Shown here piece after piece: positions 1 through 64,000 of a DNA stretch of 64,000 nucleotides. Each line of letters starts with the position of its first letter. Within the stretch, counting starts at the first letter, position 1. The stretch spans positions 4,836,001 through 4,900,000 of the forward strand of contig NZ_CP098740.1 in assembly GCF_026167665.1 (NCBI RefSeq). The letters run 5' to 3'. A model generated the notes under the pieces. It searched no databases. It saw only the letters and a program-made list of their open reading frames with translations, and had not been told where the DNA came from. The translations under genes were made by a program, and so were the position numbers. The DNA is from Streptomyces drozdowiczii (lineage in GTDB: Bacteria > Actinomycetota > Actinomycetes > Streptomycetales > Streptomycetaceae).

Positions 1-2
1 AG

Positions 3-1154
3 GTCGTCACCCCCGGCACCCGGGGCCCCGCCTGGGACGCCAGCCCGCGCACCCGGCTCACCCACTCCCTGGAGTGCGCCCAGGTCGGCCGCGAGCTCGG
101 TGCCGCCCTCGGCTGCGACCCCGACCTGGTGGAGGCGGCCTGCCTCTCCCACGACATGGGACACCCGCCTTTCGGCCACAACGGCGAACAGGCGCTCAAC
201 GACTTCGCGTCCGACTGCGGCGGCTTCGAGGGCAACGCCCAGTCGCTGCGGCTGCTCACCCGCCTCGAACCCAAGCGCTTCGTCCCCGACACCCGCACCG
301 GCGACCTGGTCAGCGTCGGCCTCAACCTCACCCGCGCCGCCCTCGACGCCGCCACCAAGTACCCCTGGCCCCGGGGCGACCACCCCACCGACCCCGGCTC
401 GCCCAAATTCGGGGTCTACGAGGACGACCTGCCGGTCTTCCAGTGGTTCCGCGAGGGCGCGCCCCGCGACCGCAAGTGCTTCGAGGCCCAGGTCATGGAC
501 TGGTCCGACGACGTGGCGTACTCCGTGCACGACTTCGAGGACGGGCTGCACGCGGGCCACATCGACCCCAACTGCCTGGAGGCCGAGCCGGAGCGCCGCG
601 ACATCTGGGACGTCGCCATCGGCCGCTACGTCCCCGCCGACACCGACCCGCAGGAGCTGGCCGACGCGCTCGACCGGCTCATCGCCCAGGAGTGGTGGCC
701 GCACGGCTACGACGGGTCCGCCGTCGCCCAGGCCCGCCTGAAGGACGCCACCAGCCAGCTGATCGGCCGCTTCTGCCTCGCCGCCGAGACCGCCACCCGC
801 CAGGGCTACGGCACCGGACGCCTCAGCCGGTACGCCGCCGAGCTGGTCGTCCCGCGCGCCACCCGCAACGAGTGCGCGGTGCTCAAGGCCATCGCCGACC
901 GTTACGTGATGCAGCGCGCCGAGCAGGAGGAGATCCGCGCCGACCAGCGCATCGTCATCGCCGAACTGGCCGCCGCGCTCACCGCCCGCGCCCCCGAAGG
1001 GCTCGAACCGCAGCTGCGCGCGCTGTACGAGACCGCGCCCGACGACCGCGCCCGCAAGCGGGTCCTCGTCGACCAGATCGCCGCCCTCACCGACGCCTCC
1101 GCCCGCACCCTCCACGCCCACCTCACCCGGGACGGCGCCCGCCACCGGGAGTGA
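3..1154 (+). CDS. dgt: Deoxyguanosinetriphosphate triphosphohydrolase, C-terminal part (cut by window edge)
   Basis: The frame is open to the left edge, so about 383 C-terminal residues are visible and the start lies outside. dGTPases of the HD superfamily hydrolyse dGTP to deoxyguanosine and triphosphate and help control dNTP pools. The metal-site residues are visible: a His in RTRLTHSLE close to the edge and the HD pair in [12 protein letters not shown] near base 150. A later [18 protein letters not shown] stretch fits the family's conserved central motif. It sits directly upstream of a flavin reductase gene and dnaG on the same strand, a usual Streptomyces order. Identification is firm; only the N-terminus is unseen. 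Confidence 0.93.
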
Positions 1155-1244
1155 CCTGATCGGGCCACACCCCCTTCCCCCACTACGCTGCGTGCGGGAC
1201 GCTCGCAGTTGGCGCCGCGCAGCAAGCACCGAGGAGGCATCACA

Positions 1245-2504
1245 GTGGTCGACGCACATCGGACGTTCGTCATCGTCGGCGGAGGGCTGGCCGGGGCGAA
1301 GGCAGCCCAGACCCTCCGGTCGGAGGGGTTCAGCGGCCGGGTCATCCTGATCGGCGACGAGCGCGACCATCCGTACGAACGCCCGCCGCTGTCCAAGGGG
1401 TACCTGACCGGTAAGGAGGACCGCGACACCGTCTTCGTCCACGAGACCGCCTGGTACGCGGGCGTCGAGATCGAACTCCACCTCGGCCAGTCCGTCACCG
1501 ACCTGAACCGCGAGGCGCGCACCGTGGAGACGGGCGACGGCACCGTCATCCACTACGACAAGCTGCTCCTCGCCACCGGCGCCGAACCCCGCCGCCTCGA
1601 CGTCCCCGGCACCGATCTGGCCGGTGTCCACCATCTGCGCCGCCTCGCCCACGCCGACCGGCTGCGCAACGTCCTCGCCGCCCTCGGCCGCGACAACGGC
1701 CACCTGGTCATCGCCGGGGCCGGCTGGATCGGCCTGGAGGTCGCGGCGGCCGCCCGCGGCTACGGCGCCGAGGTCACCGTGGTCGAACCGGAGGCGACCC
1801 CGCTGCTCCGCGTCATCGGCCCCGAGCTGGGCCAGATCTTCACCGAGCTCCACAGCGACCACGGCGTCCGCTTCCACTTCGGCGGCCGGCTCACCGAGAT
1901 CGTCGGCCAGGACGGCATGGTCCTCGCGGTGCGTACCGACGACGGCGAGGAGCACCCCGCCCACGACGTCCTCGCCGCCATCGGCGCCGCCCCCCGCACC
2001 GCGCTCGCCGAGGCCGCCGGACTGGAGATCGCCCCGCGCGAGGAGGGCGGCGGCATCGCCGTCGACGCCTCGCTGCGCACCAGCGACCCGCACATCTACG
2101 CCGCCGGCGACGTGGCGAGCGCCGCCCACCCGATGCTCGGGACCCGGCTGCGGGTCGAGCACTGGGCCAACGCGCTGAACGGCGGCCCGGCCGCGGCCCG
2201 CGCCATGCTCGGCCAGGACGTCGCCTACGACCGGGTGCCCTACTTCTTCTCCGACCAGTACGACCTGGGCCTGGAGTACTCCGGCTGGGCCCCGCCCGGC
2301 AGCTACGACCAGGTGGTCATCCGGGGCGACGCGGGCAAGCGCCGGTTCATCGCGTTCTGGCTGAAGGACCGCACCGTGCTCGCCGGGATGAACGTCAACG
2401 TGTGGGACGTCACGGAGCCCATCCAGAAGCTGATCCGGGCCGGCCGGCCCGTCGACCCGGACGCCCTGGCCGACCCCTCGGTGCCCCTGGAATCCCTGGT
2501 CTGA
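1245..2504 (+). CDS. NAD(P)/FAD-dependent oxidoreductase of the ferredoxin/rubredoxin reductase type
   Basis: A 419-residue flavoprotein. It has an N-terminal FAD-binding Rossmann motif (VGGGLAGAKAA, residues ~10-20), a second NAD(P)-binding glycine motif (GAGWIGLEVA, ~150) and a late FAD motif (IYAAGDVAS, ~285), followed by the C-terminal domain seen in ferredoxin and putidaredoxin reductases. Such enzymes pass electrons from NAD(P)H to a small ferredoxin or rubredoxin, often for a P450 or dioxygenase. No partner gene is adjacent, so the acceptor is unknown. The GTG at 1245 is chosen because GAGGAGG lies at 1231-1237; an upstream in-frame start at 1209 has no such site. Confidence 0.88.
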   Translation: MVDAHRTFVIVGGGLAGAKAAQTLRSEGFSGRVILIGDERDHPYERPPLSKGYLTGKEDRDTVFVHETAWYAGVEIELHLGQSVTDLNREARTVETGDGTVIHYDKLLLATGAEPRRLDVPGTDLAGVHHLRRLAHADRLRNVLAALGRDNGHLVIAGAGWIGLEVAAAARGYGAEVTVVEPEATPLLRVIGPELGQIFTELHSDHGVRFHFGGRLTEIVGQDGMVLAVRTDDGEEHPAHDVLAAIGAAPRTALAEAAGLEIAPREEGGGIAVDASLRTSDPHIYAAGDVASAAHPMLGTRLRVEHWANALNGGPAAARAMLGQDVAYDRVPYFFSDQYDLGLEYSGWAPPGSYDQVVIRGDAGKRRFIAFWLKDRTVLAGMNVNVWDVTEPIQKLIRAGRPVDPDALADPSVPLESLV

Positions 2505-2610
2505 GCGGACCCGGGCCGGTGCGCGGACCTCCCCGTCCGCACCCCGCACCGGCCCGGAACCGACCCCGCCCGCTCCGTCCCCGTCCGAGCTCCCCCGTAG
2601 ACTTCGACGC

Positions 2611-4518
2611 GTGGCAGGCAGGATCAATGACGACGATGTGAAGGCGGTACGGGACGCGGTCCCGATCGACGCCGTCGTTTCCGAGTACCTCCAGCTGCGC
2701 AACGCGGGCGGGGGCAACCTCAAGGGCCTCTGCCCCTTCCACGACGAGAAGTCCCCCTCCTTCCAGGTCAGTCCGAGCAAGGGCCTCTTCCACTGCTTCG
2801 GCTGCCAGGAGGGCGGCGACACGATCGCCTTCGTGCAGAAGATCGACCACCTGACCTTCGCGGAGGTGGTCGAGCGGCTCGCCGCCAAGGCCGGCATCAC
2901 CCTGCGCTACGAGGAGGGCGGCTACAACCCCTCCCACCAGCGCGGCGAGCGGATCAGGCTGGTCGAGGCGCACAAGGTCGCCGCCCAGTTCTACGTGGAC
3001 CAGCTGAACGGCCCCGAGGCCGAGATCGGCCGCACGTTCCTCGCCGAGCGGGGCTTCGACCAGGCCGCCGCCGCCCACTTCGGCGTCGGCTACAGCCCGG
3101 CCGGCTGGGACCACCTCACCCGCTTCCTGCGCGGCAAGGGCTTCAGCGACAAGGAGCTGATCACCTCCGGTCTCTCCCAGGACGGCAGGCGCGGTCCCAT
3201 CGACCGCTTCCGGGGCCGCCTGATGTGGCCCATCCGCGACACCGCCGGGGACGTCGTCGGCTTCGGCGCCCGCAAGCTCCGCGACGACGACAACGGCCCC
3301 AAGTACCTCAACACCCCCGAGACCCCGATCTACAAGAAGTCCCAGGTGCTGTACGGCATCGACCTGGCCAAGAAGGACATCGCCAAGTCCAGCCGGGCCG
3401 TCGTGGTCGAGGGCTACACCGACGTGATGGCCTGCCACCTCGCCGGGGTCACCACCGCCATCGCCACCTGCGGCACCGCCTTCGGCGGCGACCACATCAA
3501 GATCCTCCGCCGCCTCCTCATGGACAACGGCAGCGCCCGCGTGATCTTCACCTTCGACGGCGACGCGGCCGGCCAGAAGGCCGCCCTGCGCGCCTTCGAG
3601 GACGACCAGAAGTTCGCCGCCGAGACGTACATCGCCATCGCCCCGGACAACATGGACCCGTGCGACCTGCGCCTGGTGAAGGGCGACGACGCCGTCCGCG
3701 ACCTGGTCGAACCGCGCACCCCGCTCTTCGAGTTCGCGCTGCGCCAGATCGTCGGGCGGTACGACCTGGAGACCCCGGCCGGCCGCGCCGCCGCGCTGGA
3801 CGAGGCCGCCCCCGTCGTCGCCAAGATCAAGACGGGCAGCGTCCAGCGCGAGGTCGCCGTCCAGCTGGCCGGCTTCATCGGCATCCTGGACCAGGAGTAC
3901 GTCGTCCACCGGATCAACCAGCTCGCCCAGTGGGCCCGCGGCCGGGGCGGCGACCGGCGCGGACCTGCCCCCGCCGCCCGCGGTGGCGCCCGCCACCAGC
4001 AGGTCCAGGCCCCGCCCGCCCCCTCGGGCCCCGCGCTCAACCTCCGCAGCCCTGCCCACCGCACCGAGCGCGAACTCCTCAAGCTCGCCCTCCAGCGCCC
4101 CGAGCTGGTCGCCCCGGCCTTCGACGCCTACGGGTCCGACGAGTTCACCGCACCGCCCTACGCCGCCGTGCGCCAGTGCATCGAGGAGGCGGGCGGCGCC
4201 GAACAGGGCCTCGCCGACAGCCGCGAATACCTGGTCCGGGTGCTCGACGCCACGCCCAACGAGTCCGTCCGCAAGCTGATCACCGAGCTGGCGGTCGAGG
4301 TCTTCCACGGCAAGTCCATCGACGAGACCTACGCCGGGGAGCACCTGGTCAAGGTCCGCCTGCGCGCCGTCGACCGCCGGATCAACGACGTCCAGAGCAG
4401 CCTGGCCCGCCTCGGCAGCAATGTGGCCCCCGACCACCTCGCCGCCGCGCAGAACGAGGTCTGGGTCCTCCAGCAGTACGCCCAGACCCTGCGCAACCAC
4501 GGCGCCGACGCGCTCTGA
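2611..4518 (+). CDS. dnaG: DNA primase
   Basis: A 635-residue primase that makes RNA primers at the replication fork and works with the DnaB helicase. Order of domains: an N-terminal CHC2 zinc-binding domain (CPFHDEKSP and CFGCQEGGD, residues ~40-72), the RNA polymerase core with a TOPRIM fold (VVVEGYTDVM at ~265 and the acidic FDGDAAG at ~315), then a Pro/Ala-rich linker (~455-480) and a C-terminal helicase-interaction domain. The GTG start has no Shine-Dalgarno; a TAGACT hexamer at 2598-2603 suggests a leaderless message. The next gene is a sigma-70 family factor, echoing the dnaG-rpoD neighbourhood known in other bacteria. Confidence 0.97.
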   Translation: MAGRINDDDVKAVRDAVPIDAVVSEYLQLRNAGGGNLKGLCPFHDEKSPSFQVSPSKGLFHCFGCQEGGDTIAFVQKIDHLTFAEVVERLAAKAGITLRYEEGGYNPSHQRGERIRLVEAHKVAAQFYVDQLNGPEAEIGRTFLAERGFDQAAAAHFGVGYSPAGWDHLTRFLRGKGFSDKELITSGLSQDGRRGPIDRFRGRLMWPIRDTAGDVVGFGARKLRDDDNGPKYLNTPETPIYKKSQVLYGIDLAKKDIAKSSRAVVVEGYTDVMACHLAGVTTAIATCGTAFGGDHIKILRRLLMDNGSARVIFTFDGDAAGQKAALRAFEDDQKFAAETYIAIAPDNMDPCDLRLVKGDDAVRDLVEPRTPLFEFALRQIVGRYDLETPAGRAAALDEAAPVVAKIKTGSVQREVAVQLAGFIGILDQEYVVHRINQLAQWARGRGGDRRGPAPAARGGARHQQVQAPPAPSGPALNLRSPAHRTERELLKLALQRPELVAPAFDAYGSDEFTAPPYAAVRQCIEEAGGAEQGLADSREYLVRVLDATPNESVRKLITELAVEVFHGKSIDETYAGEHLVKVRLRAVDRRINDVQSSLARLGSNVAPDHLAAAQNEVWVLQQYAQTLRNHGADAL

Positions 4519-4522
4519 CGCA

Positions 4523-4590
4523 GGGCCTGTCGTTCGGATCGGGCCGGGCTCGCGGGCTCCCTGATCCGGCCCGACCCAAACGACAGGCCC
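4523..4590. terminator. Long inverted repeat after dnaG, probable bidirectional terminator or dispersed repeat
   Basis: The arms GGGCCTGTCGTT and AACGACAGGCCC are perfect complements of 12 bases at the ends of a 68-base segment, with further GC-rich pairing inside. It begins 5 bases after the dnaG stop codon. There is no U tract, as usual for Streptomyces terminators. From general familiarity with Streptomyces genomes, elements of this kind recur elsewhere in the chromosome; that was not tested here. Confidence 0.55.
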
Positions 4591-4742
4591 TAACCGGGCC
4601 GTCACGCGACGACCTCAGAAAGTCACCGCACGCCCCTCGTGGCAGCTGTGTGTCGTACCCCACACTGAGGGCGGTGCCCTGAGTCATCGGAGCGCGGCCA
4701 CCACCCCCGCGGTCCGGCAGCGATCACCTGGAGGTCGCCCCC

Positions 4743-5786
4743 GTGCAGACCCGGACCGTCACCGAAGCCGAGCGCGCCCCCGCCGTCCCGTTACAGGCCA
4801 TGGCGGCGGACCACCCCGAGGGGGTCATGGAGGAGCCGGACGAGCCCCCGGAGCCGCGCGGGAGACCGGAGGCCGGGCCCACCTCGGACCTGTTCCGCCA
4901 GTACCTCCGCGAGATCGGCCGCATCCCGCTGCTCACCGCCGCCGACGAGGTGGAGCTCGCCCGCCGCATCGAGGCCGGCCTGTTCGCCGAGGAACGCCTC
5001 GCCCGCACCCCCGACCCCGACACCCGCCTCGCCGTCGACCTGGACCGGCTCGTCGTCATGGGCCGCACGGCCAAGCGCCGCCTCATCGAGGCCAACCTGC
5101 GCCTCGTCGTCTCCGTGGCGAAGCGCTACGTGGGCCGCGGCCTGACTATGCTCGACCTCGTCCAGGAGGGGAACCTCGGGCTGATCCGCGCCGTCGAGAA
5201 GTTCGACTACGCCCGCGGCTACAAGTTCTCCACGTACGCGACCTGGTGGATCCGGCAGGCCATGTCCCGCGCCCTCGCGGACCAGGCGCGCACCATAAGG
5301 GTCCCGGTCCACGTCGTGGAGCTGATCAACCGCGTCGTCCGGGTCCAGCGCCGCATGCTCCAGGAACGCGGCTACGAACCCACGCCCGAAGAGGTCGCCG
5401 CCCACCTCGACCTGACGCCCGAACGGGTCGGCGAGATCCTGCGCCTGGCCCAGGAACCCATCTCGCTGCACGCCCCCGTCGGCGAGGAGGAGGACGTCTC
5501 GCTCGGCGACCTCATCGAGGACGGGGACGCCGCGTCCCCCGTGGAGTCCGCGGCCTTCCTGCTGCTGCGCCGGCACCTGGAGGATGTGCTCTCCACCCTG
5601 GGCGAGCGCGAACGCAAGGTGGTCCAGCTGCGCTACGGGCTGGTCGACGGACGGCCCCGCACCCTGGAGGAGATCGGCCGCATCTTCGGCGTGACCCGCG
5701 AACGCATACGCCAGATCGAGTCCAGGACCCTCAGCCGGCTCCGCGACCACGCCTCCGCCGACCAGCTCCGCGGCTACCTCGACTGA
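4743..5786 (+). CDS. hrdA: Group 2 RNA polymerase sigma factor, HrdA-like
   Basis: A 347-residue sigma-70 factor that directs RNA polymerase to promoters. Region 1.2 ([18 protein letters not shown], residues ~50-68), regions 2.1-2.4 ([16 protein letters not shown] through [13 protein letters not shown], ~118-180), region 3 (~195-270) and region 4 with its helix-turn-helix ([20 protein letters not shown], ~305-325) are all present. The short N-terminus lacks the long region 1.1 of a primary sigma factor, which points to a non-essential Hrd paralogue. Position directly after dnaG matches hrdA of S. coelicolor; the symbol rests on that context. The GTG start follows a GGAGGT site at 4731-4736. 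Confidence 0.88.
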
Positions 5787-5833
5787 CGCGCGGTCGCGTA
5801 CGCCCGAGGCAGCCGCGGAAGCGGCCGTGCCGC

Positions 5834-7765
5834 TCAGTCGACCTCGGCGACCGCCTGGGCGAACTGCGCCGCGTACAGCCGGGCGTAGGCGCCCTTCGCG
5901 TCCAGCAGTTCGTCGTGCGTGCCCTGCTCCACGATCGAGCCGTTCTCCATGACCAGGATGACGTCGGCGTCCCGGATGGTGGAGAGCCGGTGCGCGATCA
6001 CGAAGCTGGTACGGCCGTGCGCCAGACCCGCCATCGCCTTCTGGATCAGCACCTCGGTCCGGGTGTCGACGGAGCTGGTCGCCTCGTCCAGCACGAGTAT
6101 CACCGGGTCGGACAGGAACGCCCGCGCGATGGTGATCAGCTGCTTCTCGCCCGCGCTGACGCCGGTGCCCTCGTCGTCGATCACCGTGTCGTAACCGTCC
6201 GGCAGGGTCCGGATGAAGCGGTCGGCGTGGGCCGCCCTCGCCGCCTCCTCGATCCGCTCCCGGCCGACGTCGCCGGAGGCCCCGTAGGCGATGTTCTCGG
6301 CGATGGTCCCGCCGAACAGCCAGGTGTCCTGGAGGACCATGCCGATGCCGGAGCGCAGGTCCGCCCGGGACATCTTCGCGATGTCCACGCCGTCCAGCGT
6401 GATCCGGCCGCCCGTCACCTCGTAGAACCGCATCAGCAGGTTGACCAGCGTCGTCTTGCCGGCGCCCGTCGGGCCGACGATCGCGACCGTGTGGCCCGGT
6501 TCGACGTTCAGCGACAGGTCCTCGATGAGCGGCTTCTCCGGGTCGTAGCGGAAGGAGACATGCTCCAGAGCGACGCTGCCGCGCAGGACGCCGGGGTGCT
6601 CGCCCTCGCCCTTCGCCGGGTCGGCGTCCTGCTCCTCGGCGTCCAGCAGCTCGAAGATCCGCTCCGCCGACGCGACCCCGGACTGCACCAGGTTGGCCAT
6701 CGAGGCGACCTGGGTCAGCGGCATCGAGAACTGCCGCGAGTACTGGATGAACGCCTGCACATCACCGATCGACAGCGAACCGGACGCGACCCGGAGCCCG
6801 CCGACCACGGCGATCAGCACGTAGTTCAGGTTCGACACGAACATCATCAGCGGCTGCATGATCCCGCTGTTGAACTGCGCCTTGAACCCGGCCTCGTACA
6901 GCGCCTCGTTCTGCTCGGCGAAGTCCTTCGCGGACTCCTCCTGCCGGCCGAATACCTTCACCAGGGTGTGCCCGGTGTACATCTCCTCGATGTGGGCGTT
7001 GAGCTTGCCGGTGACCTTCCACTGCTGCACGAACTGCGGCTGCGAGCGCTTGCCGACCTTCGTCGCCACGACCACCGACAGCGGCACGGTCACCAGCGCG
7101 ACCAGCGCAAGCAGCGGCGAGATCCAGAACATCATCACCAGCACGCCGATGATCGTCAGCAGGGAGTTGATGAGCTGGCCCATCGTCTGCTGCATCGTCT
7201 GCGAGATGTTGTCGATGTCGTTCGTCGCCCGGCTCAGCACCTCGCCGCGCTTGGCACGGTCGAAGTACGAGAGCGGCAGCCGCGACAGCTTCGTCTGGAT
7301 GTCCTCACGCAGCTGGAACACGACCCGGTTGATGATCCGGATCGACAGCCGCGTCGACACCAGCATCAGCAGCCCCGCGCCGACGTACACCGCCAGCGCC
7401 ACCAGCAGGACGTTGCCGACCGCGCCGAAGTCGATGCCCCGGCCCGGCGTGAAGTCCACCCCGGACAGCATGTCGGCCAGGCCGCTGTTGCTCCTGCGCA
7501 GGCCCTCGACGGCCTGCTCCTTGGTCGTCCCGGAGTCCATGGACCGGCCGATGACCCCGGCGAAGACCAGGTCGGTCGCCTTGCCGAGGATCTTCGGGCC
7601 GACCACGGAGAGCCCGACGCTGCACGCGACCGCGACCAGCATCACGTACAGGGTGTTCTTCTCGACGGCGAAGCGCCTCAGCAGCCGCTTCGAGGACCCC
7701 TTGAAGTCCATGGACCGCTCGGTCGGCGCCCCGCCCGCCATCATGCGTCCGCCAGGCCCGGCCAT
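5834..7765 (-). CDS. ABC exporter half-transporter (ATPase fused to membrane domain), second subunit
   Basis: A 643-residue half-transporter: an N-terminal membrane domain of about six helices (residues ~35-365) and a C-terminal nucleotide-binding domain. The ATPase has Walker A VGPTGAGKTT (~430), an altered signature motif VSAGEKQL (~530) instead of LSGGQ, and a complete Walker B with catalytic Glu (ILVLDEATSS). It starts one base inside the stop codon of the upstream gene (TAATG), so the two are translationally coupled and presumably form a heterodimeric exporter of the multidrug or lipid type. The substrate cannot be read from the sequence. An N-terminal extension (residues 1-30) is Gly/Arg-rich and cytosolic. 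Confidence 0.9.
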   Translation of the reverse strand: MAGPGGRMMAGGAPTERSMDFKGSSKRLLRRFAVEKNTLYVMLVAVACSVGLSVVGPKILGKATDLVFAGVIGRSMDSGTTKEQAVEGLRRSNSGLADMLSGVDFTPGRGIDFGAVGNVLLVALAVYVGAGLLMLVSTRLSIRIINRVVFQLREDIQTKLSRLPLSYFDRAKRGEVLSRATNDIDNISQTMQQTMGQLINSLLTIIGVLVMMFWISPLLALVALVTVPLSVVVATKVGKRSQPQFVQQWKVTGKLNAHIEEMYTGHTLVKVFGRQEESAKDFAEQNEALYEAGFKAQFNSGIMQPLMMFVSNLNYVLIAVVGGLRVASGSLSIGDVQAFIQYSRQFSMPLTQVASMANLVQSGVASAERIFELLDAEEQDADPAKGEGEHPGVLRGSVALEHVSFRYDPEKPLIEDLSLNVEPGHTVAIVGPTGAGKTTLVNLLMRFYEVTGGRITLDGVDIAKMSRADLRSGIGMVLQDTWLFGGTIAENIAYGASGDVGRERIEEAARAAHADRFIRTLPDGYDTVIDDEGTGVSAGEKQLITIARAFLSDPVILVLDEATSSVDTRTEVLIQKAMAGLAHGRTSFVIAHRLSTIRDADVILVMENGSIVEQGTHDELLDAKGAYARLYAAQFAQAVAEVD

Positions 7766-9498
7766 TACGCGGCCTCCGCTTCCGTCAGCTGGGAGAGCAC
7801 GATCTCCCGGTACGTGTCATTGCCGTCCATCAGCTCGTGATGGGTGCCGGTCCCGACGACCCGCCCCTCGTCCAGCACGATGATCCGGTCGGCCTCCCGG
7901 ATGGTGGAGACCCGCTGGGCCACGATCACCACGGTGGCCTCGGCCGTCTCCCGCCCGAGCGCCGCCCGCAGCGCCGCGTCGGTCGCGTAGTCCAGCGCCG
8001 AGAACGAGTCGTCGAAGAGGTAGATCTCCGGGCGCTGCACCAGCGTCCGCGCGATGGAGAGCCGCTGGCGCTGACCGCCGGAGACATTGGTGCCGCCCTG
8101 CGCGATCGGCGCGTCGAGCCCGTGCTCCAGGGCCTGGACGAACTCCTTCGCCTGGGCCACCTCCAGCGCGTGCCACAGCTCCTCGTCGGTCGCGTCCGGA
8201 TTCCCGTACCGCAGGTTCGTCGCGACCGTCCCCGAGAAGAGGTACGGCTTCTGCGGGACCAGGCTCACCGTCTTCGCGAGCAGCACCGGGTCCAGCGTCC
8301 GCACATCGGTCCCGTCCACCAGCACCTGGCCGTCCGTCACGTCGAACAGCCGGGGTACCAGCCCGAGCAGCGTCGACTTCCCGCTGCCCGTCGACCCGAT
8401 GATCGCGGTCGTCTCGCCCGGCCGCGCCACCAGGTCCACCGCCCGCAGCACCGGCTCCTCGGCGCCCGGGTAGCGGAAGTCCGCGCCGCGCACCTCCAGA
8501 TGCCCGTGGGCGCGCAGCTCGCGCACCGGCTCGACCGGCGGGACGACGCTGGACTCCGTCTCCAGGACCTCCTGGATGCGCTCGGCGCACACCTCGGCGC
8601 GCGGCACCATCATGAACATGAAGGTCGCCATCATCACCGACATGACGATCTGCATCAGATAGGCGAGGAACGCGGTGAGCGCGCCGATCTCCATCCCGCC
8701 GCTGTCGATGCGGTGCGCACCGAACCAGACCACGGCGATGGACGACACGTTCACGACGGTCATCACCGTCGGGAACATCAGGGCCATCAGCCGGCCCGTG
8801 GACAGCGCCACGTCCGTCAGCTCGGTGTTGGCGCCCCGGAAGCGCCCCTCCTCGTAGCCGTCCCGCACGAACGCGCGGATGACCCGGTTGCCGGTGATCT
8901 GCTCGCGCAGCACCCGGTTCACCGTGTCGAGCCGCTTCTGCATCTGCCGGAACAGCGGGCGCATCTTCCGCACGATCAGGCTGACCGAGATCCCGAGGAC
9001 CGGCACCACCGCGAGCAGTACCGCCGAGAGCGGCACGTCCTGGCCCAGCGCCATGATGATGCCGCCGACACACATGATCGGCGCCGATACCATCAGCGTG
9101 AACGTCATCAGGACCAGCATCTGTATCTGCTGGACGTCATTGGTCGTACGGGTGATCAGCGACGGGGCGCCGAACCGCCCGACCTCGCGCGAGGAGAAGG
9201 ACTGCACCCGGTCGAAGACCGCCGCCCGCACGTCCCGCCCGAGCGCGGACGCGGTGCGGGCGCCGATGTAGACGGCCCCGATGTTGCAGACCACCTGGGC
9301 GATGCTGACGACGATCATCACGCCGCCGTACTGGAGGATGTAGCCCGTGTCCCCCTGGACGACACCGTTGTCGATGATGTCGGCGTTGAGGGTCGGCAGG
9401 TAGAGCGTGGCGCAGGTCTGCAACAGCTGGAAGACGACCAGCACCGCGATCGGTTTCTTGTACGGACCGAGATAGGCCCGCAGGAGTTTTATGAGCAC
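7765..9498 (-). CDS. ABC exporter half-transporter, first subunit
   Basis: A 577-residue half-transporter with six predicted membrane helices in the first ~310 residues and a C-terminal ATPase domain. Walker A IIGSTGSGKST (~370) and the canonical signature VSGGQRQRL (~475) are intact. Walker B reads IYLFDDSFSALD, so Asp replaces the usual catalytic Glu. In a heterodimer this degenerate site would pair with the altered signature of the partner encoded downstream, leaving one normal and one degenerate ATP site, as known for BmrCD and TM287/288 type exporters. First gene of a two-gene operon; GTG start at 9498 with only a weak ribosome site. Confidence 0.9.
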   Translation of the reverse strand: MLIKLLRAYLGPYKKPIAVLVVFQLLQTCATLYLPTLNADIIDNGVVQGDTGYILQYGGVMIVVSIAQVVCNIGAVYIGARTASALGRDVRAAVFDRVQSFSSREVGRFGAPSLITRTTNDVQQIQMLVLMTFTLMVSAPIMCVGGIIMALGQDVPLSAVLLAVVPVLGISVSLIVRKMRPLFRQMQKRLDTVNRVLREQITGNRVIRAFVRDGYEEGRFRGANTELTDVALSTGRLMALMFPTVMTVVNVSSIAVVWFGAHRIDSGGMEIGALTAFLAYLMQIVMSVMMATFMFMMVPRAEVCAERIQEVLETESSVVPPVEPVRELRAHGHLEVRGADFRYPGAEEPVLRAVDLVARPGETTAIIGSTGSGKSTLLGLVPRLFDVTDGQVLVDGTDVRTLDPVLLAKTVSLVPQKPYLFSGTVATNLRYGNPDATDEELWHALEVAQAKEFVQALEHGLDAPIAQGGTNVSGGQRQRLSIARTLVQRPEIYLFDDSFSALDYATDAALRAALGRETAEATVVIVAQRVSTIREADRIIVLDEGRVVGTGTHHELMDGNDTYREIVLSQLTEAEAA

Positions 9499-9649
9499 GC
9501 GTGTCTCTCGGAGTCGGCGTAGGTCGGGGGAGCCGACCCATCTTCCGGCACCGCTCGCCGGGACCGCGAACGTTTTTATTCAAGTCCAGGTCAAAAAACA
9601 GACCCGGTCCATAATTTCGCGGCCCTCCGCACGCACCGTGGCGACGCAC

Positions 9650-11095
9650 TCACCGTGGCGGGTCGAACGCCCCCGGGTGGATCTGGTCCCGCGTCGCGAT
9701 GTACTGCTGGCGCACCGCCTGCCCCACGGGCAGTTCCTCGCCGGGCTCCAGCACCTGCGCCGCCGCACCCTGCCAGGCCGGGGGAGTGCGCCCGTCGAGC
9801 GCCCCCTGCGAGACCCCGAGCGCCCACGCCGCCTGCCGGGCCGCGCCCAGCGCCGCGTACTGGGCGGGCTGCGGTACGACGACCTGCGTCCCGAGCAGCG
9901 CGGGCGCCAGCTGCTGCACCGCGGGCAGCTCGGCCGCCGCACCCAGCAGGAAGACCCGCCGCACCTCCACGCCCCGGCCGCGCAGCACGTCGAGCGCGTC
10001 CGCCAGCGAGCAGAGCATCCCCTCGAACGCGGCCCGCGCCAGGTGCTCCGGCTTCATCGACTCGCGCCGCAGCCCGCACAGCGTCCCGGCGGTGTGCGGC
10101 AGCTGCGGGGTGCGCTCACCCTCCAGATACGGCAGGAGTACGAGCCCCGAGGAGCCCGGCGTCGACTTCAGGGCCAGCGCGGACAGCGCCTCAAGGCCCT
10201 CCACGTCCAGCATCTCGGCGGTCCCGCGCAGCGCGCGTACGGCATTCGACGTGTGCACCACCGGCAGGTGCATGCCCGTCGCGTCGGCGAACGAGGTGAT
10301 CATCCCGGTCGGATCGGCCAGCGCCTCGTGGTGCACGGCCATCACGGAGCCCGAGGCCCCCAGCGACACGACCGCGTCCCCGACCCCGACGCCCAGCCCG
10401 AAGGCCGCCGCCATGGTCTCGCCGGTCCCCGCGGAGATCAGCAGCCCCTCCGGAGTCATCCCGGCGGCGTCGGACGGACCCAGCACCTCCGGCAGCGCGG
10501 CCTGGTGCCCGAGCGCCAGCTCCACCAGATCCGGCCGGTAGGACTCCGTCCCCGCCGACCAGTACCCCGTCCCGGAGGCGGCGCCCCGGTCGGTGGTCCG
10601 CCGGGCCGGCCGGCCCAGCAGCTGCCACACCAGCCAGTCGTGCGGCTGGAGCACCGCCGCCACCCGCTGCGCCTGCTCCGGCTCGGACCGGGCCAGCCAG
10701 CGCAGCTTCGCCACCGGCTGCGCGGACTGCGGCACCGCGCCGACCGCCTCGGCCCACGCCTGCCGCCCGCCCAGCCCGTCGATCAGATCGGCCGCGGCGG
10801 CCTGTGCGCGCTTGTCGTTGCCGAGGAGCGCCGGGCGTACGAGATTGCCCTGGCGGTCCAGGGGGACGAGCCCGTGCTGCTGAGCGGAGACGCCGATCGC
10901 CTGCACGCCTTCGAGCAGCCCGCCGGTGGCGGCCTCACCGAGGGAGAGCAGCCATGCCTGCGGGTCGGCCTCGGTGGCCTTGGCCTCGACGGGGTGCGGG
11001 GCGTACCCCTCGCGCAGTACGGCGCCCGTGTCCGTATCGCAGACCACGATGTGTGTGAACGCGGAAGAACTGTCCAAGCCGGCGACTATGCCCAT
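9650..11095 (-). CDS. FGGY-family carbohydrate kinase, xylulokinase-like
   Basis: A 481-residue sugar kinase of the FGGY family, which phosphorylates sugars such as xylulose with ATP. The N-terminal phosphate-binding segment is divergent (GIVAGLDSSSAFTHIVV rather than the usual D-G-T-S pattern). QQHGLVPLD, GNDKRAQ, the GTGE motif and the LGASGSVM nucleotide loop follow in family order. The ATG at 11095 is preferred: a CAGAAT hexamer lies at 11102-11107, six bases upstream on this strand, suggesting leaderless expression, and the six extra residues of an upstream GTG start look non-native. No isomerase or transporter gene is adjacent, so the sugar is unknown. Confidence 0.83.
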   Translation of the reverse strand: MGIVAGLDSSSAFTHIVVCDTDTGAVLREGYAPHPVEAKATEADPQAWLLSLGEAATGGLLEGVQAIGVSAQQHGLVPLDRQGNLVRPALLGNDKRAQAAAADLIDGLGGRQAWAEAVGAVPQSAQPVAKLRWLARSEPEQAQRVAAVLQPHDWLVWQLLGRPARRTTDRGAASGTGYWSAGTESYRPDLVELALGHQAALPEVLGPSDAAGMTPEGLLISAGTGETMAAAFGLGVGVGDAVVSLGASGSVMAVHHEALADPTGMITSFADATGMHLPVVHTSNAVRALRGTAEMLDVEGLEALSALALKSTPGSSGLVLLPYLEGERTPQLPHTAGTLCGLRRESMKPEHLARAAFEGMLCSLADALDVLRGRGVEVRRVFLLGAAAELPAVQQLAPALLGTQVVVPQPAQYAALGAARQAAWALGVSQGALDGRTPPAWQGAAAQVLEPGEELPVGQAVRQQYIATRDQIHPGAFDPPR

Positions 11096-11164
11096 ACACA
11101 GATTCTGCCGCACCCCCGGAGGTTTCCCGTACCGGTGGTGCGGCAGAAGCGGCGGCGGGGCCGG

Positions 11165-11470
11165 CTAGGTGTTGGTGGTCCCCCAGTCGTCCTCGACGCC
11201 GTTGTGTGTGCCGCGCCCCCGGAAGGACCGCACCCGGTCCGTCACGGACGCCGGCACCTTGTCGCCGACCTTCTCGCCCACGGCGTGGTACGCCTTCCCC
11301 GCGAACTCCCGGCCGCTCTGGGCCGCGGTCTCGCAGGTGTTGCGCACGGCCGGGTTCTGGGCGAACTGGCGCGCGGACTTCTTCAGCTGCTCGTAACGCT
11401 CGCGCCCGGCCCGCGTGCCGAGCACGTATCCGAGGGCCACTCCGGCGATGAACGTGAGCCGGTACCGCAT
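11165..11470 (-). CDS. Small YtxH-like membrane-anchored protein
   Basis: A protein of about 101 residues with one N-terminal hydrophobic helix (LTFIAGVALGYVLGTRAG) followed by a charged amphipathic helix of the YtxH type (GRERYEQLKKSARQF) and an Arg-rich tail. YtxH-like proteins are small envelope-associated proteins linked to general stress in Firmicutes; the function here is unknown. The ATG at 11470 has GGAAGG nine bases upstream, better placed than for the GTG at 11479. Confidence 0.7.
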   Translation of the reverse strand: MRYRLTFIAGVALGYVLGTRAGRERYEQLKKSARQFAQNPAVRNTCETAAQSGREFAGKAYHAVGEKVGDKVPASVTDRVRSFRGRGTHNGVEDDWGTTNT

Positions 11471-11650
11471 GGCTGCCACCCTTCCTTCGCTCCGTGCGAC
11501 GTGTGCTGCCCGCCTACCCGCAGACGCCCGAGATCACCCCGGCCGATACCGATTGGCAAAGCACCCCCCTGCTTGCGCTAATGTATGTGTCGCAGCGAGC
11601 GCGCGCCGCCCGGCATCCGCCAGGCAGGTACGTTCGAGGCACCGCAGCAA

Positions 11651-11723
11651 TCCCCTGTAGCTCAATTGGCAGAGCAGCCGGCTGTTAACCGGCAGGTTAC
11701 TGGTTCGAGTCCAGTCGGGGGAG
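11651..11723 (+). tRNA. tRNA-Asn (GUU), first copy
   Basis: A 73-base cloverleaf: acceptor TCCCCTG pairs with CGGGGGA, D-loop AGCTCAATTGGCAGAGC, anticodon loop CTGTTAA with anticodon GTT, T-loop GGTTCGAGTCC, and discriminator G as expected for tRNA-Asn. CCA is not encoded. The anticodon stem is GCCGG/CCGGC. Confidence 0.97.
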
Positions 11724-11728
11724 CGCGA

Positions 11729-11801
11729 TCCCCTGTAGCTCAATTGGCAGAGCATTCGGCTGTTAACCGGAGGGTTACTGGTTCGAGTCCAGTCGGGGGA
11801 G
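11729..11801 (+). tRNA. tRNA-Asn (GUU), second copy
   Basis: Nearly identical to the copy five bases upstream. It differs only around the anticodon stem, where the 5' arm reads TTCGG and the 3' arm CCGGA, so one pair is compensated and one becomes a T-G wobble. Anticodon GTT, discriminator G, no encoded CCA. The tight spacing implies a shared precursor transcript ending at the terminator just downstream. Confidence 0.97.
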
Positions 11802-11811
11802 CGATCGGAAG

Positions 11812-11835
11812 AGGACCCCTTCGGGGTCCTTTTTC
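11812..11835 (+). terminator. Rho-independent terminator of the tRNA-Asn pair
   Basis: Perfect stem AGGACCCC-TTC-GGGGTCCT followed directly by TTTTC. It lies ten bases after the second tRNA-Asn and is one of the few terminators in the window with a T run. Confidence 0.9.
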
Positions 11836-11967
11836 GTATGCCCGGAACCGGTCGGCGAGCAGCACCGTCTTCATGGTCATCAGCAGCCGGGCAGCCGCAG
11901 CGGGAGATCGTATGACCGGCTATGCTGCGGCAGACGGTGCGCACACTTGTACGCGCCACGCCGAGAC

Positions 11968-12041
11968 GGGGCGGTAGCTCAGCCGGTTAGAGCAGCGGAC
12001 TCATAATCCGTCGGCCGTGGGTTCGAGTCCCACCCGCCCCA
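11968..12041 (+). tRNA. tRNA with CAU anticodon, probably elongator tRNA-Met
   Basis: A 74-base cloverleaf: acceptor GGGGCGG pairs with CCGCCCC, anticodon stem GCGGA/TCCGT (the outer G-T is a wobble) around loop CTCATAA with anticodon CAT, T-loop GGTTCGAGTCC, discriminator A, no encoded CCA. The paired first base excludes an initiator tRNA. A CAU anticodon can also belong to the lysidine-modified tRNA-Ile2; elongator Met is favoured, but only a tRNA-identity model would settle it. Confidence 0.9.
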
Positions 12042-12117
12042 CCCATTTCCCCAGGCAGAATCGTTCTGACCTGGGGAAACACTTTTGCGCGGGGCTGTCG
12101 TGGCGGCGCCCGGGGGA

Positions 12118-12227
12118 CCCGTCCGCAGCGCGCGGCGATGCCCATGTCGTGGGTGGCCCGGACGAGGGTCGTGCCCTGTTCGGTGTTGAGGCGCAGGAGC
12201 GGCTCGATGATCTCAAGATTGCGCAAC
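12118..12227 (-). pseudogene. Remnant of an ABC transporter ATPase C-terminal region
   Basis: Read on the minus strand this gap encodes LLRLNTEQGTTLVRATHD followed by MGIAARCGRV. That is the recognisable D-loop/H-loop end of an ABC ATPase, including the switch His in THD. There is no Walker A, signature or Walker B upstream: the adjoining bases belong to an MFS gene on the other strand. Downstream it runs into the CAU tRNA gene. It is therefore a fragment left by deletion or replacement, not a functional gene. Confidence 0.6.
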
Positions 12228-12271
12228 AGGCGCCCCGTCCGCTGTCCGGTGAGTGGTCGATACCATTCCGC

Positions 12272-13558
12272 GTGACCGAATCCCTGACCGAATCCGCCGA
12301 CGGCGCCGCAGAGCCGGCCGCCCGGGGGCGGATATTCGCTGATCTGACCCCTTTGCGGACCTCGCCCGACTATCGGCGGCTCTGGTTCGGGAACACCGTC
12401 TCCTGGATCGGGCAGGGGATGACCGCGCTCGCGGTCTCGTTGCAGGTGTACGACCTGACCGGGTCGGCGTTCTCCGTGGGGCTCATCGGCGCGTGCTCGC
12501 TGGTGCCGCTCGTGGTGTTCGGCCTGTACGGCGGTGCCGTCGCGGACACCGTGGACCGGCGGAAGCTGGGGCTGGTCAGCGCGTTCGGCTCGTTCCTGCT
12601 GTCGGTGGCGCTCGTCGGGGTCACCGTGGCCGGGATCGAGCAGGTGGGGGTGCTGTATGGGGTCGTCGCGCTCCAGGCCGTCTGCTTCGCGCTCAACTCG
12701 CCCGCCCGCAGCTCCATGATCGCCCGGCTGCTGCCGGCCGAGCAGCTGCCCGCCGCCAACGCGCTGAACTCGATGACCAGCACCACCGGCACGCTCGTCG
12801 GGCCCATGCTCGGCGGTCTGATCGTCGGCTGGTGGGGCTACCGCGCCGCGTACGGGGTCGACGCCGTCACCTTCACGGCCTCCCTCTACGCGATGTGGCG
12901 GCTGCCCTCCATGCTGCCCGAGCGGGACGACGCGGCGGACCGGAAGCGGGCCTCCGTCCTGGACGGGCTGCGGTTCCTCGGGACCCGGCCCAATCTGCGG
13001 ATGACGTTCCTCAGCGACCTGTGCGCCATGGTGCTCGCCCAGCCGCGCGCGCTCTTCCCCGTCGTCGCCGTCCTCTGGTACGGGGGCGACGCGAAGACCA
13101 CCGGACTGCTCGTCGCCGCCCCGGCGCTCGGGGCGCTTCTCGGCGGGGTGTTCTCCGGGTGGCTCGGCAGCGTACGGCGGCACGGTCTCGCCGTCCTGGT
13201 CGCCGTCGCCTGCTGGGGCGCCGCCGTCGCCGTCTTCGGGCTGACCCGGCAGCTCTGGCTGGGGATCCTGTTCCTCGCGCTCGCCGGGGCCGCCGACACC
13301 ACGTCCATGGTCTTCCGCAACACCATGCTCCAGGCGGCCGTGCCGGACGAGCTGCGCGGCCGGCTCCAGGGCGTCTTCATCGTGGTGGTGGCCGGCGGGC
13401 CCCGGCTGGGGGACTTCCTCGCCGGGTCCGCCGCCGACCTGACCTCGCCCGGTCTCGCCGTGACCGGGGGCGGGATCGCGTGTGCCGTCGCCGTGGGGCT
13501 GCTCGCGCTGCGGTGGCCGGCGTTCGCCCGGTACGACGCGCGCCACCCCGAGGCGTAG
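12272..13558 (+). CDS. MFS transporter, drug-exporter (DHA3/EntS-like) type
   Basis: A protein of about 428 residues with twelve hydrophobic segments typical of the major facilitator superfamily. The cytosolic loop 2-3 motif is GGAVADTVDRRKLGL (~residues 80-94), and a SPARSSMIARLLP stretch follows, both characteristic of the enterobactin-exporter-like MFS_3 group. The open frame extends back into the tRNA, which cannot be coding. The GTG at 12272 is preferred because TACCAT lies at 12261-12266 and the family core begins a few dozen residues later. Substrate unknown. It converges on the VOC gene with only six bases between stop codons. Confidence 0.85.
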   Translation: MTESLTESADGAAEPAARGRIFADLTPLRTSPDYRRLWFGNTVSWIGQGMTALAVSLQVYDLTGSAFSVGLIGACSLVPLVVFGLYGGAVADTVDRRKLGLVSAFGSFLLSVALVGVTVAGIEQVGVLYGVVALQAVCFALNSPARSSMIARLLPAEQLPAANALNSMTSTTGTLVGPMLGGLIVGWWGYRAAYGVDAVTFTASLYAMWRLPSMLPERDDAADRKRASVLDGLRFLGTRPNLRMTFLSDLCAMVLAQPRALFPVVAVLWYGGDAKTTGLLVAAPALGALLGGVFSGWLGSVRRHGLAVLVAVACWGAAVAVFGLTRQLWLGILFLALAGAADTTSMVFRNTMLQAAVPDELRGRLQGVFIVVVAGGPRLGDFLAGSAADLTSPGLAVTGGGIACAVAVGLLALRWPAFARYDARHPEA

Positions 13559-13564
13559 GAGGAC

Positions 13565-14362
13565 CTACACCTCCCGCTCCAGCTTCGGCATCTCGCCCGC
13601 CGTCGTGCCGCTGTCGAACAGCGAGAACGGTGCGCCCTGCGGGTCCGTGAGCGCGGCGAACCTGCCGAACGGGATGGTCATCGGGCCGAACCTCAGCGTC
13701 GCGCCCAGCGACTTCGCCTTCTCCACCGCCGCGTCGCAGTCGTCCACCGCGAAGTACACGTTCATGTACGGCGGCACCTCCGGCGGGAAGTCGTCCGTCA
13801 TCCTCATGCGGCCCAGGACCGGGTCGGCGCCCAGGTCGTAGAGCGTGAAGTCGGCCCCGTCGTCCACCATGCGCTGCACGCCGTACCCGAAGACCGCCGG
13901 GAAGAAGGTGTCCGCCTTCTCCGGGGTGCGGGTGAAGACCTCCGCCCAGGTGAACGCGCCGGGGACCATATCGGTCTCGAAGCCCCGGTGGCTGCCGGGC
14001 TGCCAGACGCCGAAGGTCACCCCGCCCGGGTCGGTGGCCAGCACCATCGTGCCGATGTCGCCCACCCTCATGGGCTCCACCAGGACGGTGCCGCCGTTCT
14101 CGCGGATCTTCGACGCGGTGGCGGCGGCGTCCGGCGAGGCCAGGTACAGGCACCAGCCGGTCGGCATCCCGCCCGGCCCCGGCGGCATCAGCGCGGCGAC
14201 CGCCTTGCCGTCGACCTGGGCCTGGGTGTAATTGCCGTACTCCGGCAGCGAGTCACCGAACGTCCAGCCCAGCAGCTCACCGTAGAAGCGTTTCGCGCCC
14301 TCCAGATCGGTGAACGTCGCGTCGGCCCAGCACGGTGTGCCCTCGGTCGCTTCTGCGGGCAT
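13565..14362 (-). CDS. VOC-superfamily protein with two glyoxalase-fold domains
   Basis: About 265 residues made of two tandem VOC (glyoxalase/bleomycin resistance) repeats. The first starts at PCWADATFTDLEGAKRFYGELLGW and the second at TWAEVFTRTPEKADTFFPAVFGY. Actinobacterial relatives are annotated as hydroxylases or of unknown function; no substrate can be assigned. Start choice: two ATGs lie nine bases apart. GAGGAG abuts the first (14371) but is nine bases before the second (14362), so the second is preferred. Confidence 0.8.
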   Translation of the reverse strand: MPAEATEGTPCWADATFTDLEGAKRFYGELLGWTFGDSLPEYGNYTQAQVDGKAVAALMPPGPGGMPTGWCLYLASPDAAATASKIRENGGTVLVEPMRVGDIGTMVLATDPGGVTFGVWQPGSHRGFETDMVPGAFTWAEVFTRTPEKADTFFPAVFGYGVQRMVDDGADFTLYDLGADPVLGRMRMTDDFPPEVPPYMNVYFAVDDCDAAVEKAKSLGATLRFGPMTIPFGRFAALTDPQGAPFSLFDSGTTAGEMPKLEREV

Positions 14363-14415
14363 CGTGGTCATCTCCTCGTACGGGTGAATGCCCCCTTGTT
14401 CACGCTAGCCAGCCT

Positions 14416-15771
14416 TCACGCCCGCCGCCCGTCGGCTCGCGGACCGGCCACCGAGCGGGCCACGCCCAGCTCCACCAGGTCCTGCGGGCGCAGCCGCAGC
14501 TGGTCGGCCGTTTCCCGGACCCGGACCGGGGAGCGCTTCAGGATCGCGGCCGCGAGCTCCGGGGCGATGACCGAGAAGTAGCTGTCCGGGGTGACGTGCG
14601 TGTTGTCCGGCGCGGCCAGGGCCAGCGCCCCGCCGGAGCCGCCCTCGCCGATCACCAGTGTCGTGACCGGGACCCGGGCCGCCGCCACCGCCGCGAAGGC
14701 ATCCGCGATGGCCGCCCCCGCGCCCGCCCGCTCCGCCTCCGCGTCGTTGGCCGCGCCCGGCGTGTCGACCAGCGTGAGGACCGGGACGCCGAGCCGGTCC
14801 GCGAGCCGGATCACCCGGGCAGCCGTGCGGTAACCCGCCGGGCGCGTCGCCGTACCGCACTGCGCGACGTACGCCACCGCACGCCCCTCGCGCACCCCGA
14901 ATCCGCAGAGCAGCCCCGGGTCCGTGCCGCCGCAGCGGTCGCCGCTCAGCGGCAGGCGCGCGTCGAAGTAGGCGTCCAGATAGGACCCGGCGCGCGGCCG
15001 GTCCGCCGCCCGCGCGCGCAGTACCGCGTCCCAGCCGGTCTCCGGCGGGTCCGTCGCCGCGAGCGCCGCCGGGACGGGGGCGGGGGAGGGCGGGGTGTCC
15101 CCGCGTGTGAGCAGGCCGAGCCAGCGGCCGACCACGGCCGGCAGCTCCCCGGGCGCCACGACCGCGTCGACCGAACCGGCCGCGAGCTGCCCTTCGGCGG
15201 TGTACGCGGCGGGGTCGGCGCCGGGCGGACGCACCCGCGATCCGGCGAACCCGATCTGCGCCCCGGGCACCGCCAGGATCACATCCGCGCCCGCGCCCAG
15301 CGTGGCCCAGCCGCCGCCGGTCGTCGGGTCGCGCAGAACGGCGAGCTGCGCCGGGCCCGCCGCCCGCAGCCGCGCCGAGGCCCGGGCCACCCGCTGGAGC
15401 TGGGTCAGCGCGATCATGCCCTCCTGCATCCGGCTGCCGCCCGTGGCGACGAGCGAGACGAGCGGCAGCCGCCGCGCGATCGCCTCCTCGTACGCCGCTT
15501 CGAGCCGGTCCCCGGTGCGCTGCCCGAGCGACCCGCCCAGGAAGCCGAACTCGAAGGAGAGCAGCACGCAGGGGTGCCCGCCGACCGTGGCGGTGCCGTG
15601 CACGACGGACTCCCGCTCGCCGGTACGGGCGGCGGCCCGGGCCCGCGAGTCCGCGTAGCCGGTCCAGCCGAGCGGGCCGTCGCCGTCGGTGTCCCCGGCG
15701 GGGGCGGGCAGCTCCGTGAAGCCGTCGGTGAGGGCGGCGATCGCCTCGCGTGCCGTCAGCCTCTCAGCCAT
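14416..15771 (-). CDS. Acyl-CoA carboxylase carboxyltransferase, beta and alpha parts fused
   Basis: A 451-residue protein joining the two carboxyltransferase halves. The N-terminal half has AccD-like motifs (FGFLGGSLGQRTGDRLEAA and TGGSRMQEG, residues ~75-120). The C-terminal half has AccA-like motifs (LADRLGVPVLTLVDTPGA and GEGGSGGALALA, ~320-385). No N-terminal four-Cys zinc finger is present. It would transfer CO2 from carboxybiotin to an acyl-CoA, but no biotin carboxylase or BCCP gene is nearby, so it must borrow these or have a different role. It overlaps the end of the upstream matB by eight bases, indicating one operon. Confidence 0.82.
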   Translation of the reverse strand: MAERLTAREAIAALTDGFTELPAPAGDTDGDGPLGWTGYADSRARAAARTGERESVVHGTATVGGHPCVLLSFEFGFLGGSLGQRTGDRLEAAYEEAIARRLPLVSLVATGGSRMQEGMIALTQLQRVARASARLRAAGPAQLAVLRDPTTGGGWATLGAGADVILAVPGAQIGFAGSRVRPPGADPAAYTAEGQLAAGSVDAVVAPGELPAVVGRWLGLLTRGDTPPSPAPVPAALAATDPPETGWDAVLRARAADRPRAGSYLDAYFDARLPLSGDRCGGTDPGLLCGFGVREGRAVAYVAQCGTATRPAGYRTAARVIRLADRLGVPVLTLVDTPGAANDAEAERAGAGAAIADAFAAVAAARVPVTTLVIGEGGSGGALALAAPDNTHVTPDSYFSVIAPELAAAILKRSPVRVRETADQLRLRPQDLVELGVARSVAGPRADGRRA

Positions 15772-17224
15772 GGAGCGCCCGCTTCATGATCTTGCCCAGG
15801 TCGTTGCGGGGCAGCGCGTCCAGGTAGCGGACGGTGCGCGGGCGCTTGTGCGGGGCGAGCTGGGCGGCGACATGGTCCGCCAGCTGCTCGGCGGTGGGCG
15901 GGGCGGCGGGGTCGGCGGGCACGACCCAGGCCACGATCCGCTCGCCGAGGTCCGCGTCGGGTTCGCCGGTGACCGCCGCCTCCCGCACGCCGGGGTGGTC
16001 GAGCAGCGCGTTCTCGATCTCGCCGGCGCCGATCTTGTAGCCGCCGCTCTTGATCAGGTCCGTCGCCTTGCGGCCGACGATGCGCACATAGCCGTCCGGG
16101 TCGAGCGTGGCCATGTCGCCGGTCCGGAACCAGCCGTCGGCGGTGAGCGCGGCGGCCGTCGCGTCGGGCCGGTTCAGATAGCCGGTGAACAGGTTGGGGC
16201 CGCGCACCTGGATCTCGCCGATCGCGTCCGCGCCGGTGAGCGGGGTGCCGTCCTCCTCGACCAGGCGCAGCTCCACCCCGCGCAGGGGCGGTCCGACCGT
16301 GCCGGGGCGCGGGGCCCCGTCGGCCCGGACGCCCGTGTTCATCAGGGTCTCCGTCATGCCGTACCGCTCGATGACCCGGCGCCCGGTCGCCGCCGCGATG
16401 CGCTCGTGGTCGTGGACCGGCAGCGCGGCCGACCCGGAGACCAGCAGCCGGGCGCCCGCGAGTGCCTTGGCCAGCCCTGCCGACGCGTCCGGGTCCGCCA
16501 GCGCCTCGGCCAGCCGGTGGTACATCGTCGGGACGCCGAACAGCATCGTGCCGCCCGCGCCCAGCTCCCGGGCCACGCCCTCCGGCGAGAACCGGCCCAG
16601 GTGGCGCACGGAGCCGCCCCGGCGCAGCGGGCCCAGGACGCCGAGGATCAGCCCGTGGACGTGGAACAGGGGGAGCGCGTGCACCAGGACGTCGTCGGCG
16701 GTCCACCCCCAGGCGTCCTCCAGCGCGTCCAGCGAGGCGGCGAGCGCCCGGCGGGGGAGGACGGCACCCTTCGGCGGGCCGGTCGTCCCGGAGGTGTACA
16801 CGACGAGCGCGGGGGACTCGGGGTCCGGTTCCGGGAGGGCGGCGGCGGGCGCGGGGTCCGGGGACGCGGTGGTGACGTCCAGGCGTGCCAGGCCGGCCAG
16901 GGCGGGCGGGAGCACGTCGTCGGGGGCGGCGAGCACCAGCGAGGGCGCGCTGTCCGCCACGATGTGCGCCAGCTCCCGTTCCCCCGTCTTCGGGTTCAGC
17001 GGGACGGCCGGCACCCCGGCCCGGAGCGCGGCGACCACCGCGACGACGGTGTGCGCGGTCGGGGTGGCCCAGACGGCGACCCGGCCCGCCCCGGCGAGGC
17101 GGGCCGCCAGGGCGTCCGTGACCCGGGCCAGCCCGGAGTAGGTGAGGATGACGTCGTCGAACCGGACGGCCTCGCGGGCGGCTGCCGGACCGGACACGTC
17201 CTGGAGTGCGGGCAGAAGTGGCAT
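15764..17224 (-). CDS. matB: Malonyl/methylmalonyl-CoA ligase (MatB-like)
   Basis: A 486-residue acyl-CoA synthetase of the ANL superfamily. MatB activates malonate or methylmalonate with ATP and CoA to give extender units for fatty-acid or polyketide synthesis. Visible motifs: the P-loop YTSGTTGPPKGAVLP (~155-170), MTETLMNTG (~285), the hinge TGDMATLDPDGYVRIVGR (~365-380) and the catalytic Lys region NDLGKIMKR at the C-terminus. The ERYGMTETLMN signature is typical of MatB rather than long-chain ligases. The ATG at 17224 gives the family's usual N-terminus (MPLLPALQDV); an upstream GTG would add an Arg-rich tail. Operonic with a fused carboxyltransferase. Confidence 0.86.
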   Translation of the reverse strand: MPLLPALQDVSGPAAAREAVRFDDVILTYSGLARVTDALAARLAGAGRVAVWATPTAHTVVAVVAALRAGVPAVPLNPKTGERELAHIVADSAPSLVLAAPDDVLPPALAGLARLDVTTASPDPAPAAALPEPDPESPALVVYTSGTTGPPKGAVLPRRALAASLDALEDAWGWTADDVLVHALPLFHVHGLILGVLGPLRRGGSVRHLGRFSPEGVARELGAGGTMLFGVPTMYHRLAEALADPDASAGLAKALAGARLLVSGSAALPVHDHERIAAATGRRVIERYGMTETLMNTGVRADGAPRPGTVGPPLRGVELRLVEEDGTPLTGADAIGEIQVRGPNLFTGYLNRPDATAAALTADGWFRTGDMATLDPDGYVRIVGRKATDLIKSGGYKIGAGEIENALLDHPGVREAAVTGEPDADLGERIVAWVVPADPAAPPTAEQLADHVAAQLAPHKRPRTVRYLDALPRNDLGKIMKRALHG

Positions 17225-17352
17225 CACCCTGCGCACCCTAGATCGGCACGCCCGCCCCGACCCGGGAAACCGGCTGGATGAGGCCCGCCTCACGCCCCGC
17301 CCGCCTCACGCCGCAGCCGCCTCAGGCCCCGCCCGCCGCACGCCCGCGCCCC

Positions 17353-18563
17353 TCACCCGTCGCGCTGTACGTTCCGCATGCGCCCATACGCGTACACACA
17401 GCCCGCCAGCGCCAGGTCGGACAGGAGCATGTAGCCGATCGAGTACGAGTCCTTCGCGCTGTAGATCGCGCCCATCACCAGCGGTGGCACGAACCCGCCG
17501 AGCCCGCCCATCGCGCCGACGATGCCGGTCACGCTGCCCACCTTCGCCTGCGGGGTGACCTGCGAGACCAGGGCGAAGACGCTGCCGCTCGCCGTGCCCA
17601 GGCCCGCCGCCATGACCAGCAGCGCGATCGTGCCGGTCGGGGCGAGGCGCGGGTCGAACGCCTGGACGATCGCCATCAGGGCGGCCACCCCCAGCGCCAC
17701 CGAGGTGACGAGCGCGGGGTGGATCCGGTCCGAGAGCCAGCCGCCGATCGGCCGGAAGATGACCGTGACCAGGGCGAACCCGGCCGCCTTGGTACCGGCG
17801 TCGGTCGGCGTCAGCTCGTACCACGTCTTGAGGTACGTCGGCAGGTACACGCCGAACGCCACGATGCCGCCGAAGCCGATCGCGTACAGCGCGGACAGCT
17901 CCCAGGTGACCCGCAGCCGGCCCGCCGAGCCCAGCCGGTGCGCCAGCGAATCGGTGGGCACCTTCCGGCCGGGGTGGTCGTTGATGAGCAGCCCGGAGAG
18001 CGCCGCGTAGACCACGAGGGCACCGGCGACCACGAGGAACGGCAGGTTGTCGCCGTGCTTGGCGATGCGCGGCGTGAAGTAGCCGGACAGCGCGACACCG
18101 CCCATGCCCATGCCGAAGACGCCGAGCGCCAGACCGCGTTTGGCGGGGGGAACCACGAGTTGACCAGCGGGATGCCGATCGCGAACGTCGTGCCGCCGAT
18201 CCCCAGCAGGAACCCCACGGCGAGCATCGCCCCGTACGAGTTCTTCGCCGGGATCAGCAGCAGCACCGGCAGAATGGTCAGCGCCGAGGTCAGCGGGAAC
18301 ATCAGCCGCGCCCCGAACTTGTCGGTCAGCGCGCCCGCCGGGATGCGGCCCAGCGAACCGACCAGCACCGGCACCGCCACCAGCAGCGACTGCTGGAACG
18401 AGCTCAGACCGAGGCGGTCCTTGTAGTCCCCCGACATCGGCGCGATCAGGTTCCACGCCCAGAAGGTGAGCGTGAAGCCGATCGTCGCCATGATCAGATT
18501 CCGGTACGCGGCGGAGCCCGGGGCGTCCACGGGTGCGGGTGACTGCTTCGCGGCTGTGTCCAC
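17353..18563 (-). pseudogene. NarK-like MFS transporter gene broken by a one-base frameshift
   Basis: The N-terminal part (NLIMATIGFTLTFWAWNLIAP through GIPLVNSWFPP) and C-terminal part (AKRGLALGVFGMGMGG to FRPIGGWLSDRIHP and the end) of one nitrate/nitrite-type MFS transporter lie in two frames. They join at a run of six C (six G on the + strand at 18145-18150) where seven would restore one frame of about 404 residues. Twelve membrane segments can be followed across the join. Either the gene is inactivated in this strain, the run is a hotspot that slips, or it is a sequencing error; no other stop or damage is seen, so the break looks recent. The GTG start at 18563 is tentative. Confidence 0.82.
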
Positions 18564-18669
18564 ACGGCCAGTCAAGGACGGCCACGGGCCGTGGGCCCGT
18601 CGGCCTGCTCCGTACGGGGGACGCCTCCCCGTTCTTCGCGTATGCGCCGAAACTGCCACAATGGGGACC

Positions 18670-19101
18670 ATGGATCGTCTGGACAGGGAAATCCTCGGTG
18701 TCCTCCAGGAGGACGCCCGGATCTCGTACCGCGACCTGGGCGTACGGGTCGGACTCAGCGCCAACGCGGCGGCCGACCGGGTCCGGCGGCTGCGCAAGGA
18801 CGGCGTCATCCGCGGCTTCACGGTGATCGTGGACCCGGCCGCCGACACCCGCACCGGGCTCGTCGTCTTCATCGACGTGACCCTGCGGATGGACACCACC
18901 AACGAGACGTTCGAACGGGCGGTGCTGACCCTGCCCGGCATCACCGAGGTGGTGCATGTGACGGGCGGCCACGACTATCTCGTACGCGCCACCGCCGCCG
19001 ACACCGCCTCGCTCGACACCCTCCTGCGCCGCCTCAAGCGCGAGGCGGGCGTCGCTCACTCCAACACCCGGGTCGCCCTGCGCGCCGCGCCGGGCCCGTG
19101 A
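18670..19101 (+). CDS. Lrp/AsnC-family transcriptional regulator
   Basis: A 143-residue regulator: an N-terminal winged helix (ILGVLQEDARISYRDLGVRVGLSANAAADRVRRL, residues ~6-40, written here as two adjoining stretches in the protein) and a C-terminal RAM ligand-sensing domain with the GGHDYLVRA motif (~100). Such proteins sense amino acids and oligomerise on DNA. It is transcribed divergently from the frameshifted NarK-like transporter, whose expression it probably controls. ATG 18670 follows a CACAAT hexamer by seven bases; ATG 18661 is an alternative adding three residues. Confidence 0.88.
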   Translation: MDRLDREILGVLQEDARISYRDLGVRVGLSANAAADRVRRLRKDGVIRGFTVIVDPAADTRTGLVVFIDVTLRMDTTNETFERAVLTLPGITEVVHVTGGHDYLVRATAADTASLDTLLRRLKREAGVAHSNTRVALRAAPGP

Positions 19102-19113
19102 CATGGGGCGCCC

Positions 19114-20670
19114 TCACAACGGCGCCTCCCAGGTCACCGTCTCCGCCCGCGAACCGTCCGGCTCGTGCCCGTCGTCCGCCACCGTGAGCCGGACCGCGCC
19201 CCGCCCGTCCGGCAGGGTCGCCGTCGCGTCCACCTCCACCTCGATCGCCGACACCTCCCGCCGGTGCGCCGCCGCCAGCGCGCCCCGCAGCGCCGCGAGC
19301 AGCCGCTTGCCGACCGGCTCCGCCACCAGCGCGTCCACCGCCCCGGCGAACCGCACCGACGGCTGGAAACCGAGCACCGCCGCCGCGCCCCCGGTCTCCC
19401 GCAGCACCTGTCCCCGGAAAGTGGCCGGGGCCTCGGCGGGCGGCTGCTGGAGCGCGAAGATGGCCGTCCGCACCTCCTGGATCGTCGAGTCCAGCTCGTC
19501 CACGGCCGTCCCGAGCAGCTCGCCCGTCTCCCCGGCACCGGCCCTGCGGCGCGTCGACTCCAGCATCATCTCGGTGGCGAACAGCCGCTGGACGACCAAG
19601 TCGTGCAGGTCCCGCGCGATCCGGTCGCGGTCCTCGTACACCGCCAGCCGCTCCCGGTCCTGCTGCGAGTCCGCCAGCACCAGCGCCAGCGCGGCCTGCG
19701 AGGCGAACTGGGCGGCCAGCAGCCGGTCCAGGTGGGTGTACGCGCGCGCTCCGCGCCGCCGGGGCAGGGCGAGCGTCCCGATGAGCCGGCCGCCGCTCTG
19801 CAACGGCAGCATCATGCTCGGCCCGAACCGCGACCGTACCGGCGTCGTCATCCGGGGATCGGTCGCCGAGTCCTCGATGAACACGGCCTCGCCGCCGAGC
19901 AGCTGTTCCAGGACGGGGGAGCCGGGGGCGATCGCCGTGCCCACGAGACCGGCCGGGTCCTCGTGCGTCGAGGCGACCACGATCTCCATCCCGCCCGCGT
20001 CGGTGGGCTGGAGGATCACCCCGGCCGCCGCGTCACTGAGCAGCCGCGCCCGCTCCGCCACCGTCGTCAGCGCGTCGGCCGGATTCGCCCCGGTGAGCAG
20101 GGTGTTGGTGACGGCCGCCGCGCCCTCGATCCAGCGTTCCCGCTGCCGGGCGCTCTCGTACAGCCGGGCGTTGCCGATCGCGATGCCCGCCTGCGCGGAG
20201 AGGACCTTCAGCAGCCCCGCGTCCGTCTCGGTGAAGTGCCCGGTGTGCTTCTCGGCGAGGTAGATGTTGCCGAAGACCTCGCGGCGCACCCGGATCGGGG
20301 CGCCGAGGAACGAGCGCATCGGGGGATGCCCGGGCGGGATGCCGGTGGCGCGCGGGTCGGCCGTCAGGTCGTCGGAGCGCAGCGGGCCCGGCGCGTCCAC
20401 GAGCGCGCCGAGCATGCCGGTGTGCCCGTCCGGGAAGTCACCGATCGCCGCCTGCTCGTCCTCGGTCATCCCGCATACGTACAGCTCGCGGATGGTGCCG
20501 CGCGCGGGGTCCAGTACGCCCAGCGCCCCGTATCTCGCGTCGGTCAGGGCGGTCGCGGTGTCGATGATCTGCTGGAGCGTGGCCCGGAGCTCCAGGTCCG
20601 AGCCGACGCTCAGCACGGCTTCGAGGAGCCGGGGCAGCAGGGGCGACCTGGGCAGGCCGCGGTCCGTCAC
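19114..20670 (-). CDS. GAF-domain sensor protein of the DevS/DosS histidine-kinase type with a degenerate ATPase domain
   Basis: A 518-residue protein with two GAF domains (~20-170 and ~185-340) and a HisKA_3 dimerisation segment with the phospho-acceptor His (RDRIARDLHDLVVQRLF, ~350). The C-terminal region is odd. Where HATPase_c needs an N-box with Asn, it reads LLAALRGALAAAHRRE, and after VADDGHEPDGS the protein ends without the glycine-rich ATP lid. It may therefore not phosphorylate by itself. It lies 19 bases after mbl on the same strand and is probably cotranscribed. No response regulator is adjacent. Confidence 0.8.
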   Translation of the reverse strand: MTDRGLPRSPLLPRLLEAVLSVGSDLELRATLQQIIDTATALTDARYGALGVLDPARGTIRELYVCGMTEDEQAAIGDFPDGHTGMLGALVDAPGPLRSDDLTADPRATGIPPGHPPMRSFLGAPIRVRREVFGNIYLAEKHTGHFTETDAGLLKVLSAQAGIAIGNARLYESARQRERWIEGAAAVTNTLLTGANPADALTTVAERARLLSDAAAGVILQPTDAGGMEIVVASTHEDPAGLVGTAIAPGSPVLEQLLGGEAVFIEDSATDPRMTTPVRSRFGPSMMLPLQSGGRLIGTLALPRRRGARAYTHLDRLLAAQFASQAALALVLADSQQDRERLAVYEDRDRIARDLHDLVVQRLFATEMMLESTRRRAGAGETGELLGTAVDELDSTIQEVRTAIFALQQPPAEAPATFRGQVLRETGGAAAVLGFQPSVRFAGAVDALVAEPVGKRLLAALRGALAAAHRREVSAIEVEVDATATLPDGRGAVRLTVADDGHEPDGSRAETVTWEAPL

Positions 20671-20689
20671 GCCGCTCCCTCCGCCCGGT

Positions 20690-21727
20690 TCAGCTCGCCA
20701 GCGGGTCGAGCACCAGGGGGCTGATCTCGCCCTCCATCATGGCGCCCAGGCCGAGGATCGAGCAGGTGTCGGGCCGCTCCGCGATGTGCACCGGCACGCC
20801 GGTCGCCTCGCGCAGCATCTGGTCGAGGCCGGGCAGCAGGGCGCTTCCGCCGACCATCATGATCCCGCAGTCGGCGAGGTCGGCGACCAGGTCGGGCGGG
20901 CAGTCCCGCAGCACCTTGCCGACGCCGTCGAGGACGGCGGTGAGCGGGCGGTGGATCGCCTGCCGGATCGCGGCGGTGTCGACCTGGACGGACCGGGCGA
21001 GGCCGGTGGCGACGTCGCGGCCGTGGATCTCGGTGACCGAGGGGCCCTGCGTGGTCAGCCCGTTGCCGTGCAGGGCGAGCTGGAGGGGGCGCACGGACTG
21101 GCTCGGCAGCATCAGTTCGTGGTGCTGGCGCAGGTGCTGGATGACCGCGTGGTCGATGGCGTCGCCGCCGACCGGGAGGCGGACCGCCGTCACGATCGAG
21201 CCGAGCGAGAGCACCGCGATCTGCGTCGTCGCCGCCCCGCACACCATGATCATGGTCGCGGTCGGCTGCTCGACGGGCAGCCCGCAGCCGACGGCCGCCG
21301 CGATCAGGGTGTCGACCAGCTCCACCCGCCGGGCGCCGAGGCCGACCAGGGTCTCCACGGAGGCCCGCCGCGCGAGCGGGTCGCTGTCGTGCGGGGTGCA
21401 GGCTGCGGCGCGCAGCCAGGGCTTGCGGCGCAGCTGGCGCCGGAGCTTCTCGCCGAGCAGGTGGCGCAGCATGCGCTGGGCCATCTCGATGTCCACGACG
21501 GTCCCGCCGGACACGGGCCGGGCCACCCGGATGTAGTCCGGGGTGCGGCCCGTCATCTGCTCGGCGAGCGCGCCCACGGCGATCAGTGAGCCGGTACGGG
21601 TGTTGACGGCGGCGACACTCGGCTCGTCCACGACGAGGCCGGGCCCCTTGACGTACACCCGGGTGCGGGCGGCCCCCAGGTCGACGGCGACATGGCAACG
21701 GCGCAACTGCTCAAGGCTGACGGTCAC
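20690..21727 (-). CDS. mbl: MreB-like actin homologue (Mbl type)
   Basis: A 345-residue bacterial actin. Phosphate-1 motif CHVAVDLGAARTRVYVKG (~10-27), the central VCGAATTQIAVLSLG segment (phosphate-2, ~165) and the adenosine motif MMVGGSALLPGLDQML (~290) are in order but diverge from MreB (DLGAART in place of DLGTANT). Streptomyces carry a second MreB relative, Mbl, used mainly during sporulation envelope assembly, and this gene matches it in size and setting: it is alone, without mreC or mreD. The GTG start at 21727 follows GGGAGGA. The GAF sensor gene follows 19 bases downstream. Confidence 0.82.
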   Translation of the reverse strand: MTVSLEQLRRCHVAVDLGAARTRVYVKGPGLVVDEPSVAAVNTRTGSLIAVGALAEQMTGRTPDYIRVARPVSGGTVVDIEMAQRMLRHLLGEKLRRQLRRKPWLRAAACTPHDSDPLARRASVETLVGLGARRVELVDTLIAAAVGCGLPVEQPTATMIMVCGAATTQIAVLSLGSIVTAVRLPVGGDAIDHAVIQHLRQHHELMLPSQSVRPLQLALHGNGLTTQGPSVTEIHGRDVATGLARSVQVDTAAIRQAIHRPLTAVLDGVGKVLRDCPPDLVADLADCGIMMVGGSALLPGLDQMLREATGVPVHIAERPDTCSILGLGAMMEGEISPLVLDPLAS

Positions 21728-22121
21728 GGCGGATTCCTCCCGAGAGCGTTGAGGACGACCGACGAACAGCCGGCTCACCTGAAAGCCTGCGCCGTTCGAG
21801 GCCACGCCGCCCGCTGGACTGGTCCGGAGGAGGGACCACCTGACGGCGTGTCGAGCGCGCCACGCGCGCGAAGCACGCGGAGTCGTACGACCCGGCCGAG
21901 CGCCCGGGCCGCGGGGAGCCGCACGGACCCGCCGTTGCTGATCCCCGCGCGCCCAATCCCAGCCCGCCCGCAAAACCAGCCCGTCCGGCGCTTGAGGACA
22001 TCTGGAACCGCAGGATCCGGCACCCGCGCGGCAAATCCCAGCCCGGCGAAACCCAGCCCGTCCGGCGCTTGAGGACGCCCGGACGGCAAGGCCAACAAGC
22101 CCGCCGGCGATTGAGGCCCCC
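21728..22121. repeat. Gene-free 394 bp with dispersed Streptomyces repeats
   Basis: No coding region is supported. The segment is the leader side of mbl plus a cluster of short direct repeats: CAGCCCGTCCGGCGCTTGAGGA at 21977-21998 and again, identical, at 22054-22075, with a diverged third copy at 22096-22116 (AAGCCCGCCGGCGATTGAGG). A related copy lies at 28336-28359. Fragments such as AAATCCCAGCCCG between them suggest repeated insertion or duplication of the same element. Confidence 0.75.
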
Positions 22122-22694
22122 TCAGCCCCCCGGAACCACCCGCTGCAACAACCCCCAAGTGAACTCCGCGACAAACGCATCCGCCCCGACCCCCACCCCC
22201 AGCGCGAACCGCGTAGGCGCGCTCCCCTCCATCGGCCGGGCCGGGGCGAAGGCCCGGGCGACCTCGTCCACCGTGCACGACCACGGCACCAGGTCGTCCA
22301 CGGTGAGGAGCACCGGCGCGGCAGCGCCCCGCGCCCGTACCAGCCACTCGTTCCACACCGCCCCGCCCGGCGCCACCATCACCTCGAACCGCAGGTCCGG
22401 CCAGAGCGGCACCGGCCACAGCAGCACGTCGCACTCCAGGTCACCGATGGCCCGCCGCCCCGTCGACTCCGGCTCACCGAGCACCGACCGGTAGCGCCGC
22501 AGCGCACCCCGCCCGCGCGGCGCCCGGACCATGGCCTGCCACCGCCGGTTCGCCTCCCGCATCTCCGCGAGCGTCGCGCCCAACTCGTGCCGGGCGTCCT
22601 CCACCAGCCCCGGCTGGTGATCCGCCATCCGGCGCAGCAGGACGAGCTGGAACTCCCGGGGACCGAAGGGCCCGGAAGGCGCGGCCCCGCTCAC
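22122..22694 (-). CDS. Hypothetical protein of unknown function
   Basis: I do not recognise a family. The 190-residue product is soluble, with an N-terminal helical region ([25 protein letters not shown] as adjoining stretches), then [20 protein letters not shown], and a C-terminal half rich in Trp and hydrophobic strands ([21 protein letters not shown]). No signal peptide or membrane segment is seen. Its GTG start overlaps the TGA stop of the upstream marR gene by four bases, so it is translated as part of that operon and may serve the same regulon. Confidence 0.75.
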
Positions 22695-23119
22695 GCCGAG
22701 CCCAGCATCCGTCGCAGCAGATCCCGCAGCACCGTCCGGTCCGCCGCGGACAGCCCCGCCAGCGGCTCCCGCGCGAAGTCCAGCGCGTCCCGCAGCTGCG
22801 CGGCCGTCGCCGCGCCCCGCTCCGTCGGCGCGGCCAGCTTCACCCGGCGGTCGGCCGGGTCCGGGCGCCGCTCCACCAGGCCGCGCGCCTCCAGCCGGTC
22901 CACGATCCCGGTCACATTGGACGGCTCGCACTTCAGCTTCTGGGCGATCCGGCGCATGGGAAGCGGCTCGACGGACAGCAGTCCCAGCACCCGGGCCTGC
23001 GCGCCCGTGAGGCTGTGCGCGGCGGCGGCCTGCTCGTACTCCTCGTAATAACGCGCGACGACGCTGCCGATGAGCTCGATGACTTCGAGAGTCAGGGGAT
23101 CTGTGCGCGAGGTGGCCAT
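22691..23119 (-). CDS. MarR-family transcriptional regulator
   Basis: A 142-residue winged-helix regulator. The recognition helix region reads [21 protein letters not shown] (with [10 protein letters not shown] after it) and the wing [13 protein letters not shown] is the classic MarR D-x-R-R pattern. MarR proteins usually repress a divergent gene and release DNA on binding phenolics or after oxidation; one Cys (in LKCEPSN) is at the recognition helix and could be redox-active. The divergent neighbour is an NADP-dependent oxidoreductase, the likely target, with an inverted repeat between them. Confidence 0.88.
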
Positions 23120-23140
23120 GACACCCAGGATACCCAGTTG

Positions 23141-23179
23141 CTTGACAACATGAAATATCCAGGAGCATGGTTGTTTCAG
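23141..23179. promoter_or_regulatory. Candidate MarR operator overlapping a -35 element
   Basis: An imperfect inverted repeat, CTTGACAACATG (23141-23152) and CATGGTTGTTTCAG (23166-23179), lies in the AT-richer gap between the divergent marR and oxidoreductase genes. The left arm contains a perfect TTGACA hexamer (23142-23147), so a bound repressor would block a promoter. Inferred from sequence symmetry only. Confidence 0.5.
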
Positions 23180-23255
23180 GTAGTGAAGCTTTTCGCCGCC
23201 GAAACACCGCAACACCGAGAAACCCGCACCCCCACACCGAGGAGACCCCGAGCCC

Positions 23256-24275
23256 ATGTCTGCAGCTCTTCCCGCGTCCGGCCGCGAATGGCACCTCACG
23301 GCCCGCCCGCACGGCTGGCCGAAGGCCGAGGACTTCGCGCTGCGTGAGGCCCCGGTCGCCGCCCCCGCCGAGGGCCGGGTCCTCGTGCGCAACCTGCACT
23401 TCTCCGTGGACCCGTACATGCGCGGCCGGATGAACGACGTGAAGTCGTACACCCCGCCCTTCAAGCTCGACCACCCCATGGACGGCGGCGCCGTCGGCGA
23501 GGTCGTCGCGTCGAACGCCGAGGGCTTCCAGGTCGGCGACCACGTCCTGCACGGCCTCGGCTGGCGCGAGTACGCGAGCGTCCCCGCCCAGCACGCGGTG
23601 AAGGTCGACGGCTCCATCGCCCCGCTCTCCGCCTACCTCGGCGTGCTCGGCATGCCCGGGCTCACCGCCTACGCCGGCCTGTTCGACGTGGCGTCCTTCA
23701 AGGAGGGCGACGCGGTCTTCGTCTCCGGCGCCGCCGGTGCGGTCGGCAGCCAGGTCGGCCAGATGGCGAAGATCAAGGGCGCGTCCCGGGTCATCGGCTC
23801 CGCCGGCTCGGACGAGAAGGTCAAGCTCCTCACCGAGGAGTACGGCTTCGACGCCGCGTTCAACTACAAGAACGGCCCCGTGGCCGAGCAGCTCCGCAAG
23901 GCCGCCCCTGACGGCATCGACGTCTACTTCGACAACGTCGGCGGCGAGCACCTGGAGGCCGCGATCTCCTCGTTCAACCTGCACGGCCGCGCCACCATCT
24001 GCGGCATGATCGCCCAGTACAACGCCACCGAGCCCACCCCCGCCCCGCGCAACCTCGCGCTCGTCATCGGCAAGCGGCTGCGCCTCCAGGGCATGCTCGT
24101 CGCCGACCACCAGGACCTCCAGCAGCAGTTCGTCCAGGACGTCGCCGGCTGGCTGAACTCCGGCGAGCTGAAGTACCGCGAGACCGTGGTCGAGGGCATC
24201 GAGAACGGCGTCGACGCCTTCCTCGGCCTGCTGCGCGGCGAGAACACCGGGAAGATGATCGTCTCCCTCGGCTGA
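23256..24275 (+). CDS. NADP-dependent alkenal/quinone oxidoreductase of the MDR superfamily (CurA/PTGR-like)
   Basis: A 339-residue zinc-free medium-chain reductase. It has the [10 protein letters not shown] motif (~residues 51-60), [12 protein letters not shown], the NADP-binding [20 protein letters not shown] (~155-174) and [13 protein letters not shown], typical of leukotriene B4 12-hydroxydehydrogenase and curcumin reductase relatives. These reduce the double bond of alpha,beta-unsaturated carbonyls, a detoxification role. Divergent from marR, by which it is probably repressed. ATG 23256 follows a GAGGAGA site. Confidence 0.88.
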
Positions 24276-24365
24276 ACCGCCCTTCCCCGCACCCGTTAGG
24301 CTCAACCCCAGGCCGTCGCGATCGTGGGCGCGAGTCGCGGCGCATCAGCAGGAGGAATCCTCAGC

Positions 24366-24794
24366 ATGACCATTCAGAACATCGCCGTCGCGTACACCGC
24401 CGTCGCCACCGCGGAGAACGGCCGTGACGGCCGCGTCGCCTCGGACGACGGCAAGCTCGACGTCGTCGTCAACCCGCCGAAGGAGATGGGCGGCAGCGGC
24501 GCCGGCACCAACCCGGAGCAGCTCTTCGCCGCCGGCTACAGCGCCTGCTTCCAGGGCGCGCTGGGCGTCGTCGCCCGCCAGGAGAAGGCCGACATCTCCG
24601 GCTCCACGGTGACCGCCGCGGTCTCCATCGGCAAGACCGAGGCCGGCGGCTTCGGCCTGGAGGTTGCCATCACCGCGACCATCCCCAACGTCGACAAGGC
24701 GACCGCGCAGGCGCTCATCGAGAAGGCCCACCAGGTCTGCCCGTACTCGAACGCCACGCGCGGCAACATCAAGGTGGAGCTCGCGGTCGCCTGA
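24366..24794 (+). CDS. ohr: Organic hydroperoxide resistance protein (Ohr, OsmC superfamily)
   Basis: A 142-residue thiol peroxidase that reduces organic and lipid hydroperoxides. The two catalytic Cys are present in their contexts: YSACFQGAL (~residue 59) and HQVCPYSNATRGN (~123). GTNPEQLFAAGYSA is the family signature. AGGAGG lies ten bases before the ATG at 24366. No OhrR gene is adjacent, but the MarR-family gene two positions upstream is a conceivable regulator. Confidence 0.93.
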   Translation: MTIQNIAVAYTAVATAENGRDGRVASDDGKLDVVVNPPKEMGGSGAGTNPEQLFAAGYSACFQGALGVVARQEKADISGSTVTAAVSIGKTEAGGFGLEVAITATIPNVDKATAQALIEKAHQVCPYSNATRGNIKVELAVA

Positions 24795-24848
24795 CCGCCC
24801 CCGCACCACTGAACCGAGCCCCGTCCCGGATCCCGTTAGGCTGACGCC

Positions 24849-25631
24849 ATGCGTGATCTCGGGGCGGGGCTCGGTTTTCTGATCAGGGGCCAGCGCTGGG
24901 TGTTCGGCCACGGCAAGTGGTTCGGGATAGGGCTGCTGCCCGGTCTGATCACCCTCGTGCTGTACGCGGGCGCTCTCGTCGGCCTCGGCTATGGCGCCGA
25001 CGACCTGGTGGAGTGGGCGACGCCGTTCGCCGACGACTGGTCCTCGCCCTGGCTCGGCCTGCTGCGCAACGCGCTGACCGCCCTGGTCTTCGTCCTCGGC
25101 CTCTTCCTGGCCGTCATCACCTTCACCGCGGTGACCCTGCTGGTCGGGCAGCCCTTCTACGAGTCGCTGTCCGAGGAGGTCGAGCGCACCGAGGGCGGCA
25201 CGGTCCCCGAATCCGGACTGCCGCTCTGGCGGGAGCTGTGGATCTCCGCCCGCGACAGCGTGCGCATCCTGGTCCGGGTCGGGCTGTACGCGATCCTGCT
25301 CTTCGCCCTCGGATTCCTGCCCGTGGTCGGGCAGACCGTCGTCCCCGTCCTCGGCTTCTGCGTCACCGGGTACTTCCTCGCCGAGGAGCTGACCGCCGTC
25401 GCGCTCCAGCGCCGGGGCATGGTGCTGAAGGACCGCCTCGCCCTGCTGCGCGGCCACCGTATGCGCACCCTCGGCTTCGGCGTACCGCTGGGGCTGGCGT
25501 TCATGCTGCCGTTCGTCGCCGTGTTCCTCATGCCCGGCGCCGTCGCGGGGGCGACCCTGCTGGCGCGGGGCCTGGTGGGCGACGCGGACGCGGACGACAC
25601 GAGCAAGGGCGAGACGGCCGCCGAGGGCTGA
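24849..25631 (+). CDS. EI24/CysZ-like multi-pass membrane protein
   Basis: A 260-residue integral membrane protein. Hydrophobic segments occur at ~20-45, ~70-95, ~130-165 and ~205-235, with the EI24 pattern FLIRGQRWVFGHGKWFGIGLLPGL at the start (two adjoining stretches) and FLAEELTAVALQRRGM later. CysZ relatives transport sulfate; actinobacterial EI24 proteins are uncharacterised. A TAGGCT hexamer at 24837-24842 lies six bases before the ATG, so the message is probably leaderless. Its stop codon abuts the stop of the convergent aldose epimerase gene. Confidence 0.83.
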   Translation: MRDLGAGLGFLIRGQRWVFGHGKWFGIGLLPGLITLVLYAGALVGLGYGADDLVEWATPFADDWSSPWLGLLRNALTALVFVLGLFLAVITFTAVTLLVGQPFYESLSEEVERTEGGTVPESGLPLWRELWISARDSVRILVRVGLYAILLFALGFLPVVGQTVVPVLGFCVTGYFLAEELTAVALQRRGMVLKDRLALLRGHRMRTLGFGVPLGLAFMLPFVAVFLMPGAVAGATLLARGLVGDADADDTSKGETAAEG

Positions 25632-26624
25632 TCAGCGCACCGAGAACCCGTACACCGTCGTGGACCTGAACTCCTCGCCCGGCCGCAGCACCGTGCTCGG
25701 GAACTCCGGACGGTTCGGCGAGTCCGGGAAGTGCTGGGTCTCCAGGGCGATCCCGGCGCACGGGCCGAACGGCCGCCCGTCGAAGTGGTCCGCCGTGTAC
25801 AGCTGGAGCCCGGGCTCCGTCGTCGTCACCGTCAGCACGCGCCCGGACCCCTCGTCGTACAGCTCCGCCGCCGGGTCCGTGCCGTCGAGCACGAAGTTGT
25901 GGTCGTACTCCTTGGCCACCGGCCGGGGCTCGCGGAAGTCGAAGCGCGTGCCCTCCACCGGCAGGAACTCCCCGGTCGGCAGCGACTCCGCGTCCACCGG
26001 GGTGACCGCCCCCGCCGCGATCCGCAGCCGCTGACCGAGGGCGCTGCCGCTGTCGGCGCCCGCGAGGTTCCAGTAGGTGTGGTTCGTCAGGTTCAGCACG
26101 GTCGGCGCGTCCGTCACCGCCCGGTACGCGATGCGCAGCGCCCCGCCCTCGTCCAGCGTGTACGCCGCCGTCAGCTCGACGCGCCCCGGGAAACCCTCCT
26201 CGCCGTCCGCCGAGACGAGCGACAGCTCCACCCCGTCCGGGATCGCCCGCGCGTCCCACACCCGCTTGTCGAAGCCGCACGCCCCGCCGTGGATGTGGTT
26301 GCGGCCCTCGTTGCGCGTGAGGTGGTGCGTACGGCCGTCCAGCTCGAAGGACGCCCCGCCGATCCGGTTCGCGTACCGGCCGACGAGCGCGCCGAAGTAC
26401 GGTCCGGTGTACTCCTGGTACGAGGCCAGGTCCGGCAGCCCGAGCGCGATCCCGGCCCGCACGCCGTCCCGGTCCGGCACCTCGGCCGACTGCACGATGC
26501 CGCCGTACGTCAGGACGCGCACCCGCGTGCCGCCCCGCTCCAGCGTCCAGCGGTGCACCGCGGTGCCGTCCGCGAGGGTGCCGAAGTGCTCCGTACCGAT
26601 CACCGTGCCCGAACCCGTCTGCAT
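25632..26624 (-). CDS. galM: Aldose 1-epimerase (mutarotase)
   Basis: A 330-residue epimerase that interconverts alpha and beta anomers of aldoses such as galactose. The catalytic His pair is seen in NEGRNHIHGG (~residue 105) and in NLTNHTYWNLAG (~178), with the base Glu in GIALETQHFPDSPN (~300). GRYANRIGGA is a family motif. The ATG at 26624 is used; a TAGAGT hexamer lies eight bases upstream on this strand. It follows the SGNH lipoprotein gene by eleven bases and may be cotranscribed with it. Confidence 0.9.
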   Translation of the reverse strand: MQTGSGTVIGTEHFGTLADGTAVHRWTLERGGTRVRVLTYGGIVQSAEVPDRDGVRAGIALGLPDLASYQEYTGPYFGALVGRYANRIGGASFELDGRTHHLTRNEGRNHIHGGACGFDKRVWDARAIPDGVELSLVSADGEEGFPGRVELTAAYTLDEGGALRIAYRAVTDAPTVLNLTNHTYWNLAGADSGSALGQRLRIAAGAVTPVDAESLPTGEFLPVEGTRFDFREPRPVAKEYDHNFVLDGTDPAAELYDEGSGRVLTVTTTEPGLQLYTADHFDGRPFGPCAGIALETQHFPDSPNRPEFPSTVLRPGEEFRSTTVYGFSVR

Positions 26625-26635
26625 GATCAGCGACT

Positions 26636-27550
26636 CTACGCGGGCGGCCGGACCGACGTGACGTTGCGGTAGGCGATCTCGGCGAGCCTCGCCTGCCCGT
26701 TGCGGCCGGGGTGGAACCAGTCCCACTGGCTGAGCTGCTTGCCGGTGAACCGGTAGTCGAACACCGCCCCGCCGTCGTACCGGCAGCGGCGGTCCTTCGC
26801 GCACACCTCGCGCAGCACCTCGTTGTACGCCACGACCCGTTCCTGCACCGCGGTGCGCCGGGCCACCGCCGCCGCGCCCATGTCGTCCGCGTCGGACAGC
26901 ATCGACTTGCAGATGCCCAGCTTCCAGATCTGCTTGCCCAGCGGATTGGCGCGCCCCTGCGACCACAGCCGCTTCAGGTCCGGCACGCTCGACACGTACA
27001 CCTGCGCCTTCGGCGCCCCGGCGCGCAGCTTCCGCAGCGACGTCTCGAACGACCTGCGGAAGTCCGCCACCGGGGTCATCGACCGCGCCGAGTCCCGGCA
27101 GGCGTCGTTGGCGCCGATCATCACGGTCACCAGATCCGGGTCCTCGTCGGCCGCCAGCGCCATCTGCTCCGGAAGTTGCGCCATCCGGGCGCCCGTCACC
27201 GCGTGGTTCCAGCTGTGGTCCACCGCGCCGGACGCGCCCAGGAGCCGTACCGCCAGGCTGCGGACCGAGCTGTCCGTGCCGGTCGACCAGGAGACCTCCG
27301 GGCAGTCGGCCAGCACCGAGCACGCGTCGAAACCGCGCGTGATCGAGTCCCCGACCGCCGCGATCGACTTCGGGCGCGGGTCCCAGACCGGGCCCGCCGC
27401 CGGGGACGGACGGCGCTCGGCCGCCGAGCCCTTCGTCGTCCCGTCCGCCCCCGAGCCGCAGCCGGCCAGCGCCGCCGAGCCGAGGCAGGCCAGAGCGGCC
27501 AGCCCCGCCAGTGCGGTGCGCGAGCGGTGCCGTACGGACCGATCCGGCAT
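26636..27550 (-). CDS. Secreted SGNH/GDSL-type lipase or esterase, predicted lipoprotein
   Basis: A 304-residue exported hydrolase. The signal peptide (residues 1-30) ends in a lipobox LAGC, so the mature protein should be lipid-anchored. SGNH blocks: GDSITRGFD with the catalytic Ser (~67), Gly in the HAVTGARM region, GANDACRDS with the Asn (~145), and the C-terminal DWFHPGRNGQ with Asp and His (~285). Three or more Cys (FDACSVLADCPE, GICKSM, VCAKDRRCRYD) suggest disulfides. Natural substrate unknown. GGAGGAG precedes the ATG. Confidence 0.87.
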   Translation of the reverse strand: MPDRSVRHRSRTALAGLAALACLGSAALAGCGSGADGTTKGSAAERRPSPAAGPVWDPRPKSIAAVGDSITRGFDACSVLADCPEVSWSTGTDSSVRSLAVRLLGASGAVDHSWNHAVTGARMAQLPEQMALAADEDPDLVTVMIGANDACRDSARSMTPVADFRRSFETSLRKLRAGAPKAQVYVSSVPDLKRLWSQGRANPLGKQIWKLGICKSMLSDADDMGAAAVARRTAVQERVVAYNEVLREVCAKDRRCRYDGGAVFDYRFTGKQLSQWDWFHPGRNGQARLAEIAYRNVTSVRPPA

Positions 27551-27828
27551 TGCCTGGTCTCCTCCTGTTCGTGCCCCGCCGCTCCGCCGGGTGAAGACTG
27601 AGCGAAGAAGGGCCCCGGGACCGACGGTACGTCACACCTCCGACACCGGGGCGCGGTAGCTTTTCCCCGTCGAACCGGTGGCTTTCGCGGCGCCCGGCTC
27701 CACTCGGGTGGCATCCGAACATCACACCGCGTCACATACTGTCGCTTTTCCGGAGAATAACTCCCGATGCTGTTTACTGATGACAGGCCGCTGGGGAAGG
27801 CGAACCTCGTCCCACACTGGAGGTCCCG

Positions 27829-28323
27829 GTGACGACCCGTGGAGTCCTGTACGTTCACTCCGCACCGCGCGCGCTCTGCCCACACGTCGAGTGGGCGGTG
27901 GCGGGAGTCCTCGGCGGGCGAGTGCAGCTCGACTGGATCAGACAGCCGGCCGCGCCGGGCACCTGGCGCTCCGAATTCTCCTGGCAGGCACGGCCCGGCA
28001 CGGCGTCCAAGCTGGCGTCCGCGCTGCGCGGCTGGGACCTGCTGCGCTTCGAGGTGACGGCGGAGCCGTCGCCCACGGCGGAGGGCGAGCGCTACAGCTC
28101 GACGCCCGCGCTGGGCATCTTCCACGCCGTCACCGGCATGCACGGCGACATCCTGGTCCCCGAGGACCGCCTCCGCGCCGCCCTGGCCCGTTCCGCGGGC
28201 GGTGAGACCGACCTGGCGGCGGAGATCGCCAAGCTCCTGGGCAAGCCCTGGGACGACGAGCTGGAGTCCTTCCGCCACGCGGGCGAGGGCGCCCCGGTCC
28301 GCTGGCTCCACCAGGTCGTGTAA
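27829..28323 (+). CDS. DUF3145 family protein
   Basis: A 164-residue soluble protein conserved in actinobacteria and commonly found next to the fab cluster, as here. It opens with TTRGVLYVHSAPRALCPHVEW and has TWRSEFSWQARPGTASKLASAL later. The function is not known; conserved linkage to fatty-acid synthesis genes suggests, but does not prove, a lipid-related role. GGAGGT lies a few bases before the GTG start. Confidence 0.88.
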   Translation: MTTRGVLYVHSAPRALCPHVEWAVAGVLGGRVQLDWIRQPAAPGTWRSEFSWQARPGTASKLASALRGWDLLRFEVTAEPSPTAEGERYSSTPALGIFHAVTGMHGDILVPEDRLRAALARSAGGETDLAAEIAKLLGKPWDDELESFRHAGEGAPVRWLHQVV

Positions 28324-28335
28324 CCGGGGGCAAAT

Positions 28336-28359
28336 CAAGCCCCTCCGGCGATTGAGGAG
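28336..28359 (+). repeat. Copy of the dispersed GCCC-TCCGGCG-TTGAGGA repeat
   Basis: CAAGCCCCTCCGGCGATTGA and the following bases match the repeats at 21977-22116 with a few changes. It lies just after the DUF3145 stop and is followed by the palindrome GGGGGC-AGA-GCCCCC. Confidence 0.65.
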
Positions 28360-28395
28360 CGGGGGCCCGGGGGCAGAGCCCCCGAACACCACGAC

Positions 28396-28430
28396 GAAGC
28401 CCGCACCCCTACACGAGGGGCACGGGCTTC
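28396..28430. terminator. Bidirectional terminator between DUF3145 and fabF
   Basis: The stem GAAGCCCG-CA-CCCCT closes a five-base loop with AGGGG-CA-CGGGCTTC. Pairing is perfect except for the symmetrical CA/CA internal mismatch. It separates convergent transcription units. Confidence 0.85.
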
Positions 28431-28455
28431 AAAGCTGCGCGGACGCGCAAGCGCG

Positions 28456-29718
28456 TCAGACGCTACGGAACGCCAGCACCACGTTGTGGCCGCCGAAGCC
28501 GAACGAGTTGTTGATCGCCGCGATCGGCCCCTCCGGCAGCGCCCGCGGCGCGTCCCGGACGATGTCCGCCTCGATCTCCTCGTCCAGGTGGTCCACGTTG
28601 ATCGTCGGCGGAGCCATCCGGTGGTGCAGCGCCAGGACCGTCGCCACGGTCTCGATGCCGCCCGCGCCGCCGAGCAGATGACCCGTCATCGACTTCGTCG
28701 CGGAGATCGCGACGTGGTCCAGGTCGTCGCCCAGCACCGCGCGCAGCGCCTTGACCTCCGCGAGGTCGCCCTGCGGGGTGGACGTCGCGTGGGCGTTCAG
28801 GTGGGCGATCTCCGACGGCTTCAGGTCCGTCTGGTCCAGCAGGTTCTGCATCGCCGCGGCGATACCGCGACCCGTCGGCTCCGGCTGCGCGATGTGGTGG
28901 GCGTCGGCCGAGAGGCCCTGGCCCAGCACCTCGCAGTAGACCCGGGCGCCGCGCTTCGCCGCGTGCTCCGCGGACTCCAGGACGACGACACCGGCACCCT
29001 CGCCGAGGACGAAGCCGTCGCGGCCCACGTCGTACGGGCGGGAAGCCTTCTCCGGCTCGTCGTTGCTCTTGGACATCGCCATCATGTTGGCGAACGCGGC
29101 GATCGGCAGCGGGTGGATCGCCGCCTCGGTGCCGCCGGCGAGGACCACGTCGGCGCGGCCGGTGCGGATCATCTCGACGGCGTACCCGATGGCCTCGGCA
29201 CCCGAGGCGCAGGCGGAGACCGGGGTGTGGACGCCCGCCTGGGCGTTCACCTCGATGCCCACGTTCGCGGCCGGACCGTTGGGCATGAGCATGGGCACGG
29301 TGTGCGGGGAGACGCGGCGTACGCCCTTCTCCTTCAGCACGTCGTACTGGTCGAGCAGGGTGATCACGCCGCCGATACCGGAGGCGATCACCGAACCCAG
29401 CCGCTCGGGCTGGATCGTTTCGTCCTCACCGGCCTTGCCGGTGAAACCCGCGTCCGCCCACGCCTCACGGGCCGCGATCAGCGCGAACTGCGCCGAGCGG
29501 TCCAGACGGCGGGCGAGCGGACGGGGCAGGACGTCAGCGGGATCGACGGCCGCCAGGGCCGCGATCCGGACAGGGAGTTCGGCGAAACGTTCGCCCTCGA
29601 GAGGCTTGACGCCGGAACGCCCGGCCATCAGACCTTCCCAGGTCGATGCGGAATCGCCACCCAGCGGAGTGGTTGCGCCGATACCGGTGACGACCACGGT
29701 GCGATTGGTCGAGTTCAC
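28456..29718 (-). CDS. fabF: Beta-ketoacyl-ACP synthase II
   Basis: A 420-residue elongating condensing enzyme: it joins acyl chains to malonyl-ACP with loss of CO2. The Cys-His-His triad is in place: VSACASGAEA (Cys ~170), NAHATSTPQGD (His ~310) and TKSMTGHLLGGAGG (Lys ~340, His ~345). Last gene of the fabD-fabH-acpP-fabF cluster. The GTG at 29718 follows GGAGAAG and gives the family N-terminus; the open frame further upstream runs antisense to nothing coding and is ignored. Confidence 0.96.
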   Translation of the reverse strand: MNSTNRTVVVTGIGATTPLGGDSASTWEGLMAGRSGVKPLEGERFAELPVRIAALAAVDPADVLPRPLARRLDRSAQFALIAAREAWADAGFTGKAGEDETIQPERLGSVIASGIGGVITLLDQYDVLKEKGVRRVSPHTVPMLMPNGPAANVGIEVNAQAGVHTPVSACASGAEAIGYAVEMIRTGRADVVLAGGTEAAIHPLPIAAFANMMAMSKSNDEPEKASRPYDVGRDGFVLGEGAGVVVLESAEHAAKRGARVYCEVLGQGLSADAHHIAQPEPTGRGIAAAMQNLLDQTDLKPSEIAHLNAHATSTPQGDLAEVKALRAVLGDDLDHVAISATKSMTGHLLGGAGGIETVATVLALHHRMAPPTINVDHLDEEIEADIVRDAPRALPEGPIAAINNSFGFGGHNVVLAFRSV

Positions 29719-29795
29719 TGGAAAATCTTCTCCACGTGTAGGGGGTCGTGAATCAGCGGCGCCACCGCCGGGTGGCGACACACGAACCGGCTGGA

Positions 29796-30044
29796 TCAGT
29801 CCTGGTGCTTGAGGATGTAGTCCGCGGCGTCGCCGACGGTCTTGAGGTTCTTGACGTCCTCGTCGGGGATCTTCACGTCGAAGCGCTCCTCGGCGGCGAC
29901 GACGACCTCGACCATGGACAGCGAGTCGACGTCCAGGTCGTCCGTGAAGGACTTGTCCAGCTGGACGTCCTCGACGGGGATACCGGCGATCTCGTTGACG
30001 ATCTCGGCGAGACCTTCGACGATCTCTTCCTGCGTGGCGGCCAT
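29796..30044 (-). CDS. acpP: Acyl carrier protein
   Basis: An 82-residue acidic carrier. Ser41 in DVDSLSMVEV is the phosphopantetheine attachment site. It sits between fabH and fabF and shuttles acyl intermediates of primary fatty-acid synthesis. GAAGGAG lies close before the ATG. Small size and single domain distinguish it from polyketide ACPs, and the context is clearly the primary cluster. Confidence 0.97.
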   Translation of the reverse strand: MAATQEEIVEGLAEIVNEIAGIPVEDVQLDKSFTDDLDVDSLSMVEVVVAAEERFDVKIPDEDVKNLKTVGDAADYILKHQD

Positions 30045-30106
30045 TTCGGCGCTCCTTCGATGTATTTCTGCTGGGTTCGGGCGTCCGGGCGAAAAGCCCG
30101 GTGTGC

Positions 30107-31138
30107 CTAGGGGAGAGTAACGACCGTCGCGGCGTAGACGAGACCCGCCCCGAAGCCGATGACGAGCGCGGTGTCGCCGCTCTTGGCCTGACCGGTCGCC
30201 AGGAGCCGCTCCATGGCGAGCGGGATCGAGGCGGCGGAGGTGTTGCCGGTGGTCTCCACGTCACGGGCGACCGTGACGCTCTCCGGCAGCTTCAGCGTCT
30301 TCACCATCGAGTCGATGATCCGCATGTTGGCCTGGTGCGGAATGAAGACGTCCAGGTCTTCCGCGGAGATCCCGGCCGCGTCCAGCGCCTGCTGGGCGAC
30401 CTTCGCCATCTCGAAGACGGCCCAGCGGAAGACCGCCTGGCCCTCCTGCGTGATGGCGGGGAACTTGACCTCGCCGCGGTCGTTGAGGGGCAGCTTCGTG
30501 ACATCGCCGAGCTGGAAGTCGTTCCACGCCACGGTCTGCTTGATCGTCTCGGACTTGTCGCCCTCGGAGCCCCAGACGGTCGGGCCTATGGCGGGCACCT
30601 TGGAGGGGCCGACGATGACCGCTCCGGCGCCGTCGCCGAACAGGAAGGCCGTGGCGCGGTCCGTCAGGTCGGTGAGGTCGCTCAGCCGCTCGACACCGAT
30701 GACGAGCACGTACTCCGCCGAGCCCTCGACGATCATGCCCTTGGCCAGGGTCAGCCCGTAGCCGAAGCCCGCGCAGCCGGCCGAGATGTCGAAGGCGGCG
30801 GGCTTGCCGGCGCCGACCTTGTGGGCGATCTCGGTCGCGATGGCCGGGGTCTGCTTGAAGTGCGAGACGGTGGAGACGATGACCGCGCCGATCTGCTCCG
30901 GGGCGATCCCGGCGTCCGCGATGGCCTTGCCGGACGCCTCGACGGACATCGCGGCCACGGTCTCCTCCTCGGAGGCCCAGTGGCGGGTGGCGATGCCGGA
31001 GCGGGAGCGGATCCACTCGTCGGACGAGTCGATCGTCTCCAGGATGACCTCGTTGGGCACCACCCGGGTCGGGCGGTAGCCGCCGACCCCCATGATCCGC
31101 GCGTACGGAGCGCCCTGGCTGGGCTTGATCTTCGACAT
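30107..31138 (-). CDS. fabH: Beta-ketoacyl-ACP synthase III
   Basis: A 343-residue initiating condensing enzyme joining a starter acyl-CoA (in Streptomyces often branched) to malonyl-ACP. The catalytic residues are visible: Cys in SAGCAGFGYGL (~122), His in FIPHQANMRI (~265) and Asn in GNTSAASIPL (~295). It starts eleven bases after fabD and is followed by acpP, so it is within one operon. Confidence 0.96.
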   Translation of the reverse strand: MSKIKPSQGAPYARIMGVGGYRPTRVVPNEVILETIDSSDEWIRSRSGIATRHWASEEETVAAMSVEASGKAIADAGIAPEQIGAVIVSTVSHFKQTPAIATEIAHKVGAGKPAAFDISAGCAGFGYGLTLAKGMIVEGSAEYVLVIGVERLSDLTDLTDRATAFLFGDGAGAVIVGPSKVPAIGPTVWGSEGDKSETIKQTVAWNDFQLGDVTKLPLNDRGEVKFPAITQEGQAVFRWAVFEMAKVAQQALDAAGISAEDLDVFIPHQANMRIIDSMVKTLKLPESVTVARDVETTGNTSAASIPLAMERLLATGQAKSGDTALVIGFGAGLVYAATVVTLP

Positions 31139-31149
31139 GCTCGGGCTCC

Positions 31150-32064
31150 TTAGGCGCCTGCGTGCTCAGCGATGAGCGCGCGGGCCGCGTCGAGGTCGTC
31201 GGGGGTCTTGAGCGCGAGGGTCGGGACCCCGGGCAGCGCCCGCTTGGCCAGCCCGGTGAGCGTGCCGCCGGGGCAGACCTCGATGAGGGCGGTGACGCCC
31301 ATCGCCTTGAAGGTCTCCATGCACAGGTCCCAGCGGACCGGGTTGGCGACCTGGCCGACGAGCCGGGTGATGACCTCGTGGCCGGTGGCGACGGTCTTGC
31401 CGTCGGCGTTCGAGACGTACGTCACCGAGGGGTCGGAGACGTCCAGGTCCCCGGCCGCCGCGCGCAGCCGCTCGACGGCGGGCGCCATGTGGTGCGTGTG
31501 GAAGGCGCCGGCCACCTTCAGGGGCACCACGCGGCGCACACCCTCCGGCTTGTCCTCGGTCAGCGCGGCGATCTGCGCGGCGGTGCCCGCGGCGACGATC
31601 TGGCCGCCCCCGTTGACGTTCGCCGGGGTCAGCCCGAGCTTCTCCAGGTGGGGAACCGTGACCTCGGGGTCGCCGCCGAGCAGCGCCGCCATCCCGGTCT
31701 CGGTGACCGCCGCGGCGTCGGCCATGGCGAGCCCACGCGTACGGACGAAGCGGAGCGCGGCCTCCTCGCCGATGACACCGGCGAACGAGGCGGCGGTGAT
31801 CTCACCGACGCTGTGGCCGGCGACGACGTCCGGCGACGCGTCGAGCGCGGCGGCCGACAGCAGGCCGGCGGCGACCAGCAGCGGCTGGGCAACCGCGGTG
31901 TCGCGGATCTCCTCCGCGTCCGCCTCGGTGCCGTAGCGCAGGAGGTCGAGCCCGATGGCGTCGGACCAGGCCGCGATGCGGTCGGTGGCACCGGGGAGGT
32001 CGAGCCAGGGAGTCAGGAAGCCGGGCGTCTGAGCGCCTTGGCCGGGAGCGACGAGTACGAGCAC
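31150..32064 (-). CDS. fabD: Malonyl-CoA:ACP transacylase
   Basis: A 304-residue enzyme that loads malonyl from CoA onto ACP for both fatty-acid and type II polyketide synthesis. The catalytic Ser is in VAGHSVGEIT (~residue 90), the substrate Arg in FVRTRGLAM, and the His in GAFHTHHMAP (~195), followed by NPVRWD. The GTG at 32064 is chosen because it gives the N-terminus MLVLVAPGQGAQ known for Streptomyces FabD; the GTG at 32070 would add two residues. First gene of the fab operon. Confidence 0.95.
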   Translation of the reverse strand: MLVLVAPGQGAQTPGFLTPWLDLPGATDRIAAWSDAIGLDLLRYGTEADAEEIRDTAVAQPLLVAAGLLSAAALDASPDVVAGHSVGEITAASFAGVIGEEAALRFVRTRGLAMADAAAVTETGMAALLGGDPEVTVPHLEKLGLTPANVNGGGQIVAAGTAAQIAALTEDKPEGVRRVVPLKVAGAFHTHHMAPAVERLRAAAGDLDVSDPSVTYVSNADGKTVATGHEVITRLVGQVANPVRWDLCMETFKAMGVTALIEVCPGGTLTGLAKRALPGVPTLALKTPDDLDAARALIAEHAGA

Positions 32065-32119
32065 CCTCACACTCTCTCTTGTGAACGGTCCGGAACACCC
32101 GTGGGGACAGGGACGAAGA

Positions 32120-32149
32120 ACCGTAGGGGGAATTGTTGATGTCCGACAA
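32120..32149 (-). promoter_or_regulatory. Candidate promoter of the fab operon
   Basis: On the minus strand TTGTCG (32149-32144) and TACGGT (32125-32120) are separated by 18 bases, a good match to a principal-sigma promoter. It would start transcription about 50 bases before fabD. The -35 overlaps the inverted repeat TTGT-N9-ACAA, a possible regulator site. FasR of S. coelicolor is known to bind upstream of fabD. Sequence-based inference only. Confidence 0.5.
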
Positions 32150-32153
32150 AAGT

Positions 32154-33353
32154 CTAGGACTGCGTATCCCGGTCGGCCAGACGCCCCAGGATCAGGGCGA
32201 TTCGCAGAGTGAACGCCGAGCGCACATCGGAAGGTGACCAGCCGGTGACGTCTGTCACACGTCGAAGCCGGTAGCGCACGGTGTTGGGATGCACGAAGAG
32301 CATCCTGGCCGCGCCCTCCAGGCTGCTCGCCTGTTCCAGATACACACTCAGCGTCTCCAGGAGCGCGGAGCCCGCCTCTTCCAGCGGTCTGTAGATCTCC
32401 TCCACCAATTGCTCGCGCGCGGCAGGGTCACCCGCCATCGCGCGCTCCGGCAGCAGGTCGTCCGCGAGCACCGGCCTCGGCGCGTCCTGCCAGGCCCCGC
32501 ACGCCTTCAGCCCGGCGGCCGCGGCCTGCGCGGACCGGGTCGCGGCCAGCAGGTCCGCCACCACCGGGCCGGCCACCACCGGGCCCGCCGCGTACGGCCC
32601 GATCAGGGCCTTCGCGACCTGGAGCGGGTTGTCGCTGCCGCCCGCGATGACGACCAGGCGGTTGCCGAGCACCCCCGTGAGGACCTGGAGCTTGGCGTGC
32701 CGGGCGGCGCGCCGGATCGCCTCCACGGTCAGCTCGCTGTCCCCGTCCGGGGCGGTGCCGAGCAGTACGCAGACGTGCTCGGGGGAGTTCCAGCCGAGGG
32801 CGGCCGCCCGGGAGACGGCGCCCTCGTCGGCCTCGCCGGACAGCACCGCGTTCACCACGAGCGATTCGAGGCGGGCGTCCCAGGCACCCCGGGCCTCGGC
32901 CGCCTGCGCGTACACCTGGGCGGTCGCGAACGCGATCTCGCGGGCGTAGACGAGCAGCGCCTCCCGGAGCACCGATTCGTCGCCGGGCGCGGCGACCTCG
33001 TCGATCGCGGCCTCCATGACCTCGATCGTGGTCCGCACCATCTCGACGGTCTGCCGCAGCGTGATCGCCCGGGTCAGCTCGCGCGGGGCGGTCCCGAAGA
33101 CGTCGGTCGAGATCGCCTGCGGGGTCTCCGGATGCCGGAACCACTCGGTGAACGCGGCGATACCGGCCTGGGCGACCAGGCCGATCCAGGACCGGTTCTC
33201 CGGGGGCATCGCCCGGTACCACGGCAGCGACTCGTCCATGCGGGCGATCGCGTTCGCGGCCAGCCGGCCGGAGGACTGCTCGAGCCGCTTCAGGGTCGCG
33301 GCATGGAGATGGGCGTCGTTCGCAGCGGGCTGCTCAGGATCGGGTCGGGGCAC
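32154..33353 (-). CDS. fasR: Transcriptional regulator of fatty-acid biosynthesis (FasR-like, CdaR/PucR type)
   Basis: A 399-residue regulator. The C-terminal PucR-type helix-turn-helix is clear (LEGAARMLFVHPNTVRYRLR, ~residues 340-360). The central part resembles the GGDEF-like sensor region of the CdaR family, and the N-terminal ~150 residues are helical. In S. coelicolor FasR lies in this position and activates fabDHPF; position and domain type support the same role here. It is transcribed in the same direction as fabD with about 90 bases between, which holds a promoter-like sequence. Confidence 0.9.
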   Translation of the reverse strand: MPRPDPEQPAANDAHLHAATLKRLEQSSGRLAANAIARMDESLPWYRAMPPENRSWIGLVAQAGIAAFTEWFRHPETPQAISTDVFGTAPRELTRAITLRQTVEMVRTTIEVMEAAIDEVAAPGDESVLREALLVYAREIAFATAQVYAQAAEARGAWDARLESLVVNAVLSGEADEGAVSRAAALGWNSPEHVCVLLGTAPDGDSELTVEAIRRAARHAKLQVLTGVLGNRLVVIAGGSDNPLQVAKALIGPYAAGPVVAGPVVADLLAATRSAQAAAAGLKACGAWQDAPRPVLADDLLPERAMAGDPAAREQLVEEIYRPLEEAGSALLETLSVYLEQASSLEGAARMLFVHPNTVRYRLRRVTDVTGWSPSDVRSAFTLRIALILGRLADRDTQS

Positions 33354-33442
33354 GGAGACAAGACTGCCTTATCCGGACGCGCCCCCGGATGGCCGGGGCC
33401 GGTGGCGGCCGGGTCCGGGGGCCGGCGGGCTACCGTGGACGG

Positions 33443-34099
33443 GTGATTTCCGTACACCGCGCGGGCGACCGGTTCGAGGGCGGGGACGCGGCGGCCGGCA
33501 TCGCGTCCCGGCACGCGTTCTCCTTCGGCGCCTTCTACGACCCCGACAACCTCCGGTTCGGCCCGATCCTGGCCTGCAACGAGGAGCGCCTCGCGCCCGG
33601 CGCGGGCTTCGAGGAGCACCCGCACAGCCATACGGAGATCGTCACCTGGGTCGTCGAGGGCGAGCTGACGCACCGCGACTCGGCCGGCCACGCCACGGTC
33701 GTCCGGGCCGGCGACGTCCAGCACCTCAGCGCCGCCTCCGGCGTCCGCCACATCGAACGCAACGACGGCGAAAGCCCGCTGACGTTCCTTCAGATGTGGC
33801 TCGCGCCCCTGGAACCCGGCGGCGAGCCCTCGTACACGACCGTCCCGGGCATCGCCGACTCCACCCCGTACGCCCTCCCCGAGGCGGGCGCCATGCTGCA
33901 TGTGCGCCGCCTCGCGGAGGGCGAGCGCGCGGCGGTCCCCGACGCCCCCCGGGTGTACGTGCACGCGGTGCGCGGCACGATACGCATCGGCGCCGAGGAG
34001 CTGGGGGCGGGCGACGCGGCCCGCGTCACCGGGGAGACGGGGCTCGAACTGGTCGCGGCGGACGCGGCCGAGGCGCTGGTCTGGGAGCTGGGTCACTGA
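33443..34099 (+). CDS. Pirin-family protein
   Basis: A 218-residue bicupin. The metal-binding region has the pirin-type His pattern (FEEHPHSHTEIVTWVVEGELTHRD as adjoining stretches, residues ~55-78), with Glu nearby, and QHLSAASGVRHIE later. Some bacterial pirins oxidise quercetin; others bind partner enzymes such as pyruvate dehydrogenase E1. No specific role can be assigned. The start GTG 33443 has TACCGT at 33431-33436, six bases upstream, and no Shine-Dalgarno, so it is probably leaderless. Confidence 0.85.
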   Translation: MISVHRAGDRFEGGDAAAGIASRHAFSFGAFYDPDNLRFGPILACNEERLAPGAGFEEHPHSHTEIVTWVVEGELTHRDSAGHATVVRAGDVQHLSAASGVRHIERNDGESPLTFLQMWLAPLEPGGEPSYTTVPGIADSTPYALPEAGAMLHVRRLAEGERAAVPDAPRVYVHAVRGTIRIGAEELGAGDAARVTGETGLELVAADAAEALVWELGH

Positions 34100-34126
34100 C
34101 CGGGCGCCCCGGCCGACGGCCGGGCG

Positions 34127-34306
34127 TCAGCGGGCGTGGTGCCGGGGTACCTGCTGCCGCGGGATCTCGCTCAGCCGCGTGGGCGCCGGACGCCGACGGC
34201 TCCGGCCGGGGAACGCGTTGCGCCGCGCGGGTACCTTCGGGGCCAGGGCCACGAAGGCGAGCGGGGCGAGGACCGCGACGAGGATCAGCACGATGACGAC
34301 GTTCAT
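34127..34306 (-). CDS. Small single-pass membrane protein of unknown function
   Basis: A 59-residue product: a hydrophobic N-terminal helix (NVVIVLILVAVLAPLAFVAL) and a strongly basic tail (RRNAFPGRSRRRPAPTR). The AGGCAGGA site lies just before the ATG at 34306; a longer frame to 34342 lacks one. No family is recognised. The positive-inside rule places the tail in the cytoplasm. Confidence 0.55.
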   Translation of the reverse strand: MNVVIVLILVAVLAPLAFVALAPKVPARRNAFPGRSRRRPAPTRLSEIPRQQVPRHHAR

Positions 34307-34410
34307 GTTCCTGCCTTTCGTCCGGTACTGATGGTCTGTCACTACTTGTCGTAACCGGAAATCGGGCCCGTAAACACGATGGGTGACGGAGATTCTTCTC
34401 TACGGGCGGT

Positions 34411-34992
34411 CTACCGCCGCCACATCGACCACATCGGCGGCCCCGACCGGAACGTCATCTCCTCGCGGACCTCGAAGCCGTGGCGGCGGTAGAACGTGAG
34501 GTTGCGGCTGTTGCTCGACTCCAGGAAGACCGGGCGCCCGTCCGCGTCCGCCCGTTCCAGCAGGCCGCCGAGGACCACCGAACCGCGCCCGGTACCGCGT
34601 GCGTCGGCGCGGGTGCCGATGTACTCGACGTACCAGTGCGCGGGACGGGCCGGGTGCCGGTGCTCCAGGGCCAGCAACCGCCCGGCGGTGCGCGGGAGTT
34701 GCGTACGGCTCGCCCGTAGCAGCGTGCCCGCGTTGCGCAGCAGGTAGGCCACCGGGAGCTTCCACGCGCCGGGCTCCGCCCAGACCGCCGCCACCGTGCG
34801 GTCCCGGTCCGTCCACACCCGGCCCGCCGGGACCTGCTGCGCCAGGTGCGCGGTGAACAGCAGCCGCAGCCGCCGGTCCCGGTCCCGGGGCATCAGCCAG
34901 GACCAGACCGGGTCCTCGGCGTACGCGCTGGCCAGGACGCACGCGAGCGCGGGGACGTCGGACGCGGTGGCGCGGACTATGTCGTCGGTCAT
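34411..34992 (-). CDS. GNAT-family N-acetyltransferase
   Basis: A 193-residue acetyltransferase. The acetyl-CoA binding motif A is visible as RADARGTGRGSVVLGGLLERA (Q/R-x-x-G-x-G/A), preceded by WYVEYIGT and followed by FLESSNSRNLTFYRRHGFEV, the usual GNAT C-terminus. Substrate unknown. A TACGCT hexamer lies eight bases before the ATG on this strand. Confidence 0.86.
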   Translation of the reverse strand: MTDDIVRATASDVPALACVLASAYAEDPVWSWLMPRDRDRRLRLLFTAHLAQQVPAGRVWTDRDRTVAAVWAEPGAWKLPVAYLLRNAGTLLRASRTQLPRTAGRLLALEHRHPARPAHWYVEYIGTRADARGTGRGSVVLGGLLERADADGRPVFLESSNSRNLTFYRRHGFEVREEMTFRSGPPMWSMWRR

Positions 34993-35150
34993 GGCCGGGG
35001 AGCGTAGCGGCGGTCCGGGACCGTCGGCCAGCGTTCCGGCAAGACCGGCCGACCGGCCAATGGGGCACGACTTTCGGCTATCGCCGTGCGGGATCTCGAC
35101 TACCTGTCGGGGCCATGTAAATCTGCCGGTGCCTCAGGAATACGTCCACG

Positions 35151-35172
35151 GTTCGCCCGCCGTTCGCACCGG
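35151..35172 (+). promoter_or_regulatory. Candidate PHO box (PhoP operator)
   Basis: Two 11-base direct repeat units, GTTCGCCCGCC (35151-35161) and GTTCGCACCGG (35162-35172), adjoin without a gap. This matches the unit length and GTTCA-like core of Streptomyces PHO boxes, with G in place of A at the fifth position. It lies about 70 bases before a secreted phospholipase C gene, the kind of gene PhoP activates under phosphate starvation. Inference from pattern and context. Confidence 0.5.
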
Positions 35173-35242
35173 CGGCCTAGTTTTCGCAGGCGCGCAGCCG
35201 TCCCTTCCCCCTTGTGAACCACTCTCCCCCAGAGGTGCCCCG

Positions 35243-37312
35243 ATGACCCTTCAGATCAGCGAGAACCCCTGCCCGGACACCGATGCCGACGACACCGGCG
35301 AGCTCACGAATGAGATGCGCATCAGCCGCCGCCGGATGCTTCAGACGGCCGCCGTGTCCCTCGGCGCACTCGCCGCGGGGCCGGTGGCCGAGGCGGTCGG
35401 CGGGGCCCGGGCCGAGGCGGCCGAATACCGCCTGCCCAAAGGCTTCAAGGGCGATATCTCCGACCTGAAGCATGTGGTGATCCTGATGCAGGAAAACCGT
35501 TCCTTCGACCACTACCTCGGCCAGCTGAAGGGGGTACGCGGCCACGGCGACAAGCAGATCCTGAGATTCCAGGACGGCACGAACGTCTTCCAGCAGCGCG
35601 ACGCCACCGGCACCATCGTGACGCCCGCCGTCTCGACCGCCACCTGGAGCGACAAGCACAACTTCTACGGTGCCAACGGCGGGCGCTGGGACACCTGGGT
35701 GCGGGACAAGGGCGACCACTGCATGTGGTACTACACGCCCGACTACATGCCCTGGATGTACTCGCTCGCCTCGCAGTACACCGTCTGCGACATGAACTTC
35801 TGCTCGCTGCACGGGCCCACCATCCCCAACCGCTACTACCTGATGAGCGGCGCGGCGGGCGGCGAGACGACCAACGCGGGCCAGAACGACTACACCCGCC
35901 GCTGGACCACCGTCCCCGAACAGCTCCAGCAGGCGGGCATCGACTGGCGGGTCTACTCCGACAACAGCGGCAACGGCGTCGGCGGCAGCCTCCAGAGCGG
36001 ATACGTCGGCGAGTACGGCTGCAACGTCACCAACAGCTTCGCCGCCTTCGACCCCCGCACCGCCGACCCGGCCGAACTCGAACCGGGCACCGGCCGGATC
36101 TGGAAGGCCAACTCCTTCGTCTACGCGGGCGCCACCACGCCCAACGACGACTCCGACGCCAATCTCGACGCCGTCCTGCGCGACCTGATCGCCGCCTGCG
36201 AGCCGGGCGCCGAGCACCCGCTGCCCGAGGTGTCCTGGGTCGTCATGCCCGCCGCCTGGAGCGAGCACCCGGGCTTCGACACGGTGCACGGCGAGCGGTA
36301 CATGAACAAGGTACTGAAGACCCTCCAGAGCAACGAGGACATCTGGAACCACACCCTGGTGATCATCACGTACGACGAGAACGACGGGAAGTTCGACCAC
36401 GTCCTGCCGCCCCGCCCGGAGGCCGGCACCCCCGGCGAGTTCTCCGGCACCACCCCGTACGGCTTCGGGCCCCGCGTCCCGATGCTGCTGGTCTCCCCGT
36501 GGACGCGCGGCGGCTACGTCGCCTCGGAGGTCTTCGACCACACCTCGACCGTGAAGTTCCTGGAGACCTGGGCCGCGCACCTGGGCAAGCCGTTCACCTG
36601 CCCGAACATCACCCCGTGGCGCCGCTCCATCGCCGGCGACCTGACCAGCGCGATCGACTTCGCGCACCCGCGCCCCGGCCCCGTCGTCATCGCGGACCCG
36701 GTCACCGGCACCCCGCCGAGGCCGCCCCGCGACCGGATGGAGCCGCGCGGCCTCTCCTTCCACACGCACGCCGTGCTCACCGAGGACCGGGCCGCCGGCA
36801 CGGTCACCGCCGCCATGACGCTCACCGGCGGTCCGGAGGGCAAGGCGGTGAGCCTCCAGGTCTTCCCCGACCGGTACCTCCCGTTCGAGAACATCCCGCA
36901 CACGGTGAGCGCGGCGGCCCCGCGCTCGTACACCTGGGACACCACCGCCACCGACGGCGGATACGCCTTCTCGGTGTACGGCCCCGACGGGTTCCTGCGC
37001 TCCTTCGCCGGGCAGCTGCTCCCCGAGGACGCGGACACCCGCCACATCGGCCTGCCCCGCGTCGAGCCGCGGCTGGTCCGGGGATGGCGCCCGGTGGTCC
37101 GCCTGGCACTGCACAACGACGGCCGCCACCCGGTCCGCTACACCCTGGAGGCCAACGACTACGCGGGCGGCACCCGCAAGGTCACCGTCCCCGGCGGCCA
37201 CTCCGCGGTCGTGGACTGGCCCACCGAGCACGGCTACTACGACGTGGTTCTCACCGCGGACACCGGCACGGGCTGGACCCAGCGGTACGCGGGCCGGGTC
37301 GCGACGGTCTGA
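35243..37312 (+). CDS. Secreted phosphocholine-specific phospholipase C
   Basis: A 689-residue exported enzyme that cleaves phosphatidylcholine or sphingomyelin to release phosphocholine. A Tat signal is visible (SRRRMLQTAAVSLGALAAGP, residues ~29-48, followed by an Ala-rich cleavage region). The catalytic domain has MQENRSFDHYLGQLKGVRG (~80-98), TIPNRYYLMSG, and YDENDGKFDHVLPP (~370) as in the acid phosphatase-like PLC family. Two C-terminal beta domains of the DUF756 type follow (~500-689). The ATG at 35243 is used, since upstream frame has no export signal. It ends one base from the stop of a convergent gene. A possible PHO box lies upstream. Confidence 0.92.
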   Translation: MTLQISENPCPDTDADDTGELTNEMRISRRRMLQTAAVSLGALAAGPVAEAVGGARAEAAEYRLPKGFKGDISDLKHVVILMQENRSFDHYLGQLKGVRGHGDKQILRFQDGTNVFQQRDATGTIVTPAVSTATWSDKHNFYGANGGRWDTWVRDKGDHCMWYYTPDYMPWMYSLASQYTVCDMNFCSLHGPTIPNRYYLMSGAAGGETTNAGQNDYTRRWTTVPEQLQQAGIDWRVYSDNSGNGVGGSLQSGYVGEYGCNVTNSFAAFDPRTADPAELEPGTGRIWKANSFVYAGATTPNDDSDANLDAVLRDLIAACEPGAEHPLPEVSWVVMPAAWSEHPGFDTVHGERYMNKVLKTLQSNEDIWNHTLVIITYDENDGKFDHVLPPRPEAGTPGEFSGTTPYGFGPRVPMLLVSPWTRGGYVASEVFDHTSTVKFLETWAAHLGKPFTCPNITPWRRSIAGDLTSAIDFAHPRPGPVVIADPVTGTPPRPPRDRMEPRGLSFHTHAVLTEDRAAGTVTAAMTLTGGPEGKAVSLQVFPDRYLPFENIPHTVSAAAPRSYTWDTTATDGGYAFSVYGPDGFLRSFAGQLLPEDADTRHIGLPRVEPRLVRGWRPVVRLALHNDGRHPVRYTLEANDYAGGTRKVTVPGGHSAVVDWPTEHGYYDVVLTADTGTGWTQRYAGRVATV

Positions 37313-37313
37313 G

Positions 37314-38129
37314 TCACCCGGCCAGTTCCGCCAGCACCGCGTCGGTGAACGCCGGCCACACCTCGACCGCCCACGGGCCGAAGGCCCGGTCGGTGAGCGC
37401 GACGCAGGCCGCGCCCGCCGCCGGGTCGACCCAGAGGAAGGTGCCCGACTGCCCGAAGTGGCCGAAGGTCGCGGGGGAGGAGGCGGCGCCCGTCCAGTGC
37501 GGGGACTTGGAGTCGCGGATCTCGAAGCCGAGGCCCCAGTCGTTGGGGTTCTGGTGGCCGTAGCCGGGAAGGACGCCCTTCAGGCCCGGGTGGACCACGG
37601 TCTGCGCGGCGGCGACCGTGCGCGGGTCGAGGAGGCGGGGGGCCTGCACCTCGGCGGCGAAGCGCGCGAGGTCGTCCACCGTGGAGACGCCGTCCTTGGC
37701 GGGGGAGCCGTCCAGGGTGGTCGCGGTCATCCCGAGCGGTTCCAGGACCGCCTGTCGGACGTACTCCGCGAACGGGATCTCGGTGGCCTTCGCGATGTGG
37801 TCGCCCAGCACCTCGAAGCCCGCGTTGGAGTAGAGGCGCCGGTTGCCGGGCGGGGCCATCACCCGGTGCTCGTCGAACGCGAGGCCGCTGGTGTGGGCGA
37901 GGAGGTGGCGCACGGTCGAGCCCTCGGGGCCCGCCGGTTCGTCCAGCTCCACGGCGCCCTCCTCGTACGCCACCAGCGCCGCGTACGCCGCGAGCGGTTT
38001 GGTGACGGAGGCGAGCGGGAAGCGGTGCGCGGTCGGACCGTGCGTACCGGCGACCGTGCCGTCCGCTCGTACGACGGCCGCCGCGGCGGTGGGGACGGGC
38101 CAGTTCTCGATCATCGCCAGGCTCTGCAT
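37314..38129 (-). CDS. Serine hydrolase of the class C beta-lactamase/DD-peptidase family
   Basis: A 271-residue enzyme with the three class C motifs: SVTK with the nucleophile Ser (~residue 41), YSN (~100) and a C-terminal HFGQSG box replacing KTG (~225). There is no signal peptide, so it is likely a cytosolic esterase or peptidase rather than a true beta-lactamase. TACTCT at 38137-38142 (minus strand) lies seven bases before the ATG, suggesting a leaderless message divergent from the MerR gene. Confidence 0.85.
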   Translation of the reverse strand: MQSLAMIENWPVPTAAAAVVRADGTVAGTHGPTAHRFPLASVTKPLAAYAALVAYEEGAVELDEPAGPEGSTVRHLLAHTSGLAFDEHRVMAPPGNRRLYSNAGFEVLGDHIAKATEIPFAEYVRQAVLEPLGMTATTLDGSPAKDGVSTVDDLARFAAEVQAPRLLDPRTVAAAQTVVHPGLKGVLPGYGHQNPNDWGLGFEIRDSKSPHWTGAASSPATFGHFGQSGTFLWVDPAAGAACVALTDRAFGPWAVEVWPAFTDAVLAELAG

Positions 38130-38183
38130 GCGTACGAGAGTAGATTCCAGGTCCCAGCTGTCGGAAACCGCACCCGGTCACGC

Positions 38184-38214
38184 TTGCTTCGAGTGCACTC
38201 CAAGGTCTTAGCGT
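38184..38214 (+). promoter_or_regulatory. MerR-type promoter with operator between -35 and -10
   Basis: TTGCTT (38184-38189) and TAGCGT (38209-38214) are 19 bases apart, the unusually long spacing that MerR regulators correct by DNA distortion. The spacer holds the near-perfect palindrome CTTCGAGTG-CACTCCAAG (38187-38204). The -10 lies six bases before the ATG of the merR gene itself, so that gene would be leaderless and autoregulated. Confidence 0.75.
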
Positions 38215-38220
38215 GGAGGC

Positions 38221-38685
38221 ATGACCGTGACGGAGACCACCACGAGCCGGACCGACCTCTGCGCCACCGCCCCGTCGCCGCACCCGCGCCCCGACGGGCA
38301 GGACCGCTACACGATCAGCGAGGTCGCCGCGTTCACCGGCCTGACCGCCCACACCCTGCGCTGGTACGAGCGGATCGGGCTCATGCCGCACGTCGACCGG
38401 TCGCACACCGGCCAGCGCCGCTTCAGCAACCGGGACCTCGACTGGCTCGCCTTCGTCACCAAGCTGCGGCTGACCGGGATGCCGGTCGCCCACATGGTCC
38501 GGTACGCCGAGCTCATACGCGAGGGCGACCACACCTTCGAGGAACGGCAGGAACTGCTGGAGGCGACCCGCCGCGACGTGAAGACGCGGATCGCGGAGCT
38601 CCAGGACACCCTGGCCGTACTGGACTACAAGATCGACTTCTACGCGGGCGCCCGCCGGGCGCCGGAAGGGCCCAGTGCCTCATGA
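38221..38685 (+). CDS. MerR-family transcriptional regulator
   Basis: A 154-residue regulator: helix-turn-helix and wing (YTISEVAAFTGLTAHTLRWYERIGL as adjoining stretches, residues ~30-54, and RSHTGQRRFSNRDLDWLAFV), then a coiled-coil dimerisation helix ending in AVLDYKIDFYAG. The only Cys is in the disordered N-terminus, so a small organic effector is likelier than a metal. A 19-base-spaced promoter with a palindrome lies directly upstream. The stop overlaps the start of an aldo/keto reductase by four bases, so the two are coupled. Confidence 0.92.
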   Translation: MTVTETTTSRTDLCATAPSPHPRPDGQDRYTISEVAAFTGLTAHTLRWYERIGLMPHVDRSHTGQRRFSNRDLDWLAFVTKLRLTGMPVAHMVRYAELIREGDHTFEERQELLEATRRDVKTRIAELQDTLAVLDYKIDFYAGARRAPEGPSAS

Positions 38686-39698
38686 CCGACAACAAGATCG
38701 CCACCGTCGAACTCGGCCGGGGAGGCCCCCGCGTCGGGGTCCAGGGCCTCGGCTGCATGGGCATCAGCGAGTTCTACGGGGACACCGACGAGGCTTCGGC
38801 CCGCGAGACGCTGGAAACGGCGCTGGCGGCGGGCGTCACCCTCTTCGACACCGCCGACATCTACGGCAGCGGCGCCAACGAGACCTTCCTCGCGCCGTTC
38901 GTCGGGGCGCACCGCGACGAGATCACCCTCGCCACCAAGTTCGGCATCGAGCGGCGCGAGGACGACCCCGACTACCGGGGCGTCAACAACAGCCCCGCCT
39001 ATATCCGCAAGGCCGTCGAGGCGAGCCTGCGCCGTCTGAACACCGACGTCATCGACCTGTACTACATGCACCGCCACGACACCGCCGTCCCGTTCGCGGA
39101 GTCCGTCGGCGCCATGGCCGAGCTGGTCCGGGAGGGCAAGGTCAAGCAGCTCGGGCTCAGCGAGGTCACCGGCGCCGAACTGCGCGAGGCCCACGCCGTG
39201 CACCCGATCGCCGCCCTCCAGTCCGAGTGGTCCCTCTTCAGCCGGGACGTGGAGCGCAGCGCGGTGGCCGCGGCAGCCGAGCTGGGCGTCACGGTCGTGC
39301 CGTACTCGCCGCTCGGCCGGGGCTTCCTCACCGGGTCCTTCGCGGACGCCGGCAAGGAGCTGGCCGCGGGCGACTTCCGCGCCTCGCAGCCCCGCATGAC
39401 CGGCGAGAACGCCAAGGCCAACGCGGCGCTCCTGGAGCCCGTCCACAAGATCGCCGCCGCGCACGGGGCGACCGCCGGGCAGGTCGCGCTCGCCTGGGTC
39501 CAGCAGCGCGCCCGGGTCCACGGCATTACCGTCGTCCCGATCCCGGGCACCCGCAAGAGCCACCGCCTCCTGGAGAACGTCGGCGCGACCCGCCTCACGC
39601 TCACCGACGACGAACTGGCCCTCCTCGAACCGATCGCCGGGCAGGTCGCGGGCGACCGCTACCAGGACATGAGCCTGACCTCCCTCGCACGGGAGTAG
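38682..39698 (+). CDS. Aldo/keto reductase
   Basis: A 338-residue NADPH-dependent reductase of the AKR13-like group. The catalytic tetrad is visible: Asp in LFDTADIYGSG (~48), Tyr in the same motif (~53), Lys in TLATKFGIERR (~80) and His in YYMHRHD (~125). The C-terminal PIPGTRKSHRLLENVGA binds the 2'-phosphate of NADPH. Coupled to and presumably controlled by the MerR regulator overlapping its start. Confidence 0.93.
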   Translation: MTDNKIATVELGRGGPRVGVQGLGCMGISEFYGDTDEASARETLETALAAGVTLFDTADIYGSGANETFLAPFVGAHRDEITLATKFGIERREDDPDYRGVNNSPAYIRKAVEASLRRLNTDVIDLYYMHRHDTAVPFAESVGAMAELVREGKVKQLGLSEVTGAELREAHAVHPIAALQSEWSLFSRDVERSAVAAAAELGVTVVPYSPLGRGFLTGSFADAGKELAAGDFRASQPRMTGENAKANAALLEPVHKIAAAHGATAGQVALAWVQQRARVHGITVVPIPGTRKSHRLLENVGATRLTLTDDELALLEPIAGQVAGDRYQDMSLTSLARE

Positions 39699-39745
39699 CG
39701 CCCGGGTAGCGTCCGTACGAGGGAACCGAGCGAGGAGGAACCGGC

Positions 39746-40192
39746 ATGGCGATCCAGCGGATGGACAACGTCGGCATCGTGGTCGAGGACCTGGACGCGG
39801 CCATCGCGTTCTTCCGGGAACTCGGCATGGAGCTGGAGGGCAAGGGCGAGGTCCAGGGCGGTTTCGCGGAACAGTGCACCGGCCTCGAAGGCACCCACTG
39901 CGAGATCGCCATGCTCCGGACCCCGGACGGGCACAGCCGCCTGGAGCTGGCGAAGTACCTCAGCCCCGCGCTGATCGATGCCCCGCGCGACCGGCCGCAC
40001 AACGTGCTCGGCACGCACCGCGTCATGTTCGCCGTGGACGACGTCGAGGACACCGTCGCCCGGCTGCGCCCGCTCGGCGGCGAACTCGTCGGCTCCATCG
40101 CCCGCTTCGAGGACACCTACCTGCTCTGCTACCTGCGCGGCCCGGACGGCGTGATCGTCGGGCTGGCGGAGGAGCTGGGCGGGAAGAGCTAG
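39746..40192 (+). CDS. VOC-family protein (glyoxalase/methylmalonyl-CoA epimerase fold)
   Basis: A 148-residue single VOC domain pair: MDNVGIVVEDLDAAIAFFRELGMELEG at the start (adjoining stretches) and HRVMFAVDDVEDTVARLRPLG for the second module. It ends in CYLRGPDGVIVGLAEELG, where the metal Glu of glyoxalase-type proteins is expected. Substrate unknown. GAGGAGG lies well placed before the ATG. Confidence 0.86.
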   Translation: MAIQRMDNVGIVVEDLDAAIAFFRELGMELEGKGEVQGGFAEQCTGLEGTHCEIAMLRTPDGHSRLELAKYLSPALIDAPRDRPHNVLGTHRVMFAVDDVEDTVARLRPLGGELVGSIARFEDTYLLCYLRGPDGVIVGLAEELGGKS

Positions 40193-40207
40193 CGGCGTTG
40201 CTCCGGA

Positions 40208-41260
40208 TCAGCCCCGGGCGTACGCGCCTTCGGCGATCGCCGCGAAGGCGCTGAGCGACCGGGTCCCCGGCGCGAAGTAGCCGGTGTGCCCGTCCGCGTC
40301 GCCGGCGGGCACCCGGCGGGCGCCGAACCCCGGCGACGCGGGGTCCGCGCCGTGGCCGAGCCCGGCGAACTCGACGTGCGGGACCTTGCCGATCCAGTCG
40401 CCGGGGTCCTTCGCGGCCCACACCCGCGCCCCGGTGCGCAGCCCGGCCACGCTGTCCGCGCGCATCCCGGGCGAGCCCAGGACCACCAGGTCGGCGACGC
40501 GCAGCCGGTGCGCGGCCAGGCCGCAGACGACCGAGCCGTAGCTGTGGCAGAACACCGCGGTGACGGGCACCCCGGCCGCCTCCAGCCCCTCCGTGAACCG
40601 GGTCAGCCGCGCGGCACCGGCCTCCGCCAGCGTCCCCCGCGCCGCGTCGAGCCCGAGGCCCACCGGGGTGGTGTACCCGGCCCAGGCGATCACGGCGGTG
40701 CCCGGACCCGTACGGGCGTACAGCGACCGCGCCATGCCGGCCGGGGTGCCGTACACATCGGTCGTACGGTCGAAGGTGCCGGCGTCGATGTCGGACCCGG
40801 GCACCACCACGGCGACCCGGCGGGCCGCCGCCAGGTCGCCGAAGACCTCCGCGACCTGGCCCCGGCCGCGCGGGTCGAACGCCAGGAAGCGGCGGGCCGG
40901 GTCATCGGCGAGGTGGGCGTAGCGGGGGTCGTGCGAGGTCTTCAGGGCAAGGGCGTTGGCGCGGTAGCGCAGTTCGACCGGGGCGCCGTCGAGGTTGCCG
41001 ACGACGAGCGGGTGCCGTGCTGCCAGGGCCTGTTGCTGTGCCCCGCTCAGCTCCGCGAAGAACCGGGCCGCCTCGGCGGGCGAATCCCGCTCCGGATCGG
41101 GCAGTTCGCGGCCCAGCGTGTGGTCGGCCCGCCAGGAGGCCGTGCCCGGCGGCGGGCCCGTGACCGCCTGCTGGGCGTTGCCCACCACCCAGCCCGCCGT
41201 CCCCGACACCACGGTGACCGCCAGCGCGGCCGCGACCAGGGTCCTCGCGTAACGCCGCAT
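40208..41260 (-). CDS. Alpha/beta hydrolase of the DUF1023 family, first of two paralogues
   Basis: A 350-residue protein with an N-terminal membrane anchor or signal (TLVAAALAVTVVSGTAGWVV, ~8-27). The nucleophile elbow is CHSYGSVVCG (Ser ~238). DPRGRGQVAEVFGDL and VVVPGSDIDAGTF are DUF1023 landmarks, and the C-terminus has VEFAGLGHGADPASPGFGAR and GHTGYFAPGTRS. Substrate unknown. A second member of the same family lies 3 kb away (44398-45609) in the same orientation. Confidence 0.85.
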   Translation of the reverse strand: MRRYARTLVAAALAVTVVSGTAGWVVGNAQQAVTGPPPGTASWRADHTLGRELPDPERDSPAEAARFFAELSGAQQQALAARHPLVVGNLDGAPVELRYRANALALKTSHDPRYAHLADDPARRFLAFDPRGRGQVAEVFGDLAAARRVAVVVPGSDIDAGTFDRTTDVYGTPAGMARSLYARTGPGTAVIAWAGYTTPVGLGLDAARGTLAEAGAARLTRFTEGLEAAGVPVTAVFCHSYGSVVCGLAAHRLRVADLVVLGSPGMRADSVAGLRTGARVWAAKDPGDWIGKVPHVEFAGLGHGADPASPGFGARRVPAGDADGHTGYFAPGTRSLSAFAAIAEGAYARG

Positions 41261-41421
41261 CCGCCCCGCCCTCCCTCTCGGCCGAACCGGCCGGTCCCCG
41301 CACGCCGTTCGGCGCGACGGGAGGAAGGTAGGAACGCGGTGGGCGCACGGGCGTCACACCGGGGAGCCAACTGCCCTGTGATACCCGGGTAGGGGGTGTG
41401 GCGGGTGCTGTGCCGGGTGTG

Positions 41422-42105
41422 TCAGGCGGAGCCGGGGACGACGAGCCCCGCCTCGTACGCGAAGATCACGGCCTGCGCCCGGTCGCGCAGGGACAGCTTG
41501 GCCAGGACGCGCCCGATGTGCGTCTTCACCGTCTGCTCGGCGAGCACCAGCTTCCCGGCGATCTCCTGGTTCGACAGGCCGCGCGCGATCAGCTCCAGGA
41601 CCTCCGTCTCGCGCGGCGTCAGCCCGTTGAGCCGCAGCGCTGCGCCGCCCCGGGCCGTCGCCGAGGGCCCCTGCTTCGCGAAGTCGGCGATCAGCCGGCG
41701 CGTCACGGACGGCGCGAGCAGCGCGTCGCCCGCCGCCACCACCCGGACCGCCGCGATCAGATCGGCCGGCGGCGCGTCCTTCAGCAGGAAGCCGGACGCC
41801 CCGGCCCGCAGCGCCTCGTACACGTAGTCGTCCACGTCGAACGTGGTCAGCATCAGCACCCTGGGCACATGGACCACGCCCGGTGGCGGTTCCAGCAGCT
41901 CGCGCGCCGCCGCGAGGCCGTCCATCTCGGGCATCCGGACGTCCATCAGGACCACGTCCGGGTGGACCCGGCGGCTGACCTCGACGCCCTGGCGCCCGTC
42001 CGGCGCCTCACCGACCACGTCGATGTCCGCCTGCGCCGCCAGCAGGGCCGCGAAACCCGCCCGCACCATGGCCTGGTCGTCGACGATGATCACACGGATG
42101 GGCAC
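41422..42105 (-). CDS. Two-component response regulator, NarL/LuxR type
   Basis: A 227-residue regulator: a receiver domain with the phospho-acceptor Asp in DVVLMDVRMPEMDG (~54) and Lys in FLLKDAPP (~105), then a LuxR helix-turn-helix (LTPRETEVLELIARGLSNQE, ~165-185). The GTG at 42105 is chosen since GGAGGA lies just upstream; an ATG at 42132 overlaps the kinase gene and is an alternative. Paired with the histidine kinase immediately upstream. Confidence 0.93.
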   Translation of the reverse strand: MPIRVIIVDDQAMVRAGFAALLAAQADIDVVGEAPDGRQGVEVSRRVHPDVVLMDVRMPEMDGLAAARELLEPPPGVVHVPRVLMLTTFDVDDYVYEALRAGASGFLLKDAPPADLIAAVRVVAAGDALLAPSVTRRLIADFAKQGPSATARGGAALRLNGLTPRETEVLELIARGLSNQEIAGKLVLAEQTVKTHIGRVLAKLSLRDRAQAVIFAYEAGLVVPGSA

Positions 42106-42118
42106 GGTTCCTCCGGAC

Positions 42119-43348
42119 TCAGGGGGCGTCATCGGGCCCGGCCGGGGACAGCGGCAGCCGCGCGGCGACCCGGAACCCCCCGTCCGGCAGCGGCCCGGCG
42201 TCCAGTGAGCCGCCCGTCAACCGTACGCGCTCCCGCATCCCGACCAGACCGTGGCCCGTTCCCGCCGACTCCAGCGGCGAAACCGGCTGCTCCGGCGGTC
42301 CGTTGACGACGAGCACCGTCAACTGCCCGCCGTCCGAGGTGACCGAGACCCGCGTCCGTGCCCCCGGCGCGTGCCGGACCACGTTCGCCAGCGCCTCTTG
42401 AACGATCCGGTACGCAGACAAGTCAACGGCCGGCGGTACGTCACCCACGTCGGCGGCCAGCGACAGTTCGGCGGGAAGCCCCGCGCGTACCGTCGCCTCC
42501 ACCAGCTGCTGCAAGCGGTCGATCCCCGGCTGCGGGGCCCGCTCGCCCTCCACGCCGTCACCGCGCAGCACCACCAGCAGCCGCCGCATCTCGGCCAGCG
42601 ACTCCCGCGCGCTCGCCGCGATCGTCCCGAACTCCTCGCGCGCCTCGTCCGACAGCTCGGCGAGCCGGTAGGGCGCGGAGTCCGCCTGGACGGTGATTAC
42701 GGACATGTGGTGGGCGACCACGTCGTGCAGCTCCCGGGCGATCCGTGCCCGCTCCTCCAGCAGTGTCCGCCGGGCGCGCTCCGCCTCGCTGACGGTCTCC
42801 TGCTCGGCGAGCCGGCGCTGCGCGACGCGCCGTTCCCGTACGGCCGCGCCGATCACCAGCACCACGGCCGCAAACAGGGGCAGCAGCAGCGCGGAGCCGT
42901 TGCTGCGGTCCGCGCGGACCAGGTGCAGGATGAGACTCGCCGCCCCGGTCGCCAGCCAGACCGCGACGAGCACCCGCCGGGACCTGCGCAGGGCCAGCGC
43001 GAGGAGCAGGAAGAGACAGGCGATGAGCGGTGCGGGCGGCCACGGCCACACGTCGTACTCGCGGGCCGGCTGCCCCAGCAGCACCAGCGCGCCCGCGATG
43101 TCCGCCGGGAAGACGATCCACCAGGCCCACAGCGGCCGGTGCGCGATCAGCAGCAGGGGCCCGGTCTGGGTGACGGCGAGCGTGGTGGCGGCCGCACCGC
43201 CGAGCCCGTACTGATCGAGGAGATTGGCCAGGGTGACGGGGAGGAAGAGCGCCGTCAGCAGGACGGCGGCGGTCTGCGGGAGGAATCTCGTCCAACGCCG
43301 CGAACCGGTGGTGTGCGCGGGGGCGGAAGCGGGTATCGGCTCGCTCAT
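42119..43348 (-). CDS. Two-component sensor histidine kinase, HisKA_3 (NarX/DesK-like) type
   Basis: A 409-residue membrane kinase with about six N-terminal hydrophobic segments (~25-175) and no large extracellular domain, so it may sense the membrane or a small ligand. The phospho-His is in RARIARELHDVVAHHMSVI (~216). The ATPase N-box (YRIVQEALANVVRHAPG, ~315) and the G-box (TGHGLVGMRERVRL, ~372) are intact, unlike the degenerate GAF protein at 19114-20670. Its 3' end lies next to or overlaps the cognate regulator gene. Confidence 0.93.
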   Translation of the reverse strand: MSEPIPASAPAHTTGSRRWTRFLPQTAAVLLTALFLPVTLANLLDQYGLGGAAATTLAVTQTGPLLLIAHRPLWAWWIVFPADIAGALVLLGQPAREYDVWPWPPAPLIACLFLLLALALRRSRRVLVAVWLATGAASLILHLVRADRSNGSALLLPLFAAVVLVIGAAVRERRVAQRRLAEQETVSEAERARRTLLEERARIARELHDVVAHHMSVITVQADSAPYRLAELSDEAREEFGTIAASARESLAEMRRLLVVLRGDGVEGERAPQPGIDRLQQLVEATVRAGLPAELSLAADVGDVPPAVDLSAYRIVQEALANVVRHAPGARTRVSVTSDGGQLTVLVVNGPPEQPVSPLESAGTGHGLVGMRERVRLTGGSLDAGPLPDGGFRVAARLPLSPAGPDDAP

Positions 43349-43371
43349 CTCGGGCGGCTGCCGGGCGCCGG

Positions 43372-44310
43372 TTACAGCTCGGCCAGGAGCTGCGCCTTCT
43401 TGGCGCTGAACTCCTCGTCGGTCACCAGGCCCGCCCGGTGCAGCTCCCCGAGGTGGTGGATGCGCTCCGCGATGTCCGCCGGATCGCGCCGGGCCGCGGC
43501 GGTGAGGGAAGCGGCCGCCGGGGGCGCGGACTGCTTCCTGCGTACGGATTCGAGGACGGCCGCCGCGAAGGGCAGCGACTCGTGGACCGGGCCGTAGCCG
43601 AGCCCGAAGATCACCGCCGCGGGGTCCTGGTCGGCCCGGGCGGGCCGGGGTATCACCGGCTGCACGCCCGTGGCCGTCCCGCCCGTCGCGGGACCGGCGA
43701 GCCCTCCGGAGGCGTGGCCCACGGCGTCCGCGCCCTTGGGCAGCAGCCGCAGATAGCCCTCCAGGCCCTCCGGCGAGCGCCACTCGACCCCGCACAGATC
43801 CGTGACCGGGAACGTCTGGTCGCCGGCCTTCCACTTCTCCGAGGAGGCGCCCGTCCAGAACCAGCGGAAGGAGATCCGCTCACCGTCGAAGCCGGCCCGC
43901 CCGTCGTACGCCTTGAACTGCATCGGGGCCTCGGGGGCCGCGACCAGGAAACGGTCGGCGGGCTCGCCCGCGTCCGCGCCGATACACGCCCGCAGCTCGT
44001 CCGCGTAGTACTCGGCGAGGGTCTCGCGGGCGGCGGGGAGCACCAGCCGGTACGGGTCGCAGCCGTCCTTGAGCTGCCCGGCGGCGGCTTCGAGGAGCGG
44101 GTCGGCCCCGGGGCGCGGGACGGCACGCAGCACCACCGTGCCCCGCCTGCCCGGGGTCAGCGTCACCGACGACAGTGCCGCGTGCGGGACGCGGCGCTCA
44201 CGGAGGCTCTGGAGGAGTCTCGGCGTGCGGATACCCCGTTCGTAGCGGATGAGCACGGAGTCGGCGTCGAACTCCCAGGTGGCATGAATTCCGGCCAGCA
44301 CATCACCCAT
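43372..44310 (-). CDS. DUF4429 protein with C-terminal SHOCT motif
   Basis: A 312-residue soluble protein. Two similar DUF4429 halves are seen (IHATWEFDADSVLIRYERG near the start and FKAYDGRAGFDGERISFRW in the middle). The last ~35 residues form a SHOCT helix pair (IAERIHHLGELHRAGLVTDE followed by EFSAKKAQLLAEL), an oligomerisation or membrane-targeting motif. Function unknown. The ATG at 44310 is preferred, with TACGAT at 44318-44323 (minus strand) seven bases upstream indicating leaderless initiation. It precedes the two-component genes by 23 bases. Confidence 0.83.
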   Translation of the reverse strand: MGDVLAGIHATWEFDADSVLIRYERGIRTPRLLQSLRERRVPHAALSSVTLTPGRRGTVVLRAVPRPGADPLLEAAAGQLKDGCDPYRLVLPAARETLAEYYADELRACIGADAGEPADRFLVAAPEAPMQFKAYDGRAGFDGERISFRWFWTGASSEKWKAGDQTFPVTDLCGVEWRSPEGLEGYLRLLPKGADAVGHASGGLAGPATGGTATGVQPVIPRPARADQDPAAVIFGLGYGPVHESLPFAAAVLESVRRKQSAPPAAASLTAAARRDPADIAERIHHLGELHRAGLVTDEEFSAKKAQLLAEL

Positions 44311-44397
44311 GCGCCTCATCGTATGCGGCACTTGCCCGCCCCGTCCCCTCTCGGAGTCGACCGCTTCCGGAGGCCGGAGGCGGTGTCTCTACGCGCG

Positions 44398-45609
44398 TCA
44401 GGCTGTCGAGTCGGCGTACACCCCGTCGTTGCAGGTGCTGTCGGCCGGTGCGCAGCTCACCGATGCGTATGCGCCAACTCCGATCGCGGCGAAGTTGTCC
44501 AGGCTCTCGGTGCCCGGTTCGAAGTAGCCGCTGTGACCGACCGCGCCGTCCGCCGAGACGACCCGGGCCCCGAAGCCGTGGTCCACCGGGTCCGCGCCGT
44601 GCCCGAGGCCCCCGAACTCCAGGTTCGGCACGTCCGCGATCCAGTCGCCGCTGTCCCGCATCGCCCACACGCGCGCCCGGGTGTGCAGCTGACCGGCGTT
44701 GTCCGCCCGCATCCCGGGGCTGCCGGCCACCGCGATGTCCTCGACCCGGCGGGGCAGAGTGTCCGCGGCGACCCCGCACAGGACGGAGCCGTAGCTGTGG
44801 CAGAACAGCGAGACGGGCGCCGGTCCCGGGAGGGCCCGGACGAGCGCGTCGAGCCGGACCGCCCCGCGCTCGGCGAGGTTGCCCAGGGCGGCGTCCATGC
44901 CGATGCCGACGGGCGTGGTGTAGTCGGCCCAGGCGATGACGGCGGTGCGCACCCCGGGGCTCGCGGCGCGCTCGGCGGCGTACAGCGACTTGGCCATGCC
45001 GACGGGCGCGGCGTTGGTCTTGGGCCCGGTGCGTTCCAGGGTCAGCAGATTCGTGTCGACGCCGGGCACGACGAGCGAGATGCGCCGCGCCCGGTCCAGG
45101 TCGCCGAAGACCTCGGCGGCGAGCCCGCGCCCCGACGGGTCGAAGGCCAGGAAGTGGCGGTCCCGGGCGAGCATCGACCGGAACCGGTCCAGGCGGTGCT
45201 GGGCCTCGGCGCGGCCGGACGCGGAGAGTCTGGTGTCGTGGACGCGTTTGCGCTCGACCGCGCTCGCCTGCCCGATCGCCCGCCGGTTCGCGCGGTAACG
45301 AGTGGTGACCGGGGCGCCGTTGAGGTTCCCCACGACGAGTGGGTACCGGTCGGCGAGGTGTGCGCGCTGCGCCGGTGTCAGCGTGGCGAAGAAGTGCGCC
45401 AGCTTGTACGGCGGGGTGTCGGCGTCCGGCAGCGGCTGTCCCGCTATCGACCCCTTGGCCCAGGCGGCCAGCGCGAGCGCGCGGGAGTCGCCGGAGCGCT
45501 GGTGGTGCACGGCGGTCCAGCCGGTCGTCGCGAGCATCACGAAGACGACCGCGACGGCGAGCAGGGCGCGCCAGGCGGTGAGCGTGGGGGAGGAGTCGAA
45601 GGAAGTCAC
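44398..45609 (-). CDS. Alpha/beta hydrolase of the DUF1023 family, second paralogue
   Basis: A 403-residue relative of the product of 40208-41260, sharing RYPLVVGNLNGAPVTTRYRAN, DPSGRGLAAEVFGDL, the nucleophile CHSYGSVLCG (~265) and FGGLGHGADPVDHGFGAR. It differs by a longer central insert after the RANR motif and a Cys-containing C-terminal tail (SCAPADSTCNDG). One N-terminal membrane helix (LLAVAVVFVMLATTGW) anchors or exports it. A Crp-like palindrome lies 45 bases before the GTG start. Confidence 0.85.
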   Translation of the reverse strand: MTSFDSSPTLTAWRALLAVAVVFVMLATTGWTAVHHQRSGDSRALALAAWAKGSIAGQPLPDADTPPYKLAHFFATLTPAQRAHLADRYPLVVGNLNGAPVTTRYRANRRAIGQASAVERKRVHDTRLSASGRAEAQHRLDRFRSMLARDRHFLAFDPSGRGLAAEVFGDLDRARRISLVVPGVDTNLLTLERTGPKTNAAPVGMAKSLYAAERAASPGVRTAVIAWADYTTPVGIGMDAALGNLAERGAVRLDALVRALPGPAPVSLFCHSYGSVLCGVAADTLPRRVEDIAVAGSPGMRADNAGQLHTRARVWAMRDSGDWIADVPNLEFGGLGHGADPVDHGFGARVVSADGAVGHSGYFEPGTESLDNFAAIGVGAYASVSCAPADSTCNDGVYADSTA

Positions 45610-45653
45610 TCCGGACCACCCTAGGAGACGGGTGGAGCCGGTTCGGGAGCAGG

Positions 45654-45667
45654 GTGACGTACATCAC
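45654..45667. promoter_or_regulatory. Candidate Crp-family operator
   Basis: GTGACGTACATCAC has the form GTGA-N6-TCAC, the core of Crp/FNR-type operators, within the longer palindrome GGGTGA-CGTACA-TCACCC (45652-45669). It lies 45 bases upstream of the DUF1023 gene on the minus strand and about 250 bases before the I36-type inhibitor gene on the plus strand. Streptomyces Crp is known to recognise GTG-N6-(G/T)NCAC-like sites. Inferred from sequence only. Confidence 0.5.
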
Positions 45668-45825
45668 CCGACTGTGCGGAAGGACACGGTGATTGCCTCA
45701 CCCTGCGTACGGCCTTGCGGCACGCTCCGCGCCTTTCGCGTCAACTCTGTGCGGGGCGTCACCTTTCGGGGTGGACCTGGCCTCCAACCCTTCCGATTAC
45801 TCTCCGTAACGGCGCAGGGTGGATG

Positions 45826-45857
45826 CCGGGAGATCCACACCGGGAGATCCGCACCGG
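45826..45857 (+). repeat. Tandem 14-base repeat upstream of the secreted inhibitor gene
   Basis: CCGGGAGATCCACA (45826-45839) is followed directly by CCGGGAGATCCGCA (45840-45853) and a partial third unit CCGG. It lies 60 bases before the start codon, in the presumed leader or promoter. The rest of the 308-base gap (45610-45917) holds only the Crp-like palindrome and no gene. Confidence 0.65.
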
Positions 45858-45917
45858 TGGACGACCCACATCAGCAGTGCCATCACGGCAGTTCCGTCAC
45901 ACGGGGGTTCAACTCGC

Positions 45918-46301
45918 ATGCGCCAGACCGTCGCCGCGGCCTTCCTGGCCGTCACCGCCCTGTTCCTGCTCGCGCCCACCGGGGCCACCGCGCCCGCCGA
46001 GGCCGCCTCGCCCGTCCGGCTCGGGGACTGCGCGAGCGGGCAGCTCTGCCTCTGGGCGAAGCCCGACTTCACCGGCGCCCGGCAGACCCATGAGCTGTCC
46101 ACCATCGACATCGAGAGCTGCGTCCCGCTGACACCCGGCACCACCGCCCAGGCCCTGGCCAACCGCACCGGCCGGCCCGTCACCACCTACCAGTCCGCCG
46201 AGTGCCAGGAGACCGGCGAGTTCGAGACGTACCCGGGCGGGGGCACCTGGCTGCCCCGCTCGCCGTACCAGGTGCGCGCCTTCAAGGTGTGGGAGAACTG
46301 A
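45918..46301 (+). CDS. Secreted peptidase inhibitor family I36-like protein
   Basis: A 127-residue exported protein. The signal peptide spans residues 1-30 (VAAAFLAVTALFLLAPTGAT then AEAASP). The mature part has four Cys (GDCASGQLCLW, ESCVPL, AECQETG) and a beta/gamma-crystallin-like fold pattern (CLWAKPDFTGARQTHEL). Family I36 includes the Streptomyces metalloprotease inhibitor SMPI; whether this one inhibits a protease is not known. Confidence 0.83.
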   Translation: MRQTVAAAFLAVTALFLLAPTGATAPAEAASPVRLGDCASGQLCLWAKPDFTGARQTHELSTIDIESCVPLTPGTTAQALANRTGRPVTTYQSAECQETGEFETYPGGGTWLPRSPYQVRAFKVWEN

Positions 46302-46318
46302 CCGGGCCCGGACGCGCC

Positions 46319-46357
46319 GCGGGGCGGCGAAACCCATCCCGGGTCCCGCCGCCCCGC
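46319..46357. terminator. Terminator between convergent inhibitor and aceE genes
   Basis: The arms GCGGGGCGGC (46319-46328) and GCCGCCCCGC (46348-46357) are perfect complements around a 19-base loop that itself contains CCCGGG. It lies in the 80-base gap between convergent stop codons. Confidence 0.75.
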
Positions 46358-46381
46358 ACCGGGCGAGTCTCCGCGCCCGCG

Positions 46382-49123
46382 TTACGCGTCGCCGCCCGCG
46401 GCCCCCGGATCGGCCGAGGCCACGTCCAGCAGGTCGTAGCGGTCGACCGCCGTCTTCAGCGCCGACCGGTCGACCTTCCCCTCCTTCGCCAGCTCGGTGA
46501 GCACCCCGAGCACGATCGACTGCGCGTCGATGTGGAAGTACCGCCGCGCCGCGCCCCGGGTGTCCGCGAACCCGAAACCGTCCGCGCCCAGCGACTGGTA
46601 GGTGCCGGGCACCCAGCGGGCGATCTGGTCGGGCACGGACCGCATCCAGTCCGACACCGCCACGAACGGCCCCTGCGCCCCGGACAGCTTGCGCGTCACG
46701 TACGGCACGCGCTGCTCCTCCTCCGGGTGGAGCAGGTTGTACCGCTCCACGTCCACAGCCTCGCGCCGCAGCTCGTTCCAGGAGGTCGCCGACCAGACGT
46801 CCGCCTTCACGTTCCACTCGTCCGCGAGGATGCGCTGCGCCTCGACCGCCCACGGCACCGCCACACCGGACGCCAGGATCTGGGCCGGGATCTCGCCCTT
46901 CTCCCCGCTGCTGTAGCGGTAGACGCCCTTCAGGATGCCCTCGACGTCGACGTCGGCGGGCTCCGCCGGGTGCTGGATCGGCTCGTTGTAGACGGTCAGG
47001 TAGTAGAAGACGTCCTCGTTCTCCTCGGGCGTCCCGCCGTACATCCGGCGCAGACCGTCCTGCACGATGTGCGCGATCTCGTACCCGAACGCCGGGTCGT
47101 AGGCCACGCAGGCCGGGTTGGTCGACGCCAGCAGCTGGGAGTGCCCGTCGGCGTGCTGGAGCCCCTCGCCGGTCAGCGTCGTCCGGCCGGCCGTCGCGCC
47201 CAGCACGAAGCCGCGCGCCAGCTGGTCGGCCATCTGCCAGAACTGGTCACCGGTGCGCTGGAAGCCGAACATCGAGTAGAAGACGTACACCGGGATCAGC
47301 GGCTCGCCGTGCGTCGCGTAGGCGGAGCCCGCGGCGACCAGCGAGGCCGTGCAGCCCGCCTCCGAGATGCCGTCGTGCAGCATCTGCCCGGTCGGCGACT
47401 CCTTGTACGCGAGCAGCAGATCGCGGTCCACCGACTCGTACTGCTGCCCGAGCGGGTTGTAGATCTTCGCGCTCGGGAAGAAGGCGTCCATGCCGAACGT
47501 GCGGTACTCGTCGGGCGCGATCAGCACGAAGCGCTTGCCGATCTCCTTGTCCCGCATGAGGTCCTTCAGGATGCGGACGAACGCCATGGTGGTGGCGATC
47601 GACTGCTGGCCCGAGCCCTTCTTCGCCGCCGCGTACGTCTTGTCCTCGGGCAGCGGCAGGGGCTTCGCGCGCACCACGCGGGTCGGGACGTAACCGCCCA
47701 GGCCCTTGCGGCGGTCGTGCATGTACTGGATCTCCTCCGAGTCGCGGCCCGGGTGGTAGTACGGCGGGTTGCCGTCCTCCAGCTCCTTGTCCGCGATCGG
47801 GATGTGCAGCCGGTCCCGGAACCGCTTCAGGTCCTCGGCGGTGAGCTTCTTCATCTGGTGGGTCGCGTTGCGGCCCTCGAAGTTCGGCCCGAGGGTCCAG
47901 CCCTTGACCGTCTGCGCCAGGATCACCGTCGGCTGGCCCTTGTGGGCCTTGGCCGCCGCATAGGCCGCGTACACCTTGCGGTGGTCGTGACCGCCGCGCC
48001 CCAGGTGCAGGATCTGCTGGTCGGTCATGTCCTTGACCATCTCGCGCAGCCTCGGGTCGTCCCCGAAGAAGTGCTCCCGGATGTACGCGCCGGTCTCCGT
48101 CGCGTACGTCTGGAACTGCCCGTCCGGCGTCGTGTTCAGCTTGTTGACCAGGATGCCCGTGCGGTCCTGCGCCAGCAGCGGGTCCCAGGACCGGTCCCAG
48201 ACCAGCTTGATCACGTTCCACCCGGCGCCCCGGAACTGGGACTCCAGCTCCTGGATGACCTTGCCGTTGCCGCGCACCGGGCCGTCGAGGCGCTGGAGGT
48301 TGCAGTTGACGACGAAGGTCAGGTTGTCCAGGCCCTCGCGGGCGGCGATGGACAGCTGGCCGAGCGACTCGGGCTCGTCCATCTCGCCGTCACCGAGATA
48401 CGCCCACACATGCGAGTTCGACGTGTCGGCGAGGCCGCGCGCCTCCATGTAGCGGTTCATCCGCGCCTGGTAGATCGCGCCGAGCGGGCCGAGGCCCATC
48501 GACACCGTCGGGAACTCCCAGAAGTCCGGCATCAGCCGCGGGTGCGGATAGCTGGACAGCCCGTTCGGCGCCTTCGACTTCTCCTGGCGGAACGCGTCGA
48601 GCTGCGCCTCGCTCAGCCGGTCCAGCAGGAAGGCGCGGGCGTAGATCCCCGGCGAGGCGTGCCCCTGGAAGAAGATCTGGTCGCCGCCGAGACCGTCGTC
48701 CTTGCCGCGGAAGAAGTGGTTGAAGCCGACGTCGTACAACGAGGCCGAGGAGGCGAACGTCGCGATGTGACCGCCCACGCCGATCCCCGGACGCTGGGCG
48801 CGCGAGACCATCACGGCCGCGTTCCAGCGGGTCGCGTTGAGGACCTTGCGCTCGATCTCCTCGTCGCCGGGGAAGAACGGCTCGTCCTTCGTGGCGATCG
48901 TGTTGACGTAGTCCGTGCTGCGCATCTCCGGCACGGCGACGCGCTTCTCGCGCGCTCGCTCGATGAGCCGGAGCATGAGATAGCGGGCCCGCTCACGGCC
49001 TCGCTCGTCGACGGCGGCGTCGAGGGAGTCGAGCCATTCCTGGGTCTCTTCGGGATCAAAATCCGGGACCTGACTCGGAAGGCCGCCAATGATGATCGGG
49101 TTGCGATCGGATCCGGAAGCCAC
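46382..49123 (-). CDS. aceE: Pyruvate dehydrogenase E1 component, homodimeric type
   Basis: A 913-residue thiamine-diphosphate enzyme that decarboxylates pyruvate and acetylates the lipoyl domain of E2, feeding acetyl-CoA to the TCA cycle and lipid synthesis. The ThDP motif [14 protein letters not shown] then NCN (~residues 245-280), the family segment [16 protein letters not shown] near the N-terminus and the transketolase-like [12 protein letters not shown] region (~610) are present. Length fits the family. No E2 or E3 gene is adjacent, as usual in actinobacteria. GTG or ATG start at 49123 with a GAAGGAA site just upstream. Confidence 0.96.
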
Positions 49124-49663
49124 GCTGTTCCTTCGCTGTTCGGTGCTGCGCTTCGGGGCCTGTTACGGGAGTCCTGCCCCCGGACATGAGGTTGTGTACG
49201 CCATCCCCATCGTGTACCGCCGAAACGCGTACGTCATCTCTACCGAGAGGTAACCGCGAACGCGTCCCCGGCCCGGTTCCGCCGGGGCGGATGGACGGCC
49301 GCCGAATGGGTATCGGTGCAGGCAGAAGGTGTCGGACAGGATGGGGCAGGCGGGCTGAGAGGGGACGAAACGCAACCATACGCCCAAGGCGTGCAAGTGT
49401 TCCCAAAAGCTGCTCGGCTCCGAATGCCGGACCGAAACGGCATAAGCTGTCCAAGGACGTAGGACGCGACAGGAGTGGAGGAGGACGCGGGCCCTCGCAG
49501 TGAGGCTGCCTGAAGGACGGCGACGTGACAGGAAACGTCCCCGTTTAGGCGGTCTCGCACGCTGGGTACTTGCGCGATCCGCCGCTCCCGTGTGGACTAC
49601 GGCCAACGCCCCGCGCACGCGCGTGGCTGAAGCATTTTCCGAAACATGATCAGGAGGCAACCC
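49124..49663. other. Gene-free 540 bp divergent control region of aceE and the DUF3052 gene
   Basis: No supported gene: open frames here are short, lack ribosome sites and have no recognisable products. It holds the promoters of two divergent genes. AGGAGG at 49652-49657 belongs to the DUF3052 gene. The size is large for this genome and suggests several regulatory sites or a long leader, but I cannot name one. Confidence 0.6.
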
Positions 49664-50101
49664 GTGAGCGCGACCGCGGACCACGCGGAGGAGCGGACCA
49701 ACCCGGCGGCACGCCTGGGGTTCGAGCCCGGACAGGTGGTCCAGGAGATCGGCTACGACGACGACGTCGAGCTGGAGCTCCGTGAGGGCATTGAGGCCAT
49801 TACCGGCCAGGATCTCGTCGACGAGGACTACGACGACATCGCTGACGTCGTCCTGCTGTGGTTCCGCGACGAGGACGGCGACCTTACGGACGCGCTGGTG
49901 GATGCCATTGGTCTGCTCGAGGACGGCGGCGTGGTCTGGCTGATGACGCCGAAGACCGGCCGCGACGGATACGTCGAGCCGAGCGACATCAATGAGGCCG
50001 CCCAGACCGCGGGGCTCGCCCAGACCAAGAGCGTCAACGCGGGCAAGGACTGGTCGGGAAGCCGTCTCGTCACGCCCAAAGCGGCCAAGGCCAAGCGCTG
50101 A
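49664..50101 (+). CDS. DUF3052 family protein
   Basis: A 145-residue acidic protein conserved in actinobacteria, also near aceE in relatives. It begins SATADHAEERTNPAARLGFE, has many acidic residues in the middle (EDYDDIADVVLLWFRDEDGD) and ends in a Lys-rich tail (TPKAAKAKR). The function is not established. The GTG start follows AGGAGG at the right distance. Confidence 0.88.
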   Translation: MSATADHAEERTNPAARLGFEPGQVVQEIGYDDDVELELREGIEAITGQDLVDEDYDDIADVVLLWFRDEDGDLTDALVDAIGLLEDGGVVWLMTPKTGRDGYVEPSDINEAAQTAGLAQTKSVNAGKDWSGSRLVTPKAAKAKR

Positions 50102-50115
50102 CCCCACCAACCCCT

Positions 50116-50153
50116 GAAGGCCCCCGACGGCATCGCGCCGGCCGGGGGCCTTC
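50116..50153 (+). terminator. Terminator after the DUF3052 gene
   Basis: Stem GAAGGCCCCC pairs with GGGGGCCTTC around an 18-base loop, 15 bases after the stop codon. Confidence 0.85.
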
Positions 50154-50154
50154 G

Positions 50155-50203
50155 TACATCCGCCTCGTGCATCCGCCTCAGTGCATCCGCTTCGTACATC
50201 CGT
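50155..50203 (+). repeat. Short tandem repeats, about four 13-base units
   Basis: The core CATCCGC recurs four times at 13-14 base spacing (ACATCCGCCTCGTG, then TGCATCCGCCTCAG, TGCATCCGCTTCGT, ACATCCGTATC). It lies between the DUF3052 terminator and the ahpE promoter. It is not coding. Confidence 0.75.
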
Positions 50204-50340
50204 ATCCCGGTTGCCCGCCGGCTTGATCCGCTCCCGCGCGGGAAGCTTTCCCGGGTGTCGCACGGGCGCCCGGGGGTCTGCGTAGGGTGGGGGTCACCCG
50301 GACAGCCCAGCCCGGTGACGTAGCGAAGGGACGCGTTTTC

Positions 50341-50799
50341 ATGGCGATCGAGGTCGGCACCCAGGCCCCGGATTTCGAGCTGAAGGACAACCACGGCCGG
50401 ACCGTGAAGCTCTCCGACTTCCGGGGCGAGAAGAACGTGGTGCTGCTGTTCTACCCGTTCGCCTTCACCGGCGTGTGCACGGGTGAGCTGTGCGCGCTCC
50501 GTGACGAGCTGCCCACGTTCGAGAACGACGACACGCAGCTGCTCGCCGTGTCCAACGACTCGATCCACACTCTGCGCGTCTTCGCCGAGCAGGAGGGCCT
50601 GGAGTACCCGCTGCTCTCCGACTTCTGGCCGCACGGCGAGACCTCGCGGGCCTACGGCGTCTTCGACGAGGAGAAGGGCTGCGCGGTGCGCGGCACCTTC
50701 ATCATCGACAAGGAGGGCGTGGTGCGCTGGACGGTCGTCAACGGCCTGCCCGACGCACGCGACCTCAACGAGTACATCAAGGCGCTCGGCGCCCTCTGA
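50341..50799 (+). CDS. ahpE: One-Cys peroxiredoxin of the AhpE/Prx1-like type
   Basis: A 152-residue thiol peroxidase that reduces hydrogen peroxide, organic peroxides or peroxynitrite. The peroxidatic Cys is in [13 protein letters not shown] (~residue 45), with a second Cys four residues later and a third near residue 118 (EKGCAVRG). Mycobacterial AhpE has the same layout. It lies between aceE and the Ter cluster; oxidative and metal stress genes are often neighbours. Confidence 0.87.
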
Positions 50800-50948
50800 T
50801 CCGGCTCCGGGCGGATCGCGGGCCGAACCGGGGCGGAAAGCCTGTTTCGGCCGGGAACCGGTCACTAGGATCCACTCGTTGATCGGATGTCAACACGACG
50901 TGGAGGCGCCGGCACCGGCCGGCCCCCAAGAAACCAATGGGAGGACTC

Positions 50949-51524
50949 GTGGGAGTCAGCCTCAGCAAGGGCGGCAACGTCTCGCTGACCAAGGCCGCGC
51001 CCAACCTGACCGCGGTCATCGTGGGTCTCGGCTGGGACGCCCGTACCACCACCGGCGGGGACTTCGACCTCGACGCCAGTGCTCTGCTGACGAACGCCGA
51101 GGGCAAGGTCGCCAACGACGGCAACTTCGTCTTCTTCAACAACCTCAAGAGCCCCGACGGCTCCGTCGAGCACACCGGTGACAACCTCACCGGTGAGGGC
51201 GAGGGCGACGACGAGGTCATCAACGTCAACCTGGCCACGGTGCCGGCCGACGTCGACAAGATCGTCTTCCCGGTCTCGATCTACGAGGCCGAGACCCGCC
51301 AGCAGAGCTTCGGCCAGGTCCGCAACGCGTACATCCGCGTCGTCAACCAGGCCGACAACAGCGAGCTCGCGCGCTACGACCTCTCCGAGGACGCCTCGAC
51401 CGAGACCGCCATGGTCTTCGGCGAGCTGTACCGCAACGGCGCGGAGTGGAAGTTCCGTGCCATCGGCCAGGGGTACGCCTCCGGTCTGCGCGGCATCGCG
51501 CAGGACTTCGGCGTCAACGTCTGA
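50949..51524 (+). CDS. terD: TerD-family calcium-binding stress protein, copy 1
   Basis: A 191-residue TerD domain protein. It shows [18 protein letters not shown] at the start, the GWDAR segment, DFDLDASA (calcium-site Asp residues, ~32-40), [12 protein letters not shown] (~80) and [18 protein letters not shown] near the end. TerD proteins bind Ca2+ and are needed for tellurite resistance, phage resistance and normal development in Streptomyces. The GTG at 50949 follows GGGAGGA. First of two near-identical tandem copies. Confidence 0.93.
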
Positions 51525-51683
51525 CCTGCCCGGGGCCCCGGCCCCGGCACCAGCATCTCCGTCCGGCGCCGCACGACGTGCGGCGCCGGACGTCGCTCGA
51601 CGGACAGTTCTTCCGGCCGTACGGGTTCGGCCGGGCGCTCCGTCCGGTACAAAGACGGTTCATAGACTCGGGGAGGACACACC

Positions 51684-52259
51684 ATGGGCGTCACGCTCGC
51701 CAAGGGAGGCAATGTCTCCCTCTCCAAGGCCGCACCCAATCTCACCCAGGTGCTGGTCGGGCTCGGCTGGGACGCACGATCCACGACGGGGGCCGACTTC
51801 GACCTGGACGCCAGCGCGCTGCTGTGCCAGTCGGGCCGGGTCCTCGGAGACGAGTGGTTCGTGTTCTACAACAACCTCACGAGCCCCGACGGTTCCGTGG
51901 AGCACACCGGTGACAACCTCACGGGTGAGGGCGAGGGCGACGACGAGTCGATCATCGTGAACCTCACGCAGGTGCCGGCCCATTGCGACAAGATCGTCTT
52001 TCCGGTCTCGATTCACGAGGCCGACAATCGCGGTCAGACATTCGGCCAGGTCAGCAATGCGTTCATCCGCGTCGTCAATCAGGCCGACGGCCAGGAACTC
52101 GCGCGCTACGACCTCACCGAGGACGCCTCCACGGAGACCGCGATGATCTTCGGTGAGTTGTACCGCTACAACGGCGAGTGGAAGTTCCGTGCAGTTGGTC
52201 AGGGGTACGCATCGGGGCTCCGGGGCATCGCTCTAGACTTCGGGGTCAACGTTTCGTAA
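51684..52259 (+). CDS. terD: TerD-family calcium-binding stress protein, copy 2
   Basis: Also 191 residues and roughly 80 percent identical by eye to the copy 160 bases upstream, with the same [10 protein letters not shown] and [12 protein letters not shown] motifs. Differences cluster in the loop after DASALL ([11 protein letters not shown] in place of [12 protein letters not shown]) and include two Cys (LLCQSGR, PAHCDK), which the first copy lacks. A clear tandem duplication. GGGGAGG precedes the ATG. Confidence 0.93.
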
Positions 52260-52329
52260 AGCCGCGCACGGCGCGGGGGAGCCCCGTGCACATCGGGGGA
52301 GACCCGTTACATACATGATGGGGTAGCCA

Positions 52330-53457
52330 GTGCTTCTGAAAACCTTCGGGTGGTCGTTCGCGATCACCGTGATCGGCCTTGTGGCCGCGTGGTTCTACGG
52401 GGGGTGGGAAGCCTTCGGCGTGGTGGCGATCCTTTCCGTCCTGGAGATCTCGCTGTCCTTCGACAACGCCGTTGTCAACGCCGGGATCCTGAAGAAGATG
52501 TCCGCCTTCTGGCAGAAGATCTTCCTCACCATCGGCGTGATCATCGCGGTCTTCGGTATGCGGCTGGTCTTCCCCGTCGTGATCGTCGCCATCACCGCCA
52601 GCCTGAACCCGATCGACGCCATCGATCTCTCGTTCAACGACCCGGACCGCTACAAGGAACTGGTCACGGACGCCCACCCGGCGATCGCCGCGTTCGGTGG
52701 CATGTTCCTGCTCATGATCTTCCTCGACTTCATCTTCGAGGACCGTGACATCCAGTGGCTCCGCTGGATCGAGCGCCCGCTGGCGAAGCTCGGCAAGGTC
52801 GACATGCTGTCGGTCTGCATCGCGCTCATCGTCCTGCTGATCTCCGCGATGACCGTCGCCACCCACGCCCACCAGCACGGCGGCGGACATGTCGACAAGG
52901 CCGAGACCGTCCTGCTCTCCGGTATCGCCGGTCTGATCACGTATCTCATCGTCGGCGGGCTCTCCGGCTACTTCGAGGACAAACTCGAAGAGGAGGAGGA
53001 ACGCGAGCACGAGGCCGAGGAAGAGGCCAAGCGGAGCGGCAAGAAGGTCTCCGCGGTCGCCCTTTCCGGCAAGGCCGCCTTCTTCATGTTCCTCTACCTG
53101 GAAGTCCTCGACGCGTCCTTCTCGTTCGACGGCGTGATCGGCGCCTTCGCCATCACCAACGAGATCGTGCTCATGGCGCTCGGCCTCGGCATCGGCGCCA
53201 TGTACGTCCGTTCGCTCACGGTCTACCTGGTCCGCCAGGGCACCCTGGACGACTACGTCTACCTGGAGCACGGCGCGCACTACGCGATCGGCGCGCTCGC
53301 CGCCATCCTGCTCGTCACGATCCAGTACGAGATCAACGAGATCATCACCGGTCTCGTCGGCGTCGTCCTGATCGCCTGGTCCTTCTGGTCCTCCGTCCGC
53401 CGAAACAAGGCGCTGGAGGCCGAGGAAGGCAAGAGCGAAGTGACCGCCGGGGTGTGA
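52330..53457 (+). CDS. TerC-related integral membrane protein (DUF475 family)
   Basis: A 375-residue membrane protein with about nine hydrophobic segments. TerC/DUF475 signature motifs with acidic residues inside membrane helices are present: LEISLSFDNAVVNAGIL (~residues 37-53) and, late, EVLDASFSFDGVIGAFAIT (~260-278). A highly charged cytosolic loop (DKLEEEEEREHEAEEEAKR, ~217-236) separates the halves. TerC proteins are thought to transport or sense metals such as Mn2+ at the membrane. It follows the terD pair by 70 bases. Confidence 0.9.
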   Translation: MLLKTFGWSFAITVIGLVAAWFYGGWEAFGVVAILSVLEISLSFDNAVVNAGILKKMSAFWQKIFLTIGVIIAVFGMRLVFPVVIVAITASLNPIDAIDLSFNDPDRYKELVTDAHPAIAAFGGMFLLMIFLDFIFEDRDIQWLRWIERPLAKLGKVDMLSVCIALIVLLISAMTVATHAHQHGGGHVDKAETVLLSGIAGLITYLIVGGLSGYFEDKLEEEEEREHEAEEEAKRSGKKVSAVALSGKAAFFMFLYLEVLDASFSFDGVIGAFAITNEIVLMALGLGIGAMYVRSLTVYLVRQGTLDDYVYLEHGAHYAIGALAAILLVTIQYEINEIITGLVGVVLIAWSFWSSVRRNKALEAEEGKSEVTAGV

Positions 53458-53485
53458 CCCGGTAGGAATTGAGGGAACGCTCTTT

Positions 53486-53549
53486 GCGGGGCGGCTCGTA
53501 CGGCAACGGCTCCGGGACAGACCCGGAGGCCGGCCCGGAGCCGCCCCGC
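53486..53549 (+). terminator. Terminator after the TerC-related gene
   Basis: A 12-base perfect stem, GCGGGGCGGCTC (53486-53497) with GAGCCGCCCCGC (53538-53549), enclosing a smaller hairpin (CTCCGGG/CCCGGAG-like). It divides the terD-terD-DUF475 unit from the next gene. Confidence 0.82.
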
Positions 53550-53613
53550 AGTGGTGCGTGCGTCGTATGCGCCGCGTGCGACGGGTGAGGGACCGAGAGG
53601 GGCGGGGTCGGGG

Positions 53614-54348
53614 ATGGCGTTCTGGAACAGCCTGTGGCCGGGGCGGGAGACACAGTTCGAGTCGGGCAGCGCGGCCACCAACTCCATCGTGCTCACCCGG
53701 CGGCACGCCACGGTCTCGCTGACCAAGCAGGGGGCGCTGAGCGGGAACCTCCGCGTCAACCTCTCCTGGCGCATGCGCACCTCGGACATCGGGGGCCGCT
53801 CCCGGCAGAGCGGCCGGCTGCTGCGCCCCTTCAAGCTCTTCCAGCCGGAGGCCGTCCAGGCGCACACCCAGGGGATGGTCAACGTCGACCTGGACCTCGG
53901 CTGCATGTACGAGCTGGCGGACGGCACCCGGGGCGTGGTGCAGCCCCTGGGTAATCTGCTCGGCGATCTGAACGGGCCGCCCTACATCAGGCTCAGCGGC
54001 GACGACCGCTTCGGCGCCCCCTCCGGCGAGACGCTGTACGTCAACCTTGATCAGCGCGAGCACATCAAGCGGCTGCTGTTCTTCGTCTACATCTACGACC
54101 AGACGCCCGCGTTCGACCGTACGCACGCCAAGGTGACGCTCTACCCCGGCAACGGGCCGCGCATCGAGATCGAGCTGGACGAGCGCGCCCCGCAGGCCCG
54201 CTCCTGCGCGGTGTTCACGGTGGAGAACATCAAGGACGAGCTGATCGTGCGCCGCGAGGTGAAGTTCGTCTACGGCTTCCAGTCCGAGCTGGACCGGATG
54301 TACGGCTTCGGCATGCAGTGGGGCCGTGGCTACAAGACCCGCACCTAG
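53614..54348 (+). CDS. TerA-like tellurium resistance family protein
   Basis: A 244-residue soluble protein with a TerD/TerA-type beta fold: ITVSL-like strand HATVSLTKQGALSGNLRVNL (~30-49), DLDLGCMYELADGT (~88-101), YIRLSGDDRFGAPSG (~125) and a C-terminal NIKDELIVRREVKFV. Acidic calcium-site residues are fewer than in the TerD copies. An Arg-rich stretch (SDIGGRSRQSGRLLRPFKLF) interrupts the N-terminal part. Its stop is six bases from the stop of a convergent terD-like gene. Confidence 0.8.
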   Translation: MAFWNSLWPGRETQFESGSAATNSIVLTRRHATVSLTKQGALSGNLRVNLSWRMRTSDIGGRSRQSGRLLRPFKLFQPEAVQAHTQGMVNVDLDLGCMYELADGTRGVVQPLGNLLGDLNGPPYIRLSGDDRFGAPSGETLYVNLDQREHIKRLLFFVYIYDQTPAFDRTHAKVTLYPGNGPRIEIELDERAPQARSCAVFTVENIKDELIVRREVKFVYGFQSELDRMYGFGMQWGRGYKTRT

Positions 54349-54354
54349 ATGTCC

Positions 54355-55170
54355 TCAGGGCCGTATGAACTGCGGGCCCTGCGGGGGCAGCACGAAATTC
54401 GGGTCCGGAGCGGGCGCCGCCGCCGGAGCGGGCTGCGGATAGCCGTAGGCGGGCTGCGCGGAGGCCGGCTGGGGATAGCCGTACGCGGGCTGCGGCGCCG
54501 GGACCGCGGGCTGCGGATAGCCGTACGAGGGCTGCTGGTGCAGCACGGTCGCCTGCGAGTCCGGTACGGGGGCCGGGGCGGGCGGGACCGAGGGCGGCGC
54601 CGGGGCGGGCTGCTGGGGCTCCGGTTCCGCCTCGTCGACCGAGATGCCGAACGCGGTCGCGAGGCCGATGAGTCCCGTCGGGTAGCCCTGCCCCACCGCC
54701 CGGAACTTCCAGCCGTCGCCGCGCCGGTACAGCTCGCCGCAGATGATCGCGGTCTCCTCGCCGGTCTCGGCGCGCACGTCGAACACGGCGAGCGGTTCGC
54801 CGCCGGCCGCCGCGGCGTCGTAGACCAGGATGCGCAGATCGCGTACGGCTCCGAAGGCGGCCCCGTCCGAGGACGCGGCGATGACCACCTGGTCGACCGA
54901 GGGGTCGAGCGCGTTCAGGTCGGCCTCGATGGTGTCCGTCAGGCCCTCGGGCAGGCTGCGCTTGGGAAGCCGGCGTACCAGGCCCGACGGGTGGCGCGGC
55001 TGGTTGTAGAAGACGAAGTCCTCGTCCGAGCGCACGCGCCCGCCGGCGCCGATCAGCAGGGCCGAGGCGTCCACATCGGGCACCCCGGCGCCCGGCGTCC
55101 AGCGCAGCACGGCCCGTACGGCCATGGCGTCGAGAGGGACGTTCGAGCCTTTCACCATCGCGTGCGTCAT
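54355..55170 (-). CDS. TerD-domain protein with Pro/Gln/Tyr-rich C-terminal tail
   Basis: A 271-residue protein. Residues ~1-170 form a TerD domain (GAGVPDVDASALLIGAGGRV, RSDEDFVFYNQPRHPSG, EETAIICGELYRRGDGWKFR). The last ~95 residues are low-complexity with three YGYPQP repeats in a Pro/Ala/Gln background, probably disordered and exposed for binding. The ATG at 55170 is chosen with GCAGGA upstream; 55179 is possible. It is the only Ter gene of the cluster on the minus strand and shares a 220-base divergent region with the CitE-like gene. Confidence 0.86.
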   Translation of the reverse strand: MTHAMVKGSNVPLDAMAVRAVLRWTPGAGVPDVDASALLIGAGGRVRSDEDFVFYNQPRHPSGLVRRLPKRSLPEGLTDTIEADLNALDPSVDQVVIAASSDGAAFGAVRDLRILVYDAAAAGGEPLAVFDVRAETGEETAIICGELYRRGDGWKFRAVGQGYPTGLIGLATAFGISVDEAEPEPQQPAPAPPSVPPAPAPVPDSQATVLHQQPSYGYPQPAVPAPQPAYGYPQPASAQPAYGYPQPAPAAAPAPDPNFVLPPQGPQFIRP

Positions 55171-55390
55171 GCCGGTCATCCTGCCTGCTGGCGGCCCGTG
55201 CGGACAACGCGGGGGGCGAGGTCCGTGTCCCGGGCGGCGGGCGCATTCGCCCACTCCGTCACTTTTGAAATTCGTGCGAAACGGTCACGACACCCGGAAT
55301 TCACCCAGGCCGGGAACTGCCGACACCCGTTCGTACGTACTATTACCGGCCACACGTTGTCCGGTCGGTCAGAGAGTACGGGGGAATTGC

Positions 55391-56554
55391 ATGCGTCATT
55401 TCGGGCATATTGCAGCAGCTGCGAAGGACGGGCTGTTCTTCCACGAACCCTGTGCGTTCGACGCCGACTCCCCGGCCCCCCTCCTCTCCGCCGCCCTCGG
55501 CGCCACGCTCTACAGCCCCGCCACCCGCCCCCGGCTCGCCGACGACATCGTCAAGCTGGCCGGGCGCGGAGTCGTCTCGATGGTGCTGTGCCTGGAGGAC
55601 TCGATCGACGACTCCGAGGTCGTCGCGGCCGAGGAGAACCTGGTCAGGCAGTTCGCCGAGCTGGACGCCCGCTCCATCGAACCGCCGCTGCTGTTCATCC
55701 GGGTCCGCGAACCGGAACAGATCACCGACCTGGTGCGCCGCCTCGGTGCGACCGTCCGGCTGCTGTCCGGCTTCGTGCTCCCCAAGTTCACGCGTGCCCG
55801 GGGCGTCCCCTTCATGGAGGCCCTGACCAAGGCCGAGGCCGCCGCGGGCCGCCGCCTCTTCGCCATGCCCGTCCTCGAATCGCCCGAGCTCCTTCACCTG
55901 GAGACCCGCCGCGAAACCCTCCGGGGCATCGCCGAGACCGTCACCGCGCACCGCGACCGGGTCCTCGCGCTCCGCCTCGGCGTCACCGACTTCTGCTCCG
56001 CCTACGGGCTGCGGCGCTCCCCCGACATGACGGCGTACGACGTCCGCATCGTCGCCCATGTCATCGCGGACGTCGTCAACGTGCTCGGCCGGGCCGACGG
56101 GACGGGCTTCACGATCACCGGCCCCGTCTGGGAGTACTTCCCCCGCCAGGAGCGCATGTTCAAGCCGCAGCTGCGGAACAGCCCCTTCCAGGAAAATCGG
56201 GCCGAGTCGCTGCGCACCGCGCTCATCGCGCACGACCTGGACGGACTGCTGCGCGAGATCGACCTGGACCGGGCCAACGGGCTGCTCGGCAAGACCTGCA
56301 TCCACCCCTCGCACGTCGCCCCCGTGCACGCGCTGTCCGTGGTCAGCCACGAAGAGTTCAGCGACGCCCAGGACATCCTGCGGCCCGAGAGCAACGGCGG
56401 AGGCGTGCTGCGCTCCGCGTACACGAACAAGATGAACGAGGTGAAGCCGCACCGGGCCTGGGCCGAGCGCACCCTGCTGCGCGCCGAGGTCTTCGGCGTG
56501 GCCCGGGAGGACGTCGGCTTCGTGGACCTGCTGGCGGCCTGCCTCGCGGAGTGA
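55391..56554 (+). CDS. CitE-like HpcH/HpaI aldolase/lyase of the Ter-linked pathway
   Basis: A 387-residue TIM-barrel lyase. Metal and substrate motifs of the CitE group are seen: MVLCLEDSIDDSEV (~58-71), LFIRVRE with the conserved Arg (~98), GFVLPKF (~125), LRLGVTDFCSAYGLR (~195) and GKTCIHPSHVAPVHAL (~300). It would make or break a C-C bond on a CoA-like or carboxylate substrate. It opens a three-gene unit with a phosphoribosyltransferase fusion and a HAD phosphatase, an arrangement known next to Ter genes. Start ATG 55391. Confidence 0.88.
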   Translation: MRHFGHIAAAAKDGLFFHEPCAFDADSPAPLLSAALGATLYSPATRPRLADDIVKLAGRGVVSMVLCLEDSIDDSEVVAAEENLVRQFAELDARSIEPPLLFIRVREPEQITDLVRRLGATVRLLSGFVLPKFTRARGVPFMEALTKAEAAAGRRLFAMPVLESPELLHLETRRETLRGIAETVTAHRDRVLALRLGVTDFCSAYGLRRSPDMTAYDVRIVAHVIADVVNVLGRADGTGFTITGPVWEYFPRQERMFKPQLRNSPFQENRAESLRTALIAHDLDGLLREIDLDRANGLLGKTCIHPSHVAPVHALSVVSHEEFSDAQDILRPESNGGGVLRSAYTNKMNEVKPHRAWAERTLLRAEVFGVAREDVGFVDLLAACLAE

Positions 56555-56641
56555 GCGGGACCGGCGGGACGATCGGAGAGGGACACCGGAGCCGAGCACG
56601 GCACCGGGTCCGACAGACGAGTGGAAAGAGGGACTGCGGAC

Positions 56642-59098
56642 GTGGTGTGGTCGGGTAGCTGGGTGGCGGAGCGACTGGGCGTCGGGCTGGTGGGCGACGG
56701 GGAGCTGCGCGAGCTGCTGGGCCTCGCCCTGCGCCGCAACCCCAAGCGGGCACATCTGCTCGTGTCCAACGTGCTCGGCAAGCACGTCCCGCAGCGCCCC
56801 TCCGTGGTCTACGGGGCCGGCGTCGAGCTGGGCCGCCGGGTGCGGGCGCTCCTCGGCGAGGACGGCGCGCGGCGCGCGGTCGTCGTCGGTTACGCGGAGA
56901 CGGCCACCGGCCTCGGCCACTCGGTCGCCGACGGGCTCGGCGCGGCGCCCTACCTCCACTCGACCCGCAGGCCCGTGCCCGGCGTCGCCACGGCGGGCGG
57001 CTTCGAGGAGGCCCACTCGCACGCCACCTCGCACCTGCTGCTCCCCGAGGACCCGGAGCTGCTGGCGGCGGCCGGGCCCGGCTCCGCGCTGGTCCTGGTG
57101 GACGACGAGTTCTCCACCGGCAACACCGTCCTCAACACCATCCGCGACCTGCACCGGCGCTACCCCCGCGACCACTACGTCATCGTCGCCCTGGTCGACA
57201 TGCGCTCACCGGCCGACCGGGGCCGCCTCACCGAGTTCGCGACCGAGATAGGCGCCCGCGTGGACCTGATCGCCCGCAACACCGGCACGGTCACCCTCCC
57301 GGACGGCGTCCTGGAGAAGGGCCAGGCCCTCGTCGCGGAGCGGGAGGCCCGAGCGGAAGCCCCCCAGGACGGGCCCCCGCACCCGCGCCCCCACATCCGC
57401 CTCGACCTCCCCTGGCCCGCCGGCGTCCCCGACGGCGGGCGGCACGGCTTCACCGAGGCCCACCGCGCCCTCCTGGAGCCCGCGCTCCCCGCCCTCGCCG
57501 ACCGCGTCGCCCGGGCGCTCGGCGACGGGCCCCGCCGCGTCCTCGTCCTCGGCTTCGAGGAGCTGATGTACGCGCCGCTGCGCCTGGCCACCGCCCTGGA
57601 GGAGCGCACCGACGCCGAGGTCCGCTACTCCACGACCACCCGCTCCCCGGTCCTCGCCGTGGACGACCCCGGCTACGCGATACGCACCCGCCTCGTCTTC
57701 CCGGCCCACGACGACCCGGCCGACGGCCCCGGCGAGCGCTACGCGTACAACGTGGCCGGCGCCGGCTTCGACGCCGTCGTCCTCGTGATCGACTCCACCG
57801 CCGACACCCCGGCCCTGCACGCCCCCGGCGGCCTCCTCGACCGCCTCGCCCCGCACACCGCGCAGGTCCTGCTCGCGGTGATCCCCTCGTACGTACCGGG
57901 GGCGCCCGCCCCCGAACGCCAGGAAGAAGCCCCCATGCAGCTGCCCGAGCCCCTGCGCGGCCCCGCGTTCTCCTCGTACGCGCCGGACGAGGTCGGCTGG
58001 CTGCTCCAGGACCTCTCGGACACCCGCCTCGAAGCGCCCACGGAGGAGCGCGAGGAGGCGATACAGAGCGGGGGCGCTCACTACGCGGAATCGCTCCCCG
58101 TCGAGTACCAGCCCTCCGCCGCGTACCAGGAGCTGTTCAAGAGCGCCCTCGCGGTGTCGGCCGCCCGCATCGCCCGCGCCGTGGGCACCGTCACCGAGAC
58201 GGTCCTCGCCGAGCGCGGCCCGCGCCCGGTCCTCGTCTCGCTCGCCCGGGCCGGTACGCCGGTCGGCGTGCTGATGCGCCGCTGGGCCCAGGCACGGCGC
58301 GGCCTCGACCTGCCGCACTACGCCGTCTCCATCGTGCGCGGACGCGGCATCGACGCCAACGCGCTGCGCTGGCTGGCCGAGCACCACAACCCGGCCGACG
58401 TCGTGTTCGTGGACGGCTGGACCGGCAAGGGCGCGATCACCCGCGAACTGGCCGCCGCCGTCGCCGAGTTCGAGAAGGCCGGGGGAGTGGCGGGCTTCGA
58501 CCCGGAGATCGCGGTGCTGGCGGACCCGGGCGGCTGCGTGCGGACGTACGGCACCCGCGAGGACTTCCTCATCCCCTCCGCCTGCCTCAACTCCACGGTC
58601 TCCGGCCTCATTTCCCGTACGGTCCTGCGCGCCGACCTGGTCGGCCCGTACGACTTCCACGGCGCGAAGTTCTACCGCGAGTTGGCCGGCGCCGATGTCT
58701 CCGGCCTCTTCCTCGACACGGTCGCCGCCCGCTTCGACGAGGTCGCGGACGCCGTGGACGCCGAGGTGAAGGAACTGCTCACCGCCGACCGGGCCCCCAC
58801 CTGGGAGGGCTGGGCGGCCGTCGAGCGCATCAGCGAGGAGTACGGCATCCACGACGTCAACCTCGTGAAGCCGGGCGTCGGCGAGACCACCCGGGTCCTG
58901 CTGCGCCGCGTCCCCTGGAAGATCCTCGCCCGGCGCGGCGCCGGCCCGGACCTCGACCACATCAGGCTCCTGGCCGAGCAGCGCGGCGTGCCCGTCGAGG
59001 AGGTCGACTCGCTCCCGTACACCTGCGTCGGGCTCATCCACCCCAAGTACACGCGCGGGGCGACCGGCGCCGACGGCAAGGCGGTGGAGTCCGCGTGA
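56642..59098 (+). CDS. PRTase-TRSP-StiP fusion protein of the Ter-linked pathway
   Basis: An 818-residue fusion. Residues ~1-250: phosphoribosyltransferase domain with PRPP loop LVLVDDEFSTGNTVLNTI (~150-167). Residues ~255-425: TRSP domain (VLVLGFEELMYAPLRLATAL). Residues ~430-800: StiP-type domain beginning QLPEPLRGPAFSSYAPDEVG, with SLARAGTPVGVLMRRW and a second PRPP-loop-like motif VVFVDGWTGKGAITREL (~590-606). StiP is described as a cysteine-protease-like family, but this second motif suggests a PRTase-like fold too. It probably builds a ribosylated small molecule. GTG 56642 is used; 56621 is possible. Its end overlaps the HAD gene by four bases. Confidence 0.85.
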   Translation: MVWSGSWVAERLGVGLVGDGELRELLGLALRRNPKRAHLLVSNVLGKHVPQRPSVVYGAGVELGRRVRALLGEDGARRAVVVGYAETATGLGHSVADGLGAAPYLHSTRRPVPGVATAGGFEEAHSHATSHLLLPEDPELLAAAGPGSALVLVDDEFSTGNTVLNTIRDLHRRYPRDHYVIVALVDMRSPADRGRLTEFATEIGARVDLIARNTGTVTLPDGVLEKGQALVAEREARAEAPQDGPPHPRPHIRLDLPWPAGVPDGGRHGFTEAHRALLEPALPALADRVARALGDGPRRVLVLGFEELMYAPLRLATALEERTDAEVRYSTTTRSPVLAVDDPGYAIRTRLVFPAHDDPADGPGERYAYNVAGAGFDAVVLVIDSTADTPALHAPGGLLDRLAPHTAQVLLAVIPSYVPGAPAPERQEEAPMQLPEPLRGPAFSSYAPDEVGWLLQDLSDTRLEAPTEEREEAIQSGGAHYAESLPVEYQPSAAYQELFKSALAVSAARIARAVGTVTETVLAERGPRPVLVSLARAGTPVGVLMRRWAQARRGLDLPHYAVSIVRGRGIDANALRWLAEHHNPADVVFVDGWTGKGAITRELAAAVAEFEKAGGVAGFDPEIAVLADPGGCVRTYGTREDFLIPSACLNSTVSGLISRTVLRADLVGPYDFHGAKFYRELAGADVSGLFLDTVAARFDEVADAVDAEVKELLTADRAPTWEGWAAVERISEEYGIHDVNLVKPGVGETTRVLLRRVPWKILARRGAGPDLDHIRLLAEQRGVPVEEVDSLPYTCVGLIHPKYTRGATGADGKAVESA

Positions 59099-59922
59099 CG
59101 GCCTCCCCGGTCACCCTCGTCGCCAGCGACCTCGACCGCACCCTCATCTATTCCTCGGCCGCGCTCCAGCTCACCATGGACGACGAACGGGCGCCCCGGC
59201 TGCTGTGCGTCGAGGTCTACAACCACAAGCCCCTCTCGTACGTCACCGAGACCGCGGCCGGGCTGCTGACCGACCTGACCGCCGCCGACTCCACGGTGTT
59301 CGTCCCGACGACCACCCGCACCCGCGAGCAGTACCACCGCATCCGGCTCCCGGGCGCCCCGGCCGAGTTCGCCATCTGCGCCAACGGCGGCCACATCCTG
59401 GTGAAAGGCGAGTCCGACCCGGACTGGCAGCGGACCGTGGCGGACCGCCTCGCCGACGAGTGCGCCCCGCTCGCCGAGGTCCGCGCGCATCTCGTCGCCA
59501 CCGCCGACCCCGCGTGGCTGCTCAAGGAGCGCGTCGCCGAGGACCTGTTCGCGTATCTCGTGGTCGACCGCGCCGAACTGCCCCCGGAGTGGACGAAGGA
59601 ACTCGCCGCCTGGGCGGAGCCGCGCGGCTGGACCGTATCGCTCCAGGGCCGCAAGATCTACGCCGTGCCGCGCCCGCTCACCAAGAGCGCCGCCATGCGC
59701 GAGGTCGCCCGGCGCACCGGCGCCACGCAGACCCTCGCCGCCGGTGACTCCCTGCTGGACGCGGACCTCCTGCTCGCCGCCGACCAGGGCTGGCGCCCCG
59801 GCCACGGCGAACTCGCCGACGCGGGCTGGAACGCCGACCACGTCGAGGCCACCGCCGAACGGGGCGTGGCGGCGGGCGAGGAGATCCTGCGCCGCTTCCT
59901 GCGGGCCTCGGAAACCGGGTAA
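59095..59922 (+). CDS. HAD-superfamily phosphatase of the Ter-linked pathway
   Basis: A 275-residue Cof-type HAD hydrolase. Motif I is ASDLDRTLIY (nucleophile Asp ~12), motif II Thr is in VPTTTRTREQY (~62), motif III Lys is in RPLTKSAAM (~200) and motif IV is AAGDSLLDADLLLA (~218). It likely removes a phosphate from the product of the two upstream enzymes, with which it is translationally coupled by a GTGA overlap. Confidence 0.88.
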   Translation: MTASPVTLVASDLDRTLIYSSAALQLTMDDERAPRLLCVEVYNHKPLSYVTETAAGLLTDLTAADSTVFVPTTTRTREQYHRIRLPGAPAEFAICANGGHILVKGESDPDWQRTVADRLADECAPLAEVRAHLVATADPAWLLKERVAEDLFAYLVVDRAELPPEWTKELAAWAEPRGWTVSLQGRKIYAVPRPLTKSAAMREVARRTGATQTLAAGDSLLDADLLLAADQGWRPGHGELADAGWNADHVEATAERGVAAGEEILRRFLRASETG

Positions 59923-59950
59923 ATCACGCGGGGAACCGTAGAGTTGGGCG

Positions 59951-60610
59951 ATGACCAAGGGAAACTCCACCAAGATCACCGATGAGCTGTACGCGTACAT
60001 GCTGGCGCACAACCCGCCGCTCGACGCCGTACAGCGCGAACTCGTCGAGACGACCTACGCGCGGCTGCCCGAGCACGCGGGCATGCAGTCGGCCGAGGAG
60101 CAGGGCCCGCTGCTCGCCTTCCTCGTCCGGCTGACGGGCGCCCGGCACATCGTGGAGGTCGGCACCTTCACCGGCTTCTCCGCCCTCGCGATGGCCCAGG
60201 CGCTCCCGGCGGACGGACGGCTGATCGCCTGCGACGTCTCGGAGGAGTGGACGGCGTACGGCCGCGAGGCGTGGCAGAAGGCGGGCGTCGCCGACCGCAT
60301 CGACCTGCGCATCGCCCCCGCCCTGGACACCCTGCGCGCGATGCCGGAGGAGCCCCACATCGACTTCGCCTACCTGGACGCGGACAAGGGCAACTACATC
60401 GCGTACTGGGAGGAGCTGGTGCCGAGGCTGCGCCCGGGCGGGGTCATCACCACGGACAACGTGCTGTTCCACGGCCGCGTGACGGACCCGGACGCGACGG
60501 GCGCGGCGAAGGCCATCCAGGAGTTCAACGACCATGTCTCGGCGGACGCGCGGATGGACAGCGTGCTGCTGACGGTGTCGGACGGGCTGACGCTGTCGCG
60601 CAAGCGGTAG
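59951..60610 (+). CDS. SAM-dependent O-methyltransferase, catechol/caffeoyl-CoA type
   Basis: A 219-residue class I methyltransferase. SAM motif I is IVEVGTFTGFSALAMA (~65-80), the acidic residue at strand 2 is in LIACDVSEEW (~95), and the metal-binding Asp residues are in FAYLDADKGNY (~140) and TTDNVLFHG (~165). Such enzymes methylate catechols or similar diols. A TAGAGT hexamer at 59939-59944 is six bases before the ATG, with no Shine-Dalgarno, so it is probably leaderless and separate from the Ter unit. Confidence 0.9.
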   Translation: MTKGNSTKITDELYAYMLAHNPPLDAVQRELVETTYARLPEHAGMQSAEEQGPLLAFLVRLTGARHIVEVGTFTGFSALAMAQALPADGRLIACDVSEEWTAYGREAWQKAGVADRIDLRIAPALDTLRAMPEEPHIDFAYLDADKGNYIAYWEELVPRLRPGGVITTDNVLFHGRVTDPDATGAAKAIQEFNDHVSADARMDSVLLTVSDGLTLSRKR

Positions 60611-60637
60611 CCGCCCGGGGGCGGTGTTTTTGGCTGG

Positions 60638-60692
60638 GGTGGTCCGGGGCGGTGGTTCGGGGTGCGGGGGGCCGCCGGTGCCCCGGACCACC
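60638..60692. terminator. Bidirectional terminator between methyltransferase and FmdB-like genes
   Basis: Perfect 13-base arms GGTGGTCCGGGGC (60638-60650) and GCCCCGGACCACC (60680-60692) lie between convergent genes. A T run (GTTTTT) just before it may belong to an adjacent smaller hairpin. Confidence 0.82.
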
Positions 60693-60701
60693 GCCCCGGG
60701 T

Positions 60702-60917
60702 TCAGCCGCAGCAGCCTCCGCCGCAGCAGCCGCCACCGGCGGACGGCGCCGGCCGGGAACCGCCGCCAGCCGTGCCGCCAACGGCGACGGTGGAGAGCAG
60801 CTTCACGGTGTCTTCGTGCCCGGCGGGGCAGGAGGCGGGAGCGGAGGACTCGGCCATGGGGCGGCTGAGCTCGAAGGTGTCTCCGCAGGAGCGGCAGCGG
60901 TACTCGTAACGAGGCAT
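60702..60917 (-). CDS. FmdB-family zinc-ribbon protein
   Basis: A 71-residue protein with an N-terminal zinc ribbon (YEYRCRSCGDTFE, then a second knuckle SCPAGHEDTVK with Cys and His) and a Gly/Cys-rich tail ending in two CCGGG-type CC pairs. FmdB-like proteins are putative regulatory or metal-handling small proteins; the role is unknown. TAACCT lies six bases before the ATG on this strand, again a leaderless pattern. Confidence 0.85.
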   Translation of the reverse strand: MPRYEYRCRSCGDTFELSRPMAESSAPASCPAGHEDTVKLLSTVAVGGTAGGGSRPAPSAGGGCCGGGCCG

Positions 60918-60991
60918 GACGCCAGGTTATCGGCGTCGGGCCCCGGGCTGTCCACAGCGCGAGAACACCGGACCGTCCGAGGCGGACGGCG

Positions 60992-62458
60992 TCAGTGGCT
61001 CCCCGCGCCGCGTTCCTCGCGGATGTCGGCGACGACGTCGGCGACGGTCCGGCGCAGGCCCTCCGTCACGGTGAGGAAGTGCCAGTAGTCGGGGTGTCGG
61101 TGCTCCAGGGCCGTGATCGCCTGGTCCAGGCGGGCCACCGCGTCGTCCAGCGGCCGGGCGTGCCGCGGCTCGGGCGTCTGGCGCCCGGCCATCGCGAGGC
61201 GCTGGGCGTCGCGGATGGCGAACCGGGTGCGCTCGATCTCCTGCTGCGGGTCCTTGGCGACGCCGTCGAGCCGGCGGAGACGGTCACCGGCGGCGGAGAC
61301 CGCCTCGTCGGTGGCGTTGAGCAGCGCCCGCACGGTGCTCAGCCGGGACGTGGCGTCGGCCCAGCGCTGCTCGTCGCGGGCCTGGGCCGCCTCCTTCAGC
61401 TTCTCCTCGGCCCGGCGCACATTGACCGCGGCCTGCTCCGGGACCGGCTGGAGGTCCTGCCAGCAGGCGGCGGAGAACCGGCGCCGCAGCTCGCTGAGGA
61501 CGGGCTCGACGGACGCGGACCGGGTGGTCAGCGCCTGGGCGCGGGTGCGCAGCGTCACCAGCCGGCGGTCGATCTCGGCGGCGCGCTCGGGCAGCTTCTC
61601 CGCCTCGGCCCGTACGGCTTCGGCGTCGCGCAGCACGCGGTCGGCGCGCTGGAGGGTCTCGGTCACGCCGTGGCGCCCGGCGCCCTGGTTGAGCTTGGTC
61701 AGCTCGGGGGCGAGGGCGGCGAGCCGGGCGGCGAGATCGTCCGCCCGCAACCCGGACGCCCGCACCGAATCGAGAGCATTGCTCGCGCCGAGGAGCGCCT
61801 GTCGCGCACGCTCGACGGCCGGGGCGAGCCGGGCGAGCTGCGTCTCGGCGCTCCCGAGGAGCGGCCCGAGCCCGGCGCCGAACCGGTCGAGCTCCCCCTT
61901 GACCCGTATCAGCTGCTCCTTCGCGGAGGTCAGCTCGGCCCGGGCCCGGGACGCGACGGACGGTTCGAGATCGTCGCGGTCGAGGTCATGGGCGTCGACG
62001 GCGGTGATGTACGCGTGACTCGCCTCGTCGATGCGCCGGCCGAGCGCGGCGAAGTCCTCCACGGCCTTGCGGGCGGCCGGCGAACTGTCGACCGCGGTGA
62101 TGGTCTCGATGGAGATCTTGAGGTCGCGCTGAGCGGTGTCCAGCTCGTAGAACGCCTCGGCGGCGGCGTCCTTCGCCGCCTGCGCCTCGGCCCGCTGGCT
62201 CTCACCGCGCCCGCCGAACCACCGCCGCGTACCGCCGCCGGTGACGGCGAGGGGAAGGGCGGCGGCGAGGAGGGGCAGGGGCGCGAGGACGAGAACGCAC
62301 AGGTCGCGCAGGTGGGTGGCGCGGTGGGCGGTGGCGGGCCGACCATCCGGGCCGGGAACGGACCGGGCACCCGGATCCGCCCCCACCGCACGACGCCGAC
62401 TCCGCTCCCGGACCGCTCCGGCGATATCCGCCTGCGGCTGCGCGTCTGTCGCCGTCAC
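60992..62458 (-). CDS. Coiled-coil membrane protein of unknown function
   Basis: A 488-residue protein: a disordered basic N-terminus (~1-50), one membrane helix (LCVLVLAPLPLLAAALPLAV, ~55-75) and then almost 400 residues of Ala/Arg/Glu/Leu-rich helix with heptad character, forming long coiled coils (for example RAEEKLKEAAQARDEQRWAD). The layout suggests a structural or scaffold protein at the membrane. The family is not recognised; it is seen in Streptomyces only as hypothetical. The GTG at 62458 follows GGGAGAGG; a longer frame to 62503 lacks such a site. Confidence 0.75.
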   Translation of the reverse strand: MTATDAQPQADIAGAVRERSRRRAVGADPGARSVPGPDGRPATAHRATHLRDLCVLVLAPLPLLAAALPLAVTGGGTRRWFGGRGESQRAEAQAAKDAAAEAFYELDTAQRDLKISIETITAVDSSPAARKAVEDFAALGRRIDEASHAYITAVDAHDLDRDDLEPSVASRARAELTSAKEQLIRVKGELDRFGAGLGPLLGSAETQLARLAPAVERARQALLGASNALDSVRASGLRADDLAARLAALAPELTKLNQGAGRHGVTETLQRADRVLRDAEAVRAEAEKLPERAAEIDRRLVTLRTRAQALTTRSASVEPVLSELRRRFSAACWQDLQPVPEQAAVNVRRAEEKLKEAAQARDEQRWADATSRLSTVRALLNATDEAVSAAGDRLRRLDGVAKDPQQEIERTRFAIRDAQRLAMAGRQTPEPRHARPLDDAVARLDQAITALEHRHPDYWHFLTVTEGLRRTVADVVADIREERGAGSH

Positions 62459-62564
62459 ATGCCTCTCCCGTGCCGTTCCGCCCTGCCGGATACATTCTCC
62501 CACCAGTAAGGACGAACACAGGTGCCGGTTAGTTCACGGCTGGCGCGACGACCGCGCCGATTTC

Positions 62565-63332
62565 TCAGCCGGCGTGCCGGACGGCGACCCCGCCGTTGTC
62601 GCTGTGGGCCTTCACGACGTGCCGGCTGCCGTCGCTGCGCGGCACCTTCACGTCGACGTGCCCGTTGTCGGCCGACGCGGAGACGGCGTACGCGGTCTTG
62701 CCGGCGGGCAGGTCGATGGCGATGCGCCCGTTGTCGCTGACGGTGTCCACGAGGTCCGGGACGCGGGTGAGATCGAGATCCACGGACCCGTTGTCCGACC
62801 GCGCCACCACGGACCGCGAGGAGACCCGCTCGGCGCGTACGGACCCGTTGTCGCTCTTCAGGTCGAGGGGCCCGCTGACGTCCCGGACGACGACGCCGCC
62901 GTTGTCGGAGTACAGCTTGAGCGGGGTGGTGAACCTGGACGCGGTGACCTTCCCGTTGTCCGCGTCCACGGTCAGCGCGAGCCCGCGAGGCACCTTCACG
63001 GTGTGGCGGGCCTCGCAGTTGCTGATCATCGCCTTGCACTTCACGCGGAGGGTGAGCGTGTCCCCCTCCAGCTTCCACACGGGGTCCGGCCCGCTCCCGA
63101 GGACGACCCACCCGTCGACCCTCCGGGTCACCTCGACCTCGTCGACATCGGCCGGAACGACGTCCACGGTGGAGTTCTCCGCGTCGATGGTCAGCGCCTT
63201 CCCCCCGTACGCGAACGACCTGTGCTCGACGGGCGCGTCGTCCACGTCCGCGCTCCCGCACCCGGCGAGCGCCGCGACGAGCAGAACGGTGCCCGCGACG
63301 GCCACGAACGCGCTGCGATTACGGATGGTCAT
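62565..63332 (-). CDS. Predicted lipoprotein with DUF4097-type beta-repeat domain
   Basis: A 255-residue exported protein. The signal peptide ends in the lipobox LAGC (~residues 22-25). The remainder is a repetitive beta structure with a recurring S/A-DNG turn at about 20-25 residue spacing: DADNGKV, SDNGGVVV, SDNGSVRA, SDNGSVDL, SDNGRIAI, ADNGHVDV and SDNGGVAV. This fits the DUF4097 putative adhesin-like beta-helix. A Cys pair (VKCKAM, SNCEAR) could form a disulfide. Ligand unknown. Confidence 0.85.
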   Translation of the reverse strand: MTIRNRSAFVAVAGTVLLVAALAGCGSADVDDAPVEHRSFAYGGKALTIDAENSTVDVVPADVDEVEVTRRVDGWVVLGSGPDPVWKLEGDTLTLRVKCKAMISNCEARHTVKVPRGLALTVDADNGKVTASRFTTPLKLYSDNGGVVVRDVSGPLDLKSDNGSVRAERVSSRSVVARSDNGSVDLDLTRVPDLVDTVSDNGRIAIDLPAGKTAYAVSASADNGHVDVKVPRSDGSRHVVKAHSDNGGVAVRHAG

Positions 63333-63506
63333 GGTGATCAGGTCCCCCTGGGCCGGCGCTGCGATGTGCCCCTACGGTAGGCAGCGCGGCCCCACTCGGA
63401 CGATCCGGACGGCTACCGTCTCCGGGGTGGGGCTATCCCCCGTAAGCCCACCCCGAACCGATTGTCGACATGCCCCGGGAGCCATGTAACCTGTTCCTTC
63501 ATCCAC

Positions 63507-63581
63507 GGGTGCGTAGCTCAGGGGTAGAGCGCTGCTCTTACAAAGCAGATGTCGGCGGTTCGAAACCGTCCGCGCCCACCA
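63507..63581 (+). tRNA. tRNA-Val (UAC)
   Basis: A cloverleaf of 72 bases plus encoded CCA: acceptor GGGTGCG pairs with CGCGCCC, anticodon stem CTGCT/AGCAG around CTTACAA with anticodon TAC, T-loop GGTTCGAAACC, discriminator A at 63578 and CCA at 63579-63581. It is the only tRNA of the four here with an encoded CCA. A decayed integrase gene runs toward its 3' end, marking it as an integration site. Confidence 0.96.
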
Positions 63582-63585
63582 GCAC

Positions 63586-63619
63586 AAAGACCCCCAGCCG
63601 ATCAAGGCTGGGGGTCTTT
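63586..63619. terminator. Terminator after tRNA-Val
   Basis: The stem AAAGACCCCCAGCC pairs perfectly with GGCTGGGGGTCTTT over a six-base loop, four bases after the CCA end. The flanking A and T tracts make it effective in both directions. Confidence 0.92.
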
Positions 63620-63668
63620 GACATCCACTTCCGACACCAACGGGCGCGATCACCCCCGGTCGGAACGC

Positions 63669-64000
63669 CGTGACCGCGATCCGACTGTGCCCAAGGACCT
63701 CCACCACGACACGGGGCGGGACACCGGCAACGGTCAGCAGGGCCGCGCAGCCGTGGCGGACACCATGCAGGCGGATTACGCGAAGTCCGGCGGTCGCCGC
63801 AACGCGGGTGAACGAGCGGTACAGGTTGCGGGGTTCGATCGGCCGGCCCGTGCGGGTGGTGAAGACGTAGCCCGTGTCCTCCCACTGATCACCGGCAGCC
63901 TCACGCTGAGCAGCCTGCCGCAGCCGTTCCCAGCGGAGCGGAGCGACGCACAGGGCGGGGAGAGGGAGAGTCTGTTTCCTGCGGCGCCCCTTGGGATCGT
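63669..64000 (-). pseudogene. int: Truncated tyrosine recombinase (integrase), remnant of an integrated element
   Basis: The minus-strand frame is open from the right edge and encodes the C-terminal catalytic region of a phage/AICE-type integrase: KGRRRKQTLPLPALC, GYVFTTRTGRPIEPRNLYRSF, RLHGVRHGCAALL (His-x-x-Arg) and VPPRVVVEVLGHSRIAVT. Functional relatives continue here with the catalytic Tyr. In this copy similarity stops at about 63669, the frame reads AFRPGVIAP and runs on through the terminator and the antisense of tRNA-Val. The nucleophile Tyr is therefore missing. The N-terminus lies beyond the window. Confidence 0.82.

Follow-up and report, generated by a model that had tools for sequence, protein, structure and literature searches.

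The Ter cluster described here is the published Ter-linked metabolite module, and its function is most likely PRPP-dependent ribosylation of an acceptor followed by dephosphorylation, which would give an N- or O-riboside. We define its core as PRTase-TRSP, StiP-PELOTA, and a HAD phosphatase. Its StiP domain, which carries a cysteine protease name in Pfam, is predicted from its structure model to be a second phosphoribosyltransferase (PRTase)-fold domain and is probably not a cysteine protease. A Ter-linked module for a “nucleoside-like metabolite” was predicted earlier, as outlined in excerpts of PMC8115787 and PMC7824862; these support the connection made in the initial annotation. As the module is already published, neither it nor the general prediction is new. 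The new elements are the lack of an invariant cysteine in StiP, a model of StiP that appears PRTase-like with CriT as the best of the matches listed, and the occurrence of a reduced core in phage and rhizobial plasmid stretches. In the open-licence literature, we found no study in which the reactions carried out by the enzymes of Ter clusters are identified.

Gene content and conservation

The window is a stretch of 64,000 nucleotides from Streptomyces drozdowiczii. As summarized in Table 1, open reading frames and Pfam searches recovered every gene listed in the initial annotation at its expected position. The TerA-like protein has no match in Pfam. It resembles proteins of the Tsukamurella, Duffyella, and Pseudomonas Ter loci in tblastn searches; these carry the annotation “TerD family” and are encoded where TerA stands in other Ter loci.

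Table 1. Features of the Ter cluster and adjoining region, with positions in the window.
Feature	Position	Strand	Evidence or remark
TerD 1	50949..51524	+	Pfam TerD 1.5e-86
TerD 2	51684..52259	+	Pfam TerD 4e-84
TerC-related membrane protein (DUF475)	52330..53457	+	DUF475 1.3e-136, TerC 1.7e-20; NCBIfam PRK14013
TerA-like protein	53614..54348	+	Start inferred
TerD with Pro/Ala/Gln-rich tail	54355..55179	-	TerD 3.2e-44, taken on a longer ORF reaching 55254; divergent from enzyme operon
Promoter-like element GGGAAC-N17-ACGTACT	55312..55341	+	Upstream of lyase
C-C bond lyase, TIM-barrel type, CitE-like	55391..56554	+	PF15617 C-C_Bond_Lyase 7.2e-121
Fusion PRTase_2-TRSP-StiP-PELOTA_1, 818 aa	56642..59098	+	Pfam: PRTase_2 2.7e-67, TRSP 1.6e-39, StiP 9.2e-106, PELOTA_1 9.4e-36
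HAD phosphatase	59095..59922	+	PDB sequence match to trehalose phosphatase 1.5e-9; conserved motifs
Coiled-coil protein	60992..62503	-	Conserved with module; outside span first noted

The initial annotation described the lyase, fusion, and HAD genes as one coupled unit. This holds for the fusion and HAD genes, which overlap by 4 bases. Since 87 bases separate the lyase and fusion genes, the lyase is better described as running in the same direction and probably belonging to the same operon. The element upstream of the lyase is a putative promoter of ECF-sigma-like appearance; the pattern GGGAAC-N14-20-ACGTAC occurs in 70 of 76 upstream regions, the window included, compared to a mean of 0.0 in 100 base shuffles. 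No sigma-70-type promoters were found at the locus, and terminator-like sites were in no excess over shuffled sequence.

From 573 relatives found, the best 80, all Streptomyces loci, were fetched, 58 of them at least 19 kb long. Gene order and strands are the same in all 58, TerD 1 included, and thus the arrangement is not due to chance. In all 19 loci examined from other actinomycetes, the lyase is likewise found together with PRTase_2, TRSP, StiP, and PELOTA. The initial annotation had named a lack of conservation beside Ter genes as grounds for abandoning its reading; in both samples the enzyme genes are conserved there. The fusion is a single open frame in 75 of the 76 Streptomyces loci where this could be tested, and catalytic motifs do not vary in the alignments, which consist of actinomycete rows and a few from proteobacteria. 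On plasmids, relatives of the fusion domains are present in 2,567 of 72,556 records, mostly enterobacterial.

Domains of the fusion and the predicted fold of StiP

The fusion was first described as PRTase-TRSP-StiP; these three domains are confirmed, and a fourth, PELOTA_1, had been missed at the C-terminus. PRTase_2 is a type I phosphoribosyltransferase by its PRPP loop of two acids and TGxT. Within the loop DDExxTG, residues D154, D155, E156, T159, and G160 are invariant and T162 is kept in 39 of 40 rows. Its structure model matches APRT, OPRT, and UPRT. There is a hint that TRSP is a degenerate PRTase: its profile compares to that of PRTase_2 at P 0.001 (0.002 in reverse; HAD control 0.01), and its helix-strand order agrees with such a fold in a full-fusion model that is itself poor (pLDDT 53). 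The PELOTA_1 domain belongs to the L7Ae/PELOTA type by both domain profile and fold.

The StiP model (pLDDT 86) matches phosphoribosyltransferases in Foldseek, and no protease is among the 50 structural matches listed, which leaves room for a protease fold. A second look at the Foldseek top 1000 gave CriT as the best match and closest solved fold among the matches listed, a likeness that is structural only; CriT-type proteins were not retrieved by sequence search of the PDB. As modelled, StiP together with the HAD enzyme would have the fold and the partner of a CriT-type ribose-5-phosphate transferase. Its loop, VDGWTGKG, departs from the canonical PRPP loop in lacking the paired acids, and StiP may therefore bind another ligand or be inactive. 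Because of this loop, we regard StiP as a domain that works like a PRTase and do not class it as a type I member.

At the sequence level, StiP bears little resemblance to PRTases. Against StiP, two of ten classical PRTases scored at P near 0.003, both at one and the same structural strand, and the others at 0.02-0.49, with control families at 0.08-0.39. With a deeper alignment, P rose to 0.008 for this pair, and RecQ-PRT scored 0.006 but in a shifted register. The remaining classical PRTases, at 0.02-0.74, do hardly better than the control families. Homology between StiP and PRTases is not significant from profiles alone.

As regards a protease, no cysteine is found among the invariant columns of 64 aligned StiP rows. 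Cys191 is present in 14 of these, in 38 of 42 rows of a second set made up nearly entirely of actinomycetes, and in 3 of 53 alphaproteobacterial rows. As it is kept in those 38 rows and lies just after a core strand, this residue may have a role in the actinomycete branch. Searches of the open-licence literature for StiP as PRTase or protease yielded a single text, PMC12111023, which mentions the database name in passing. Some database entries name StiP or the fusion “phosphoribosyltransferase”.

Comparison with known systems and the ATP-grasp partner

The biosynthetic module for a “nucleoside-like metabolite” that Anantharaman, Iyer, and Aravind reportedly linked to Ter genes in 2012 shares much with this cluster. 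PRTase_2, TRSP, StiP, PELOTA, and the PF15617 lyase are all recognized here by Pfam; the HAD enzyme is recognized by its PDB match and motifs, and all lie beside TerD and TerC-like genes. In contrast to that module, the cluster is chromosomal and conserved across Streptomyces, unites the four PRTase/RNA domains in a single polypeptide, and lacks ATPgrasp_Ter, a partner that we judge to be accessory. In addition, DUF475 replaces the classical TerC, and no TerB match was found in the 80 Streptomyces loci.

Ter clusters on enterobacterial and Pseudomonas plasmids (Duffyella, P. rhodesiae) likewise have Ter genes next to PRTase-TRSP, HAD, StiP-PELOTA, and the lyase. There, however, the genes are separate and ordered ATP-grasp, PRT, HAD, StiP, lyase; in P. 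rhodesiae, a peptidase-like gene follows the ATP-grasp. The Ter operon of Acinetobacter phage ME3 (PMC7824862) combines PRTase-TRSP, HAD, and StiP-PELOTA with TerD and DUF475; its domains are unfused, and no lyase or ATP-grasp was found in the 15-kb stretch. In this phage stretch and in a rhizobial plasmid stretch, only PRTase-TRSP, StiP-PELOTA, and HAD were found of the enzyme half. As no lyase was found in either, it falls outside the smallest module. Its proposed task of building a carboxylated precursor is unsupported.

The initial annotation correctly noted that ATP-grasp enzymes are lacking locally, and suggested that they lie elsewhere or that the pathway is reduced. None was seen beside the cluster, and a genome-wide search likewise yielded no dedicated one: matches to PF15632 were two amino-acid-ligase-like proteins and CarB (carbamoyl-phosphate synthase). 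This search included two positive plasmid records and four genomes of the genus, two of which carry a strong PF15632 gene megabases from StiP. The Duffyella ATP-grasp protein, used as a query in a search without positive control, had no match in this genome. By tblastn with two queries, ATP-grasp was found in none of 80 Streptomyces loci; it occurs in 1 of 19 loci of other actinomycetes. Because its lack is usual among the actinomycetes examined, ATP-grasp looks like an accessory of the module, with nothing missing here.

Predicted function and flanking genes

In the proposed scheme, PRTase_2, with its intact PRPP loop, and StiP, with its altered one, would transfer the ribose-5-phosphate of PRPP to an acceptor or handle it there. 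The HAD enzyme, which is produced directly after the fusion, would then remove the 5-phosphate, by analogy with PRPP transferase-HAD pairs for which ribofuranosyl transfer has been demonstrated biochemically. The HAD protein has no match in Pfam; the motif set DxDxT, T, K, and GDxxxD is conserved, as expected of a HAD phosphatase. The C-C lyase may make or trim the acceptor. Its residues E69, D70, R106, E163, and D200 are invariant in 38 aligned rows; malyl-CoA lyase 4l9y has aligned counterparts of D200 and of the LEDS stretch. The PELOTA/L7Ae-type domain could connect the fusion with RNA. The riboside would serve the TerD/DUF475 envelope-stress response. We lean slightly towards this scheme as a whole. 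It extends the initial single-PRTase scheme, which is incomplete given the predicted PRTase fold of StiP and the L7Ae-type C-terminus.

The most credible alternative, which we nevertheless consider rather unlikely, is that PRTase_2 alone makes an N-glycoside on a nucleobase-like acceptor, with HAD releasing a nucleoside-like signal and StiP serving as an unrelated processing protease. The canonical loop of PRTase_2, the matches of its model to APRT, OPRT, and UPRT, and the prediction in the cited excerpts (PMC8115787, PMC7824862) agree with such a glycoside, and the retention of Cys191 in the actinomycete-rich rows favors the protease, a part weakened by the missing invariant cysteine and the modelled fold of StiP.

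A narrower version of the ribosylation scheme is doubtful enough to be offered only tentatively: the fusion would be a tandem of PRTase-fold domains (PRTase_2, a degenerate TRSP, and a CriT-like StiP) with an L7Ae-type domain attached, using PRPP to place ribose-5-phosphate on a hydroxyl of a small acceptor. StiP would be no protease, and removal of the phosphate by HAD would yield an O-riboside that acts as a stress signal. The precedent is CriT: it takes ribose-5-phosphate from PRPP and attaches it to a hydroxyl, after which a HAD enzyme removes the phosphate, according to passages of PMC10299916, PMC12096443, and PMC11231755. The cluster would join a PRTase-fold transferase to a HAD phosphatase, as do CriT-CrpP from Bcs3 and similar pairs built on a PRPP-dependent ribofuranosyltransferase. 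The CriT-type systems differ in that their acceptor is a capsule or O-antigen glycan, and those passages describe no L7Ae or TRSP domain. If this version is true, StiP is the first example of a PRPP glycosyltransferase coupled to RNA, and the Ter “nucleoside” is no nucleoside.

It is improbable that the module is RNA-directed, with PELOTA/L7Ae bringing in RNA as target or regulator of the PRTase-fold domains, in place of a free metabolite. The K-turn motif of L7Ae is G-x-N-E-x-x-K, in which the Asn binds the K-turn. In four aligned StiPs this Asn is replaced by Gly or Ala, while the Glu and the basic residue are kept. Furthermore, Rfam found no known RNA at the locus at E 1, an RNA-binding domain may merely regulate, and we know of no PRTase that acts on RNA. 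Least probable of all is that the enzymes are conserved yet dispensable relics and only the Ter proteins matter; terZ-F of Klebsiella suffices for tellurite resistance in the excerpt of PMC8115787, but the invariant catalytic motifs and the gene order kept in every long locus speak against it.

With StiP reassigned from protease to PRPP-type transferase and the core defined, the question of the chemistry reduces to a simple PRPP assay. Streptomyces provides a safe and genetically tractable host, in which two neighboring genes encode the core and the lyase gene accompanies them.

Two flanking genes were considered. An O-methyltransferase (59951-60610) was rejected as a pathway enzyme: it is not core because it was found in only 14 of the 58 long loci and in 19 of the 80 overall, and in 3 of the 19 occurrences it lies more than 700 bases from HAD. 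The coiled-coil protein is present in 57 of the 58 long Streptomyces loci and 10 of the 19 other actinomycete loci, and in Tsukamurella it is encoded inside the operon (7552-8751 of that locus).

Predicted chemistry of the module

StiP, a domain named cysteine protease in databases, is predicted to be an enzyme of the phosphoribosyltransferase (PRTase) fold, with CriT as the best match to its modelled structure; this is the main result of the analysis. With PRPP as donor, CriT places ribose-5-phosphate on a hydroxyl, after which the HAD enzyme CrpP strips the phosphate (PMC10299916). The same transfer chemistry is described for Cj1432, with a GalfNAc moiety as acceptor (PMC12096443), and for dual-domain Klebsiella enzymes (PMC11231755). 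CriT-CrpP-type systems share PRTase-fold domains and a HAD enzyme with the Ter core; activity and product in the latter are predicted. By analogy, this precedent allows an O-riboside product. In the published Ter model, as presented in PMC7824862, PRTases and HAD enzymes yield a nucleoside or nucleotide signal that TerB and TerD read and TerC answers. To that account the analysis contributes a reassignment of StiP, a tested core and the biochemical precedent that leaves room for an O-riboside. As a cluster the locus is ordinary: it belongs to a kind of system already known, here free of ATP-grasp and with a four-domain fusion.

Conservation of the gene cluster

The source genome is a single contig of 7.39 Mb (window at bases 4836001-4900000), and the closest named relatives of the fusion are from Streptomyces. 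Open reading frames and Pfam matches confirmed the genes listed for the Ter cluster (50949-59922) in the initial annotation. Its PRTase-TRSP-StiP reading of the fusion was correct but incomplete, the full order being PRTase_2-TRSP-StiP-PELOTA_1, and the conserved neighbourhood extends beyond its boundary to a coiled-coil gene whose product may be a structural partner of the module. The chromosome of genome G000 has 18 TerD-domain matches, some adjoining one another.

Features beside the module genes and upstream of them
Feature	Position	Strand	Remarks
Conserved GGGAACCGGTCACTAGGATC...CGTTGATC block	50853-50886		upstream of first TerD
GGGAAC-N17-ACGTACTATTACCGGCCA	55312-55352		upstream of lyase; highly conserved, ECF-sigma-like
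O-methyltransferase (PF01596)	59951-60610		immediately after HAD; found in no more than 14 of the 58 long loci from Streptomyces and so probably a lineage-specific neighbour
Coiled-coil protein	60992-62503	-	weak EzrA match; tracks module across Streptomyces; within Tsukamurella operon

Among 80 Streptomyces loci, the best 80 of at least 573 relatives, 58 span at least 19 kb, and all 58 keep the order and strands of TerD, TerD, DUF475, TerA, tailed TerD (minus strand), lyase, fusion and HAD. In 75 of the 76 loci that could be tested the fusion reads as a single open frame; the remaining one, L058, is out of register. Across the class sample, StiP exceeded the cut-off in 68 of 296 genomes and, at E 0.001, in 16 of 114 genera; 28 of the 68 belong to the same genus as the window, its own genome counted, and 40 to other genera. 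From these 40, 19 loci were drawn, plus one divergent locus found by phylum search. Lyase, PRT, TRSP, StiP and PELOTA occur together in 19/19 and HAD in 18/19 (not found in L113). TerD lies inside the fetched stretch in 12, and the seven without it all belong to one family, f63; in 10 f63 genomes searched, the strongest TerD is ~14-17 kb from StiP on the same contig (7) or on another contig (3). The enzyme genes are conserved beside Ter genes in related genomes, contrary to a result that the initial annotation named as refuting its proposal.

A large protein (~1200-1500 aa, similar N-termini) is encoded near the module in 5/5 f63 loci (L114, L116, L120, L121, L124), with a weak zinc-ribbon match in the two scanned and an HSP70-like gene beyond it in L121 and L124. 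In locus L119 (9225-14109), divergent StiP/PRTase-like stretches (~29% identity) neighbour several TerD-like genes, AIM24 and a stretch resembling TerA; searches of this stretch for lyase and HAD found neither.

Variable partners and the lyase

ATP-grasp looks accessory to the module, because it is present in 1/19 non-Streptomyces actinomycete loci (G212) and 0/80 Streptomyces loci (the best 80 of at least 573 relatives, some short), and the genome-wide search agrees with its absence from the window, noted initially: the three weak PF15632 matches comprise carbamoyl-phosphate synthase and two proteins resembling amino-acid ligases, and none was retained as a dedicated ATP-grasp. It adjoins the module on Duffyella and Pseudomonas rhodesiae plasmids. 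Plasmid record totals for ATP-grasp and StiP, compared as totals rather than record by record, are almost equal per genus; Rhizobium is the exception, with 42 StiP records, yet outside the ten commonest ATP-grasp genera. The sole one of the 19 actinomycete loci with an ATPgrasp_Ter gene, L117 (1832-2776), has it beside TerD.

The lyase is not universal in the module. Stretches from phage ME3 (15 kb) and Rhizobium phaseoli (21 kb) carry PRT-TRSP, HAD and StiP-PELOTA, and three lyase queries detected no lyase in them. A Bradyrhizobium plasmid copy (L023) is surrounded by insertion sequences, and its lyase match is a short stretch only. MT836648.1, an unannotated 15-kb 'Bacteriophage sp.' entry from a phage collection, encodes a 45% identical StiP (7253-8278) and may be bacterial DNA. 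Where the lyase is present, E69, D70, R106, E163 and D200 are kept in 38/38 rows. On the basis of this invariance and the alignment of D200 and the E69-D70 stretch with malyl-CoA lyase, in which E163 falls beside a gap, we infer a putative metal site.

Upstream elements

Of 76 regions upstream of the lyase, 70 carry GGGAAC-N14-20-ACGTAC, with a spacer of 17 in 67 of them and of 16 in 3; TATTACCGGCCA follows it in 13/13 examples displayed. We take sco2368 to be the S. coelicolor TerD of this same locus. PMC6767563 names sco2368 as a sigma-E target, and the lyase-upstream element resembles in sequence the sigma-E sites listed there. Genome-wide, GGGAAC-N16-18-CGTACT occurs 3 times versus 2 for the reversed control and therefore marks no large regulon. 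Ahead of the first TerD, too, there is a conserved GGGAAC box (33 rows).
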